A stretch of DNA of 42,467 bases from Buttiauxella warmboldiae (GTDB lineage Bacteria > Pseudomonadota > Gammaproteobacteria > Enterobacterales > Enterobacteriaceae). The stretch spans positions 1 to 42,467 of the forward strand of contig NZ_RPOH01000023.1 in NCBI RefSeq assembly GCF_003818135.1. Direction: 5' to 3'. The position numbers and the translations under genes were made by a program. Below, piece by piece: positions 1 to 42,467 of this stretch. The notes below the pieces were generated by a model. The model was not told the DNA's origin. It searched no databases and worked only from the letters and a program-made list of their open reading frames with translations. The first letter of the stretch is position 1, and each line of letters opens with the position of its first letter.

Positions 1-113
1 TACAGAAGCCACAGAGATAACCCTGCGTTCAGGTGAACGGAAAATCTGGGAAGCTTACAGATCTCACCCTTACAGATTGCCAGAGTGAGGTGCAAATTAT
101 GTATAAGAGACAG
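1..113. other. Contig-end sequence with Tn5 mosaic-end adapter remnant
   Basis: Bases 95-113 match the tagmentation mosaic end AGATGTGTATAAGAGACAG at 16 of 19 positions, including an unbroken run of 14 (100-113). Read through in the usher frame it gives the residues CIRDS, a familiar signature of adapter read-through in assembled proteins. In library geometry the genomic insert begins just after the mosaic end, at 114. Bases 1-94 hold no recognisable gene; frame 2 is open from 2 to a stop at 86-88 but resembles no chaperone C-terminus I know. They may be a chimeric fragment. Treat the segment as an artefact. Confidence 0.8.
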
Positions 114-141
114 CCAGAAAAGGCAGTATGCCCGGAAGCTT

Positions 142-2655
142 ATGCGGAATAAAAAACAACACTCCAGTGCCTTAGCCTGCTCCGCTCTCCCGCTGGCGAT
201 CTTTTCTGGCGCGCTGCTGTTCGCATTTTCTGTTCGGCAGGCACAGGCGGATGACTATTTTGATCCCGCAGCGCTGGAAATCACTCCCGGTCAGCAACAG
301 GCCAGCGATCTGAGCGACTTTTCACAGCCGGGCGGCCAGCGGCCGGGAAGCTACCGGGTTACCGTTTTCGTTAATCAACAGCAGGCTGGAGCGCGCGAGC
401 TGGAGTTTATCAGCCACAATAATCAGCTGGTACCGCTCGTGGATGTGAAGTATCTGCGTGCGCTGGGGGTGAATACGGCGGCCTTTTCCTCATTCGATAC
501 GCTTCGCGATGGGGAGTCCTTTTCCGATCTGGGAAAATATATCCCGGATGCCAGCAGTCAGTTTGACTTTGCTACCCAGCGCCTGGATTTCAGCATTCCT
601 CAGGCGGCGATGGTACGCAAAAGCCGTGGCTACGTTGCGCCGGAAAAATGGGACGAAGGGATACCAGCGGCCTTTGTCGATTACACGCTTAACGGCTCCA
701 CTACCAGCGTGGATAACCTTCACGACAGTGATAATTACCTGAACCTGCGTAGCGGGTTGAATCTTGGCGCATGGCGTCTGCGTAATTTCTCCTCTTATGA
801 ATTTAATACGACCGGGCACTGGCAGACGCAGGGCACCTCGCTTGAACGTGATATCCGCGTGCTGAAAAGCGAACTGACGCTGGGTGACTCTTATACCTCG
901 GGTGAAGTTTTCGATAGTTTTCAGTTTACCGGTATGAAACTGGCGTCCGATGAAAATATGCTGCCGGACAGCCAGAGAGGTTTTGCCCCCACGATTCGCG
1001 GCGTAGCCCACAGCAACGCCCGCATTACGGTGCGCCAGCATGGCTATGTGATTTATGAGACCTACGTTGCGCCAGGAGCTTTTGTTATTAACGATCTTTT
1101 TCCCACGGCGCAAAGCGGTGACCTGGAAGTGACTATTCGTGAAAGCGATGGTTCAGAGCGAAAATTTACCCAGCCTTATTCTGCCGTCGCCTTTATGTTG
1201 CGTGAAGGGCGCTTCAAATTTAGCGCCAGCGTGGGCCGCTACAACACTGCCGATAGCGATGGCGAGGAACCGAATTTTGTTCAGGCCTCCGCCTTTTATG
1301 GTCTTCCCTGGAGCCTGACGGCCTACGGCGGCGCGCAAATCTCAAACCATTATCAGGCGCTGGCGTTCGGACTGGGGCAGGATATTGGCGAATTCGGCTC
1401 GCTGGGCCTCGATACCACGCTGGCAAAAACGGATTTGGGCAAGGATGGGCAGTACACCGGCCAGGCGGTGCGCGCGCAGTACCAGAAAGATTTCGCCACT
1501 GTGGGCACTTCCCTGAATATCTCGGGCTACCGCTACTCTTCCCGCCGTTTTTATACCTTCGCTGAAGCCAATGAGTACCGTGACCCCGATGCACATGTCA
1601 GTAACCGCCGCAGCCGTACTGAAATGAGTCTGACCCAGGATTTTGGCAAGTGGGGGAATCTCAGCGCGGGGTTTTATCGCCAGCAGTACTGGAATACCTC
1701 TGCCGTCGACCAGACGGTGCACCTGGGTTATTACAATAGCTTCCGGGGCGTTTCGTGGAGCCTCGGATACTACGTTACCCGCTCATACTATGACGATAAA
1801 GATAATGAACGCTCCGTTAACCTTACCGTCAGCGTACCGCTAAGCCGGTGGCTGCCCGGTGGCTCGGCGAGTTACAGCCTCAACAACAACCTTGATGGCC
1901 ACACTACCCAGCAAATGTCGCTGTATGGCACCGCTCTCGATAACAGCCAGCTTAGCTATAACCTTCAGCAAGGTTTTGATAACCAGAATCATGCGGCTAA
2001 CAGCAATGTGTCACTCGATTATCGCGGTGGATTCGGAGATGTCTCGGTGGGATACAGCCACGATCGCTACAGCGACCGCCTGAACTACGGCGCTTCAGGC
2101 GGTATTGTTGCCACTCAATATGGCGTCACGCTAAGTCAGAGCCTCGGCGATACCATCGGCCTGGTGCGTGCGGATGGGACTTCTGATGTGCAGGTGGAGG
2201 GCGCCGCGAACGTCCATACCGACAGCCGGGGCTATGCGGTTATGCCCACCCTTTCTCCTTACCATGAAAATACCCTTTCACTGGATACCGAAACGTTGGG
2301 CGATGACGTTGATCTGGAGCAAAACAGCCAGACCGTTGTGCCTACCAGCGGCGCGGTGGTGCTGGCTCATTATAAAACTCACGTTGGAGCCAGGGTGCTG
2401 TTGAGCCTTAGCTGGCATGGACGGCCGCTGCCTTTTGGCACCGGCGTATTTGTGGCCGGCCAGGGAGAGGTGAAATCGAGCAAGGGTATTGTCGGGGAGA
2501 GGGGCCAGGTATACCTGAGTGGCGTTCCGCCTGAAGGCGTGGTCCATGCTCAATGGCTGCAAAACAGCCAGTCTTATCAGTGTACTGCCGCGCTGAGATT
2601 ACCGGTGGCGGCCTCCGGTAGCCCGGTGCGGCTCCTTTCGGCGCAATGCCAATAA
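142..2655 (+). CDS. Fimbrial outer-membrane usher (FimD/PapC family)
   Basis: This is the usher of a chaperone-usher fimbria: an outer-membrane beta-barrel that takes subunit-chaperone complexes from the periplasm and secretes the growing pilus. The protein is 837 aa from the ATG at 142, close to the usual 830-880. A signal peptide (basic start, hydrophobic run, cleavage near AQA/DD at about residue 36) is followed by the PapC_N domain, a long barrel/plug region and a C-terminal domain with the paired cysteines near the end. The frame is open back to 85, but residues upstream of 142 are translated from adapter sequence, so that extension is rejected. The ATG at 142 has a GGAAG only 3 nt upstream, and the true start could differ. 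The chaperone and major subunit genes expected upstream are off the contig. The adhesin gene follows after 13 nt. Confidence 0.93.
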   Translation: MRNKKQHSSALACSALPLAIFSGALLFAFSVRQAQADDYFDPAALEITPGQQQASDLSDFSQPGGQRPGSYRVTVFVNQQQAGARELEFISHNNQLVPLVDVKYLRALGVNTAAFSSFDTLRDGESFSDLGKYIPDASSQFDFATQRLDFSIPQAAMVRKSRGYVAPEKWDEGIPAAFVDYTLNGSTTSVDNLHDSDNYLNLRSGLNLGAWRLRNFSSYEFNTTGHWQTQGTSLERDIRVLKSELTLGDSYTSGEVFDSFQFTGMKLASDENMLPDSQRGFAPTIRGVAHSNARITVRQHGYVIYETYVAPGAFVINDLFPTAQSGDLEVTIRESDGSERKFTQPYSAVAFMLREGRFKFSASVGRYNTADSDGEEPNFVQASAFYGLPWSLTAYGGAQISNHYQALAFGLGQDIGEFGSLGLDTTLAKTDLGKDGQYTGQAVRAQYQKDFATVGTSLNISGYRYSSRRFYTFAEANEYRDPDAHVSNRRSRTEMSLTQDFGKWGNLSAGFYRQQYWNTSAVDQTVHLGYYNSFRGVSWSLGYYVTRSYYDDKDNERSVNLTVSVPLSRWLPGGSASYSLNNNLDGHTTQQMSLYGTALDNSQLSYNLQQGFDNQNHAANSNVSLDYRGGFGDVSVGYSHDRYSDRLNYGASGGIVATQYGVTLSQSLGDTIGLVRADGTSDVQVEGAANVHTDSRGYAVMPTLSPYHENTLSLDTETLGDDVDLEQNSQTVVPTSGAVVLAHYKTHVGARVLLSLSWHGRPLPFGTGVFVAGQGEVKSSKGIVGERGQVYLSGVPPEGVVHAQWLQNSQSYQCTAALRLPVAASGSPVRLLSAQCQ

Positions 2656-2668
2656 TCACAGGTGAATT

Positions 2669-3742
2669 ATGTTGCGAATTTTCCAGGCGCTACTGCTGCT
2701 GGTGACGGCCAGTCTGTTTATCCCTTCCACGGCCGTAGCCGGGCAGCTCTGCCCACCGACGATGAATGACGCGGTGATTAACTTTCAGAACTACTCGATT
2801 ACCGACTACCCCACGCTGCCGCCTGGCTCGATGTTGTCAGGCGCAATCCTTGGGCAGGAGAACCGCTCATTTTATAATTGCCCCACGGGGACAGGCCCGG
2901 TGGTGATGCGCTTTGTGGCGAATAAGCTGTTACATGTCGCCGGGGTCAGTGGCGTGACGCCAAACGGTGTGGGATCGCCGGCATCGGTATATGAAATCCC
3001 TGATATTCCGGGCGTTGGCTTTGCCGTGGGAGTCAGGGAAACCACCCACTGCGCGGGTAACCCGGTGCATTACATTGCCTCTGGTGATGAAGATGTCGCG
3101 GTTTGCAGCACTGACGATCCGGTGCAAATGGCAACCCAGTTCTTCGTCGTGTTTTATAAGACGGCGCAGGAAGTGGCTTACGATCGGCCCAACAGCGGCC
3201 AGATTAATGCCGGAACGCTGATCCTCCAGGACAGCAACGGCAATATCATTTCCGCAGCCGGGGTTACAGTCAATGTTGCCGCCGCCGATCTGAAAGTGCA
3301 TCGCGCAAGCTGCTATGTTTCTGATAACGACATTACCGTTGCTATGGGGCAGACCAGCGTCAGCGATCTCAATAATGGCGCTGAGGGGGCAAAACACCAT
3401 TTCACCATCCCGCTGACCTGTGAGAGCAGCCAAAACAATGCCGTGAAAATGGGTTTTTATGGCCCATCGGAAAAAGACGCCGTCAACCATGATGTGCTGA
3501 CGTTAAGCCAGCAGGAAGGTGCGGCCACCGGGGTCGGCATTCGAATAACCTATGGTGACAATTACGGCGCCGTGGCAGGAAATACGGTGCCGTTAAACAG
3601 TACCAATGTTCAGCCCTTTCCAGACAGCGCCAGTCAGGCGCAGCTGAATCTGCAATATGATGCGCAGTATGTCAAAACGGGTGCCCGGGCCACCGCCGGG
3701 CAGGCGGACAGTCTGGCGACTTTTAGCCTGATATATAATTGA
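2669..3742 (+). CDS. Fimbrial tip adhesin / minor subunit
   Basis: This is a 357-aa secreted protein, probably the tip adhesin of the same fimbria. It has a signal peptide (about residues 1-24, ending TAVAG), a variable N-terminal half with several cysteines (about 28-200) and a C-terminal pilin domain (about 213-357). The pilin domain starts at a cysteine in a CYVSDNDITVAMG stretch, has a second cysteine in PLTCESS and ends in the typical subunit terminus FSLIYN, which the chaperone would cap. Its length and two-domain shape match FimH-like adhesins rather than the roughly 180-aa major subunits. The start has AGGTGA a few bases upstream. It is the last gene of the operon and is followed by a terminator. 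The receptor cannot be inferred. Confidence 0.85.
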   Translation: MLRIFQALLLLVTASLFIPSTAVAGQLCPPTMNDAVINFQNYSITDYPTLPPGSMLSGAILGQENRSFYNCPTGTGPVVMRFVANKLLHVAGVSGVTPNGVGSPASVYEIPDIPGVGFAVGVRETTHCAGNPVHYIASGDEDVAVCSTDDPVQMATQFFVVFYKTAQEVAYDRPNSGQINAGTLILQDSNGNIISAAGVTVNVAAADLKVHRASCYVSDNDITVAMGQTSVSDLNNGAEGAKHHFTIPLTCESSQNNAVKMGFYGPSEKDAVNHDVLTLSQQEGAATGVGIRITYGDNYGAVAGNTVPLNSTNVQPFPDSASQAQLNLQYDAQYVKTGARATAGQADSLATFSLIYN

Positions 3743-3755
3743 TATTTATCTAAAA

Positions 3756-3785
3756 AATAAGGCCAGAACTTGTTCTGGCCTTATT
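3756..3785 (+). terminator. Terminator of the fimbrial operon
   Basis: A perfect 14-bp inverted repeat (3756-3769 and 3772-3785, TT between) lies 13 nt after the adhesin stop. Its arms begin with AATAA and end with TTATT, so it has A-rich and T-rich flanks on both sides and could work in both directions. It separates the fimbrial operon from the AT-rich island. Confidence 0.85.
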
Positions 3786-4128
3786 AATACTAGAGTACTT
3801 CATGATAGTAGCTTACCCATACAGGATTTATGTGTAGAAATACTGGAAACCCTTAGAAGACGAAGCTTCATGGAACATTAAGATTTTCCAGAGTTTTGCA
3901 TCAGTTGCGTCTCAGGCTTTTTATTGCTTCTCAATACATACATACCAATGCTATGCAGTGCACGTTTTATCTGTCCCTTTTCACAGAGTGTTGATTGCAA
4001 TAAATATGCATCATCAACGATCACTCGAAATTCCTTTTAATACTCAGCACTCACAAATCTCATCAATTAATTATCTTAATCTATTGATAAATAATAGTAA
4101 AATTTAATCGCTCACCCACTGATACATT
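3786..4128. other. AT-rich intergenic stretch, no gene seen
   Basis: Between the fimbrial terminator and the CRP site of the PTS operon there is no open frame with a credible ribosome site and no recognisable RNA gene. The sequence is strongly AT-rich, like the island to its right. The left boundary of the acquired DNA is probably here, but no attachment-site repeat or integrase remnant was recognised. Confidence 0.5.
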
Positions 4129-4150
4129 TTGTGTGATTGAATGCACAAAA
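4129..4150 (+). promoter_or_regulatory. CRP-binding site upstream of the PTS operon
   Basis: TGTGA (4132-4136), six bases, then GCACA (4143-4147) matches the CRP core TGTGA-N6-TCACA at 9 of 10 positions. It lies inside a wider inverted repeat TTTTGTG-N10-CACAAAA. The site centre (4139.5) is about 58 bp upstream of the start predicted from the -10 TATAGT at 4186-4191, close to the -61.5 spacing of class I CRP promoters. It indicates catabolite activation of the operon. Confidence 0.75.
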
Positions 4151-4164
4151 AATACACTATGGGA

Positions 4165-4191
4165 TTGAAGAGTCAGTACATAAGGTATAGT
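4165..4191 (+). promoter_or_regulatory. Putative sigma70 promoter of the PTS operon
   Basis: TTGAAG (4165-4170) and TATAGT (4186-4191) are separated by 15 bp, a short spacer that fits a weak, CRP-dependent promoter. Transcription would start near 4198, just upstream of the GntR-type operator. An alternative -10, TACATA at 4216-4221 inside the operator, cannot be excluded. Confidence 0.45.
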
Positions 4192-4208
4192 TTTTAAATC
4201 ACTTGCAC

Positions 4209-4230
4209 ATGGTTGTACATAGACAACCAT
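4209..4230. promoter_or_regulatory. Operator for the island's GntR-family repressor
   Basis: ATGGTTGT-ACATAG-ACAACCAT is a perfect 8-bp inverted repeat with a 6-bp centre, just downstream of the predicted start of the PTS operon. A related element, sharing the pattern CTTG-N2-CAT-N-GTTGTA-N-ATAGA, lies at 9249-9275 over the -10 of the GntR gene. The TTGTA-ATA core resembles operators of HutC/UTRA-type GntR proteins. Assignment to this regulator rests on the shared sequence in both promoters. Confidence 0.75.
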
Positions 4231-4284
4231 GACTGATAGTGGATATGTACTATTTAGCACTTAAACAGGAAATTAAGGTGTTTT

Positions 4285-4749
4285 ATGTCAATTGCAGCCA
4301 GTTTTGATACTCAATTTATCTTACTAAAACATCCTAAGATTGGACGCCTTGAGCTGTTTGATGAAATTAATACTCTGCTAATTAATGAGAATATTGTTCA
4401 ACCTACTTATCTGAATGCGCTTATAGCTCGTGAAGATGAACATCCGACTGCGATGCAGCTGGAAAAAATCGGAGTGGCTATCCCGCACGTTGATATTGAG
4501 CATGTTCAGAAGGAAAAAGTTGTTGTTGTAACTAGCCCGGAAGGAATCGAGTTTAATCAGGCGGAAGATCCAGAATTAACAATGAAAGTTCATGTCATCT
4601 TTTTCTTATTACTAAAAGAAAAAGATGCACATCTTGAATTTCTTATGAAGCTGATTGGTCTGTTTAGACAGACAGATAAAATGGATTTAATTATGGCATC
4701 GGGGTCTGCTGAAGAAGTTAAAGCGATACTTACTGCCACGTTAAAGTAG
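4285..4749 (+). CDS. PTS EIIA component, galactitol type
   Basis: This 154-aa cytoplasmic protein is the EIIA of a sugar phosphotransferase system. It takes phosphate from HPr and passes it to EIIB. It has the fold and length of the fructose/mannitol/galactitol EIIA group, and the phosphorylated histidine is His68 in the motif GVAIPHVD, matching the IPH motif of GatA. The start has an AAGG ribosome site 8-9 nt upstream. The order IIA-IIB-IIC as three separate genes is the same as gatABC. It is the first gene of the operon, directly behind the CRP site and GntR operator. Base composition is AT-rich throughout, unlike the flanking core genes. Confidence 0.9.
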   Translation: MSIAASFDTQFILLKHPKIGRLELFDEINTLLINENIVQPTYLNALIAREDEHPTAMQLEKIGVAIPHVDIEHVQKEKVVVVTSPEGIEFNQAEDPELTMKVHVIFFLLLKEKDAHLEFLMKLIGLFRQTDKMDLIMASGSAEEVKAILTATLK

Positions 4750-4792
4750 TCCCTACATTATAAAACATAAACTTTTGTATCCGGAGAGCCCT

Positions 4793-5074
4793 ATGAATAA
4801 GAAAATTATTTTTGCTTGTACAAGTGGAATTGCAACGTCAGCTGTCGCAACCGAGAAAGTCGTTCAATACTGCAAAAGTCACGGTATTAATGTGGATGCA
4901 ATTCAGTCGAATATCGGAACTATTGCTCAACAGGATGAAATGGCTGACATTATTATTGTCACCTCAGCAGTGAAAATGGAATTAAAAACACCAATTCTCA
5001 ATGGCCTACCTCTGTTAACTGGTTTTGGCGAAGAAGAATTACTAGAAAAAATCGTCGCTATCCTTAAAAAATAA
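4793..5074 (+). CDS. PTS EIIB component, galactitol type
   Basis: This 93-aa cytoplasmic EIIB takes phosphate from EIIA on a cysteine and hands it to the sugar bound by EIIC. The phospho-cysteine is Cys9, at the end of the first beta strand in FACTSGIATSAVATEK, which fits the lactose/cellobiose/galactitol IIB P-loop (GatB has a similar C-G-x-A-x-A-T-S loop). The frame is open from 4775, but the ATG at 4793 sits behind a GGAGAG ribosome site and gives the normal IIB length, so it is preferred. The gene lies 43 nt after EIIA and 11 nt before EIIC. Confidence 0.9.
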   Translation: MNKKIIFACTSGIATSAVATEKVVQYCKSHGINVDAIQSNIGTIAQQDEMADIIIVTSAVKMELKTPILNGLPLLTGFGEEELLEKIVAILKK

Positions 5075-5085
5075 AGGTACATAGC

Positions 5086-6480
5086 ATGATGGAAAAAATG
5101 TATTCCGCTGTTCAGTTTATTCTGGGGCTCGGGCCAACAATCATGTTGCCGATTATTATTTTTATAATGGCAATATGTTTGCAAACAGGGTTTAGTCGGG
5201 CATTACGGTCCGCATTAACCATTGGCATGGGTTTTATTGGTATATTTTTAGTTTTCGGATTGCTTGTTGATACCTTAGGACCAGCAGCAAAAGCGATGGT
5301 TAACCATACTGGTATCGATCTCCCTGTTGTTGACTTGGGCTGGACTCCATTGGCTGCAATAGCTTGGGCATCTCAGATTGCGCCATTTGTAGTACCAATG
5401 ACCATTGGTATTAACGTCCTTATGCTTACGCTGAACTGGACGAAAACTGTTGATATTGATGTCTGGAACTTCTGGCATTTTTCAATGGTTGGCGCAATGG
5501 TTTATGGTGTGACAGGTAGTTTCCTGTTCGGGTTGCTCATTGCAGGGGCAACAGCTGCTATTACTTTCATTATGGCAGACTGGTGTGCACCAATGATTCA
5601 GAAATACTTTAATTTACCGGGTATTTCGCTACCAACGTTATCATCTGTTATTTTCTTCCCTATCGGGGTGCTTGGTAATTTAATCCTAGATAAAGTGCCA
5701 GGGATTAACAAACTCAATGCGGATCCAGAGCAAATTCAGAAAAAATTCGGTGTTTTTGGCGAACCGATGATGCTGGGCGTGATCTTGGGTGCAGGCATAG
5801 GTTTACTGGCGGAGTATGACCTCAAAGGTGTTCTCAATCTTGCAATGAGCCTGGGGGCAGTCATGCTTATCATGCCACGTATGGTTAAACTGCTTATGGA
5901 AGGTTTGATGCCTTTGTCAGATGCCGTCAGAAGCTTCCTGCGTAAGCGTTATCCTGATCGGAATGATTTGTATATTGGTTTGGATATTGCTGTCGCAGTA
6001 GGACATCCATCAGTTCTGTCTACGGCACTGTTGTTAATTCCAGTTGGTGTATTACTTGCTGTTATTTTACCTGGAAATCGTTTACTCCCATTAGGTGATC
6101 TCGCTAATATATGGGTACCGATTTCAATGGTTGTCCTGGCATGTCGAGGTAATATTGTTCGAGCCTTTATTATCGGCATCCCGATTTTGGCTATGAATTT
6201 ATATATCGCATCTGCTGCTGCACCTATTCTTACTAAAATTGCCAAAGACATGAAATTCCCGATTAATACGGATGGTGAAATATCCAGTCTGCTGGATGGT
6301 GGCAATCCATACCGTTACTGGGCAGTAAGAGTTTTTGAAGGTAATTTCATTGCGCTGGCTTTAATTCCTGTTATCTTCTTAATGTGCTTGTGGTTATATC
6401 GTGTAACCAAAAAGCAACTTCACGAAGAAGAAGTGGCTGAGAATAATCAAAACACTACTGAACCATCGACAGTCAAATAA
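5086..6480 (+). CDS. PTS EIIC permease, galactitol (GatC) family
   Basis: This 464-aa inner-membrane protein has about ten or more hydrophobic segments and is the substrate-binding and translocating EIIC of the PTS. Length and organisation fit the GatC family, whose known substrates include galactitol and which also contains many uncharacterised polyol permeases. The polar tail (from about residue 445) is cytoplasmic. An ATG also occurs at 5089; the AAAGG site upstream suits 5086. The specific substrate cannot be read from the sequence. A strong hairpin follows the stop codon. Confidence 0.92.
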   Translation: MMEKMYSAVQFILGLGPTIMLPIIIFIMAICLQTGFSRALRSALTIGMGFIGIFLVFGLLVDTLGPAAKAMVNHTGIDLPVVDLGWTPLAAIAWASQIAPFVVPMTIGINVLMLTLNWTKTVDIDVWNFWHFSMVGAMVYGVTGSFLFGLLIAGATAAITFIMADWCAPMIQKYFNLPGISLPTLSSVIFFPIGVLGNLILDKVPGINKLNADPEQIQKKFGVFGEPMMLGVILGAGIGLLAEYDLKGVLNLAMSLGAVMLIMPRMVKLLMEGLMPLSDAVRSFLRKRYPDRNDLYIGLDIAVAVGHPSVLSTALLLIPVGVLLAVILPGNRLLPLGDLANIWVPISMVVLACRGNIVRAFIIGIPILAMNLYIASAAAPILTKIAKDMKFPINTDGEISSLLDGGNPYRYWAVRVFEGNFIALALIPVIFLMCLWLYRVTKKQLHEEEVAENNQNTTEPSTVK

Positions 6481-6490
6481 TATCTTCTAA

Positions 6491-6517
6491 TTGATGCAGC
6501 ATACTATGCTGCATCAA
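6491..6517 (+). terminator. Intercistronic hairpin between EIIC and the kinase
   Basis: TTGATGCAGCATA and TATGCTGCATCAA form a perfect 13-bp inverted repeat around a single C, 11 nt after the EIIC stop. It is followed by ATAAAAAATC rather than a T run, so it looks less like a strong terminator and more like a partial terminator or an mRNA-stabilising hairpin. It could lower kinase expression relative to the PTS genes. Confidence 0.6.
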
Positions 6518-6561
6518 ATAAAAAATCATAATTCATCCCTTAAATAAAGAAGGGGAACATA

Positions 6562-8076
6562 ATGTTTACCATAGGTATTGATATTGGTACGACCAATTGC
6601 AAAGTATGTTTGTTTAGTACACCTGAATTCGAATTAGTTGATCAATATAGTTTTAAAACACCCAAATTAGTTCATGGACAGAACACTGATTTTGATATTG
6701 AACTTATTTGGAAGGGTACGTTGTATGGACTTAACAAGTTATCATCATCTTTGCATGCAGCTTGTATTTCGGTCAGTGCTATTGCAGTAGCTAGTGTAGG
6801 TGAGGCTGGCGTATTACTAGATGATAAAGACAAGCCAATTGGCCCGACATTAACTTGGTACGATACTCGTCCAAAAACACAATTAAATAAAATAATAGAT
6901 GTATTAGGTGTTGAGAATATTTATAGTATAACCGGTATACCAGCTCACTCAAATTATAGTGTGAATAAAATTAAATGGTTACAAGATAATATTTCAGCTG
7001 CTAAGGATGGATGTAAATGGCTATGTCTCGCAGAATATATAGCCTTCAGACTATCCGGTGAGAAACGCTCAGAATATTCCCTCGCTTCAAGAACGATGGC
7101 ACTTAATCTGGAAGAAAAAACATGGGATACAGAACTTCTTACCAAAATCGAAATACCGCCAGAAATGTTCAGTCCTCTGGTATATGCAGGGGCTGCTATT
7201 GGGACACTAACCCGGGAAGTTGCTGAACTAACGGGGCTGTCGACTTCGACTTCCGTTGCAATTGCTGGCCATGATCATATGTGTGGTTCAGTAGCGGTTG
7301 GGTTGAATAATAAAGAGCAGATTCTTAACTCTACCGGCACGACTGAGGGCTTGTTAGTCGTTACAGAACATACGAACACTTCACAAGAATTCTTTAAGGC
7401 ACGGGTTTCCAATGGCGTTCATGTCCTGGAAGGATTCCATTCTCTTTATGCATCCTTACCATCAGCTGGTTATGCAATTGAATGGTTTAGAACATTATTT
7501 GAAATGGATATGCCCTCGTTTCTTCGACTGGTTGATACCCTCAATGAACAGAATGAAGATGATTCCGCGGCAAACCTGGACGGGATTTTTATTCCTCATT
7601 TAAGAGGGAGCGGTCCTCCTGAACGAAACACCTGGTCGAAAGCTTTACTGTATGGAATGGATGATAAATCGCGACCTGAAGAAATATTACGTTTCATTTT
7701 TCAGGGACTTTGTTTCGAACTCCGCAATTTACTTGATTCTTACGAAGCGCTTACTGGAAGACATTATCCTGTTATTAATGTTATTGGGGCCGCCTGTAAA
7801 AATCCATACTGGTTACAGCTTAAAGCTACCATTCTGAATCGAGAAGTTGTCGCCTGCAATATTGAAGAAGCTGTGAGTCGTGGGGCTGCAATGCTCGCTG
7901 CAAAAGCTGTGGGCTTTGATTTGACCCAGACAAAAAATACTTCAGAAGAAATGCTGAAACGTTATGTGCCAGATTCAGATGAAGTCAGTCGCTTTGATGC
8001 TTTATATCAAGATCTTTATAAACCGCTTTATGAATCCAAGATGCTTGTTGAGCGTCGCTGTTATGGGGAAAGCTAA
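6562..8076 (+). CDS. FGGY-family carbohydrate kinase
   Basis: This 504-aa cytoplasmic kinase belongs to the FGGY family (xylulokinase, ribulokinase, glycerol kinase and relatives). The N-terminal ATPase lobe opens with GIDIGTTNCKV, the phosphate-1 motif. The catalytic base is most likely Asp238 in GHDH, followed by the adenine-binding lobe with NSTGTTEG and, near the end, a conserved GAACKNPYW segment. It is nearest in appearance to xylulokinase-like members, but substrate is not predictable within this family. The start has a strong GAAGGGGA ribosome site. The stop codon overlaps the next start as TAATG, implying translational coupling with the dehydrogenase. An FGGY kinase next to a PTS is unusual because the PTS already phosphorylates its sugar. 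Confidence 0.9.
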   Translation: MFTIGIDIGTTNCKVCLFSTPEFELVDQYSFKTPKLVHGQNTDFDIELIWKGTLYGLNKLSSSLHAACISVSAIAVASVGEAGVLLDDKDKPIGPTLTWYDTRPKTQLNKIIDVLGVENIYSITGIPAHSNYSVNKIKWLQDNISAAKDGCKWLCLAEYIAFRLSGEKRSEYSLASRTMALNLEEKTWDTELLTKIEIPPEMFSPLVYAGAAIGTLTREVAELTGLSTSTSVAIAGHDHMCGSVAVGLNNKEQILNSTGTTEGLLVVTEHTNTSQEFFKARVSNGVHVLEGFHSLYASLPSAGYAIEWFRTLFEMDMPSFLRLVDTLNEQNEDDSAANLDGIFIPHLRGSGPPERNTWSKALLYGMDDKSRPEEILRFIFQGLCFELRNLLDSYEALTGRHYPVINVIGAACKNPYWLQLKATILNREVVACNIEEAVSRGAAMLAAKAVGFDLTQTKNTSEEMLKRYVPDSDEVSRFDALYQDLYKPLYESKMLVERRCYGES

Positions 8077-9110
8077 TGAAAGCCAGTGTTTATTACAGCA
8101 AGAACGACATTCGTTACCAAGATATTGAACAACCGGAAATTGGTGACGGTGACATTCTGATTAAGATGAAATCTTGCGGATTATGTGGAACCGATATTCA
8201 TAAGGCTCAGCATCAAACAGTTACAGGACCAATTATCCTGGGTCATGAAGTTGCCGGTGAAGTAGTCAAGATTGGGAAAAATGTGATCCGCTATGGCGTA
8301 GGTGAGCGAGTGGTAACTGCAATTCATGTACCTTGCTTTAATTGCCACTATTGTGATCGTGGATATTTTACGATGTGCGATCAGTTCAAGAAAACGAATC
8401 TTGAACCCGGGGGGTTCAGTGAATATATCCGCATCCCACAACTGCATGTAGAGCATTTGACACACCGTATTATTCCCGAGCTGGACTGGGACCGAGCTGC
8501 AATGATTGAGCCGGTAGCTTGCTGCCTGCATGGACTTAAATCTGCCAATATTCATGCAAAAGACAGTGTATTAGTCATGGGGTCAGGCACCATTGGTCTG
8601 GTCAGTGCCCAGCTTGCAGCGCTGAAGGGAGCATCCACCGTAATAGTTTCAGACCTCTCTCGTTATAAACGCGAATTGGCTCTGAAACTAGGCATTAACC
8701 ACGCGATTAATCCTGCAGAAGAAGATCTTGAACAGCGGGTGTCGGAAATAACAGCAGGTAAAGGGGTTGATGTAGTCATTATCGCAGCAGGTGTCTCTTC
8801 CCTTGTTACCCAGGCTGTTAACGTTGTTCGCCGTGGTGGACGAGTAATTGTATTTTCACCATTTGATAATAATCCGGTTGTTGAAATTGATGCCAGCCGT
8901 CTGTTCAGGGATGAAATATCAATTATTGGCACCTATTCTCTTACACCGTACGAAATGAAAGAAGCTATTGAAATCGTTGAGAAAGAAAAAATCAATGTCA
9001 GGGATATGATCACGCACACTTGGCCGTTATCTGACATGCATGAGGCGATCGAGTTTGCAGCAAATCCAGCCAATGATGTGCTTAAAGTGATTATTAAGGC
9101 AGAAGAATAG
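8076..9110 (+). CDS. Zinc-dependent medium-chain dehydrogenase (sorbitol/threonine dehydrogenase-like)
   Basis: This 344-aa NAD(P)-dependent medium-chain dehydrogenase probably oxidises a polyol or polyol phosphate to a ketose. The catalytic zinc ligands are visible as Cys37 (GLCGTD) and His57-Glu58 (GHE). The structural zinc loop has Cys87, Cys90, Cys93 and Cys101 in the standard x2-x2-x7 spacing. A Rossmann motif follows in VMGSGTIGL (about residue 165 on). The start overlaps the kinase stop by one base. It ends the first transcript and is followed by an inverted repeat. It is only distantly similar to the second dehydrogenase at 11422, so the two are not a recent duplication and probably act on different intermediates. 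Confidence 0.9.
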   Translation: MKASVYYSKNDIRYQDIEQPEIGDGDILIKMKSCGLCGTDIHKAQHQTVTGPIILGHEVAGEVVKIGKNVIRYGVGERVVTAIHVPCFNCHYCDRGYFTMCDQFKKTNLEPGGFSEYIRIPQLHVEHLTHRIIPELDWDRAAMIEPVACCLHGLKSANIHAKDSVLVMGSGTIGLVSAQLAALKGASTVIVSDLSRYKRELALKLGINHAINPAEEDLEQRVSEITAGKGVDVVIIAAGVSSLVTQAVNVVRRGGRVIVFSPFDNNPVVEIDASRLFRDEISIIGTYSLTPYEMKEAIEIVEKEKINVRDMITHTWPLSDMHEAIEFAANPANDVLKVIIKAEE

Positions 9111-9123
9111 TTTTTACGGGAAA

Positions 9124-9150
9124 TGCAGGAAGTGCATGCACCTTCCTGCA
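9124..9150 (+). terminator. Hairpin after the first dehydrogenase
   Basis: TGCAGGAA (9124-9131) and TTCCTGCA (9143-9150) are complementary, with an inner GTGC-AT-GCAC that extends the stem past a one-base bulge. It lies 14 nt after the stop. There is no T tract, so termination efficiency is uncertain. It is the likely end of the PTS-kinase-dehydrogenase transcript. Confidence 0.55.
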
Positions 9151-9239
9151 ACTCCGGCAGGTTGTGCTGAATGAAAAACAGGATTCCGGTTAGAGAATGT
9201 GAACTGGATCATGCAGAAATGCTTACAAAAACGACGATG

Positions 9240-9275
9240 TTGGCGTAACTTGTGCATAGTTGTATATAGATGATC
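9240..9275 (+). promoter_or_regulatory. Promoter with overlapping operator of the GntR gene
   Basis: TTGGCG (9240-9245), a 17-bp spacer and TATATA (9263-9268) form a good sigma70 promoter. The element at 9249-9275 repeats the pattern of the PTS operator, CTTG-N2-CAT-N-GTTGTA-N-ATAGA, and covers the -10, so the repressor is probably autoregulated. A weaker CRP-like core, TGTGA-N6-TCATG (8 of 10), lies upstream at 9198-9213. Transcription would start near 9275, which rules out the in-frame ATG at 9270 as the start codon. Confidence 0.7.
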
Positions 9276-9296
9276 TACTTACCAAAGGAACCCTAT

Positions 9297-10034
9297 ATGA
9301 GCACAATACTGAAAGATTCTGAAGTTCCCTTATACCTTCAGGTTTCTGAATGGATAAGGGAGAACGTATATAAAGGTGAATTAGGTAAAGGTGACCGAAT
9401 TCCCTCAGAAAACCAGATTATGGAGTTGTTGCAAGTCAGTCGTGGCACCGTGAAAAAAGCGGTAACGATGCTGGTTAATGAAGGGATGCTGATTCAGGTA
9501 CAGGGCAAAGGTACTTTCGTAAAGAACGAGAATATTTCCTATTCTTTGGGCGCTGGTTTGCTGTCGTTTGCTGAGTCACTCGAAAGTCAGCATCTGGATT
9601 ACTCCACCGAAATGATTACATCTCGTGTTGAGCAGGCGTCGAAAAATGTGGCTGAAAAGTTAAAAATTGAGGCTGGTTCGCCCATTTTATACCTTGAGCG
9701 TGTACGTAGTGTTGAAGGTGAGCGGGTCATGTTGATTGAAAACCGCATAAATATGGCATTGTGCCCCGGCATTGAATCAGTCGATTTTAATACTCAGAAC
9801 TTGTTTCCAACCATTGAGAAACTTTCAGGAAGAAGTATCAGTTTTTCTGAAAGTCGCTATGCCGCAAAAATTGTCGGAAGTGAGCGAGGTCATTATCTCG
9901 AAGTTAGTGAGGACGCCCCTGTTTTACATCTTCAGCAGCTTGTTTTCTTTGAAAAAGATCTCCCGGTTGAGTTCGGAAATGTCTGGCTCAAATCGGATAA
10001 ATACTATTTAGGTACTGTACTCCAACGACGATAG
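9297..10034 (+). CDS. GntR-family transcriptional regulator with UTRA domain (HutC subfamily)
   Basis: This 245-aa regulator is probably the local repressor. An N-terminal winged helix-turn-helix (about residues 9-75, with PLYLQVSEWIRE, IPSENQIMELLQVSRGTVKKA and GKGTFV) precedes a C-terminal UTRA ligand-binding domain (about 100-240, with LYLERVRSVEG, VMLIENRINM and FGNVWLKSD). UTRA domains commonly bind sugar phosphates, which would suit induction by a PTS product. The ATG at 9297 is chosen over 9270 because an AAGGAA site precedes it and 9270 lies within the promoter/operator. It heads a transcript with the aldolase (11 nt downstream) and HPr. Galactitol operons of E. coli use a DeoR-type repressor instead, so this is a different regulatory design. 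Confidence 0.93.
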   Translation: MSTILKDSEVPLYLQVSEWIRENVYKGELGKGDRIPSENQIMELLQVSRGTVKKAVTMLVNEGMLIQVQGKGTFVKNENISYSLGAGLLSFAESLESQHLDYSTEMITSRVEQASKNVAEKLKIEAGSPILYLERVRSVEGERVMLIENRINMALCPGIESVDFNTQNLFPTIEKLSGRSISFSESRYAAKIVGSERGHYLEVSEDAPVLHLQQLVFFEKDLPVEFGNVWLKSDKYYLGTVLQRR

Positions 10035-10045
10035 AGGAAAATGTT

Positions 10046-10906
10046 ATGCCATTAGTAAACGGTAAAATCCTGCTCGACCGTATTCGTGAAAAACATGTAC
10101 TGGCCGGAGCATTTAATACGACTAACCTGGAGACAACCATCTCTATTCTGAACGCAATTGAACGTTCCGGGTTACCAAATTTCATTCAGATTGCACCGAC
10201 TAATGCCCAGTTGTCTGGCTATGATTATATTTACGAAATCGTTAAACGCCATGCTGACAAAATGGATGTTCCGGTAAGCTTACATTTAGATCATGGAAAG
10301 ACATTAGACGATGTTAAGCAGGCTGTCCGGGCCGGATTTACTTCCGTTATGATTGATGGCGCAGCGTTCTCTTTTGAAGAGAACATCGAGTTTACACGTG
10401 AAGCGGTGGACTTCTGTAAATCCTTTGGTGTACCAGTTGAAGCAGAGCTGGGTGCAATCCTTGGAAAAGAAGATGACCATGTCAGTGAAGCAGACTGCAA
10501 GACTGAGCCTGAAAAAGTAAAAGCTTTTGTTGATCGATCGGGTTGTGACTTACTTGCTGTTTCTGTAGGAAATGTGCATGGTCTCGAAGACATCCCTCGC
10601 ATAGATATTCCGCTGCTTAAACGTATTGCTGAAGTGTCTCCTGTCCCCCTGGTGATACATGGCGGGTCAGGAATTGCAGAGGATATTATCCGGAGTTTTG
10701 TCAATTATAATGTCGTAAAAGTCAATATTGCCAGTGACTTGCGTAAAGCTTTCATCACCGCTGTTGGTAAGGCATATAACAACGACAATAATGAAGCCAA
10801 TTTGGCTCGGGTCATGGCATCAGCAAAAATGGCTGTTGAGGATGATGTTTATTCGAAAATCCTGATGATGAATAAAGGCCATCAGCAATTACGTAAAGCT
10901 TCCTGA
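10046..10906 (+). CDS. Class II ketose-bisphosphate-type aldolase (GatY/KbaY/IolJ group)
   Basis: This 286-aa zinc-dependent class II aldolase splits a ketose phosphate or bisphosphate into dihydroxyacetone phosphate and an aldehyde. The catalytic Asp82 and zinc ligand His83 are in LHLDHG, the same numbering as tagatose-bisphosphate aldolases. Other family motifs are VEAELG (about 132), the zinc histidine in VGNVHG, HGGSG (phosphate binding) and VNIASDL near the usual NIATEL position. GatY and KbaY need the accessory subunit GatZ/KbaZ for full activity, and no such gene is present. IolJ and other single-subunit members do not need one. Whether the substrate is tagatose bisphosphate, another bisphosphate or a ketose 1-phosphate is open. 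A GAGGA ribosome site overlaps the region just after the GntR stop. Confidence 0.9.
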   Translation: MPLVNGKILLDRIREKHVLAGAFNTTNLETTISILNAIERSGLPNFIQIAPTNAQLSGYDYIYEIVKRHADKMDVPVSLHLDHGKTLDDVKQAVRAGFTSVMIDGAAFSFEENIEFTREAVDFCKSFGVPVEAELGAILGKEDDHVSEADCKTEPEKVKAFVDRSGCDLLAVSVGNVHGLEDIPRIDIPLLKRIAEVSPVPLVIHGGSGIAEDIIRSFVNYNVVKVNIASDLRKAFITAVGKAYNNDNNEANLARVMASAKMAVEDDVYSKILMMNKGHQQLRKAS

Positions 10907-10929
10907 TTTATTTTGATGCTGAGACGATT

Positions 10930-11199
10930 ATGATCAAGCAAAGTGTGAAGGTAGTTAACAGTACAGGGTTACACGCTCGACCAGCTGCAACACTGGCAAA
11001 AATTATCAAAAAATACGATTCATCACTAACCTTAATTAATAATGGAAAGGAAATTGAAATTAAGGGCATGATGAGTATTTTGGGGGCCGGTGTAAAAGGT
11101 AATTCAATGATAGATCTTATCTGCAATGGCCAAGATGAGCTTGACCTTATGGATGAACTAAAAATAGCTTTTTCCAGTGGGTTCGGAGAAAAAGAGTAA
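10930..11199 (+). CDS. HPr-like PTS phosphocarrier protein
   Basis: This 89-aa HPr paralogue carries phosphate from enzyme I to EIIA. It aligns with E. coli HPr without gaps through residue 49. The phospho-acceptor His15 and its partner Arg17 are kept in TGLHARPAA. Position 46, a serine in standard HPr and the HPr-kinase target in Gram-positives, is glycine here (EIKGMMS). It lies 23 nt after the aldolase, so it is probably made with it. The general ptsH gene lies elsewhere in enterobacteria, next to ptsI, so this is a dedicated extra HPr. It may feed the EIIA at 4285, but enzyme I would have to come from the host. Confidence 0.9.
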   Translation: MIKQSVKVVNSTGLHARPAATLAKIIKKYDSSLTLINNGKEIEIKGMMSILGAGVKGNSMIDLICNGQDELDLMDELKIAFSSGFGEKE

Positions 11200-11421
11200 C
11201 CATATTTAATTTTTTCTAACCTCTCATTAATTATAGCTGTTATGGCGAAGGCACGCTGTACTCCTTAGTATATTAAGGTTGGTTAGCGTATTTTGTTTTT
11301 CAATGAAATGGTGTTTTTCGTAACAACGTCGCCTTCGTCAAGTTTTAATAAATCCGAAACACTGTAATTATAGGTATTCCTACAGAGCTCAACTAATCAT
11401 GATTTTCTGAGGAGATCATCA

Positions 11422-12483
11422 TTGAAAGCATTAAACCTTTATTCAAAACAAGATGTCAGGTTTGAAGACGTTGATATTCCAGAAATTGAATCTCCTGATG
11501 AGATCCTGATAAAAGTTAAAGTCGCGGGAATATGCGGTTCAGATATATCACGTTTCGGTAAATTAGGTTCTTATCAACCGGGACTCACTTGGGGGCATGA
11601 ATTTTCGGGTGTCGTTGCCAAAAGAGGGGATGCTGTAAGCTCTATAGACATTGGTGATCGAGTCACAGCCTGTAACTGCTTTCCATGCAACGAATGCAAC
11701 TACTGTAAAAAAGGCATGTACTCACGTTGTAATAATTTGAGGGTCTTAGGTGGACATAAGAAAGGTGCATTCGCAGAGTTTATTAAAGTTCCGGTTGCTA
11801 ACGTTGTAAAAATCCCTTCAACAATGGATTTCGAGACAGCAAGTTTTATCGAACCTTCAAGCGTAGTAGCCCATGGATACAATCAACTTAAGATCAAGAA
11901 AGGTAGCAGTATTGCTGTTGTAGGTTGTGGGACAATTGGTTTACTTGCCGTTCAATGGGCAAAGATCTATGGGGCGAGTGAAGTATTTGCTTTTGATACT
12001 GATACAGGAAAGCTAGATATTGCGCTTCAGACTGGTGCTCATCATGGTATATGTGCCAATAAAGATAATTATCTACAATATTTTATGGCAATGACTGAAA
12101 ATGCTGGAGTAGATGTTGTTATTGAATGCTCCGGTAGTGCTGTTGGTATTTCTACCGCCTTGATGCTGGCTAAAAAAGGTGGAACAGTACTGTTGCTTGG
12201 CATCCCCTATGGAGATGTGTCATTTCCACGTGAGAGTTTCGAGAAAATAATCCGTAACGAACTTACTGTAGCAGGTTCCTGGAATTCTCTTTCGGCCCCC
12301 TTCCCTGGAGATGAATGGAGGACCTCTCTACATTATCTGAGCTCAGGGGATATCAATGTAAAACCCTTGATCACAAGGCGAATCGCCATGGCTGAAGCAC
12401 CCTCTGTATTCCCCAAACTCTATAATCGAGAAGAATTTTTCGTTAAAGTACTTATTTGCATGGTTAATAAAAATGATAATTAA
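11422..12483 (+). CDS. Zinc-dependent dehydrogenase, galactitol-1-phosphate 5-dehydrogenase (GatD)-like
   Basis: This 353-aa medium-chain dehydrogenase resembles GatD, which oxidises galactitol 1-phosphate to tagatose 6-phosphate. The C-terminal stretch with ELTVAGSWNSLSAPFPGDEW matches the GatD pattern ELTVIGSWMNYSSPWPGQEW closely. Catalytic zinc ligands are Cys38 (GICGSD) and His59-Glu60 (GHE). The structural zinc cysteines are Cys89, Cys92, Cys95 and Cys103, and the Rossmann motif is in VGCGTIGL. The start codon is TTG at 11422, supported by TGAGGAG seven bases upstream and by the usual MKAL-type N-terminus. A 222-nt gap after HPr suggests it may have its own promoter. It is AT-rich and is the last gene of the island. 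Confidence 0.88.
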   Translation: MKALNLYSKQDVRFEDVDIPEIESPDEILIKVKVAGICGSDISRFGKLGSYQPGLTWGHEFSGVVAKRGDAVSSIDIGDRVTACNCFPCNECNYCKKGMYSRCNNLRVLGGHKKGAFAEFIKVPVANVVKIPSTMDFETASFIEPSSVVAHGYNQLKIKKGSSIAVVGCGTIGLLAVQWAKIYGASEVFAFDTDTGKLDIALQTGAHHGICANKDNYLQYFMAMTENAGVDVVIECSGSAVGISTALMLAKKGGTVLLLGIPYGDVSFPRESFEKIIRNELTVAGSWNSLSAPFPGDEWRTSLHYLSSGDINVKPLITRRIAMAEAPSVFPKLYNREEFFVKVLICMVNKNDN

Positions 12484-12606
12484 TTTATAACGATAGTGGT
12501 TTTAATATTACTAAAATATTCTCTAATAAAAATTAGTCAAAATATTAAATATTTATTACGGATAAGAATATAAAATTAGAATCATTACCACTAAAAATAG
12601 AAATAA

Positions 12607-12632
12607 AAAACTGGCTTATTAAAGCCAGTTTT
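12607..12632. terminator. Bidirectional terminator between the island and gor
   Basis: AAAACTGGCTT (12607-12617) and AAGCCAGTTTT (12622-12632) are perfectly complementary with a 4-base loop. A and T runs on both sides allow termination of the island on the plus strand and of gor on the minus strand. The composition changes from AT-rich to core-like about 40 bases to its right, so the right junction of the acquired DNA is near here. Confidence 0.85.
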
Positions 12633-12667
12633 CAGAATGAAAAAAGTGTTGAGGTAGTTTTATTATA

Positions 12668-14020
12668 CTATCTCATAGTAACGAACTCTTCCGAACCGGT
12701 CGGGTGAATCGCCACGGTGTTATCGAAGTCTTTCTTGGTGGCGCCCATTTTCAGCGCCACTGCGAAGCCTTGCAGCATTTCATCCATGCCGTAACCGATA
12801 CCGTGAATACCGACAATCTTCTCGTCCGGGCCTGCGCATACCAGCTTCATGCGGCATGGCTGGCGGTGCGAAGTCACTGCGGTATACATCGCGGTGAAGG
12901 AGGACTTATAGACCTTCACGTTGTCGTCGCCGTACTGCTCACGCGCCTGTGGCTCGGTTAAACCGACCGTACCGATTGGCGGGTGGCTGAATACCACGGT
13001 TGGAACATTGCTGTAATCCAGGTGCTCGTCCGGCTTGTTGTTAAACAGGCGCTCGGACAGGCGGCGGCCCGCAGCGACAGCCACTGGCGTCAGCTCTACT
13101 GCACCGGTGTTATCGCCCACGGCATAGATACCCGGCACGTTGGTATTCTGGAATTTATCGACTTCGATATAGCCACGAGCGTTGGTTTTCACACCCGTCG
13201 CCGCCAGGTTGAAGTTGTCTGTTTCTGGCTCGCGACCAATCGCCCAGATCAGGCAATCCACGGTTTCAGAACGGCCATCTTCCAGTTGCAGCGTCAGGCT
13301 GCCATCGGCATTTTTCACTACGGCTTTTGGCACCGCCTGTGTGTGCAGCGTTGGGCCTTCGGTGTTGATCACTTCCAGCAGCGTTTCGACGATTAACGGG
13401 TCAAAAGTACGCAGCGGCGCGTGTTTACGCACGAACAGATGCGTCTCAGAACCCAGCGCGTTAACTACGCCTGCGATCTCCACCGCGATGTAACCTGCGC
13501 CCACTACCGCAATGCGTTTTGGCAATGCTGGCAGCGCGAAGAAGCCATCGGAATCAATGCCATATTCAGCCCCCGGAATTGACGGACGGCTTGGGCGACC
13601 ACCGGTCGCAATCAGAATATGGTCGGCAGTAATCTTTTCGCCGTTAACGATAACCGTATGCGCATCAACAAATTTGGCAAAGCCGCGGATCACCTCAACG
13701 TTGTTTTTGCCCAGCACGTTGTCGTAAGAGGTGTGGATGCGGTCGATATACGCGGTGCGGCTGGCAATCAATTTATCCCAGTCGAATTTATTCACCGTGG
13801 TGTCAAAACCGTAGTCCGGGCCGTAGTTATGAATCGCTTCAGCGATTTGCGCCGCGTGCCACATGACCTTTTTCGGTACGCAACCTACGTTGACGCAGGT
13901 GCCGCCCAGCTCTTTCGCCTCAATCAGTGCGCATTTTTTCCCATACATCGCCGCACGGTTAATGGAGGCAATCCCGCCGCTGCCGCCGCCAATGGCGAGG
14001 TAGTCATAATGTCTGGTCAT
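12668..14020 (-). CDS. gor: Glutathione reductase
   Basis: This 450-aa FAD enzyme reduces glutathione disulfide with NADPH and keeps the cytoplasmic thiol pool reduced. It is the same length as E. coli Gor and nearly identical in long stretches. The N-terminal FAD motif is GGGSGG (11-16), the redox pair is Cys42 and Cys47 in CVNVGC, the NADPH-binding fold is around GAGYIAVE, and the interface contains the catalytic histidine in HPTGSEEF (E. coli has HPTAAEE). It is followed on its strand by the terminator at 12607-12632. In E. coli the arsRBC operon lies beyond gor; here that place is taken by the sugar island. Confidence 0.98.
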
Positions 14021-14103
14021 GATGTTTCCCTAATGGAGTCGAAAAAAATATGCGCGATTGTAGCGCGCCGAGAAAATGGTTCCATCGATAGCTGCAATAG
14101 CCG

Positions 14104-14946
14104 TTACTCAGGCACAACCCAGCTCAGGGTGGTTGATCCGTTACCGGATGGAACCAGGGTTTTATGCAGCCACGGCAGTACATTAGCCATTTGCTGTTCC
14201 AGTTTCCACGGTGGGTTGATAACAATCATACCCGAGGCGGTCATGCCACGGCGGTCGCTGTCCGGGAGCACGGCCAGCTCAATTTGCAGAATGCGGCGAA
14301 TGCCGATTTCTTCCAGCTCGCGCAGCATGCGTTTGATCTGCTGACGCATCACCACCGGATACCACAGCGCATAGGTGCCTGTCGCGAAACGCTTATAACC
14401 GTCGTTGATGCCGGTCACAACTGCCTGGTAGTCGGTTTTAATTTCATACGGCGGGTCGATAAGGATCAGACCGCGGCGAGAAACCGGCGGCAGTTTGGAT
14501 TTCAGCTGGGTGTAACCGTCGGCACGTTCAACGCGCGCACGGTTATCTTTCTGGAATTCAGAACGCAGCAGCGGGAAATCTGACGGGTGCAGCTCGGTCA
14601 GCTGCAGGCTGTCTTGCTCGCGCAGAAGCTGGCGGGCAATCAGCGGGGAACCCGGGTAATAGCGCAGCTGGCCGCTGTGGTTATAGGCTTTCACCGCGCT
14701 GATATACGGCTCAAGTTCAGCAGGCAAATCGTCGTGCTGCCAGATGCGGGCAATCCCTTCCAGATATTCGCCAGTGCGTTCAGCATGCTCGCTGCTCAGT
14801 TTGTATCGGCCTGCGCCTGCATGGGTATCCAGGTAGAGAAAAGGCTTATCCTTCTCTTTTAAGGATTCAATAATCAGACTTTGAACGGTGTGTTTCAGTA
14901 CGTCGGCGTGGTTGCCGGCGTGAAAGCTGTGGCGATAACTGAGCAT
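14104..14946 (-). CDS. rlmJ: 23S rRNA (adenine-2030-N6)-methyltransferase RlmJ
   Basis: This 280-aa SAM-dependent methyltransferase (formerly YhiR) modifies A2030 of 23S rRNA. The N-terminal MLSYRHSFHAGNHADVLKHT is characteristic, and the catalytic DPPYE motif is at about residue 163-167 (LILIDPPYE). Length matches E. coli. It lies upstream of gor on the same strand with an 83-nt gap, and is divergent from prlC, as in E. coli. Confidence 0.97.
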   Translation of the reverse strand: MLSYRHSFHAGNHADVLKHTVQSLIIESLKEKDKPFLYLDTHAGAGRYKLSSEHAERTGEYLEGIARIWQHDDLPAELEPYISAVKAYNHSGQLRYYPGSPLIARQLLREQDSLQLTELHPSDFPLLRSEFQKDNRARVERADGYTQLKSKLPPVSRRGLILIDPPYEIKTDYQAVVTGINDGYKRFATGTYALWYPVVMRQQIKRMLRELEEIGIRRILQIELAVLPDSDRRGMTASGMIVINPPWKLEQQMANVLPWLHKTLVPSGNGSTTLSWVVPE

Positions 14947-15021
14947 GGATGCAGGGTTTCCAAAGACAAAAGAAGAACAACATATTGTGCACAGTATACA
15001 GCCTTATGCTCGCTGCCCGGC

Positions 15022-15050
15022 ATTGAAATTAACTACACTAAGCCTCATGT
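15022..15050 (+). promoter_or_regulatory. Heat-shock (sigma32) promoter of prlC
   Basis: ATTGAAA (15022-15028), a 14-bp spacer and CCTCATGT (15043-15050) fit the sigma32 consensus CTTGAAA-N(11-16)-CCCCATNT with few mismatches. Transcription would start near 15058, giving a leader of about 56 nt. prlC-rsmJ is known as a heat-shock transcript in E. coli. Confidence 0.7.
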
Positions 15051-15113
15051 TAGTTAGCATTGCCTTTGTAGCGCGTATCGCGCTCCACTTATCAGATATC
15101 AGGAATCGCGCTT

Positions 15114-17156
15114 ATGACCAATCCATTGCTGACCCCTTTCGATTTGCCGCCGTTTTCCGCACTTCTCCCTGAACATATTGTGCCAGCCGTGCAGCAAGCG
15201 CTGGATGATTGCCGTGCGAAAGTCGAAAGCGTGGTAGCGCAAGGCGCGCCTTATAACTGGGACAATCTTTGCCAGCCGCTGGCGGAGGTGGACGATCGCC
15301 TGGGGCGTATTTTCTCTCCTGTCAGCCATTTGAACTCAGTAAAAAACAGCGCGCCGCTGCGTGAAGCTTATGAACAAACGCTGCCGCTGCTGTCGGAATA
15401 CAGCACCTGGGTTGGGCAGCACGAAGGGCTTTATCAGGCCTATCGCAACCTGCGTGACGGCGCATGTTATGCCGATTTGAGCGTGGCTGAGAAAAAGTCC
15501 GTGGATAACGCGCTGCGTGATTTCGAGCTGTCTGGCATCGGCTTGCCGCCAGAAAAACAGCAGCGTTATGGCGAAATCGCCGCGCGTCTGTCTGAGCTGG
15601 GATCGACCTACAGCAACAACGTGCTGGATGCGACTCAGGGCTGGACGAAGCTGATTACCGACGAAGCGCAGCTGTCTGGTATGCCGGAAAGCGCGCTGGC
15701 TGCCGCACGCGCTCAGGCCGAAGCCAAAGAGCAAGACGGCTGGCTGCTGACGCTGGATATTCCAAGCTATTTGCCCGTGCTTACTTACTGCGACAACCGT
15801 GAACTGCGTGAAGAGATGTACCGCGCTTATGCGACTCGTGCATCAGATCAGGGGCCGAATGCAGGCAAGTGGGATAATACGCCGGTGATGGAAGAAATTC
15901 TGACGCTGCGCCACGAGCTGGCACAACTGCTGGGCTTTGGCAACTACGCGGAAAAATCGCTCGCCACCAAAATGGCCGAAAACCCGCAGCAGGTTCTCGA
16001 GTTCTTAACCGACCTGGCGAAACGTGCGCGTCCGCAGGGCGAGGCTGAGCTGGCGCAACTGCGCGCGTTTACGCAAAAAGAATTTAACGTCACCGAGCTG
16101 GAGCCGTGGGATATCACCTACTACAGCGAAAAGCAGAAACAGCATCTGTACAGCATCAGCGATGAACAGCTGCGCCCGTATTTCCCGGAAGAGCGCGCGG
16201 TTAACGGCCTGTTCGAAGTTGTTAAGCGCATTTACGGTATCACCGCGAAAGAGCGTAAAGATATCGACGTCTGGCATTCCGATGTGCGTTTCTTCGAGCT
16301 GTATGACGAGAAAAATGAGTTGCGCGGCAGCTTCTATCTTGATTTGTACGCGCGTGAGAACAAGCGCGGCGGGGCATGGATGGACGATTGCGTCGGCCAG
16401 CTGCGTAAAGCAGACGGTTCGCTGCAAAAACCTGTCGCTTACCTGACCTGTAACTTCAACCGCCCGGTCAACGGCAAACCTGCGCTGTTCACCCACGACG
16501 AAGTGATCACCCTGTTCCACGAGTTCGGCCACGGCCTGCACCACATGCTGACCAAAGTCGAAACGGCGGGCGTTTCCGGCATCAACGGCGTGCCGTGGGA
16601 TGCGGTTGAGCTGCCAAGCCAGTTTATGGAAAACTGGTGCTGGGAGCCGGACGCGCTGGCGTTTATCTCCGGCCATTACGAAACCGGCGAGCCGCTGCCA
16701 AAAGAGCTGCTGGATAAAATGCTGGCGGCGAAGAACTACCAGGCGGCGCTGTTTATTCTGCGCCAGCTGGAATTCGGCCTGTTCGACTTCCGTCTGCATG
16801 CGGAATTCAGCCCGGAGCAGGGGGCGAAAGTGCTGGAAACTCTGCATGAAATCAAAAAGCTGGTAGCGGTTGTGCCCTCGCCAAAATGGGGCCGTTTCCC
16901 ACACGCCTTTAGCCATATCTTTGCTGGTGGTTACGCGGCGGGTTACTACAGCTATTTGTGGGCTGATGTGCTGGCGGCAGATGCGTTCTCACGTTTTGAA
17001 GAAGAAGGTATTTTCAACCGTGAAACCGGGCAATCATTCCTTGATAACATCCTCACCCGTGGTGGTTCCGAAGAGCCGATGGAGCTGTTTAAACGCTTCC
17101 GTGGCCGTGAACCACAGCTTGACGCGATGCTGGCCCATTACGGCATCAAGGGCTGA
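15114..17156 (+). CDS. prlC: Oligopeptidase A (M3 metallopeptidase)
   Basis: This 680-aa cytoplasmic zinc endopeptidase degrades short peptides, including cleaved signal peptides. The zinc site HEFGH is at residues 469-473, and the third ligand is expected in the [10 protein letters not shown] segment about 27 residues later. Length equals that of E. coli OpdA/PrlC, and the sequence is very close. The start ATG matches the known N-terminus MTNPLLTPF. It is preceded by a sigma32 promoter and followed after 8 nt by rsmJ, so the two form an operon. Confidence 0.98.
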
Positions 17157-17164
17157 GCTATTCT

Positions 17165-17917
17165 GTGAAAATCTGTTTACTAACTGAATCAGGCGCCGAC
17201 TCCGGCGCCTTATCACTTTTGAGCGCGCGCTGGGGCCTGATACACGACGAAGACTCGCTGATGGCGCTGGTTTTGACGCCCGACCGTCTCGAATTGCGTA
17301 AGCGCGACGAGCCCAAACTCGGCGGCATTTTTGTCGATTTTGTCTCGGGCGCGATGGCCCATCGCCGCAAGTTTGGCGGTGGGCGCGGTGAGGCGGTGGC
17401 AAAAGCGGTCGGCATCAAAAGCGGCTATTTGCCGGATGTGGTCGATGCCACGGCGGGGCTTGGGCGCGATGCCTTTGTGCTGGCCTCTGTAGGCTGCCGT
17501 GTACGGATGCTGGAGCGCAACCCAGTGGTTGCCGCGCTGCTCGACGACGGTTTGCGCCGTGGCTATCAGGATGCGGAGATTGGCGGCTGGTTGCAGGAAC
17601 GTTTGCAGCTGATCCACGCCTCGAGCCTGACGGCGCTAAGCGATATCACGCCGCGCCCGGAAGTGGTCTATCTCGACCCGATGTTCCCGCACAAGCAGAA
17701 AAGCGCGCTGGTGAAGAAAGAGATGCGGGTGTTCCAGTCGCTGGTGGGGCCGGACGAAGATGCAGATGGGTTGCTGTTGCCCGCGCAAAAGCTGGCGACC
17801 AAACGTGTAGTGGTAAAACGCCCGGACTACGCGCCGCCGCTCGGTGGCATCGAAACGCATAATGCGGTGGTCACTAAAGGGCACCGCTTTGATATTTATC
17901 CGGGAACGGCAGTTTAA
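17165..17917 (+). CDS. rsmJ: 16S rRNA (guanine-1516-N2)-methyltransferase RsmJ
   Basis: This 250-aa SAM-dependent methyltransferase (formerly YhiQ) modifies G1516 of 16S rRNA. The SAM-binding region is in [17 protein letters not shown], and the catalytic-type motif is YLDPMFPHK. The start codon is GTG at 17165, as in E. coli, 8 nt after the prlC stop. A stable hairpin follows the gene. In E. coli dtpB lies between rsmJ and uspA; it is missing here. Confidence 0.97.
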
Positions 17918-17919
17918 AC

Positions 17920-17950
17920 AACCCTCACCCTCAGGGAGAGGGTGAGGGTT
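17920..17950. terminator. Terminator hairpin between rsmJ and uspA
   Basis: A 12-bp perfect stem AACCCTCACCCT / AGGGTGAGGGTT (17920-17931 and 17939-17950) with a 7-base loop sits between convergent rsmJ and uspA. Similar CCCTCAC/GTGAGGG hairpins occur at 31260-31288 and, in part, after livJ, so it may be one copy of a dispersed short repeat used as a terminator. Confidence 0.75.
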
Positions 17951-17964
17951 AAAACGTTCTAAAC

Positions 17965-18402
17965 TTAATCTTCGTCTTCATCACGCAGCGGGACAATTAG
18001 CATATCAACGTGAACGGTGTTGATCAGCTGGCGTGCGGAGGACATCAGTTTGCTCCAGAAATCCTGGTGGTGTCCGCAGACCACCAAATCCATATCGTAT
18101 TTCTTAATCGCATCCACCAGAACCTGGCCCAGATCGCCGCTGCCGCTCAGGGTTTCAGTTATCGGATAACCTGCGCTAGTGGAAAGCTCGCTCAGCGCGT
18201 GATGCGTCTCTTCAGAAATGCGTTTTTGCATATCGCCCAGATTGACATCGATCAGTCCGGTATAGAGATCGGAGTAATTTACATCAACATGAATCAGGGA
18301 AACCTGGGCGTTGTATGGGCGAGCCATAGAAACCGCTTTTTCCACCAGTACCTTGCTCTCCGGGGAGAGGTCCACCGCGATCAGAATGTGTTTGTAAGCC
18401 AT
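17965..18402 (-). CDS. uspA: Universal stress protein A
   Basis: This 145-aa cytoplasmic stress protein is induced by growth arrest and many stresses. It is nearly identical to E. coli UspA ([17 protein letters not shown]...), differing mainly at a few internal residues and the acidic tail. The UspA type does not bind ATP strongly. It is divergent from uspB over a 364-nt intergenic region, as in E. coli. Confidence 0.98.
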
Positions 18403-18766
18403 AATTTTACTCCTTCCATAAGTTGTCGATGACCAGCCTGGTCGGATAGCACTATGGATTGCTGTGGTGCTACCCGCACGTAAAAACCTAAATTGTAGAT
18501 GATATTTCTACCCTATAACCAATGGCGGAAACCGTCAATGTGCCGCCGCTGTATACCTTTCCGCTAAAAATGGCGCTTATCGCTTTGATTAAGGCGAACG
18601 ATGTGGCAAAAAAATTAGCGGATCTCCTACACTATTAAATAAGTCGTTCCGGAATAGTAATGTGAGCCGGATCGGCTTTTTGGGCTCGCTAAACGGTCTT
18701 TCTGGTTTTCGGGGTGAGCGGTTGCCCTGGAGTGATGTTCCGGGGCTTCACCGGGAGGGTTATATG
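18403..18766. promoter_or_regulatory. uspA-uspB divergent intergenic region with a sigmaS-type -10
   Basis: This 364-nt stretch holds the promoters of uspA (minus) and uspB (plus). CCTACACTA at 18626-18634 matches the sigmaS-preferred extended -10 (C-TACACT), in line with uspB being RpoS-dependent in E. coli; the uspB leader would be about 127 nt. An open frame exists from 18662 into uspB, but it has no family support. No other gene is seen. Confidence 0.6.
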
Positions 18767-19102
18767 ATGATCAGCACCGTCGCGCTTTTTTGGGCGCTTT
18801 GTGTGGTTTGTTTGGTGAATATGGCGCGCTATTACTCATCTTTGCGCGCTCTGCTGGTGGTACTGCGCGGATGCGATCCGCTGTTGTATCAATATGTCGA
18901 TGGCAGCGGTTTTTTTACCGCCCACGGGCAGCCCAGCAAACAGATTCGTCTGGTGAGTTATATCTACGCCCAGCGTTATCTTGACCATCATGATGATGAG
19001 TTTATTCGCCGCTGTGAACGCCTGCGCCGCCAGTTTATTTTGACCAGCGCGCTATGCGGACTTGTGGTGATTAGTCTTATCGGTTTGATGATTTGGCACT
19101 GA
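18767..19102 (+). CDS. uspB: Universal stress protein B
   Basis: This 111-aa small inner-membrane protein has one N-terminal and one C-terminal hydrophobic segment (about residues 1-25 and 88-109). It is needed for ethanol resistance in stationary phase in E. coli. The start [12 protein letters not shown] matches the family at 18767; the frame is open upstream to 18662, but those residues do not belong to the family. GGAGGG lies about 10 nt upstream of the chosen ATG. It lies behind a sigmaS-type promoter. Confidence 0.96.
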
Positions 19103-19115
19103 CAGTTTGAGCACA

Positions 19116-19150
19116 TAAAAAAGCGGGCCAGTTTCCTGACCCGCTTTTTG
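19116..19150. terminator. Bidirectional terminator between uspB and pitA
   Basis: An A-rich, GCGGG-containing arm (from about 19117) pairs with CCCGCTTTTT ending at 19149 around a short TTTC loop. A and T runs on both sides terminate uspB (plus) and pitA (minus). Confidence 0.85.
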
Positions 19151-19175
19151 TCGTACTGCGTTCACTGCATCAGAC

Positions 19176-20678
19176 TTAGATGAAGTGCAGTGAAATCCAG
19201 TAAAGAGAACCAGAAAGCAGAATCGACACCGGCAGGGTAAACACCCAGGCCATCATGATGTTGGTCACAGTCTTACGTTGTAAACCACCGCCGTCAACCA
19301 CCATCGTCCCCGCTACGGAAGAAGAAAGCACGTGAGTGGTAGAAACCGGCATACCGGTGTAGCTCGCAATACCGATGGAGACGGCGGCTGTCATCTGCGC
19401 GGACATACCCTGCGCATACGTCATGCCTTTCTTGCCAATCTTCTCACCGATAGTGGTCGCCACACGACGCCAGCCAATCATCGTACCGAGGCCAAGCGCC
19501 AGAGCGACCGCCATGATAATCCAGATTGGTGCGTACTCAATGGTGTACAACAGGTCAGTTTTCAGCTCTTTGAGGAAGCGCTTATCGTCCGGTTTGGTTT
19601 CCGGCAGTTTAGCCACTTTCTCCGACGTATCCGAAATGCACAGCAGCAGGCGGCGCATATGGCTGCGTTGCTCAACGCTCAGCTTGTCGTAGCTGTCGAT
19701 ATTGCCCAGCAGCTCTTTCGCACGCTGCACTGCAACCATGGCGCGGCTGGCGTCGCAGTGGAATTCAGCAGGCTTATCCTGGCCCTTCACTTCTTCAGGG
19801 GTGGGAATCGCTGGGTTGAGATCGACAACGTGCTTAATCGCATCGCCGTGCTGCGCGTAATACTGCTCAAGGTGCGTAATGGCATCGCGAGTACGAGCAA
19901 TGTCGTAGCCGGAAGCATTCATATTCACCACGAAGCCTGCAGGGGCAACGCCAATCAGCACCAGCATGATTAAGCCGATACCTTTCTGCCCGTCGTTTGC
20001 GCCGTGGGAGAAGCTCACGCCAATAGCGGAGATAATCAGAGCAATACGCGTCCAGAATGGCGGCTTTTTCTTGCCGTCTTGTTTTTCACGCTCGGCAGGC
20101 GTCAGGTGGATACGGCGGCGCTTCTTGGTGCCGCTCCAGTAGCGACGTAGCAAAAAGATTAGCCCGCCCGCAATCACCAGACCCACAAGTGGCGAAAGGA
20201 TCAACGACATGAAAATCCCAATCACTTTCGGGATATTCAACGCATCAACAACCGAGGTGCCGTTCATCAATGCATTTGTCAGACCAATACCAATGATGGC
20301 ACCGATAAGCGTATGGGAGCTGGACGCCGGCAGACCAAAATACCAGGTGCCGAGGTTCCAGATAATAGCGGCCAACAACATAGAGAACACCATGGCGAGG
20401 CCATGTGAGGACCCTACGTTCAACAGCAGATCGGTAGGCAACATATGCACAATCGCATACGCCACGCTCAATCCACCGAGCAGAACGCCGAGGAAGTTAA
20501 ATAATGCCGCCATTGCTACCGCAAGTTGCGATCGCATTGCCCGGGTATAGATAACCGTTGCCACTGCGTTAGCAGTGTCATGAAAGCCGTTGATCGCTTC
20601 GTAGAAGAGAACAAATGCCAGAGCAAGTAATAACAAAAGCCCGGTATGTAGATCCAGGCCATTAAACAGAAATTCCAT
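19176..20678 (-). CDS. pitA: Low-affinity inorganic phosphate transporter PitA
   Basis: This 500-aa inner-membrane phosphate:H+ symporter takes up metal-phosphate complexes. It has about ten transmembrane segments in two PiT repeats, each with a conserved signature (GANDG-type in [11 protein letters not shown] and GFHDTANA), and a cytoplasmic loop of about 120 residues in the middle that diverges from E. coli. The frame is open up to 20744, but the family start corresponds to [13 protein letters not shown] at 20678, giving the usual 499-500 aa. Confidence 0.97.
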
Positions 20679-20907
20679 AGACGTTACGCCATTTTGAGGA
20701 CATGAACGCGGCGCATTATGTAAGACAACTTCGCAATGCGCCAACAGAAATATGGACTTTTCTTAATGTTTGTCCGTTCAACGTCAAACAATGAAAAGAT
20801 TTACATATTTATTTTCAATCACCTGGCAATGTTAAGACGCATTTAGCTGGTGCGACCAGCCCGCTATCTTTACAATTCCTTGCATTAAGCATAGTCGGGA
20901 GTAGGTC

Positions 20908-22104
20908 GTGGGAAAGTTTGATACCGTTATTATTGGTGCAGGTGCGGCAGGTATGTTCTGCGCCGCGATGGCAGGCCAGGCCGGCAGCCGAGTGTTGCTT
21001 ATTGATAACGGGAAAAAGCCGGGCCGTAAAATCCTGATGTCTGGCGGCGGTCGTTGCAACTTTACTAACCTTTATATCGAACCTGCGGCTTATCTGAGCC
21101 AAAACCCTCATTTTTGCAAATCTGCGCTGGCACGTTATAGCCAATGGGATTTTATCGACATGGTCGGTAAACACGGTATCGCGTGGCATGAGAAAACGCT
21201 GGGGCAGCTTTTTTGCGATGATTCGGCGCAGCAAATCGTGGATATGCTGATGGCTGAATGTGAAAAAGGGCAGGTCGCCATGCGCCTGCGTAGTGAAGTA
21301 TTAGCTATAGAACGTGACGAAAACGGCTATACGATCCAATTAAATGGCGACAGCGTACAGGCGGCAAAATTAGTTATCGCCACCGGCGGGCTTTCGATGC
21401 CGGGTCTGGGCGCAACGCCGTTTGGCTATAAGATCGCAGAGCAGTTCGGACTAAAAGTGCTGCCAACCCGCGCGGGCCTGGTGCCATTTACCCTGCATAA
21501 GCCGCTTCTTGAACAGCTCCAGGTGCTTTCTGGGGTCTCCGTTGCGTCGGTGATTACCGCAGCCAGCGGCGTGAGCTTCCGCGAAAGTTTACTGTTTACC
21601 CATCGGGGTTTGTCCGGCCCTGCGGTATTGCAGCTTTCCAGCTACTGGCAACCCGGTGAGTTTGTGAGCGTTAACTTACTTCCTGATACCGATCTGGATG
21701 AATTGCTTAACGAGCAACGCAACGCTCATCCGAATCAAAGCCTGAAAAACACCCTGGCGATGGTGCTGCCAAAGCGCCTGGTGGAGTGCCTGCAACAGCT
21801 TGGGCAAATTCCGGATGTCACACTTAAACAGCTCAATACCCGTCAACAAAGTGAAGTGCTTGAAACCTTACAAAACTGGCAGGTGCAGCCCAACGGCACC
21901 GAAGGTTATCGCACCGCAGAAGTCACGCTTGGCGGGGTGGATACCCGCGAACTTAGCTCGCGCACCATGGAGGCGCGCAACGTGCCCGGTTTGTATTTTA
22001 TCGGCGAAGTGATGGACGTAAGTGGTTGGTTAGGCGGATATAATTTCCAGTGGGCATGGAGTTCTGCCTGGGCTTGCGCGCAGGATTTGGTGGGTGCGCA
22101 ATAA
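20908..22104 (+). CDS. yhiN: HI0933-family NAD(P)/FAD flavoprotein YhiN
   Basis: This 398-aa flavoprotein is of unknown physiological role in enterobacteria. The N-terminal FAD-binding motif GAGAAGM (residues 10-16), KPGRKILMSGGGRCNFTN and the C-terminal FIGEVMDVSGWLGGYNFQ are hallmarks of the HI0933 family. The start codon is GTG at 20908, preceded by GGGAGTAGG. It is divergent from pitA, as in E. coli. Confidence 0.95.
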   Translation: MGKFDTVIIGAGAAGMFCAAMAGQAGSRVLLIDNGKKPGRKILMSGGGRCNFTNLYIEPAAYLSQNPHFCKSALARYSQWDFIDMVGKHGIAWHEKTLGQLFCDDSAQQIVDMLMAECEKGQVAMRLRSEVLAIERDENGYTIQLNGDSVQAAKLVIATGGLSMPGLGATPFGYKIAEQFGLKVLPTRAGLVPFTLHKPLLEQLQVLSGVSVASVITAASGVSFRESLLFTHRGLSGPAVLQLSSYWQPGEFVSVNLLPDTDLDELLNEQRNAHPNQSLKNTLAMVLPKRLVECLQQLGQIPDVTLKQLNTRQQSEVLETLQNWQVQPNGTEGYRTAEVTLGGVDTRELSSRTMEARNVPGLYFIGEVMDVSGWLGGYNFQWAWSSAWACAQDLVGAQ

Positions 22105-22133
22105 CCCATTCTTTATTCATTCGGGTTGCTGAT

Positions 22134-22481
22134 ATGAGTCTCAATTGGGTTTGTTACACCTTGCTGGCGCTGGCGTTAATAGCCAGCTTTTTCTTTACTC
22201 ATTCGCTTTGGATGGGGTTGTTATTCATCACGTTATTGACGTTTTTGCTATACGGCGCAGATAAACTGGCGGCGCGCAAAGGCTGGAGGCGCGTGCCGGA
22301 AACCACATTACTGGTTTTTGGCCTTGTGGGCGGTTGGATTGGCGCGTTTTTCGGCCAGCAGCTGTTCCGGCATAAAACTCAAAAACAGCCGTTCAGAACC
22401 TGGTTTATGCTCAGTGTCGCCGTGAATATCGTGGCGGTTGCCGGGGCGGGATACTGGATGTATGGGCGCTGGATTTTGTAG
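22134..22481 (+). CDS. DUF1294 family small membrane protein
   Basis: This 115-aa protein has three to four hydrophobic segments and a central YGADKLAARKGWRRVPETTL stretch typical of DUF1294 proteins, whose function is unknown. The ATG at 22134 gives the family N-terminus; an in-frame ATG at 22050 lies inside yhiN and is rejected. It is 29 nt after yhiN on the same strand, so it may be cotranscribed. The ribosome site is weak. It is not at this place in E. coli K-12. Confidence 0.85.
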   Translation: MSLNWVCYTLLALALIASFFFTHSLWMGLLFITLLTFLLYGADKLAARKGWRRVPETTLLVFGLVGGWIGAFFGQQLFRHKTQKQPFRTWFMLSVAVNIVAVAGAGYWMYGRWIL

Positions 22482-22570
22482 GTACTGTTCTGCCATGCAG
22501 GCATTTCCCGTATCAAGCCATTACTAATAACCATACTGAAAACTAATTGAAATAATGAGACTTTTAAACA

Positions 22571-23818
22571 ATGAGCGCTGAAGCCACCGCGCATCCTTCA
22601 AAGCGCGCATTTCGCTATGCGCCGTTCCGCAATTTGTTTTTTGCTCGCCTGCTGACGGTTTTAGGCAACGGCATTGCGCCTATTGCGCTGGCCTTTGCGG
22701 TGCTCGATATGGGAGGCTCTGCGGCTGATTTAGGTATTGTGATTGCCGCTCGCTCTATCTTTAACGTCGCATTCTTGCTGATTGGCGGCGTACTGGCCGA
22801 CCGCTACTCCCGCAGCCGTGTTCTGCTGTACTCTTCGGTGATTGCGGCCATCACTCAGGGCGTCGTGGCCGCTCTCGTTCTGGATGGTTCGGCAACCATC
22901 ACGCTGCTGGCGGTACTCGGCGCGCTCAATGGAGCCGCAGCGGGCGCATCGTTGCCGGCTTCCCAATCCATGGTGCCACAAACTGTCCCGGTGCACGCTT
23001 TACGGGAAGCGAACGCCTTTATTCAGCTGGGTATTTATGGCGGAACGGTGATTGGGGCATCGTTGGGTGGCCTGCTTATCAGCGTGATGGGGCCGGGCTG
23101 GGGGCTGGCGGTTGATGCGTTAGGATTTGCCGCGTCAGCCCCTCTTTATCTGATGACGCGCACCCACACGCCACAGCAACAAGGCTCGCAATCCAATATA
23201 TTTCAGGATCTAAAAGAGGGCTGGGCGGAGTTTATTTCGCGAAGCTGGGTCTGGGCAATCGTGGTGCAGTTTACCATCGTCAATGCCGCGTTTAGCGGTG
23301 TGATGATGGTGCTGGGGCCAGTGGTTGCGGATGCAACATTTGGCCGCGCCGGTTGGGGAATGGCCATTGCCGCTCAAAGCGCGGGCCTCATTGTGGGTTC
23401 TTTTATTGCGCTACGCTGGCGTCCACGGCGCGATCTTTTCATCGGCACCGTTCTTATTGTATTTTGCGCGGGGCCGATCGCGGCGCTGGCTCTGTTTCCT
23501 GCAATACCGGTACTAATGGCGGCATTTTTAGTCGCCGGTATCGGTTTTGGCCTGTTCGGTGTTGCCTGGGCGCAATCGTTACAAACCCATATCCCGCCTG
23601 AGAAACTGGCGCGGGTGTACGCCTATGACGCCCTGGGATCGTTTGTGGCGATCCCGGTGGGTGAGCTTGCCGCAGGCCCTCTGGCGATGCGCTACGGCAA
23701 TACGGAGGTGTTACTGGCCTGCGCCATCGCCGTTCTGGTGGCGACGATTGCCGCCAGTTTTACCCCTGCGATCAGAAGGCTCGATAATTCGGCGCAGCTC
23801 AGGCAGCATCAAGTCTGA
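22571..23818 (+). CDS. MFS transporter, DHA3/EntS-like
   Basis: This 415-aa inner-membrane protein has about twelve hydrophobic segments and is probably a drug or metabolite exporter. The N-terminal FRNLFFARLLTVLGNGIAP and the loop-2/3 motif GGVLADRYSRSRVL point to the DHA3 branch of the major facilitator superfamily (MefA and EntS relatives). The substrate is unknown. It lies 89 nt after the DUF1294 gene and converges with the M24 gene, 17 nt away. It is part of an accessory block between yhiN and yhhT. Confidence 0.88.
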   Translation: MSAEATAHPSKRAFRYAPFRNLFFARLLTVLGNGIAPIALAFAVLDMGGSAADLGIVIAARSIFNVAFLLIGGVLADRYSRSRVLLYSSVIAAITQGVVAALVLDGSATITLLAVLGALNGAAAGASLPASQSMVPQTVPVHALREANAFIQLGIYGGTVIGASLGGLLISVMGPGWGLAVDALGFAASAPLYLMTRTHTPQQQGSQSNIFQDLKEGWAEFISRSWVWAIVVQFTIVNAAFSGVMMVLGPVVADATFGRAGWGMAIAAQSAGLIVGSFIALRWRPRRDLFIGTVLIVFCAGPIAALALFPAIPVLMAAFLVAGIGFGLFGVAWAQSLQTHIPPEKLARVYAYDALGSFVAIPVGELAAGPLAMRYGNTEVLLACAIAVLVATIAASFTPAIRRLDNSAQLRQHQV

Positions 23819-23835
23819 GCCGCACCGCAGCAGGC

Positions 23836-25227
23836 TTACTGGCAAACTAGCGCCTGCGCCTTATTGAGCAAATAGGGCCGCAGGTAACCTACGGTGTTAG
23901 AGAGCGGCAGCACATCTTCATGCAGGTGAATATTGAGCACGTTGCGGATATATTCCCGACGGGAATGTATACGCCGCCACAATTCCGGGTAAAGGGCGGC
24001 TATTTTCAGGCGCAGCGGCTCATCGGCCAATGCAATCGTGTCTTCGATGCTGGCTCCGGCGTAACCCTGTCGCGATGGGATAATATCGATTTGCAGCAGC
24101 ATCCCGCTGGAGAGAGGAATATCGGAGGCGGGATAAATCGGCGAACATAGCCACTCTTCGTCAGCCACCAAATGGCCAGGGTTGAGGTGCCAGTGGTATT
24201 CGGCTTTTGGCAGCACGCGCTCAATCAGTTCGTAAACTTCATGGCCCTTCACGCCAACGCGCATATGTTCAAGCCAGTTTACTACCGCGCGAAAATAGGG
24301 GATGGCGACCACATCAAGGTAATCTTTTACCCCTTCAGCAAGCTCATCGGCATGGCTTACCACATATGCCGCGCGGCTGGTTAACCCGCCTTTATAGCTG
24401 ACGGTTAATGAAAATTTATCGCCTTTGCGGATTTGTTTATCGGAAGGGTAGAGATTGGCATTTTCGAAGCGATCGCCGGTAGCGGCAATCGTCACCACGT
24501 TATTGGCTTGCCCTTCAGCCGCAAGCAGTGCTGCAATCGATTTTTCCGTGTTGCCCACTTCAATCGCGTTCAGTGCGGTCAGCGCCGCACCCGATGCCAG
24601 ATTTGCGCCATATTCGTAATGGGCGATTTCATTGGCGTTATTGATGATTCGGGCACCGTTGCGTGGCGAAATAAACAGCCCGGTGGCGTTAAGTAATTCA
24701 CATCTGGATGGCAGGGCGCCCTGAAGAGCCTGGAAAATAAAGGCTGGAATATCAAACAGCGGCTTAGGGTTATCGTGCGGGCCGGTGAACAATTTCCAGC
24801 CTGCGATTCCCACGCGTTGTTGCCCAACCAGCCCGGCCTGTTGCAGCACTTCGCTTAGCGAAAGCGTGGTCTCCAGCGGCTGGTTTGGCAGCGAAAACCA
24901 CGGCGCGTGCACCACGCGGGCAGGGGTTCTGGAGTGCGGTGCAAGTTTGAGGTTTTCGTTGCCGAGCACCAGCACCGCCTCGCCGCTGTTATGCAGCACC
25001 AGCAATCCCTCTTCAAAGCGCGGGATGAACCCGGTCAGGTATTCAAAGTTCCCGCCGTGCTCTTTATCAGCATAAATAACCAACGCATCCAGATGCTGGC
25101 GCGCCATTGCCTGCAAAACCTTACTGTGGCGCTCCTGGAGCGTCTGGTTATTTAATGCCACGCTCGGGACATTAAGGTAAATCTCCGGCTGCTTAATGGT
25201 GGCAAGCGTGATGGCTGAATGCGGCAT
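23836..25227 (-). CDS. M24-fold (aminopeptidase P/creatinase-like) protein, probably inactive
   Basis: This 463-aa cytoplasmic protein has the creatinase-like N-terminal domain (about residues 28-180, with LDALVIYADKEHGGNFEYLTG) and a C-terminal pita-bread domain (about 195-420). In active M24 enzymes the metal is held by Asp, Asp, His, Glu and Glu. Here the segment expected to hold the two aspartates reads GDKFSLTVSYKGGLTSRAAY, with no acidic residue after the GD. The His remains in LNPGHL, the first Glu position reads LQIDIIP (Asp), and IEDT keeps the last Glu. It is therefore likely a non-peptidase homologue or one with altered metal use. It is convergent with the MFS gene. No close relative is recognised. 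Confidence 0.8.
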   Translation of the reverse strand: MPHSAITLATIKQPEIYLNVPSVALNNQTLQERHSKVLQAMARQHLDALVIYADKEHGGNFEYLTGFIPRFEEGLLVLHNSGEAVLVLGNENLKLAPHSRTPARVVHAPWFSLPNQPLETTLSLSEVLQQAGLVGQQRVGIAGWKLFTGPHDNPKPLFDIPAFIFQALQGALPSRCELLNATGLFISPRNGARIINNANEIAHYEYGANLASGAALTALNAIEVGNTEKSIAALLAAEGQANNVVTIAATGDRFENANLYPSDKQIRKGDKFSLTVSYKGGLTSRAAYVVSHADELAEGVKDYLDVVAIPYFRAVVNWLEHMRVGVKGHEVYELIERVLPKAEYHWHLNPGHLVADEEWLCSPIYPASDIPLSSGMLLQIDIIPSRQGYAGASIEDTIALADEPLRLKIAALYPELWRRIHSRREYIRNVLNIHLHEDVLPLSNTVGYLRPYLLNKAQALVCQ

Positions 25228-25289
25228 AGGTGGTTAATTCCTTTTTTTCACTGGGTGAAGATTAACTTACCACCAGGCCAAAAAAGAAC

Positions 25290-26339
25290 CTATCCCGGTA
25301 GCCTGCTTTTTGGCCGTCCAGGCCCCAGCAGCACCGCAAGTTTTGACCCCCCTTGCGTGGTTTCCATCAGAATCTTACATACGCTGGTGAGCGGCACGGA
25401 AAGCAGCATGCCCACCGGGCCCAGCAGCCAGCCCCAGAACAGCAGTGACAGAAACACCACAAAGGTCGACATGCCGAGACCGCGCCCCATCATGCGCGGC
25501 TCAACGATATTCCCGAGCACCATATGCACTATCAGGAATAACGCGCCAACCAGCACCATTTCGTAAGTGCCGTTGAAGAGAAACGCCTGAACCATGGGCG
25601 GAATGGCAGAAATCACCGAGCCAATATTAGGGATGTAATTGAGCAGGAAGCCCAGCACGCCCCACATCAGCGCAAACTGCACCTCTAATAATTGCAGGCC
25701 GAGCCAGATAATCACTCCTGTCCACAGGCTGATAAGCGTTTTTAGCGCCAGATAATGCGTCACGCCTTTGAGGGCGCGGTGCAGGCTGGCGATATGAACT
25801 TTCGGATTGGAAAGCGCAAAGCGCAGCTTGTACGGCACATGTCGCACTTCAAACAGCATAAACACCACGGTCATCACCAGCAGCAGCACGCTGGCCATCG
25901 CTCCGGAAAGCTCGCTCATCAGCGTGGTGACATACGACATCATTTTCTCGGAATCCATGCGTTGCAGCATGCGTTCCGGCGATAAACGCAGATGCATAAA
26001 CGGCAGCATGTTTTCGATTTCATAGATCTTTTGCGTCAGCATTTTATTGTATTTCGGCAGCAGTTCGATGAAGTCGCTCATCGAGGCCGCCAGCACGCCG
26101 AGCAGCATGGTCAGCACCACCAGCATCGCCAACACCACCATGGAAATCGCCAGTGGTCGGTTCACCCCCCGGCGAATAAACCAGGTGACCAGCGGGTTAA
26201 GCACAATGGCAAAGAATAGCGCTAATAAAAGCTGGACGATGATGTCTGCCGCAGCGTGGATCCCGGCAAGAATAATCACCAGCGCAGAAAGTTTTATCAG
26301 TATATGTAGCCCGGTTTTGTCGGGTTCTGGAGAAAGCAT
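25290..26339 (-). CDS. yhhT: AI-2E family transporter YhhT
   Basis: This 349-aa inner-membrane protein of the AI-2 exporter-like (PerM) family has about eight transmembrane segments and a soluble insert (about 75-150). It is the same length as E. coli YhhT and ends with the same GPGRPKSRLPG. Its substrate is not established. In E. coli it lies by yhhS and acpT; yhhS and acpT are not seen here. Confidence 0.95.
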   Translation of the reverse strand: MLSPEPDKTGLHILIKLSALVIILAGIHAAADIIVQLLLALFFAIVLNPLVTWFIRRGVNRPLAISMVVLAMLVVLTMLLGVLAASMSDFIELLPKYNKMLTQKIYEIENMLPFMHLRLSPERMLQRMDSEKMMSYVTTLMSELSGAMASVLLLVMTVVFMLFEVRHVPYKLRFALSNPKVHIASLHRALKGVTHYLALKTLISLWTGVIIWLGLQLLEVQFALMWGVLGFLLNYIPNIGSVISAIPPMVQAFLFNGTYEMVLVGALFLIVHMVLGNIVEPRMMGRGLGMSTFVVFLSLLFWGWLLGPVGMLLSVPLTSVCKILMETTQGGSKLAVLLGPGRPKSRLPG

Positions 26340-26482
26340 GAAAAGATCCTGAATGCGAGGGATCCTCTTAGTGTAGCGCTTCGTTAACTTCTTACCCGCA
26401 AGCCGAGTCTGAAAGTCTGTTGCCTTATCTCTCTGGCGGTGGCCGTGCGGGTTGGTATCGCGTGGTGGATAGCATGGCAGAT

Positions 26483-26518
26483 AAAAAAACGGCCCCCGGT
26501 TGCGTTACCGGAGGCCGT
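26483..26518 (-). terminator. Intrinsic terminator of dcrB
   Basis: On the minus strand ACGGCCTCCGGT, a 6-base loop and ACCGGGGGCCGT form a 12-bp stem (one non-Watson-Crick pair) followed by seven T. It lies about 20 nt after the dcrB stop. Confidence 0.9.
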
Positions 26519-26537
26519 ATTATGTTCGCCACCATTA

Positions 26538-27089
26538 TTACTTGATGGTGAGGGTATTGATGATGTTCTCTGCGGCGGTTTGCGCTTGCTGCTGGTTATC
26601 CGCAGGCAGCGTAATCTGCATGGTTAACAGCTGGTTATCAATTTTACCCAGGATCACCGATGAGTACGCGGTCTGGCCCTTTGCAGAGATAATGCTGTCG
26701 AGCTGCTGCAGCGCGTGGCCTTTAATCTCAATGGATTTATTGGTCACCACCTGCAGTTGGGGATCGCGAGCACGCTGCTGATCTTCAAGGCGTTTTGCTA
26801 AAGCCGCCAAATCGTCTGGCGTGTCGTCGCCCATAATCACAATCACCGCTTTCTGACCGGTGGCGTCAGAATAGACGTGCATATTGTTTGCCTGAGTGCC
26901 CAGTTTACCGCTCTGGTCGGTCATATCGGCAGGCAGCGCAAAGCTGACTTTTCCGTCCAGCAGGCTAACCGGCTGGGCGCTTGCGCTGCTTTCTGCCGCT
27001 GCAGTAGTGGTTTTGCTGTCGCTGTTATCGCAAGCGGCCAGGCCTAATACCAGCAGGCCGATACCGACATATTTTACCAGGTTACCCAT
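26538..27089 (-). CDS. dcrB: Lipoprotein DcrB
   Basis: This 183-aa lipoprotein has its lipobox LAAC with the lipidated cysteine at residue 20, followed by a low-complexity Ser/Thr/Ala linker and a folded domain from about residue 45. DcrB was identified in E. coli as required for phage C1 and C6 adsorption and affects envelope lipoprotein maturation. It is 72 nt downstream of yhhQ on the same strand. Confidence 0.95.
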
Positions 27090-27161
27090 GACTTCTTCCT
27101 TTAGGTTAGCAAGCCTTTGCGGCCAATTTCAGCATCTTATCACAAGATAATTCAAGCGCTG

Positions 27162-27827
27162 TCAACCGGGTAGTAATGCCTGATTTTCAGACTTATCTGC
27201 CAGCCGTTTCAATAACATATTCAGCATAACGCCGTACATCGGCAGGAAGAAGGCCAGGCTGATTAACACTTTGAAGCAGTAATCCACCACGGCAATTTCG
27301 ACCCAGTGCTGGGCCATAAAGGCATCCGGGCTGCGCCAGAAGGCGATAAAGAAGAAGGAAAGCGTGTCGCTGATATTACCAAACAGCGTGGATGCGGTGG
27401 GCGCAAGCCACCAGTAGCGGCTCTGGCGCAGGCGGTTAAAGACATGCACATCCAGAATCTGGCCCAGCGCGTAAGCCATAAAGCTCGCGACGGCGATACG
27501 GGCAACGAACAGGTTGAAGTGCAGCAGCGCCTCGAATCCTTGCCAGCTGCCCATATAAAACAGGGCTGAAATACCATAGGAGATAATCAGCGCAGGCAGC
27601 ATGACGGCAAAGATAATACGACGCGCCAGCGGGGCGCCAAAAATACGTACCGTCAGATCGGTTGCGAGGAAAATAAACGGGAAGCTAAACGCGCCCCAGG
27701 TGGTGTGGAAGCCAAACACCGAGACCGGTAACTGCACCAGATAGTTGCTGGAGGTGATGATCAGCAAATGGAATAGCGATAGCCAGAACAGCGCTTTAGC
27801 GCGCTGAGTCGAATTGAACTGCGTCAT
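27162..27827 (-). CDS. yhhQ: Queuosine precursor (preQ0/preQ1) transporter YhhQ
   Basis: This 221-aa inner-membrane protein with six to seven hydrophobic segments belongs to the YhhQ/QPTR family, shown in E. coli to take up 7-deazaguanine precursors of queuosine. The sequence closely follows E. coli (KALFWLSLFHLLIITSSNYL at the start). It is divergent from tusA. No riboswitch-like structure was recognised in the leader. Confidence 0.96.
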   Translation of the reverse strand: MTQFNSTQRAKALFWLSLFHLLIITSSNYLVQLPVSVFGFHTTWGAFSFPFIFLATDLTVRIFGAPLARRIIFAVMLPALIISYGISALFYMGSWQGFEALLHFNLFVARIAVASFMAYALGQILDVHVFNRLRQSRYWWLAPTASTLFGNISDTLSFFFIAFWRSPDAFMAQHWVEIAVVDYCFKVLISLAFFLPMYGVMLNMLLKRLADKSENQALLPG

Positions 27828-28001
27828 TATTGTCGCCTTTTTGGTGAAAGGGGTGAGGGAACCCTGATGTTTTAAAGCGGGTGCGATGATACTGCGTTAC
27901 ACCTGCTTTGCAACGGTTAATTTTAGCGCAATCGTTCACGTCACTTGCACCAGAATTTACCGGGCGTAAACTATCGCGGTTTGATAAACCCGAGACCGCA
28001 G

Positions 28002-28247
28002 ATGACCGATTTTTTTTCCCATCCCGACCATACTCTTGACGCCCTGGGGCTGCGCTGCCCGGAACCGGTGATGATGGTGCGCAAAACCGTACGCGGCATG
28101 CAGCCTGGTGAAACGCTGCTGGTGATTGCCGACGATCCTGCAACCACGCGCGACATCCCCGGCTTTTGCCTTTTTATGGAACACGAACTGCTTGCTAAAC
28201 AAGTCGACTCATTGCCTTATCAATACCTGCTGCGTAAAGGCCAGTAA
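28002..28247 (+). CDS. tusA: Sulfur carrier protein TusA
   Basis: This 81-aa cytoplasmic sulfur carrier receives persulfide sulfur from IscS and passes it to TusBCD for tRNA 2-thiolation. The active Cys19 is in the CPEP motif (LGLRCPEPV). The start at 28002 gives the exact family length; the upstream in-frame ATG at 27945 is rejected. In E. coli tusA faces zntA directly; here about 3.9 kb of accessory DNA separates them. Confidence 0.97.
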
Positions 28248-28315
28248 CCTCGCTCCAGCCCCTGGCTTTCCTGCTTTGGGCTTCTGAACCCTAATTTCAT
28301 TTTTTTATCGCTTTT

Positions 28316-28331
28316 TGTGAAGTGCTTCACC
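28316..28331 (+). promoter_or_regulatory. CRP-binding site of the TRAP operon
   Basis: TGTGA-AGTGCT-TCACC matches the CRP core at 9 of 10 positions. Its centre at 28323.5 would be at about -41 if transcription starts near 28365 from a weak -10 such as TAGTCT (28348-28353), which is class II spacing. Confidence 0.75.
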
Positions 28332-28369
28332 CTCGCTTTTCTCCACGTAGTCTAGCTTTTAATCGATAA

Positions 28370-28388
28370 ATTAAAACAATGTTTTATT
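28370..28388. promoter_or_regulatory. KdgR operator of the TRAP operon
   Basis: The sequence contains a perfect 15-bp palindrome TAAAACA-A-TGTTTTA and agrees with the KdgR consensus AATRAAAYRNYRTTTYATT at 17 of 18 defined positions. KdgR is the enterobacterial repressor of pectin and hexuronate catabolism. The box lies between the likely promoter and the dctP start codon, a position suited to repression. Confidence 0.8.
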
Positions 28389-28425
28389 TCTTATCGCAAA
28401 TTCCTACCTCTGCTGGAGCGACACA

Positions 28426-29409
28426 ATGAAGAAGACCTTTCTGCCTGTTTTTGCTGGTTTATGCCTGTCCGGCGCGTCAATGCTGTTGACGCAGACCGCT
28501 TTTGCCCAGGTGATTAAAGCTGCCGACGTTCACCCGGAAGGTTATCCGAACGTGGTTGCGGTGCAGCACATGGGTGAAAAACTCAAACAACAAACCAACG
28601 GTGATTTAGAGATAAAAGTTTTCCCGAGCGGGGTGCTGGGCGATGAAAAACAGATGATTGAACAGGCGCAAATGGGGGCGCTCGATATGATCCGCGTGTC
28701 GATGGCGCCGGTTGCCGCGATCCTGCCGGATGTTGAAGTCTTTACCCTTCCCTATGTGTTCCGCGATGAAGATCATATGCACAAAGTGATCGACGGCGAT
28801 TTGGGCAAACAGATTGGCGATAAGCTGACTAATAACCCGAAATCCCGCCTGGTCTTCTTAGGCTGGATGGATTCCGGCACGCGTAATCTGATTACCAAAA
28901 ATCCGGTAGTGAAACCGGAAGACCTCAAGGGCATGAAAATCCGCGTTCAGGGCAGTCCGGTGGCGCTGGCTACCCTCAAACAGATGGGGGCGAACTCGGT
29001 CGCCATGGGGGTGAGCGAAGTGTATAGCGGGATGCAAACCGGAGTCATTGACGGCGCAGAAAACAACCCGCCAACTTTTATTGCCCACAACTACATGCCG
29101 GTCGCCAAAAACTACACCCTGAGCGGGCACTTCATCACCCCAGAAATGCTGCTTTATTCCAAAGTGAAGTGGGACAAACTGACGCCCGAACAGCAGCAAA
29201 AAATCCTGAAGCTGGCGCGCGACGCGCAAATGGAACAGCGTGAATTGTGGAATGCCTATAACAAGCAGGCGCTGGAAAAAATGAAAGCCGGTGGCGTGCA
29301 GTTCCATGAAATCGACAAAGCCTGGTTTGTGAAAGCGACTGAGCCGGTGCGCAAACAGTATGGCGATAAGCATCAGGAATTGATGAAAGCGATTGCTGAC
29401 GTTAAGTAA
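28426..29409 (+). CDS. TRAP transporter periplasmic solute-binding protein (DctP family), probable hexuronate
   Basis: This 327-aa periplasmic protein captures a carboxylate substrate for the TRAP permease. The signal peptide covers about residues 1-27 (ending FAQ/V). The mature protein has the DctP fold: KVFPSGVLGDEKQMIEQAQ, the conserved arginine region GMKIRVQGSP that pairs with the substrate carboxylate, and GMQTGVIDGAENNPPTF. The KADVHPEGYP start resembles uronate-binding family members, and the KdgR box upstream supports D-galacturonate or D-glucuronate as substrate (inference). It is the first gene of a three-gene operon. Confidence 0.92.
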   Translation: MKKTFLPVFAGLCLSGASMLLTQTAFAQVIKAADVHPEGYPNVVAVQHMGEKLKQQTNGDLEIKVFPSGVLGDEKQMIEQAQMGALDMIRVSMAPVAAILPDVEVFTLPYVFRDEDHMHKVIDGDLGKQIGDKLTNNPKSRLVFLGWMDSGTRNLITKNPVVKPEDLKGMKIRVQGSPVALATLKQMGANSVAMGVSEVYSGMQTGVIDGAENNPPTFIAHNYMPVAKNYTLSGHFITPEMLLYSKVKWDKLTPEQQQKILKLARDAQMEQRELWNAYNKQALEKMKAGGVQFHEIDKAWFVKATEPVRKQYGDKHQELMKAIADVK

Positions 29410-29434
29410 CTTTTTGTTTTGTGAGGGTTTACTT

Positions 29435-29944
29435 ATGTCGCAACGCTACTCAGACTTAATGGATAAAGTGTATTTGCTGGCGATGATTGTCGCAGGGCTG
29501 TCGCTACTGGTGATGACAATCATTATTCCGATTGGCATTTTCTCGCGCTATGTCCTTAACCGTGGGGAATCCTGGCCGGAACCGGTGGCGATAATCTGCA
29601 TGGTGACCTTCACGTTTATCGGCGCGGCGGTCAGTTACCGCGCCGGTTCACACATCGCGGTGAATATGCTGACAGACCGTCTGCCGCAGGCAATACAGCG
29701 GCTGTGCGCACGTACTGTCGATTTGCTGATGCTGCTTATTTCGCTGGTGATGTTCTATTACAGCTTCTATCTGTGTGCAGATTTATGGGAACAGCCCGTT
29801 GCCGAATTCCCGATCCTCACATCCGGTCAAACCTACCTTCCGCTGCCCGTGGGCGCGATTTTACTGATTCTGTTTGTTGTCGAGCGATTACTGTTTGGCT
29901 CTCAAGAGAACCGACCAATAGTGCTGCTGGGTAATCACGGTTAA
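29435..29944 (+). CDS. TRAP transporter small membrane subunit (DctQ family)
   Basis: This 169-aa inner-membrane protein has four transmembrane segments and is the small subunit that pairs with DctM. The start at 29435 is preceded by GTGAGGG; an in-frame ATG at 29393 lies inside dctP and is rejected. It contains the family motif RYVLNRGESWPEPVA near the first periplasmic side. It is 25 nt after dctP and 14 nt before dctM. Confidence 0.92.
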   Translation: MSQRYSDLMDKVYLLAMIVAGLSLLVMTIIIPIGIFSRYVLNRGESWPEPVAIICMVTFTFIGAAVSYRAGSHIAVNMLTDRLPQAIQRLCARTVDLLMLLISLVMFYYSFYLCADLWEQPVAEFPILTSGQTYLPLPVGAILLILFVVERLLFGSQENRPIVLLGNHG

Positions 29945-29958
29945 GACCAGGGGATAAC

Positions 29959-31248
29959 ATGGACGCATTTATTTTATTAGCAACGCTTGCGGTGCTGCTC
30001 GCTGTAGGAATGCCCGTCGCCTTTGCCGTAGGGCTGAGCGCCATGGTTGGTGCGCTATGGATAGATTTGCCGCTGGAAGCGATCATGATTCAAATCACCA
30101 GCGGGGTGAACAAATTTACGCTGCTGGCGATCCCATTCTTCATTCTGGCAGGGGCCATCATGGCGGAAGGCGGCATTGCCCGTCGCCTGGTCAACTTTGC
30201 CTATATCTTCGTCGGTTTTATTCGTGGCGGCCTATCGCTGGTGAATATCGTGGCCTCCACCTTCTTCGGCGCCATTTCCGGCTCGTCGGTGGCGGATACG
30301 GCATCCATCGGCAGCGTGATGATCCCGGAAATGGAGAAAAAGGGCTATCCGCGTGAATATGCGGCGGCAGTCACCGCGAGTGGATCGGTGCAGGCGATTT
30401 TGATTCCGCCAAGCCATAACTCGGTGATTTACTCGCTGGCGGCGGGCGGCACGGTGTCGATTGCCACGCTGTTTATCGCTGGCGTGCTGCCGGGATTATT
30501 ACTCGGTGTGTCGCTAATGGTGATGTGTCTTGGCTTCGCCCATAAACGCGGTTACCCGAAAGGCGATCGCATTCCTTTCAAACAGGCGGTGAAGATTTTC
30601 TTCGACGCGCTCTGGGGCCTGATGACGGTAGTTATCATCCTCGGCGGAATTCTTAGCGGGGTATTCACCGCCACGGAATCTGCGGCCGTTGCCTGCGTCT
30701 GGGCGTTCTTCGTCACCATGTTTATCTATCGTGATTACAAATGGAATGAGCTGCCTAAGTTAATGTTCCGTACCGTAAAAACCGTCTCTATCGTGATGAT
30801 TTTGATCGGTTTTGCTGCCGCCTTTGGCGCGGTGATGACCTACATGCAGCTGCCTGCGCGCATCACGGAGTTCTTCACCTCGCTGTCTGATAACAAATAC
30901 GTCATTCTGATGTACCTCAATATCATGCTGCTGCTGATTGGCACGCTGATGGATATGGCGCCGATTATCCTGATCCTCACCCCGGTACTCCTGCCGGTAA
31001 CCAACGCGCTGGGTATCGACCCGGTTCATTTCGGCATGATAATGATGGTGAATCTCGGGATTGGGTTAATTACCCCGCCCGTGGGATCGGTGCTGTTTGT
31101 CGCCAGCGCGGTGAGTAAACAGAAAATCGAAGTGGTGGTGCGTGCCATGCTGCCGTTCTACGCGATGCTGCTGGTGGTGCTGGCGATGGTGACCTACATT
31201 CCGGCGGTTTCCCTGTGGCTGCCGCATATATTGGGAATGACGAGCTAA
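29959..31248 (+). CDS. TRAP transporter large permease subunit (DctM family)
   Basis: This 429-aa inner-membrane protein has about twelve hydrophobic segments and is the sodium-coupled transport subunit of the TRAP system. Family signatures include GMPVAFAVGLSAM at the start, FFGAISGSSVADTASIGSVM and the late NLGIGLITPPVGSVLFV. It follows dctQ in the same operon and is ended by the hairpin at 31260-31288. Confidence 0.95.
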   Translation: MDAFILLATLAVLLAVGMPVAFAVGLSAMVGALWIDLPLEAIMIQITSGVNKFTLLAIPFFILAGAIMAEGGIARRLVNFAYIFVGFIRGGLSLVNIVASTFFGAISGSSVADTASIGSVMIPEMEKKGYPREYAAAVTASGSVQAILIPPSHNSVIYSLAAGGTVSIATLFIAGVLPGLLLGVSLMVMCLGFAHKRGYPKGDRIPFKQAVKIFFDALWGLMTVVIILGGILSGVFTATESAAVACVWAFFVTMFIYRDYKWNELPKLMFRTVKTVSIVMILIGFAAAFGAVMTYMQLPARITEFFTSLSDNKYVILMYLNIMLLLIGTLMDMAPIILILTPVLLPVTNALGIDPVHFGMIMMVNLGIGLITPPVGSVLFVASAVSKQKIEVVVRAMLPFYAMLLVVLAMVTYIPAVSLWLPHILGMTS

Positions 31249-31259
31249 AAGCCCCAGGA

Positions 31260-31288
31260 TAACCCTCACTGAAACCGAGTGAGGGTTA
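31260..31288. terminator. Hairpin between the TRAP operon and higA
   Basis: TAACCCTCACT (31260-31270) and AGTGAGGGTTA (31278-31288) form an 11-bp perfect stem with a 7-base loop, 12 nt after the dctM stop and overlapping the end of higA by three bases. It resembles the hairpin at 17920-17950. Confidence 0.7.
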
Positions 31289-31696
31289 TATAAAGAGTGC
31301 CGGAGAAATGCCAAAACGTTGCGACAGCTTTCTGATGTGCTCGGTAGTGAGCTGCCGCTCGCCGCGCAATACGCGTGAAACCATAGACTTACTACCAATC
31401 TCATTCTGAAAGTCGTTTTGATTCAGCTGGTACTGATCGATTAGCGTCTTGAGTACCGCAATACCAGGCGGCAGCGCATCCATTTGCTCGCGAAACGCGA
31501 TGACATCCGGCAGATTTTTTTCATAGGCAGAAATTTTAACGCTGACCAGCTCCAGCAACGGGCTGGCGGCATCGTTTGTCAGCAAGTACTCCACCAGCTC
31601 CAGCGCTTGCTGGTACTCTTTTTCACCTGGGTTATCAGCCAGAAAGGGTACGGCGATCTTCAGGGCCTCGGTGGCTTTTAGTGCATCTGCGATCAT
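31286..31696 (-). CDS. higA: Antitoxin HigA
   Basis: This 136-aa antitoxin has a C-terminal Cro/C1-type helix-turn-helix (about residues 78-136, with EIGSKSMVSRVLRGERQLT and FGISPALFI) and an N-terminal dimerisation and toxin-binding part. It closely resembles E. coli HigA (YgjM, 138 aa). It binds and neutralises HigB and represses the pair's promoter. The start overlaps the end of higB by 4 nt, so translation is coupled. The toxin-first order is typical of hig loci. Confidence 0.95.
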   Translation of the reverse strand: MIADALKATEALKIAVPFLADNPGEKEYQQALELVEYLLTNDAASPLLELVSVKISAYEKNLPDVIAFREQMDALPPGIAVLKTLIDQYQLNQNDFQNEIGSKSMVSRVLRGERQLTTEHIRKLSQRFGISPALFI

Positions 31697-32004
31697 CTTT
31701 TCTTTCCCCGGTGGGCTTCGGTAAATCTGATGTAATCCGCATGCGTCATGATGTCGCGCACGTAGAATTTTTGGCGGTCAAAGAATATCAGGGCAATTAA
31801 CTGCAGCTCATTTCGCGCAATATTAATGACGTAATGCTTGTCGAGATATTTAAAATTATCGAGAGTGGGATAAATTTTCCTGAGCGACTCAGGGGTTGGA
31901 AAATGGCCTTTCTCGATAATTCTCGCCAGCATCAGCAACGCCTGTGCATGCTGCGGAAATCTTTGGCTGGCTTCGCTCAGCGCTTTGAGTGAGATTAAGT
32001 GCAT
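31693..32004 (-). CDS. higB: mRNA interferase toxin HigB
   Basis: This 103-aa toxin resembles E. coli HigB (YgjN, 104 aa; MHLI...KAL..A...PQH, PTLDNFKYLDKHYV and a VRDIMTH region). HigB is a RelE-fold, ribosome-dependent mRNA endonuclease. The ribosome site AGGAG is followed by only one base before the ATG, an unusually tight spacing that could reduce toxin translation. It lies directly downstream of the operator at 32018-32065 and is cotranscribed with higA. Confidence 0.93.
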   Translation of the reverse strand: MHLISLKALSEASQRFPQHAQALLMLARIIEKGHFPTPESLRKIYPTLDNFKYLDKHYVINIARNELQLIALIFFDRQKFYVRDIMTHADYIRFTEAHRGKKR

Positions 32005-32017
32005 ACTCCTGCCTGAA

Positions 32018-32065
32018 GTTGACTAATTGGCAACTATATAAGCACCGAGTTGCCAATTAGTCAAC
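32018..32065 (-). promoter_or_regulatory. higBA promoter and operator
   Basis: Two perfect 17-bp inverted arms (32018-32034 and 32049-32065) flank a 14-bp spacer. On the minus strand TTGACT (32064-32059), a 17-bp spacer and TTATAT (32041-32036) form a strong sigma70 promoter. One arm covers the -35 and part of the spacer, and the other covers the start region. This is the expected layout for HigA or HigBA autorepression. Confidence 0.85.
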
Positions 32066-32147
32066 CCGATGCCGTGAGCCGCCATTGTCATTCGTCAGGG
32101 CTTTTCTTACCAGCTCCGCGCTGTAATTGCCCGAGCCTTCACGCAAA

Positions 32148-34355
32148 CTAACGCTTTCGCAGCAACCGCAACGCATTTAGCGTAACCAGTGCCGTTGCGC
32201 CTGAATCTGCTAAAACGGCCAGCCACAAACCGGTCATCCCCAGTAGTGTGGTGATCAGGAAAATCCCTTTCAGCCCCAGCGCAATGGTGATGTTTTGGCG
32301 GATGTTGTTATGCGTTGCCCGAGCCAGGCCGATCATGCTGGCAAGCTCTGTCAGGCGGTTGTGCGTGAGTGCCGCGTCTGCGGTTTCCAGCGCCACATCG
32401 GTGCCGCTGCCCATGGCGATACCAAGAGTGGCGGCTTTCATGGCTGGCGCATCGTTAATACCGTCGCCCACCATCGCCAGCGGCGCGCGGGCGTTGAGCT
32501 CGTTGACCGCGCTGACTTTATCGGCAGGCAGCAGGCTGGCGCGATAATCCATTCCCAGTTCCTGAGCGATTGCAGCCGCAGCCCGCGGGTTATCGCCGGT
32601 CAACATCACGCTCTGAACGCCAATATCATGCAGTGCTGCCACGGCGGCTTTTGCATCGCTGCGTAAAGTATCGCGCAGCGCCAGAACGCCAATTAATTTG
32701 CCTTGTTGCACTGCGGCAATGACCGTTTGACCCTCGGCCTCAAGCTCGGTAATGCGTGCCTGCCACTGCGAATCGAGAACATTTTCTGCGAGTTTCCCCG
32801 GCGTGCTCAGGAGTACGGTTTCGCTGTTGATGGTGGCTTCTACGCCAATCCCTGCCAGCGCCCGATTCGCGCTGGTTTCAGGCAAGGTTAAACCCCGACT
32901 TTGTGCTTCACGCACAATCGCTTGCGCCAGCGGGTGTGACGAACCTTGCTCAACGGCGGCGGCAAGGGCCAGCAGCTGGTTTGGGTGAAGTTCGCCATTG
33001 ACTTCAATGGTGGTCACCTGCGGTTTGCCAGCGGTCAGCGTGCCGGTTTTATCGAAAGCGATATGTTGAATTCTGCCAAGGCGTTCGAGAGCCGCTCCGC
33101 CTTTAATCAACGCGCCACGGCGTGCCGCCGCGGCAAGCCCGGAGGTAATCGCCGCAGGCGTAGAAATCACCAGCGCACACGGGCAGCCGATCAGCAACAG
33201 CGCCAGGCCTTTGTAAATCCATTCGCCCCAGCTTTGTCCGAATAACAGCGGTGGGATAACCGCCGCCAGTAGCGCGATCGCCATAATAATCGGGGTGTAA
33301 ATCCGGCTGAAACGGTCAATGAAACGCTCAATGGGTGCACGGCGTTCATCCGCTTCTTCAATTAAGCGCAGAATGCGGTCAATCGCGCTGTCGCCCGGTT
33401 CTGAAATCACCTCAAGCTGTACTAACCGGTCTACGCTGGTGCTGCCCGCCGGAACTTTCTCGTCGAGCTGGCGTTCGACGGGAATGGATTCTCCGGTTAG
33501 CGCGCTTTCATCGAAACTGGCAAATGGCGTTAACAACCGGCCATCTGCGGGCAAACGCCCTCCAGCCGCAACTTCAATGATATCGCCCGGACGCAAATCA
33601 CCCAGCGCGACGGTTTCGCGTTCGCCGTTACGAATGCGTGTGGCAACTTCGGGTTTTAGCGCCATCAGCGCACTCACGCCGCGGCGCGCGCGGCTGGCGG
33701 CGTAAGATTCCAGACGTTCGCCAATTAAGAACAGCAGCAGTACCATCGCCGCTTCGGCGGTTGCACCGATAAACAGCGCGCCAATCGCGGCGACGCTCAT
33801 TAGTGTTTCGATGGCAAACCAGTTGCCGCTGCGCATCAGGCGCACCGCCTGGCGGGCAATCGGCCACAGGCCAGCCAGCGTGGTGGCGATAAACGCGATG
33901 TTGCCAAATGGAGGGTTAATTTGCTCAACGCCCCAGCTCAGCGCCATCATCACTGCCAGTAAAATGAGCGGTAAATTTTCACGCACAGAAGATGTTTTTG
34001 GCGCGGGCGCGGTGCCGCTTCTCAGCTTGTACCCGGCGGCTATGACGGCTTTTTCAACCTGCGGGCGAATATCATGGGCGGCGGTGACCAGCAGTTTTTG
34101 GGTGGCAAAGAGCACCTGAACACGCTGCACATCTGCCAGCTGCTTAACCGCATTTTCAACTTTGCGGGCGCAGGCGGCGCAATCCATACCATCGACCAGC
34201 CAGCTATAGCGATCAAGGGGCTCGGTAAACGTTGCGCTTGCCGCAGCAGGCTCGGCTTTATCGCAACAGTCATTACCGTGACAGGTATCGGTTTTTACGG
34301 GTAGCGGGCTGAGTTTTGCTTTCGCAAACAGCGGGGATTTTGGGGTGTTGAGCAT
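32148..34355 (-). CDS. zntA: Zn(II)/Pb(II)/Cd(II)-translocating P-type ATPase
   Basis: This 735-aa inner-membrane P1B-type ATPase exports zinc, cadmium and lead. The N-terminus carries a cysteine-containing patch (CHGNDCCDK) and a heavy-metal-associated domain with MDCAAC. The core has eight transmembrane segments with CPC in GCPCALVIS, the phosphorylated Asp in DKTGTLT, the TGES motif and the hinge GDGINDAPA. Length and sequence match E. coli ZntA (732 aa). The gene has a ZntR-type promoter upstream. In E. coli it is convergent with tusA without the TRAP and hig genes between. Confidence 0.98.
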   Translation of the reverse strand: MLNTPKSPLFAKAKLSPLPVKTDTCHGNDCCDKAEPAAASATFTEPLDRYSWLVDGMDCAACARKVENAVKQLADVQRVQVLFATQKLLVTAAHDIRPQVEKAVIAAGYKLRSGTAPAPKTSSVRENLPLILLAVMMALSWGVEQINPPFGNIAFIATTLAGLWPIARQAVRLMRSGNWFAIETLMSVAAIGALFIGATAEAAMVLLLFLIGERLESYAASRARRGVSALMALKPEVATRIRNGERETVALGDLRPGDIIEVAAGGRLPADGRLLTPFASFDESALTGESIPVERQLDEKVPAGSTSVDRLVQLEVISEPGDSAIDRILRLIEEADERRAPIERFIDRFSRIYTPIIMAIALLAAVIPPLLFGQSWGEWIYKGLALLLIGCPCALVISTPAAITSGLAAAARRGALIKGGAALERLGRIQHIAFDKTGTLTAGKPQVTTIEVNGELHPNQLLALAAAVEQGSSHPLAQAIVREAQSRGLTLPETSANRALAGIGVEATINSETVLLSTPGKLAENVLDSQWQARITELEAEGQTVIAAVQQGKLIGVLALRDTLRSDAKAAVAALHDIGVQSVMLTGDNPRAAAAIAQELGMDYRASLLPADKVSAVNELNARAPLAMVGDGINDAPAMKAATLGIAMGSGTDVALETADAALTHNRLTELASMIGLARATHNNIRQNITIALGLKGIFLITTLLGMTGLWLAVLADSGATALVTLNALRLLRKR

Positions 34356-34391
34356 CTGCCCTCCGGGGTAATGATAATGTTCTCATTACCC

Positions 34392-34423
34392 ATGTTACTC
34401 TCTGGAGTTGACTCCAGAGTCAA
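34392..34423 (-). promoter_or_regulatory. ZntR-regulated promoter of zntA
   Basis: On the minus strand TTGACT (34423-34418) and TAACAT (34397-34392) are separated by 20 bp, the long spacer typical of MerR-family promoters. The spacer holds a perfect 9-bp inverted repeat CTCTGGAGT-TG-ACTCCAGAG (34400-34419), the ZntR binding site. ZntR untwists the promoter when zinc is bound. Confidence 0.93.
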
Positions 34424-34437
34424 GAGGGAAATTTGAG

Positions 34438-34455
34438 GGGCGGTAAAAACCGCCC
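34438..34455 (-). terminator. Hairpin after yhhN
   Basis: GGGCGGT (34438-34444) and ACCGCCC (34449-34455) pair around AAAA, just after the yhhN stop. No clear T tract follows on the minus strand, so it is a weak terminator at best. Confidence 0.5.
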
Positions 34456-34461
34456 GCAGGG

Positions 34462-35088
34462 TCAAATATACAGAGCGCGTACAATCATAAAGTGCCCGGC
34501 AAAATAGCAGGCTGCAGCGATGGCGCTGTCACCCGTGAAGCGGCGGCGGTAGTGGCTACCCAGCCACACGATATTCCCCAACAGCAATAGCGTGGCACCG
34601 ATAAAGCCCGAGAAGCCTGGCCGCGTTGGCAGGTAGAAATAAAGCTCGCCCGCCAGCCATACCATCACCAGCGTCATGCCGATAAACGTCAGAATCGGCC
34701 AGCGGAAGGTTTCGAGGCGCGTCCAGATAACGGCAACCAGCAAGGCTCCCACAATCAGCAAGACCAGCGGCAACGGCCAGAAGAGGCTGAACGTCATCTG
34801 GCTGGCGAAATAGAGGGTGTAAAGCAGGTGCGAGAGGAAAAATGCGCCGATGGCGTACAGCATGCGCTGAGTGGGCAGCAGCGTGAGGGCATCACCCAGC
34901 AGGGTTGCCAGCAGGCCCGCCACAATCAGGTAGCCCGTCGCGTTCAGCATCGGCGCCTGCCACGCCAGCAGTAATAAAAGTAAGAGCGTGACGGGTTTAA
35001 ACACCCAGCGTTGCCAGCCTGGCCCACGATAGGAAGCGTCTACGTACAACCATCCGGAAAAGAATACAGCGATAAAAGACCAGAGCAT
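34462..35088 (-). CDS. yhhN: YhhN/TMEM86-family membrane protein
   Basis: This 208-aa inner-membrane protein has about seven to eight hydrophobic segments. It is the same length as E. coli YhhN. The family includes animal TMEM86 lysoplasmalogenases, but the bacterial function is not established. It is divergent from yhhM, as in E. coli. Confidence 0.93.
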
Positions 35089-35213
35089 AGCGAGTCCCTT
35101 TTTGTATTAGTTAATCTACCGTTGAATTTAAGTCTAGCGGTCAATAGCGACGGATGACAACGTCGCGAGCGGCAGGGTATGCTTAAAAGTGCCTGACAAA
35201 ACGAGATAAATCT

Positions 35214-35570
35214 ATGAGTAAAATGCCCCTTTTTTTCATCGCAGTCGTGGCGATTATCGTCGTGGCGGCATCGTTGCGCTTTGTGCAACAGCGTCGCCAG
35301 AATGCGGAAAATGATGCGGCACCGGTGATGGAAAAAAGCGTGCTGGTGGCGACAAAACGTGAAGCGCCGACTCACGATCGTCGCTCACGGCAACGCGAGG
35401 TCACGCCGGTGGAAGATACGATGCGCTATGAGGTTTGGTTTCGCCCGCAAAGCGGCGGGCTGGAGCTGAAAATGCGGGTGACGGCGCAGGCTTACCACGC
35501 GATAAGCGTTGGCGATAGAGGAACCTTGCAGTATCAGGGGACGCGCTTTGTGGGCTTTATCCCCGAATAA
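35214..35570 (+). CDS. yhhM: DUF2500 protein YhhM
   Basis: This 118-aa protein has one N-terminal membrane segment (about residues 4-22) and a small soluble domain ending in GTLQYQGTRFVGF. It matches the DUF2500 family and E. coli YhhM in length and position. The function is unknown. It converges with yhhL, with no bases between the two stops. Confidence 0.92.
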   Translation: MSKMPLFFIAVVAIIVVAASLRFVQQRRQNAENDAAPVMEKSVLVATKREAPTHDRRSRQREVTPVEDTMRYEVWFRPQSGGLELKMRVTAQAYHAISVGDRGTLQYQGTRFVGFIPE

Positions 35571-35840
35571 TTACTTGCCCTGGCGGAGCTTCTTCTGCCA
35601 GATCAGCAGTTCGAATACGCCAAAGATAAAAATCTTAATCTGCTGGCTGCGGCTGAGCGGCGGGCTGTCTTTCGGCTGGGTCGATTTCAGTAACGCCAGC
35701 TGCATACCGTGCATTAACACGGTGAAAATCAGCGCCACGTTAACGAAGATATTCAGCGGCCGTGGAAACGGATGGAAAATATTCAGCAACAAAAAGGCCC
35801 AGACGCCAAGCATCAATAATCGACCAATATGAATCAACAT
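35571..35840 (-). CDS. yhhL: DUF1145 protein YhhL
   Basis: This 89-aa small membrane protein has two to three hydrophobic segments. The ATG at 35840 gives the E. coli YhhL length; the frame is open to 35942, but that part overlaps rsmD and is rejected. It lies 10 nt downstream of rsmD on the same strand, so the two are probably cotranscribed. Function unknown. Confidence 0.92.
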   Translation of the reverse strand: MLIHIGRLLMLGVWAFLLLNIFHPFPRPLNIFVNVALIFTVLMHGMQLALLKSTQPKDSPPLSRSQQIKIFIFGVFELLIWQKKLRQGK

Positions 35841-35850
35841 CACCCGCTCC

Positions 35851-36426
35851 TTAGATTTCACGACTAAATAAACGGTAAGCGACCTGGCCTGCGACTTTTT
35901 CGCGATGCAGTGACCAGCTTGCAGGCACCGCAGGCATGCCATTTTCTACTTCACTCTCGACGTAAATCAGCGCGTCGTCAGCCAGCCAGCCATTGCTCTC
36001 CAGCAGCGCCAGCGTTTCATCCAGCAATCCTTTACGGAAGGGAGGATCAACAAACACGATAGTGTGCGGCTCGCCCGGCTGCGCCAGAAAATGAAGCGTG
36101 TTGCTATTAACCACTTTGCCGTTGGCCGCCTTTAGCGTGAGCAGATTTTTTTGCAGCTGCTGTGAGACGTTGCGATCCATCTCCAGCAAAGTGGCGCGGG
36201 CCGCATAGCGTGATAGCGCCTCCAGCCCCAACGCCCCGCTGCCGGCAAAGCAGTCCAGCACCGTTGCGTCAACCATCGACGGCGCCAGCCAGTTAAACAG
36301 GGTTTCACGAACCCTGTCGGTAGTCGGGCGCAGGCCCGGGCTGTCCGGCACGGGGAGCTTGCGGCCGCGCCATTGGCCTCCAATAATACGGATCTGGCCG
36401 CTGCCAGTAGATTGCGGTTTTTTCAT
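35851..36426 (-). CDS. rsmD: 16S rRNA (guanine-966-N2)-methyltransferase RsmD
   Basis: This 191-aa SAM-dependent methyltransferase modifies G966 of 16S rRNA. Motifs: IRIIGGQWRGRKLPV at the N-terminus, the SAM loop DCFAGSGALGLEALSR and the catalytic DPPF in VFVDPPFRKG. The ATG at 36426 matches the E. coli start (MKKP); a GTG nine bases upstream is in frame but less likely. It is divergent from ftsY. Confidence 0.96.
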   Translation of the reverse strand: MKKPQSTGSGQIRIIGGQWRGRKLPVPDSPGLRPTTDRVRETLFNWLAPSMVDATVLDCFAGSGALGLEALSRYAARATLLEMDRNVSQQLQKNLLTLKAANGKVVNSNTLHFLAQPGEPHTIVFVDPPFRKGLLDETLALLESNGWLADDALIYVESEVENGMPAVPASWSLHREKVAGQVAYRLFSREI

Positions 36427-36586
36427 GGGACTCACAGCAAGGCGATTTCTTGCCGTCTAGTGTAACGGTGTGTGTAAAGCGGGGAAAGTGATAGACTAAG
36501 GCATTCATTAGATAATTATTTTCAGTGCCCGTGGCATGCTCAATCGGGCCTGTGCCATGAATTAACAGCGAGGGGTGTGTTCGCAA

Positions 36587-38212
36587 ATGGCGAAAGAGAA
36601 AAAACGTGGCTTTTTTTCATGGCTGGGCTTTGGCCAGAAAGAGCAGGCTTCTGAACCAGAACCAGAACAAAAAGTAGCAGAAGAACAAACGGTTGCAGAA
36701 GAAGCTGTGGCTCAGGTTATTGAAACCCAGCAGCCGCAAGCCGCTGAGGAAACTGCACAGCCAGAAGAGATTAAGCCAGAGCGGCAAACTGAGATTCAGC
36801 CTGAAGCTGAGCCTGTTGTGCTTGAAAAGCATGAAGAACCTGAAGCCTTCGCTGAAGAGATCGTAGACGTCACTGAAAAACTCCTCGCAAGCGAAGTGGC
36901 TGCGGCTGAACCGGAAATCATTCCAGAACCAGAACCAGAACCAGAAGTTACGGCGCAAGTTGCGGTCGAACACGAAGAGCTGCCGGTTCCTGAAGAGGTC
37001 ATCACGCCGGACGCTGCGCAGGTTGAATCGCCGGAAGAGTGGCAGCCTGAGCAAGAGTCTGTGGTATCTGAAACTGTTATTGCAGCTGAACCCGTTGTTG
37101 AGCCTGAAGAGGCTGCAGCCGCTCCGGTTGAAGCTACCGTCATGGAAGACGTCGTTGTCGAAGAAACACCGGCAGAAGAAGTTGTTGAAGAGGCTGCTGT
37201 TGTTGCCGCTATCGTTGAAAGCGTTCCGGCAGAGCTGGAGCCTGAAGAGACTCAGGCCGAACAAGTCCAGCACGAACAAGAGCGCCCAACCAAAGAAGGT
37301 TTCTTCGCGCGCCTCAAACGCAGCCTGATTAAAACCAAACAGAATCTCGGTTCCGGATTTATCAGTCTGTTCCGCGGTAAGAAAATCGACGATGATCTGT
37401 TTGAAGAGCTCGAAGAGCAGCTGCTTATTGCCGATGTCGGTGTGGAAACCACACGCAAAATCATCACTAACCTGACAGAAGGCGCAAGCCGCAAAGAGCT
37501 GCGCGACGCGGAAGCGTTGTACGGCCTGCTTAAAGAAGAGATGGGCGACATTCTGGCGAAAGTCGATGAGCCGCTGAAAGTGGAAGGCAAAACGCCATTT
37601 GTTATCCTGATGGTGGGCGTTAACGGCGTGGGGAAAACCACCACCATTGGCAAACTGGCGCGCCAGTTCCAGCAGGAAGGCAAATCTGTGATGCTGGCCG
37701 CAGGCGATACCTTCCGTGCCGCAGCGGTCGAGCAATTGCAGGTGTGGGGCGAGCGTAACAATATTCCTGTTATCGCCCAGCACACCGGGGCCGATTCGGC
37801 ATCGGTTATTTTCGATGCTATTCAGGCGGCGAAAGCGCGCAATGTCGACGTGCTGCTGGCGGATACCGCCGGGCGTTTGCAGAATAAAGCGCACCTGATG
37901 GAAGAGCTGAAGAAGATCGTCCGGGTAATGAAAAAGCTGGACGAAGATGCGCCGCATGAGGTGATGCTTACCCTCGATGCCAGCACCGGCCAGAACGCGA
38001 TTAGCCAGGCTAAATTGTTCCATGAAGCCGTTGGATTGACAGGCATTACGCTCACCAAACTTGATGGCACCGCCAAAGGCGGCGTGATTTTCTCCGTGGC
38101 CGACCAGTTTGGTATTCCGATTCGCTATATTGGCGTCGGCGAGCGTATTGAGGACCTGCGTCCGTTTAATGCGGGCGATTTTATTGAGGCACTTTTTGCC
38201 CGAGAGGATTAA
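36587..38212 (+). CDS. ftsY: Signal recognition particle receptor FtsY
   Basis: This 541-aa GTPase receives SRP-ribosome complexes at the inner membrane for cotranslational targeting. The N-terminus (MAKEKKRGFFSWLG) is a membrane-binding helix. A long acidic A domain (about 20-235) made of Glu/Pro/Val/Ala-rich repeats follows, then the N and G domains (about 240-541) with the P-loop GVNGVGKTTT, DTAGR and TKLDG. It is longer than the 497-aa E. coli protein, mainly in the acidic domain. The start at 36587 is preferred over 36575 by family N-terminus. It is 2 nt from ftsE, in the ftsYEX operon. Confidence 0.97.
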   Translation: MAKEKKRGFFSWLGFGQKEQASEPEPEQKVAEEQTVAEEAVAQVIETQQPQAAEETAQPEEIKPERQTEIQPEAEPVVLEKHEEPEAFAEEIVDVTEKLLASEVAAAEPEIIPEPEPEPEVTAQVAVEHEELPVPEEVITPDAAQVESPEEWQPEQESVVSETVIAAEPVVEPEEAAAAPVEATVMEDVVVEETPAEEVVEEAAVVAAIVESVPAELEPEETQAEQVQHEQERPTKEGFFARLKRSLIKTKQNLGSGFISLFRGKKIDDDLFEELEEQLLIADVGVETTRKIITNLTEGASRKELRDAEALYGLLKEEMGDILAKVDEPLKVEGKTPFVILMVGVNGVGKTTTIGKLARQFQQEGKSVMLAAGDTFRAAAVEQLQVWGERNNIPVIAQHTGADSASVIFDAIQAAKARNVDVLLADTAGRLQNKAHLMEELKKIVRVMKKLDEDAPHEVMLTLDASTGQNAISQAKLFHEAVGLTGITLTKLDGTAKGGVIFSVADQFGIPIRYIGVGERIEDLRPFNAGDFIEALFARED

Positions 38213-38214
38213 CC

Positions 38215-38883
38215 ATGATTCGCTTTGAACACGTTAGTAAGGCCTATCTCGGCGGGAGACAAGCGTTGCAGGGGGTGACCTTCCATATGCAACCAGGCGA
38301 GATGGCTTTTCTGACCGGCCATTCAGGCGCGGGGAAAAGTACCCTGCTGAAGCTTATCTGCGGTATTGAGCGGCCAAGCGCCGGAAAGATCTTTTTCAGC
38401 GGCCATGATATTAGCCGCCTCAGGAGCCGCGAAGTGCCCTTTCTGCGCCGCCAGATTGGGATGATCTTCCAGGATCACCATCTGTTAATGGACCGAACCG
38501 TGTATGACAACGTGGCCATTCCGTTGATTATCGCGGGTGCCAGCGGTGAAGATATTCGCCGTCGCGTATCGGCGGCACTGGATAAAGTGGGCCTGCTCGA
38601 TAAAGCGAAAAATTTCCCCATCCAGCTCTCTGGCGGCGAACAGCAACGCGTGGGCATTGCCCGCGCGGTGGTTAATAAGCCTGCGGTGTTGCTGGCGGAT
38701 GAACCCACGGGTAACCTCGATGATGCGCTCTCGGAAGGGATTTTGCGTCTGTTCGAAGAGTTTAACCGCGTGGGCGTAACGGTTCTGATGGCAACGCACG
38801 ACATGGGGCTGATATCCCGCCGTAATTATCGCATGTTGACGTTAAGCGACGGCCATTTGCATGGAGGCCTGACAGGTGAATAA
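38215..38883 (+). CDS. ftsE: Cell division ATP-binding protein FtsE
   Basis: This 222-aa ABC ATPase works with FtsX to activate septal peptidoglycan amidases through EnvC. Walker A is GHSGAGKST (about 36-44), the signature LSGGEQQR and Walker B VLLADEP. It overlaps ftsX by 8 nt. Confidence 0.98.
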
Positions 38884-39931
38884 ACGTAGCGCGCTCAACC
38901 ACATCAAGCGCTTTAGCAACAAGCTGGATAAAATCAACTCGCTCAATAAGCTCGGGGATTTAGGCCGCTCGGTGAAAAAACGTGGCAAAGGCCCTCAGTC
39001 GAAAAGCAAATCCCTTAAGGGCGGTGTGAACGAGCAGTTCCGCTACGCCTGGCAAGGGGCATTACAGGATTTGCGCAGCAAGCCATTAGCCACCTTCCTG
39101 ACGGTGATGGTGATTGCCATCTCCCTGACGCTGCCAAGCGTGTGCTATATGGTTTACAAGAACGTCAACCAGGCGGCCACGCAGTACTATCCTTCTCCGC
39201 AAATCACCGTTTACCTCGACAAAGCGCTGGACGATAACGCCGCGCAGCAGGTGGTCGGCGCGATTCAGGCGGAAGAGGGCGTCGATAAAGTTAACTATCT
39301 GTCGCGCGACGAAGCGCTGGGCGAGTTCCGTAACTGGTCGGGCTTTGGCGGCGCGCTGGATATGCTCGAAGAGAATCCGCTGCCTGCGGTTGCCGTGGTT
39401 AATCCGAAACTCGATTTCCAGACCACCGACCACCTCAATACCCTGCGCGATCGCGTGGCCCGCATTAATGGCGTCGATGAAGTGCGCATGGATGACAGCT
39501 GGTTTGCGCGCCTTGCCTCGCTGACGGGTCTTGTAGGGCGCGTTGCTGCGATGATCGGCGTGTTAATGGTGGCTGCTGTATTCCTCGTGATTGGTAACAG
39601 CGTGCGCCTGAGCATTTTCGCTCGCCGCGATACCATCAACGTGCAGAAACTGATTGGGGCCACGGATGGATTCATCCTGCGACCGTTCCTGTACGGCGGC
39701 GCGCTGTTAGGTTTTAGCGGGGCATTTTTGTCGCTGATCCTGACTGAAATTCTGGTGTGGCGCTTATCATCTGCGGTCACCGAAGTGGCGCAGGTGTTTG
39801 GTACTAAATTCGATCTGACGGGCTTAGGGTTTGATGAATGCCTGCTGTTGCTGCTGGTGGCATCAATGAGCGGCTGGCTTGCAGCCTGGATCGCGACGGT
39901 ACAACATTTACGTCGTTTTACCCCACAGTAA
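38876..39931 (+). CDS. ftsX: Cell division protein FtsX
   Basis: This 351-aa inner-membrane partner of FtsE has a basic cytoplasmic N-terminus (about 1-70), four transmembrane segments and a large periplasmic loop (about 100-220) that contacts EnvC. It starts inside the end of ftsE, implying translational coupling, and ends the ftsYEX operon. Length and order match E. coli. Confidence 0.97.
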
Positions 39932-40190
39932 AAATTTTTTGATATACTTGTCCCCTGCTACGAAGTACCCATCAGCAGGGGACGCGTTCCCACCTCGGTT
40001 GTGCCGTTTCTCCTGCCCAGTTTCATAGCTCTGTCACATTTTGTGTGCAATATATGCACAGCTTTACAGTGAACTTGTGGATAACATCACTGTCTGAAGT
40101 TACTGTGAGTGGTACGGTTTGCCCCCTGGCGTGGAGTCGGGTGCAACATGGTGTAGCAACCTGTACGTTAGTCTCTAAGAGAGGGTTTGA
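39932..40190 (+). promoter_or_regulatory. rpoH promoter region with DnaA box
   Basis: This 259-nt stretch separates ftsX and rpoH. It contains a 10-bp inverted repeat GTCCCCTGCT/AGCAGGGGAC (39950-39959 and 39974-39983), a CRP-like palindrome TGTGCA-N5-TGCACA (40034-40050) and a perfect DnaA box TGTGGATAA (40076-40084). E. coli rpoH has several promoters here for sigma70, sigmaE and sigma54, with DnaA and CRP control. The individual start sites were not assigned. Confidence 0.65.
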
Positions 40191-41045
40191 ATGACCAAAG
40201 AAATGCAAAATTTAGCTTTAGCCCCTGTTGGTAACCTGGAAGCTTATATCCGGGCCGCTAACTCCTGGCCGATGTTAACGGCTGAGGAAGAGAAGGAGCT
40301 GGCTGAAAAGCTGCATTACCAGGGCTGCCTGGAATCAGCGAAAAGGCTGATCCTGTCTCACCTGCGCTTTGTTGTTCATATCGCTCGTAATTACTCGGGC
40401 TATGGCTTGCCGCAGGCTGACCTGATTCAGGAAGGTAACATTGGCCTGATGAAAGCGGTGCGCCGCTTCAACCCGGAAGTGGGGGTCCGTCTGGTGTCGT
40501 TCGCCGTGCACTGGATCAAAGCTGAAATTCACGAATACGTTCTGCGTAACTGGCGTATTGTGAAAGTAGCCACCACGAAAGCACAGCGTAAGCTGTTCTT
40601 TAACCTGCGTAAAACGAAACAGCGTCTGGGTTGGTTCAACCAGGACGAAGTGGAAATGGTCGCCAGCGAGCTGGGTGTTTCCAGCAAAGATGTGCGTGAG
40701 ATGGAATCGCGTATGGCGGCGCAGGATATGACGTTCGATATGGGCAACGACGACGATTCGGACAGCGCACCAATGGCGCCGGTGCTGTTCTTGCAGGATA
40801 AGTCTTCTAACTTTGCCGACGGTATTGAAGACGACAACTGGGAATCGCACGCCGCTGATAAACTCAGCGATGCCATGTTGGGGCTGGATGAACGCAGCCA
40901 GGATATTATCCGTGCACGTTGGCTCGACGAAGACAACAAGAGCACGCTGCAAGAACTGGCCGACCGTTATGGCGTTTCCGCCGAGCGTGTGCGCCAGCTT
41001 GAAAAGAACGCGATGAAAAAGCTGCGCATGGCCATCGAAGCGTAA
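40191..41045 (+). CDS. rpoH: RNA polymerase heat-shock sigma factor (sigma32)
   Basis: This 284-aa sigma factor directs transcription of heat-shock genes. Regions 2 ([20 protein letters not shown]) and 4 ([19 protein letters not shown]) are intact, and the RpoH box QRKLFFNLR is at about residue 133. The first codons (ATGCAAAATTTAGCTTTAGC from 40203) closely follow E. coli, where this segment and later sequence form the RNA thermometer that blocks translation at low temperature; conservation suggests the same control. A likely target promoter, that of prlC, is in this window. Confidence 0.98.
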
Positions 41046-41060
41046 GTTCTTCCGTCAGAT

Positions 41061-41089
41061 AAAAAACCGCCTGCCAGGGCGGTTTTTTT
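41061..41089 (+). terminator. Intrinsic terminator of rpoH
   Basis: CCGCC (41067-41071), a 6-base loop and GGCGG (41078-41082), flanked by six A and followed by seven T, form a standard terminator 15 nt after the rpoH stop. Confidence 0.92.
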
Positions 41090-41266
41090 ATGCCCGTCAC
41101 TTTCCTTTCCCATTGTGAAAAAATTGTTATTCCAAAAACCGCAAATTCGGGTATGTTTTTAACTCTGAGTGCGGCGAAGGCATACGCGGTATTCGTCAAT
41201 CAAAAATAAAATCGTGCCAAAACAACACAACAAATACCAATCACAACAAGAATGGGGATTCTCAGG

Positions 41267-42370
41267 ATGAACATGAAGGGCAAAGCGTTATTGGCGGGTT
41301 GTATTGCACTTGCGATGAGCAACGCAGCAGTTGCGAAGGAGATCAAAGTCGCGGTCGTTGGGGCGATGTCTGGCCCGGTTGCACAATATGGCGACCAGGA
41401 ATTTACCGGTGCGGAACAAGCGGTTGCAGATATTAATGCCAAAGGCGGTATCAAAGGCGACAAACTGGTTATCACCAAATATGACGATGCCTGTGACCCG
41501 AAACAAGCAGTGGCTGTCGCCAACAAAGTGGTTAACGATGGCATCAAATACGTCATTGGACACCTGTGTTCCTCTTCCACCCAGCCTGCGTCTGATATCT
41601 ATGAAGACGAAGGTGTTCTGATGATCACCCCTGCGGCGACGGCCCCTGAGCTGACTGCGCGCGGTTACAAATTAACAATGCGTACCACAGGCCTGGACTC
41701 CGATCAGGGCCCAACGGCTGCGAAATATATCCTTGATCGTGTGAAACCGAAAAACATCGCGGTGATTCATGACAAACAACAGTATGGCGAAGGCCTGGCG
41801 CGCTCCGTTCAGGACAACCTGAAAAAAGGCGGCGCTAACGTGGTGTTTTTTGACGGGATCACCGCAGGCGAGAAAGACTTCTCCACCCTGGTGGCTCGTT
41901 TGAAGAAAGAGAATATCGATTTCGTTTACTACGGCGGCTATCACCCGGAAATGGGCCAGATCCTGCGTCAGTCTCGCGCTGCGGGTCTGAAAACTCAGTT
42001 CATGGGGCCAGAAGGGGTGGCGAACGTTTCCCTGTCTAACATTGCGGGCGAATCTGCGGAAGGCCTGCTGGTGACCAAGCCGAAGAACTACGACCAGGTT
42101 CCCGCCAACAAACCGGTTGTAGAGGCAATCAAAGCGAAGAAACAAGATCCAAGCGGCGCGTTCGTCTGGACCACCTACGCCGCGCTGCAATCGCTGGCTG
42201 CTGGCCTGAACAAATCAGCGGAGCCTGCTGAAATCGCTACCTATCTGAAAGGCGCAACTGTTGAAACCGTGATGGGGCCATTGAGCTGGGATGAGAAAGG
42301 CGATCTGAAAGGGTTTGAGTTTGGCGTGTTTACCTGGCATGCCAACGGCACAGCGACCGACGCTAAATAA
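41267..42370 (+). CDS. livJ: Branched-chain amino acid ABC transporter binding protein LivJ
   Basis: This 367-aa periplasmic protein binds leucine, isoleucine and valine for the LIV-I transporter. The signal peptide covers about residues 1-23 (ending [12 protein letters not shown]). The mature domain has the ligand site [12 protein letters not shown] and the disulfide pair CDPKQ...HLC. It is almost identical to E. coli LivJ. The ATG at 41267 is favoured by the GGGGAT upstream and by homology; 41252 is an in-frame alternative. The panM/livKHMGF genes expected next are beyond the contig end. Confidence 0.97.
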
Positions 42371-42387
42371 TTTATCGGCCGCCCTCA

Positions 42388-42419
42388 CCAGTTCCTTCTC
42401 CTCCGGGAGAGGGAACTGG
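42388..42419 (+). terminator. Hairpin after livJ
   Basis: CCAGTTCC (42388-42395) and GGAACTGG (42412-42419) pair, with an inner TCTCC/GGGAGA stem. It lies 17 nt after the livJ stop and carries no strong T tract. It resembles dispersed CCCTC-type hairpins elsewhere in the window. Confidence 0.6.
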
Positions 42420-42448
42420 CCCGGTTTTCTCCCTCTCCTGGGGTGCTG

Positions 42449-42467
42449 CTGTCTCTTAGTCACATAT
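42449..42467. other. Tn5 mosaic-end adapter remnant at the contig end
   Basis: The last 19 bases, CTGTCTCTTAGTCACATAT, match the reverse mosaic end CTGTCTCTTATACACATCT at 16 of 19 positions and end exactly at the last base. This is the geometry of read-through into a tagmentation adapter. They are not expected in the genome. Confidence 0.85.

What the first reader, a model, noticed from the sequence alone, without database searches (positions are those of the whole stretch)
4129..12483. Uncharacterised PTS-kinase-aldolase catabolic island with its own HPr
Seen: galactitol-type IIA/IIB/IIC, an FGGY kinase, two unrelated zinc dehydrogenases, a GntR/UTRA repressor, a class II aldolase and an HPr paralogue, all AT-rich between core-like genes. 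Known: the gat pathway uses GatYZABCD with a DeoR-type repressor, no FGGY kinase and no HPr. Inference: this is a pathway for a different polyol or sugar. One model is PTS import, oxidation by the GatD-like enzyme, kinase phosphorylation and aldolase cleavage to dihydroxyacetone phosphate. I recognise no described operon with this set.
Basis: partly seen in the sequence, partly recalled or inferred. Interest (0 to 1): 0.78.

Follow-up and report, generated by a model that had tools for sequence, protein, structure and literature searches.

The report
Uncharacterised sugar-import and aldolase operon
An enterobacterium carries a nine-gene operon that probably imports an unidentified sugar alcohol and splits it for energy; a sister operon sits in about 30% of complete E. 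coli genomes, yet I found no study that tested what either of them feeds on.

Summary
The nine genes are real, complete and on one strand (4285-12483), in an AT-rich block (40% G+C against 54-55%). The cluster is conserved: eight further loci keep IIA-IIB-IIC-FGGY-ADH1-GntR-aldolase-HPr in this order. A sister operon without dehydrogenases lies between nikR and yhhJ in E. coli (1615 of 5426 complete genomes), and a third arrangement lies in another family of the order. PTS and kinase fall into two separate types (24-55% mean identity); the aldolase (79-91%) does not. All 19 type A and B operons have one site close to GTTGTnYATRnACAAC before the first gene. The 20 cluster kinases share a signature found in 0 of 15 other FGGY kinases compared. 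Best reading: different upper modules (type B a polyol, type A probably a ketose) feed one aldolase reaction that releases dihydroxyacetone phosphate. A PTS-linked FGGY kinase would then act on an already phosphorylated sugar, which is unusual; one aldolase position speaks against that version. The substrate is unknown, and ten paper searches showed no functional study; one paper reports the E. coli genes as induced in bovine gut contents and reads them as galactitol. 'Two unrelated dehydrogenases' is not borne out. New variant of a known kind.

The parts
3756..3785 (-). terminator-like hairpin (13 pairs) between the fimbrial block and the island
   Evidence: flagged on the minus strand only, and the scan as a whole is at chance level (7 found, 6.6 expected)
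4132..4147 (+). CRP-like site TGTGATTGAATGCACA
   Evidence: the strict pattern (consensus recalled) occurs 122-154 bases before the first gene in 7 of 19 cluster loci
4212..4227 (.). proposed GntR operator GTTGTACATAGACAAC (inside a longer palindrome, about 4208-4231)
   Evidence: one site with 0-1 mismatch before the first gene in 19 of 19 clusters; the only exact match in the own genome
4285..4749 (+). PTS enzyme IIA (EIIA_2)
   Evidence: PF00359 91.9 bits; NF007236 64 bits, below cut-off 139
4793..5074 (+). PTS enzyme IIB (likely ATG start; mechanical ORF from 4775)
   Evidence: PF02302 46.3 bits
5086..6480 (+). PTS enzyme IIC, galactitol (GAT) superfamily
   Evidence: PF03611 296 bits; TIGR00827 454 bits, cut-off 542
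6562..8076 (+). FGGY-family kinase of a PTS-linked group
8076..9110 (+). zinc-dependent MDR dehydrogenase ADH1 (Tdh/IolM-like), overlaps the kinase stop by one base
   Evidence: in 9 of 9 type-B loci and in L088
9297..10034 (+). GntR/UTRA transcriptional regulator (likely start; mechanical ORF from 9270)
   Evidence: PF00392 and PF07702; homologue starts
10046..10906 (+). class II aldolase of NCBIfam NF005943 (PRK07998)
   Evidence: 541 bits, cut-off 364; also over the broad ketose-bisphosphate aldolase model TIGR00167 (223, cut-off 216)
10930..11199 (+). HPr-family phosphocarrier, below the PtsH and NPr cut-offs
   Evidence: TIGR01003 75 bits (cut-off 47.9); PtsH 39 of 153, NPr 40 of 119
11422..12483 (+). 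zinc-dependent MDR dehydrogenase ADH2 (GatD-like), TTG start
   Evidence: (NF007642 246 bits, cut-off 550)
12606..12633 (-). terminator-like hairpin (12 pairs) between ADH2 and gor, on gor's strand
   Evidence: same caveat as the hairpin at 3756

Best explanation
This is a catabolic operon, probably spread horizontally, under a local GntR/UTRA regulator, most likely a repressor. Steps: (1) the dedicated HPr and IIABC import the substrate and phosphorylate it; (2) in this type (B) ADH1 oxidises the imported polyol phosphate to a ketose phosphate, with the GatD-like ADH2 as an accessory for a second polyol or redox step; (3) the FGGY kinase adds a second phosphate at the keto end (C1), as FucK and RhaB do on free ketoses; (4) the class II aldolase splits the product into dihydroxyacetone phosphate and an aldehyde, most simply glyceraldehyde 3-phosphate; (5) the regulator leaves its single operator when it binds a phosphorylated intermediate. 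The E. coli type (A) has the same regulator, operator and aldolase but a different PTS, a diverged kinase and no dehydrogenase, so it probably takes up a ketose directly. Shown: gene identities, order, conservation, the two-speed divergence (upper module type-specific, aldolase shared) and the shared operator-like sequence. Inferred: every reaction, that the regulator binds this site, the direction of regulation, and that type A's substrate is a ketose. The stereochemistry and name of the sugar are not known. The confidence is for the general scheme; for the doubly phosphorylated intermediate I would say about 0.4.
For: Same order of the first eight genes in 8 other loci, with a SurE gene added in 5 and ADH2 missing from 2. 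Sister operon in 10 loci read and, at 80% coverage or more, in 1615 of 5426 E. coli genomes. Of 295 sampled genomes of the family 11 (the own one included) have an aldolase over the NF005943 cut-off, and in all 11 it lies in a cluster with an FGGY kinase. A-B identity (min-mean-max): IIA 20-24-27, IIB 42-47-52, IIC 53-55-57, FGGY 32-35-39, GntR 64-68-71, aldolase 79-84-91; in the aldolase tree the window lies in a group with E. coli-type rows, apart from the L041-type B rows (support of that group 0.959; inner nodes weak). Operator-like site in 19 of 19. Kinase signature HSNYS / GHDHM / PHLRGSG in 20 of 20 cluster kinases and in 0 of 15 others; its His-Asp pair occurs otherwise only in the FucK- and RhaB-like rows. 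The aldolase keeps the HLDH, GNVHG, IHGGSG and NIAS motifs and passes a broad ketose-bisphosphate aldolase model.
Against: No FGGY kinase acting on a sugar phosphate is known to me (recalled); the main text of one survey of the FGGY family has no occurrence of PTS or phosphotransferase (term search). At the place where fructose- and tagatose-bisphosphate aldolases have Ser or Thr (recalled as a contact of the 6-phosphate) this aldolase has Ala50, and YdjI, annotated as a 1-phosphate aldolase, has Gly: this leans against a distal phosphate. SurE, a phosphatase family, sits in 5 of 9 type-B operons, which the scheme does not need. HPr is absent from L088. The kinase model was too poor to use (mean pLDDT 39).
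Confidence: 0.5

Rival explanations
1. Dephosphorylation first: the PTS product is oxidised and stripped of its phosphate (SurE where present, host phosphatases elsewhere), and the FGGY kinase then phosphorylates the free ketose at C1; the aldolase splits a ketose 1-phosphate into DHAP and an unphosphorylated aldehyde, which a dehydrogenase may reduce.
For: A SurE gene in 5 of 9 type-B operons (the L041 copy scores 283 bits against cut-off 233). Ala50 in place of the Ser/Thr of bisphosphate aldolases, and a GNxHG motif shared with YdjI. FGGY kinases normally take free sugars (recalled). His-Asp pair shared with FucK- and RhaB-like rows.
Against: No SurE-like gene in the other 4 type-B loci, in 10 of 10 type-A loci or in L088 within the stretches held. 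Wastes the PEP-derived phosphate.
Confidence: 0.27
2. A variant galactitol (or D-tagatose) operon: the substrate is galactitol or tagatose, and the aldolase is a one-subunit tagatose-bisphosphate aldolase.
For: IIC is of the GAT superfamily; ADH2 is closest to GatD; the aldolase's best PDB match is tagatose-bisphosphate aldolase AgaY. A transcriptome paper reads the E. coli genes as galactitol transport.
Against: IIA, IIB, IIC and ADH2 are all below the galactitol cut-offs and the aldolase is below the GatY, KbaY and tagatose-bisphosphate aldolase cut-offs; no GatZ-like gene among the nine and a GntR- rather than DeoR-type regulator (GatR type recalled); type A has no dehydrogenase like ADH1 or ADH2 in the stretches held.
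Confidence: 0.13
3. Two independent uptake routes in one island: the PTS branch (with ADH2) and a kinase-ADH1 branch for a sugar brought in by another carrier, meeting at the aldolase.
For: Two gaps of 186 and 222 bases inside the cluster; ADH2 and SurE come and go.
Against: PTS genes and kinase separate into the same two types without overlap; the kinase follows IIC directly in all 20 loci; L088 keeps PTS, kinase and ADH1 without ADH2 or HPr.
Confidence: 0.1

Closest known systems
[not shown]
   Same: GntR/UTRA, IIABC, FGGY kinase, HPr, NF005943 aldolase (89% identical to the window's); same operator-like site
   Different: No dehydrogenases; over all A-B pairs IIA 24%, IIC 55%, kinase 35% identical on average; regulator gene first; E. 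coli and L054 carry a diverged HPr (44-45% to the window's) before the aldolase. No functional study found in the ten searches; some of its genes reported as induced in bovine digestive contents
galactitol gat operon (gatYZABCD, gatR), E. coli K-12
   Same: PTS of the GAT superfamily, MDR dehydrogenase, class II aldolase
   Different: DeoR-type repressor (recalled), GatZ partner subunit, no kinase gene, no HPr
E. coli ydj cluster (YdjI aldolase, YdjH kinase, YdjJ/YdjL dehydrogenases)
   Same: Kinase, class II aldolase and two zinc dehydrogenases together; GNxHG motif
   Different: No PTS or HPr gene; kinase YdjH not FGGY and regulator of another family (both recalled)
L-fucose and L-rhamnose pathways (FucK/FucA, RhaB/RhaD)
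   Same: FGGY kinase making a ketose 1-phosphate for an aldolase that yields DHAP (recalled); His-Asp pair
   Different: Isomerase and symporter instead of PTS and dehydrogenase; kinases 19-22% identical; FucA and RhaD are of another aldolase family (recalled)

Membership tests
galactitol (gat) operon | galactitol-type IIA, IIB, IIC models | tested here: not met
   64/139, 62/95, 454/542 bits (score/cut-off)
galactitol (gat) operon | GatD equivalog | tested here: not met
   ADH2 246, ADH1 145 bits against cut-off 550
galactitol (gat) operon | GatY with GatZ partner | tested here: not met
   aldolase below NF009374 (233/383) and TIGR01858 (214/444); no GatZ-like gene among the nine
galactitol (gat) operon | growth on galactitol | not testable with these tools
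   needs a growth test
NF005943 (PRK07998) class II aldolase | score over curated cut-off 364 bits | tested here: met
   541 bits
TIGR00167 ketose-bisphosphate aldolase (broad subfamily) | score over curated cut-off 215.6 bits | tested here: met
   222.6 bits; a narrow pass of a broad model, no proof of substrate
FGGY carbohydrate kinase family | FGGY_N and FGGY_C domains | tested here: met
   157.5 and 85.5 bits
xylulokinase, L-fuculokinase, rhamnulokinase, glycerol kinase, gluconokinase equivalogs | score over the equivalog cut-off | tested here: not met
   233/380, 148/471, 111/528, 152/590, 128/649 bits
FGGY kinases of E. coli K-12 | groups with one of eight K-12 kinases | tested here: not met
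   the split between cluster kinases and the eight K-12 kinases has support 1.000 (unrooted FastTree; types A and B are also split from each other)
HPr of the general PTS (PtsH) | PtsH equivalog score | tested here: not met
   39 of 153 bits; the HPr family model (75, cut-off 47.9) is met
type-B operon defined here | IIA-IIB-IIC-FGGY-ADH1-GntR-aldolase-HPr in this order | tested here: met
   9 of 9 loci including the window
type-B operon defined here | one operator-like site before the first gene | tested here: met
   9 of 9 type B, 10 of 10 type A, 0-1 mismatch; the motif was derived from these same promoters

The most novel reading that the evidence does not exclude
A new FGGY subfamily of ketose-phosphate kinases coupled to the PTS: the kinase adds a second phosphate to a PTS-made sugar phosphate, taking the place that PfkA/PfkB-type enzymes hold in the tagatose pathway, and feeds a dedicated class II aldolase. 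It forms the core of an exchangeable catabolic module in which import-kinase parts for different sugars or polyols are swapped onto one conserved aldolase and regulator, in enterobacteria including about 30% of complete E. coli genomes.
Probability: 0.4. Interest if true: 0.62.

Novelty: new variant of a known kind. Interest (0 to 1): 0.5.

Why it matters
A sister of this operon is present in 1615 of 5426 complete E. coli genomes (a collection weighted towards clinical isolates), among them O157:H7 strains, and K-12 has other genes at that site. So an apparently untested nutrient pathway is common in a very well-studied species. Knowing the sugar could explain a niche difference in the gut and would correct the present 'galactitol' and 'fuculokinase' labels. 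A kinase of this family working on a phosphorylated ketose would extend what FGGY enzymes are known to do. The split between type-specific upper genes and a shared aldolase makes the substrate question testable with two or three purified enzymes.

Tried and rejected
AlphaFold model of the kinase from eight sequences: mean pLDDT 39, discarded; no fold search was run. Aldolase in viral contigs: no relative. Kinase in plasmids: 842 records with a match, all under 60% identity; the best two (35%) are E. coli records of chromosome size. Megablast of the island in E. coli: none; blastn at lower identity found the sister aldolase. Rfam: nothing over the gathering score. The vpe PTS operon of uropathogenic E. 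coli was considered: the passages read place it with the deoK operon, not at nikR, and it was not pursued by sequence. The same paper (PMC5382810) mentions a second PTS of NCTC 86, 98% identical to one of Sakai and of unknown function; this may be the type A operon, which I did not check. D-ribulose loci (Rbl, Aau): transporter loci with no mention of PTS or aldolase in the text searched, set aside. A wider GntR regulon in the own genome: 31 sites with up to 2 mismatches (1 exact, 2 with one mismatch) against 37 for the backward control, so the inexact ones are taken as chance. Galactitol as substrate: kept only as a rival. Arg348 of the kinase as a unique residue: rejected on recount, since K-12 RhaB has Arg at the aligned place. 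Locus L047 (kinase 23% identical) was dropped from all counts. L048 and L087 were taken as the same contigs as L044 and L046 (equal contig lengths, equal gene identities) and not counted twice; L058 (Sakai) was not added to the 10 type-A loci.

Literature: (all ten searches of the held PMC library). 'No functional study found' means none of these showed one; subscription journals and preprints are not covered. PMC6199705, PMC12928451, PMC5382810, PMC3245297: passages only. PMC10101011: abstract and outline. PMC12307932: abstract, outline and passages. All other papers: search listing only.
Full report
WHAT IS THERE. Nine open reading frames on the + strand, 4285-12483, encode IIA, IIB, IIC, an FGGY kinase, a zinc dehydrogenase (ADH1), a GntR/UTRA regulator, a class II aldolase, an HPr and a second zinc dehydrogenase (ADH2). 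All have start and stop in frame; six of eight neighbours overlap or lie 11-81 bases apart, and two gaps are larger, 186 (ADH1-GntR) and 222 bases (HPr-ADH2). The terminator scan flagged no site on the + strand inside the island; its two longest hairpins, at 3756-3785 and 12606-12633, bracket the block but are flagged on the minus strand, and the scan as a whole is at chance level (7 found, 6.6 expected; promoters 19 found, 24.9 expected). The block has 40.2% G+C; left and right flanks have 55.2% and 54.0%. To the left are a fimbrial usher and an adhesin-like gene, to the right gor, rlmJ and prlC (names recalled from the translations). Of 12 genomes of the genus only the own one has the kinase and only the own one has the adhesin-like gene next door; gor is in 12 of 12, and in the five genus genomes read (L079-L083) its left neighbourhood holds other genes. 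So this is variable DNA at a changeable site.

FAMILIES. The aldolase belongs to NCBIfam NF005943 (541 bits, cut-off 364) and also passes the broad ketose-bisphosphate aldolase model TIGR00167 (222.6, cut-off 215.6). The HPr passes the general HPr model. In the rows listed the other proteins are below every cut-off: IIA, IIB and IIC against the galactitol models, the kinase against xylulokinase, fuculokinase, rhamnulokinase, glycerol kinase and gluconokinase, both dehydrogenases against GatD and threonine dehydrogenase, and the HPr against PtsH and NPr (for ADH1 and GntR only the best 25 rows were shown). ADH1 and ADH2 are 30.7% identical, so they are related.

RELATIVES (type B). A scan of the 84,980-species collection with the kinase gave 8 loci; 7 carry the same operon (66-70% kinase identity: Raoultella planticola, R. 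ornithinolytica, Raoultella sp. BIGb0138, two Enterobacter, Superficieibacter, one metagenome bin) and 1 (L047, 23%) was dropped. An eighth relative, L063, came from the family search with ADH1 (4 of 392 genomes at E <= 1e-110, own included). In all nine type-B loci the order IIA-IIB-IIC-FGGY-ADH1-GntR-aldolase-HPr is the same; ADH2 is found in 7 of 9, not in L046 or L063. A SurE gene follows HPr in 5 of 9 (L041, L042, L043, L045, L063; 72-100% identical to the L041 copy); only the L041 copy was scored against a model (283 bits, cut-off 233). The own genome has a single SurE, on another contig. Window, R. planticola and Superficieibacter have the operon beside a gor-like gene (by N-terminal likeness).

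THIRD ARRANGEMENT. A genome of another family in the order (L088) has GntR-aldolase-IIA-IIB-IIC-FGGY-ADH1, with no HPr, ADH2 or SurE in the 19.5 kb held. Its aldolase also passes NF005943 (431 bits).

HOW RARE. Aldolases over the NF005943 cut-off occur in 11 of 295 sampled genomes of the family, own included, and all 11 lie in a cluster with an FGGY kinase. In 369 genomes drawn from the class only the own genome matched at E <= 1e-100. A kinase alignment found 3 of 295 genomes of the order at E <= 1e-60: the own one, the metagenome bin of L046 and L088's.

TWO-SPEED EVOLUTION. Between types, mean identity is 24% (IIA), 47% (IIB), 55% (IIC), 35% (kinase), 68% (GntR), 84% (aldolase) and 63% (HPr, range 42-82). 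Within types the ranges do not overlap the between-type range for IIA, IIB, IIC, kinase and GntR, but they do for the aldolase (between 79-91, within 80-100) and HPr. In the aldolase tree the window lies in a group with L039, L054, L057 (type A) and L040, L044 (type B) (support 0.959), apart from the L041-type B rows; inner nodes are weak. I read this as one shared aldolase reaction fed by two different upper modules. Strong purifying selection on the aldolase alone would also give high identity; the mixed grouping is the part that argues for sharing.

OPERATOR. A palindrome found in the promoters, GTTGTnYATRnACAAC, occurs with 0-1 mismatch shortly before the first gene in 19 of 19 type A and B clusters, with 2 further sites at two mismatches in the same 398,350 bases. 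The motif was derived from these promoters, so this count is not an independent test. It is the only exact match in the own genome; matches with up to 2 mismatches number 31, fewer than the backward control (37). L088, examined later, has no full palindrome within 2 mismatches but three tandem copies of a GTTGTnYAT-like half-site before its GntR gene. The first gene differs between types (IIA in B, GntR in A), so the shared site points to the shared regulator. CRP-like sites lie 122-154 bases before the first gene in 7 of 19 loci by a strict pattern.

KINASE. The 19 kinases of types A and B have 112 invariant columns. All 20, L088 included, carry HSNYS, GHDHM and PHLRGSG; none of 15 others carries these motifs (8 of K-12 and 7 further ones of the own genome, several of them orthologues of each other). 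The His-Asp pair is shared only with the FucK- and RhaB-like rows, which phosphorylate the keto end (recalled). In an unrooted tree the cluster kinases split from the eight K-12 kinases with support 1.000.

ALDOLASE. The catalytic and zinc motifs are kept (HLDH at 80-83, GNVHG, IHGGSG, NIAS; roles recalled). At the loop where bisphosphate aldolases have Ser or Thr this family has Ala50-Pro-Thr-Asn, invariant in the 18 rows and kept in L088; GatY has Thr and YdjI has Gly. That the Ser/Thr contacts the 6-phosphate is recalled, not tested. This is evidence against the bisphosphate version of my model and is why I put the dephosphorylation rival at 0.27.

MECHANISM. The most economical scheme is given in Best explanation: import and phosphorylation, oxidation by ADH1 (type B), second phosphorylation by the FGGY kinase, cleavage to DHAP plus an aldehyde, and local repression. 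All reaction steps are inference from family membership and order. The substrate is not identified.

VERDICT. A real, intact, conserved and apparently uncharacterised operon of a known general kind (PTS plus kinase plus aldolase catabolism), with an unusual partner set and a distinct kinase group. New variant of a known kind; interest 0.5.

Noticed in passing
window 100-113: TGTATAAGAGACAG, part of the Nextera/Tn5 mosaic-end adapter (name recalled), within 115 bases of the contig start; expected 0.00 times by chance. Probably adapter carry-over in the assembly, which may also distort the start of the usher ORF at 85.
   Followed up: partly
window 85-3742: A fimbrial usher and an adhesin-like gene directly left of the island; the adhesin-like gene 2669-3742 is absent from the 11 other genus genomes searched.
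   Followed up: partly
L041 14701-15483; also L042, L043, L045, L063: A second surE-like phosphatase gene placed inside the sugar operon after HPr, a setting for SurE that I do not know from the literature.
   Followed up: partly
L039 11701-11970 and L054 8588-8857: The E. coli nikR-yhhJ operon and L054 carry a different, diverged HPr (44-45% to the window's, 83% to each other) before the aldolase, as if the HPr had been replaced or recruited anew.
   Followed up: partly
L046 14350-14634: The HPr of this metagenome bin reads GLHTRPAA instead of GLHARPAA at the active-site His.
   Followed up: no
L079-L083 (left of gor in five genus genomes): The site left of gor holds different gene sets in related genomes; in L082 and L083 they look, by eye, like another PTS with a LacI-type regulator.
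   Followed up: partly
plasmid records NZ_CP134663.1 and NZ_CP141089.1: Two E. coli records of about 4.9 Mb, by size chromosomes, are filed in the plasmid collection.
   Followed up: no
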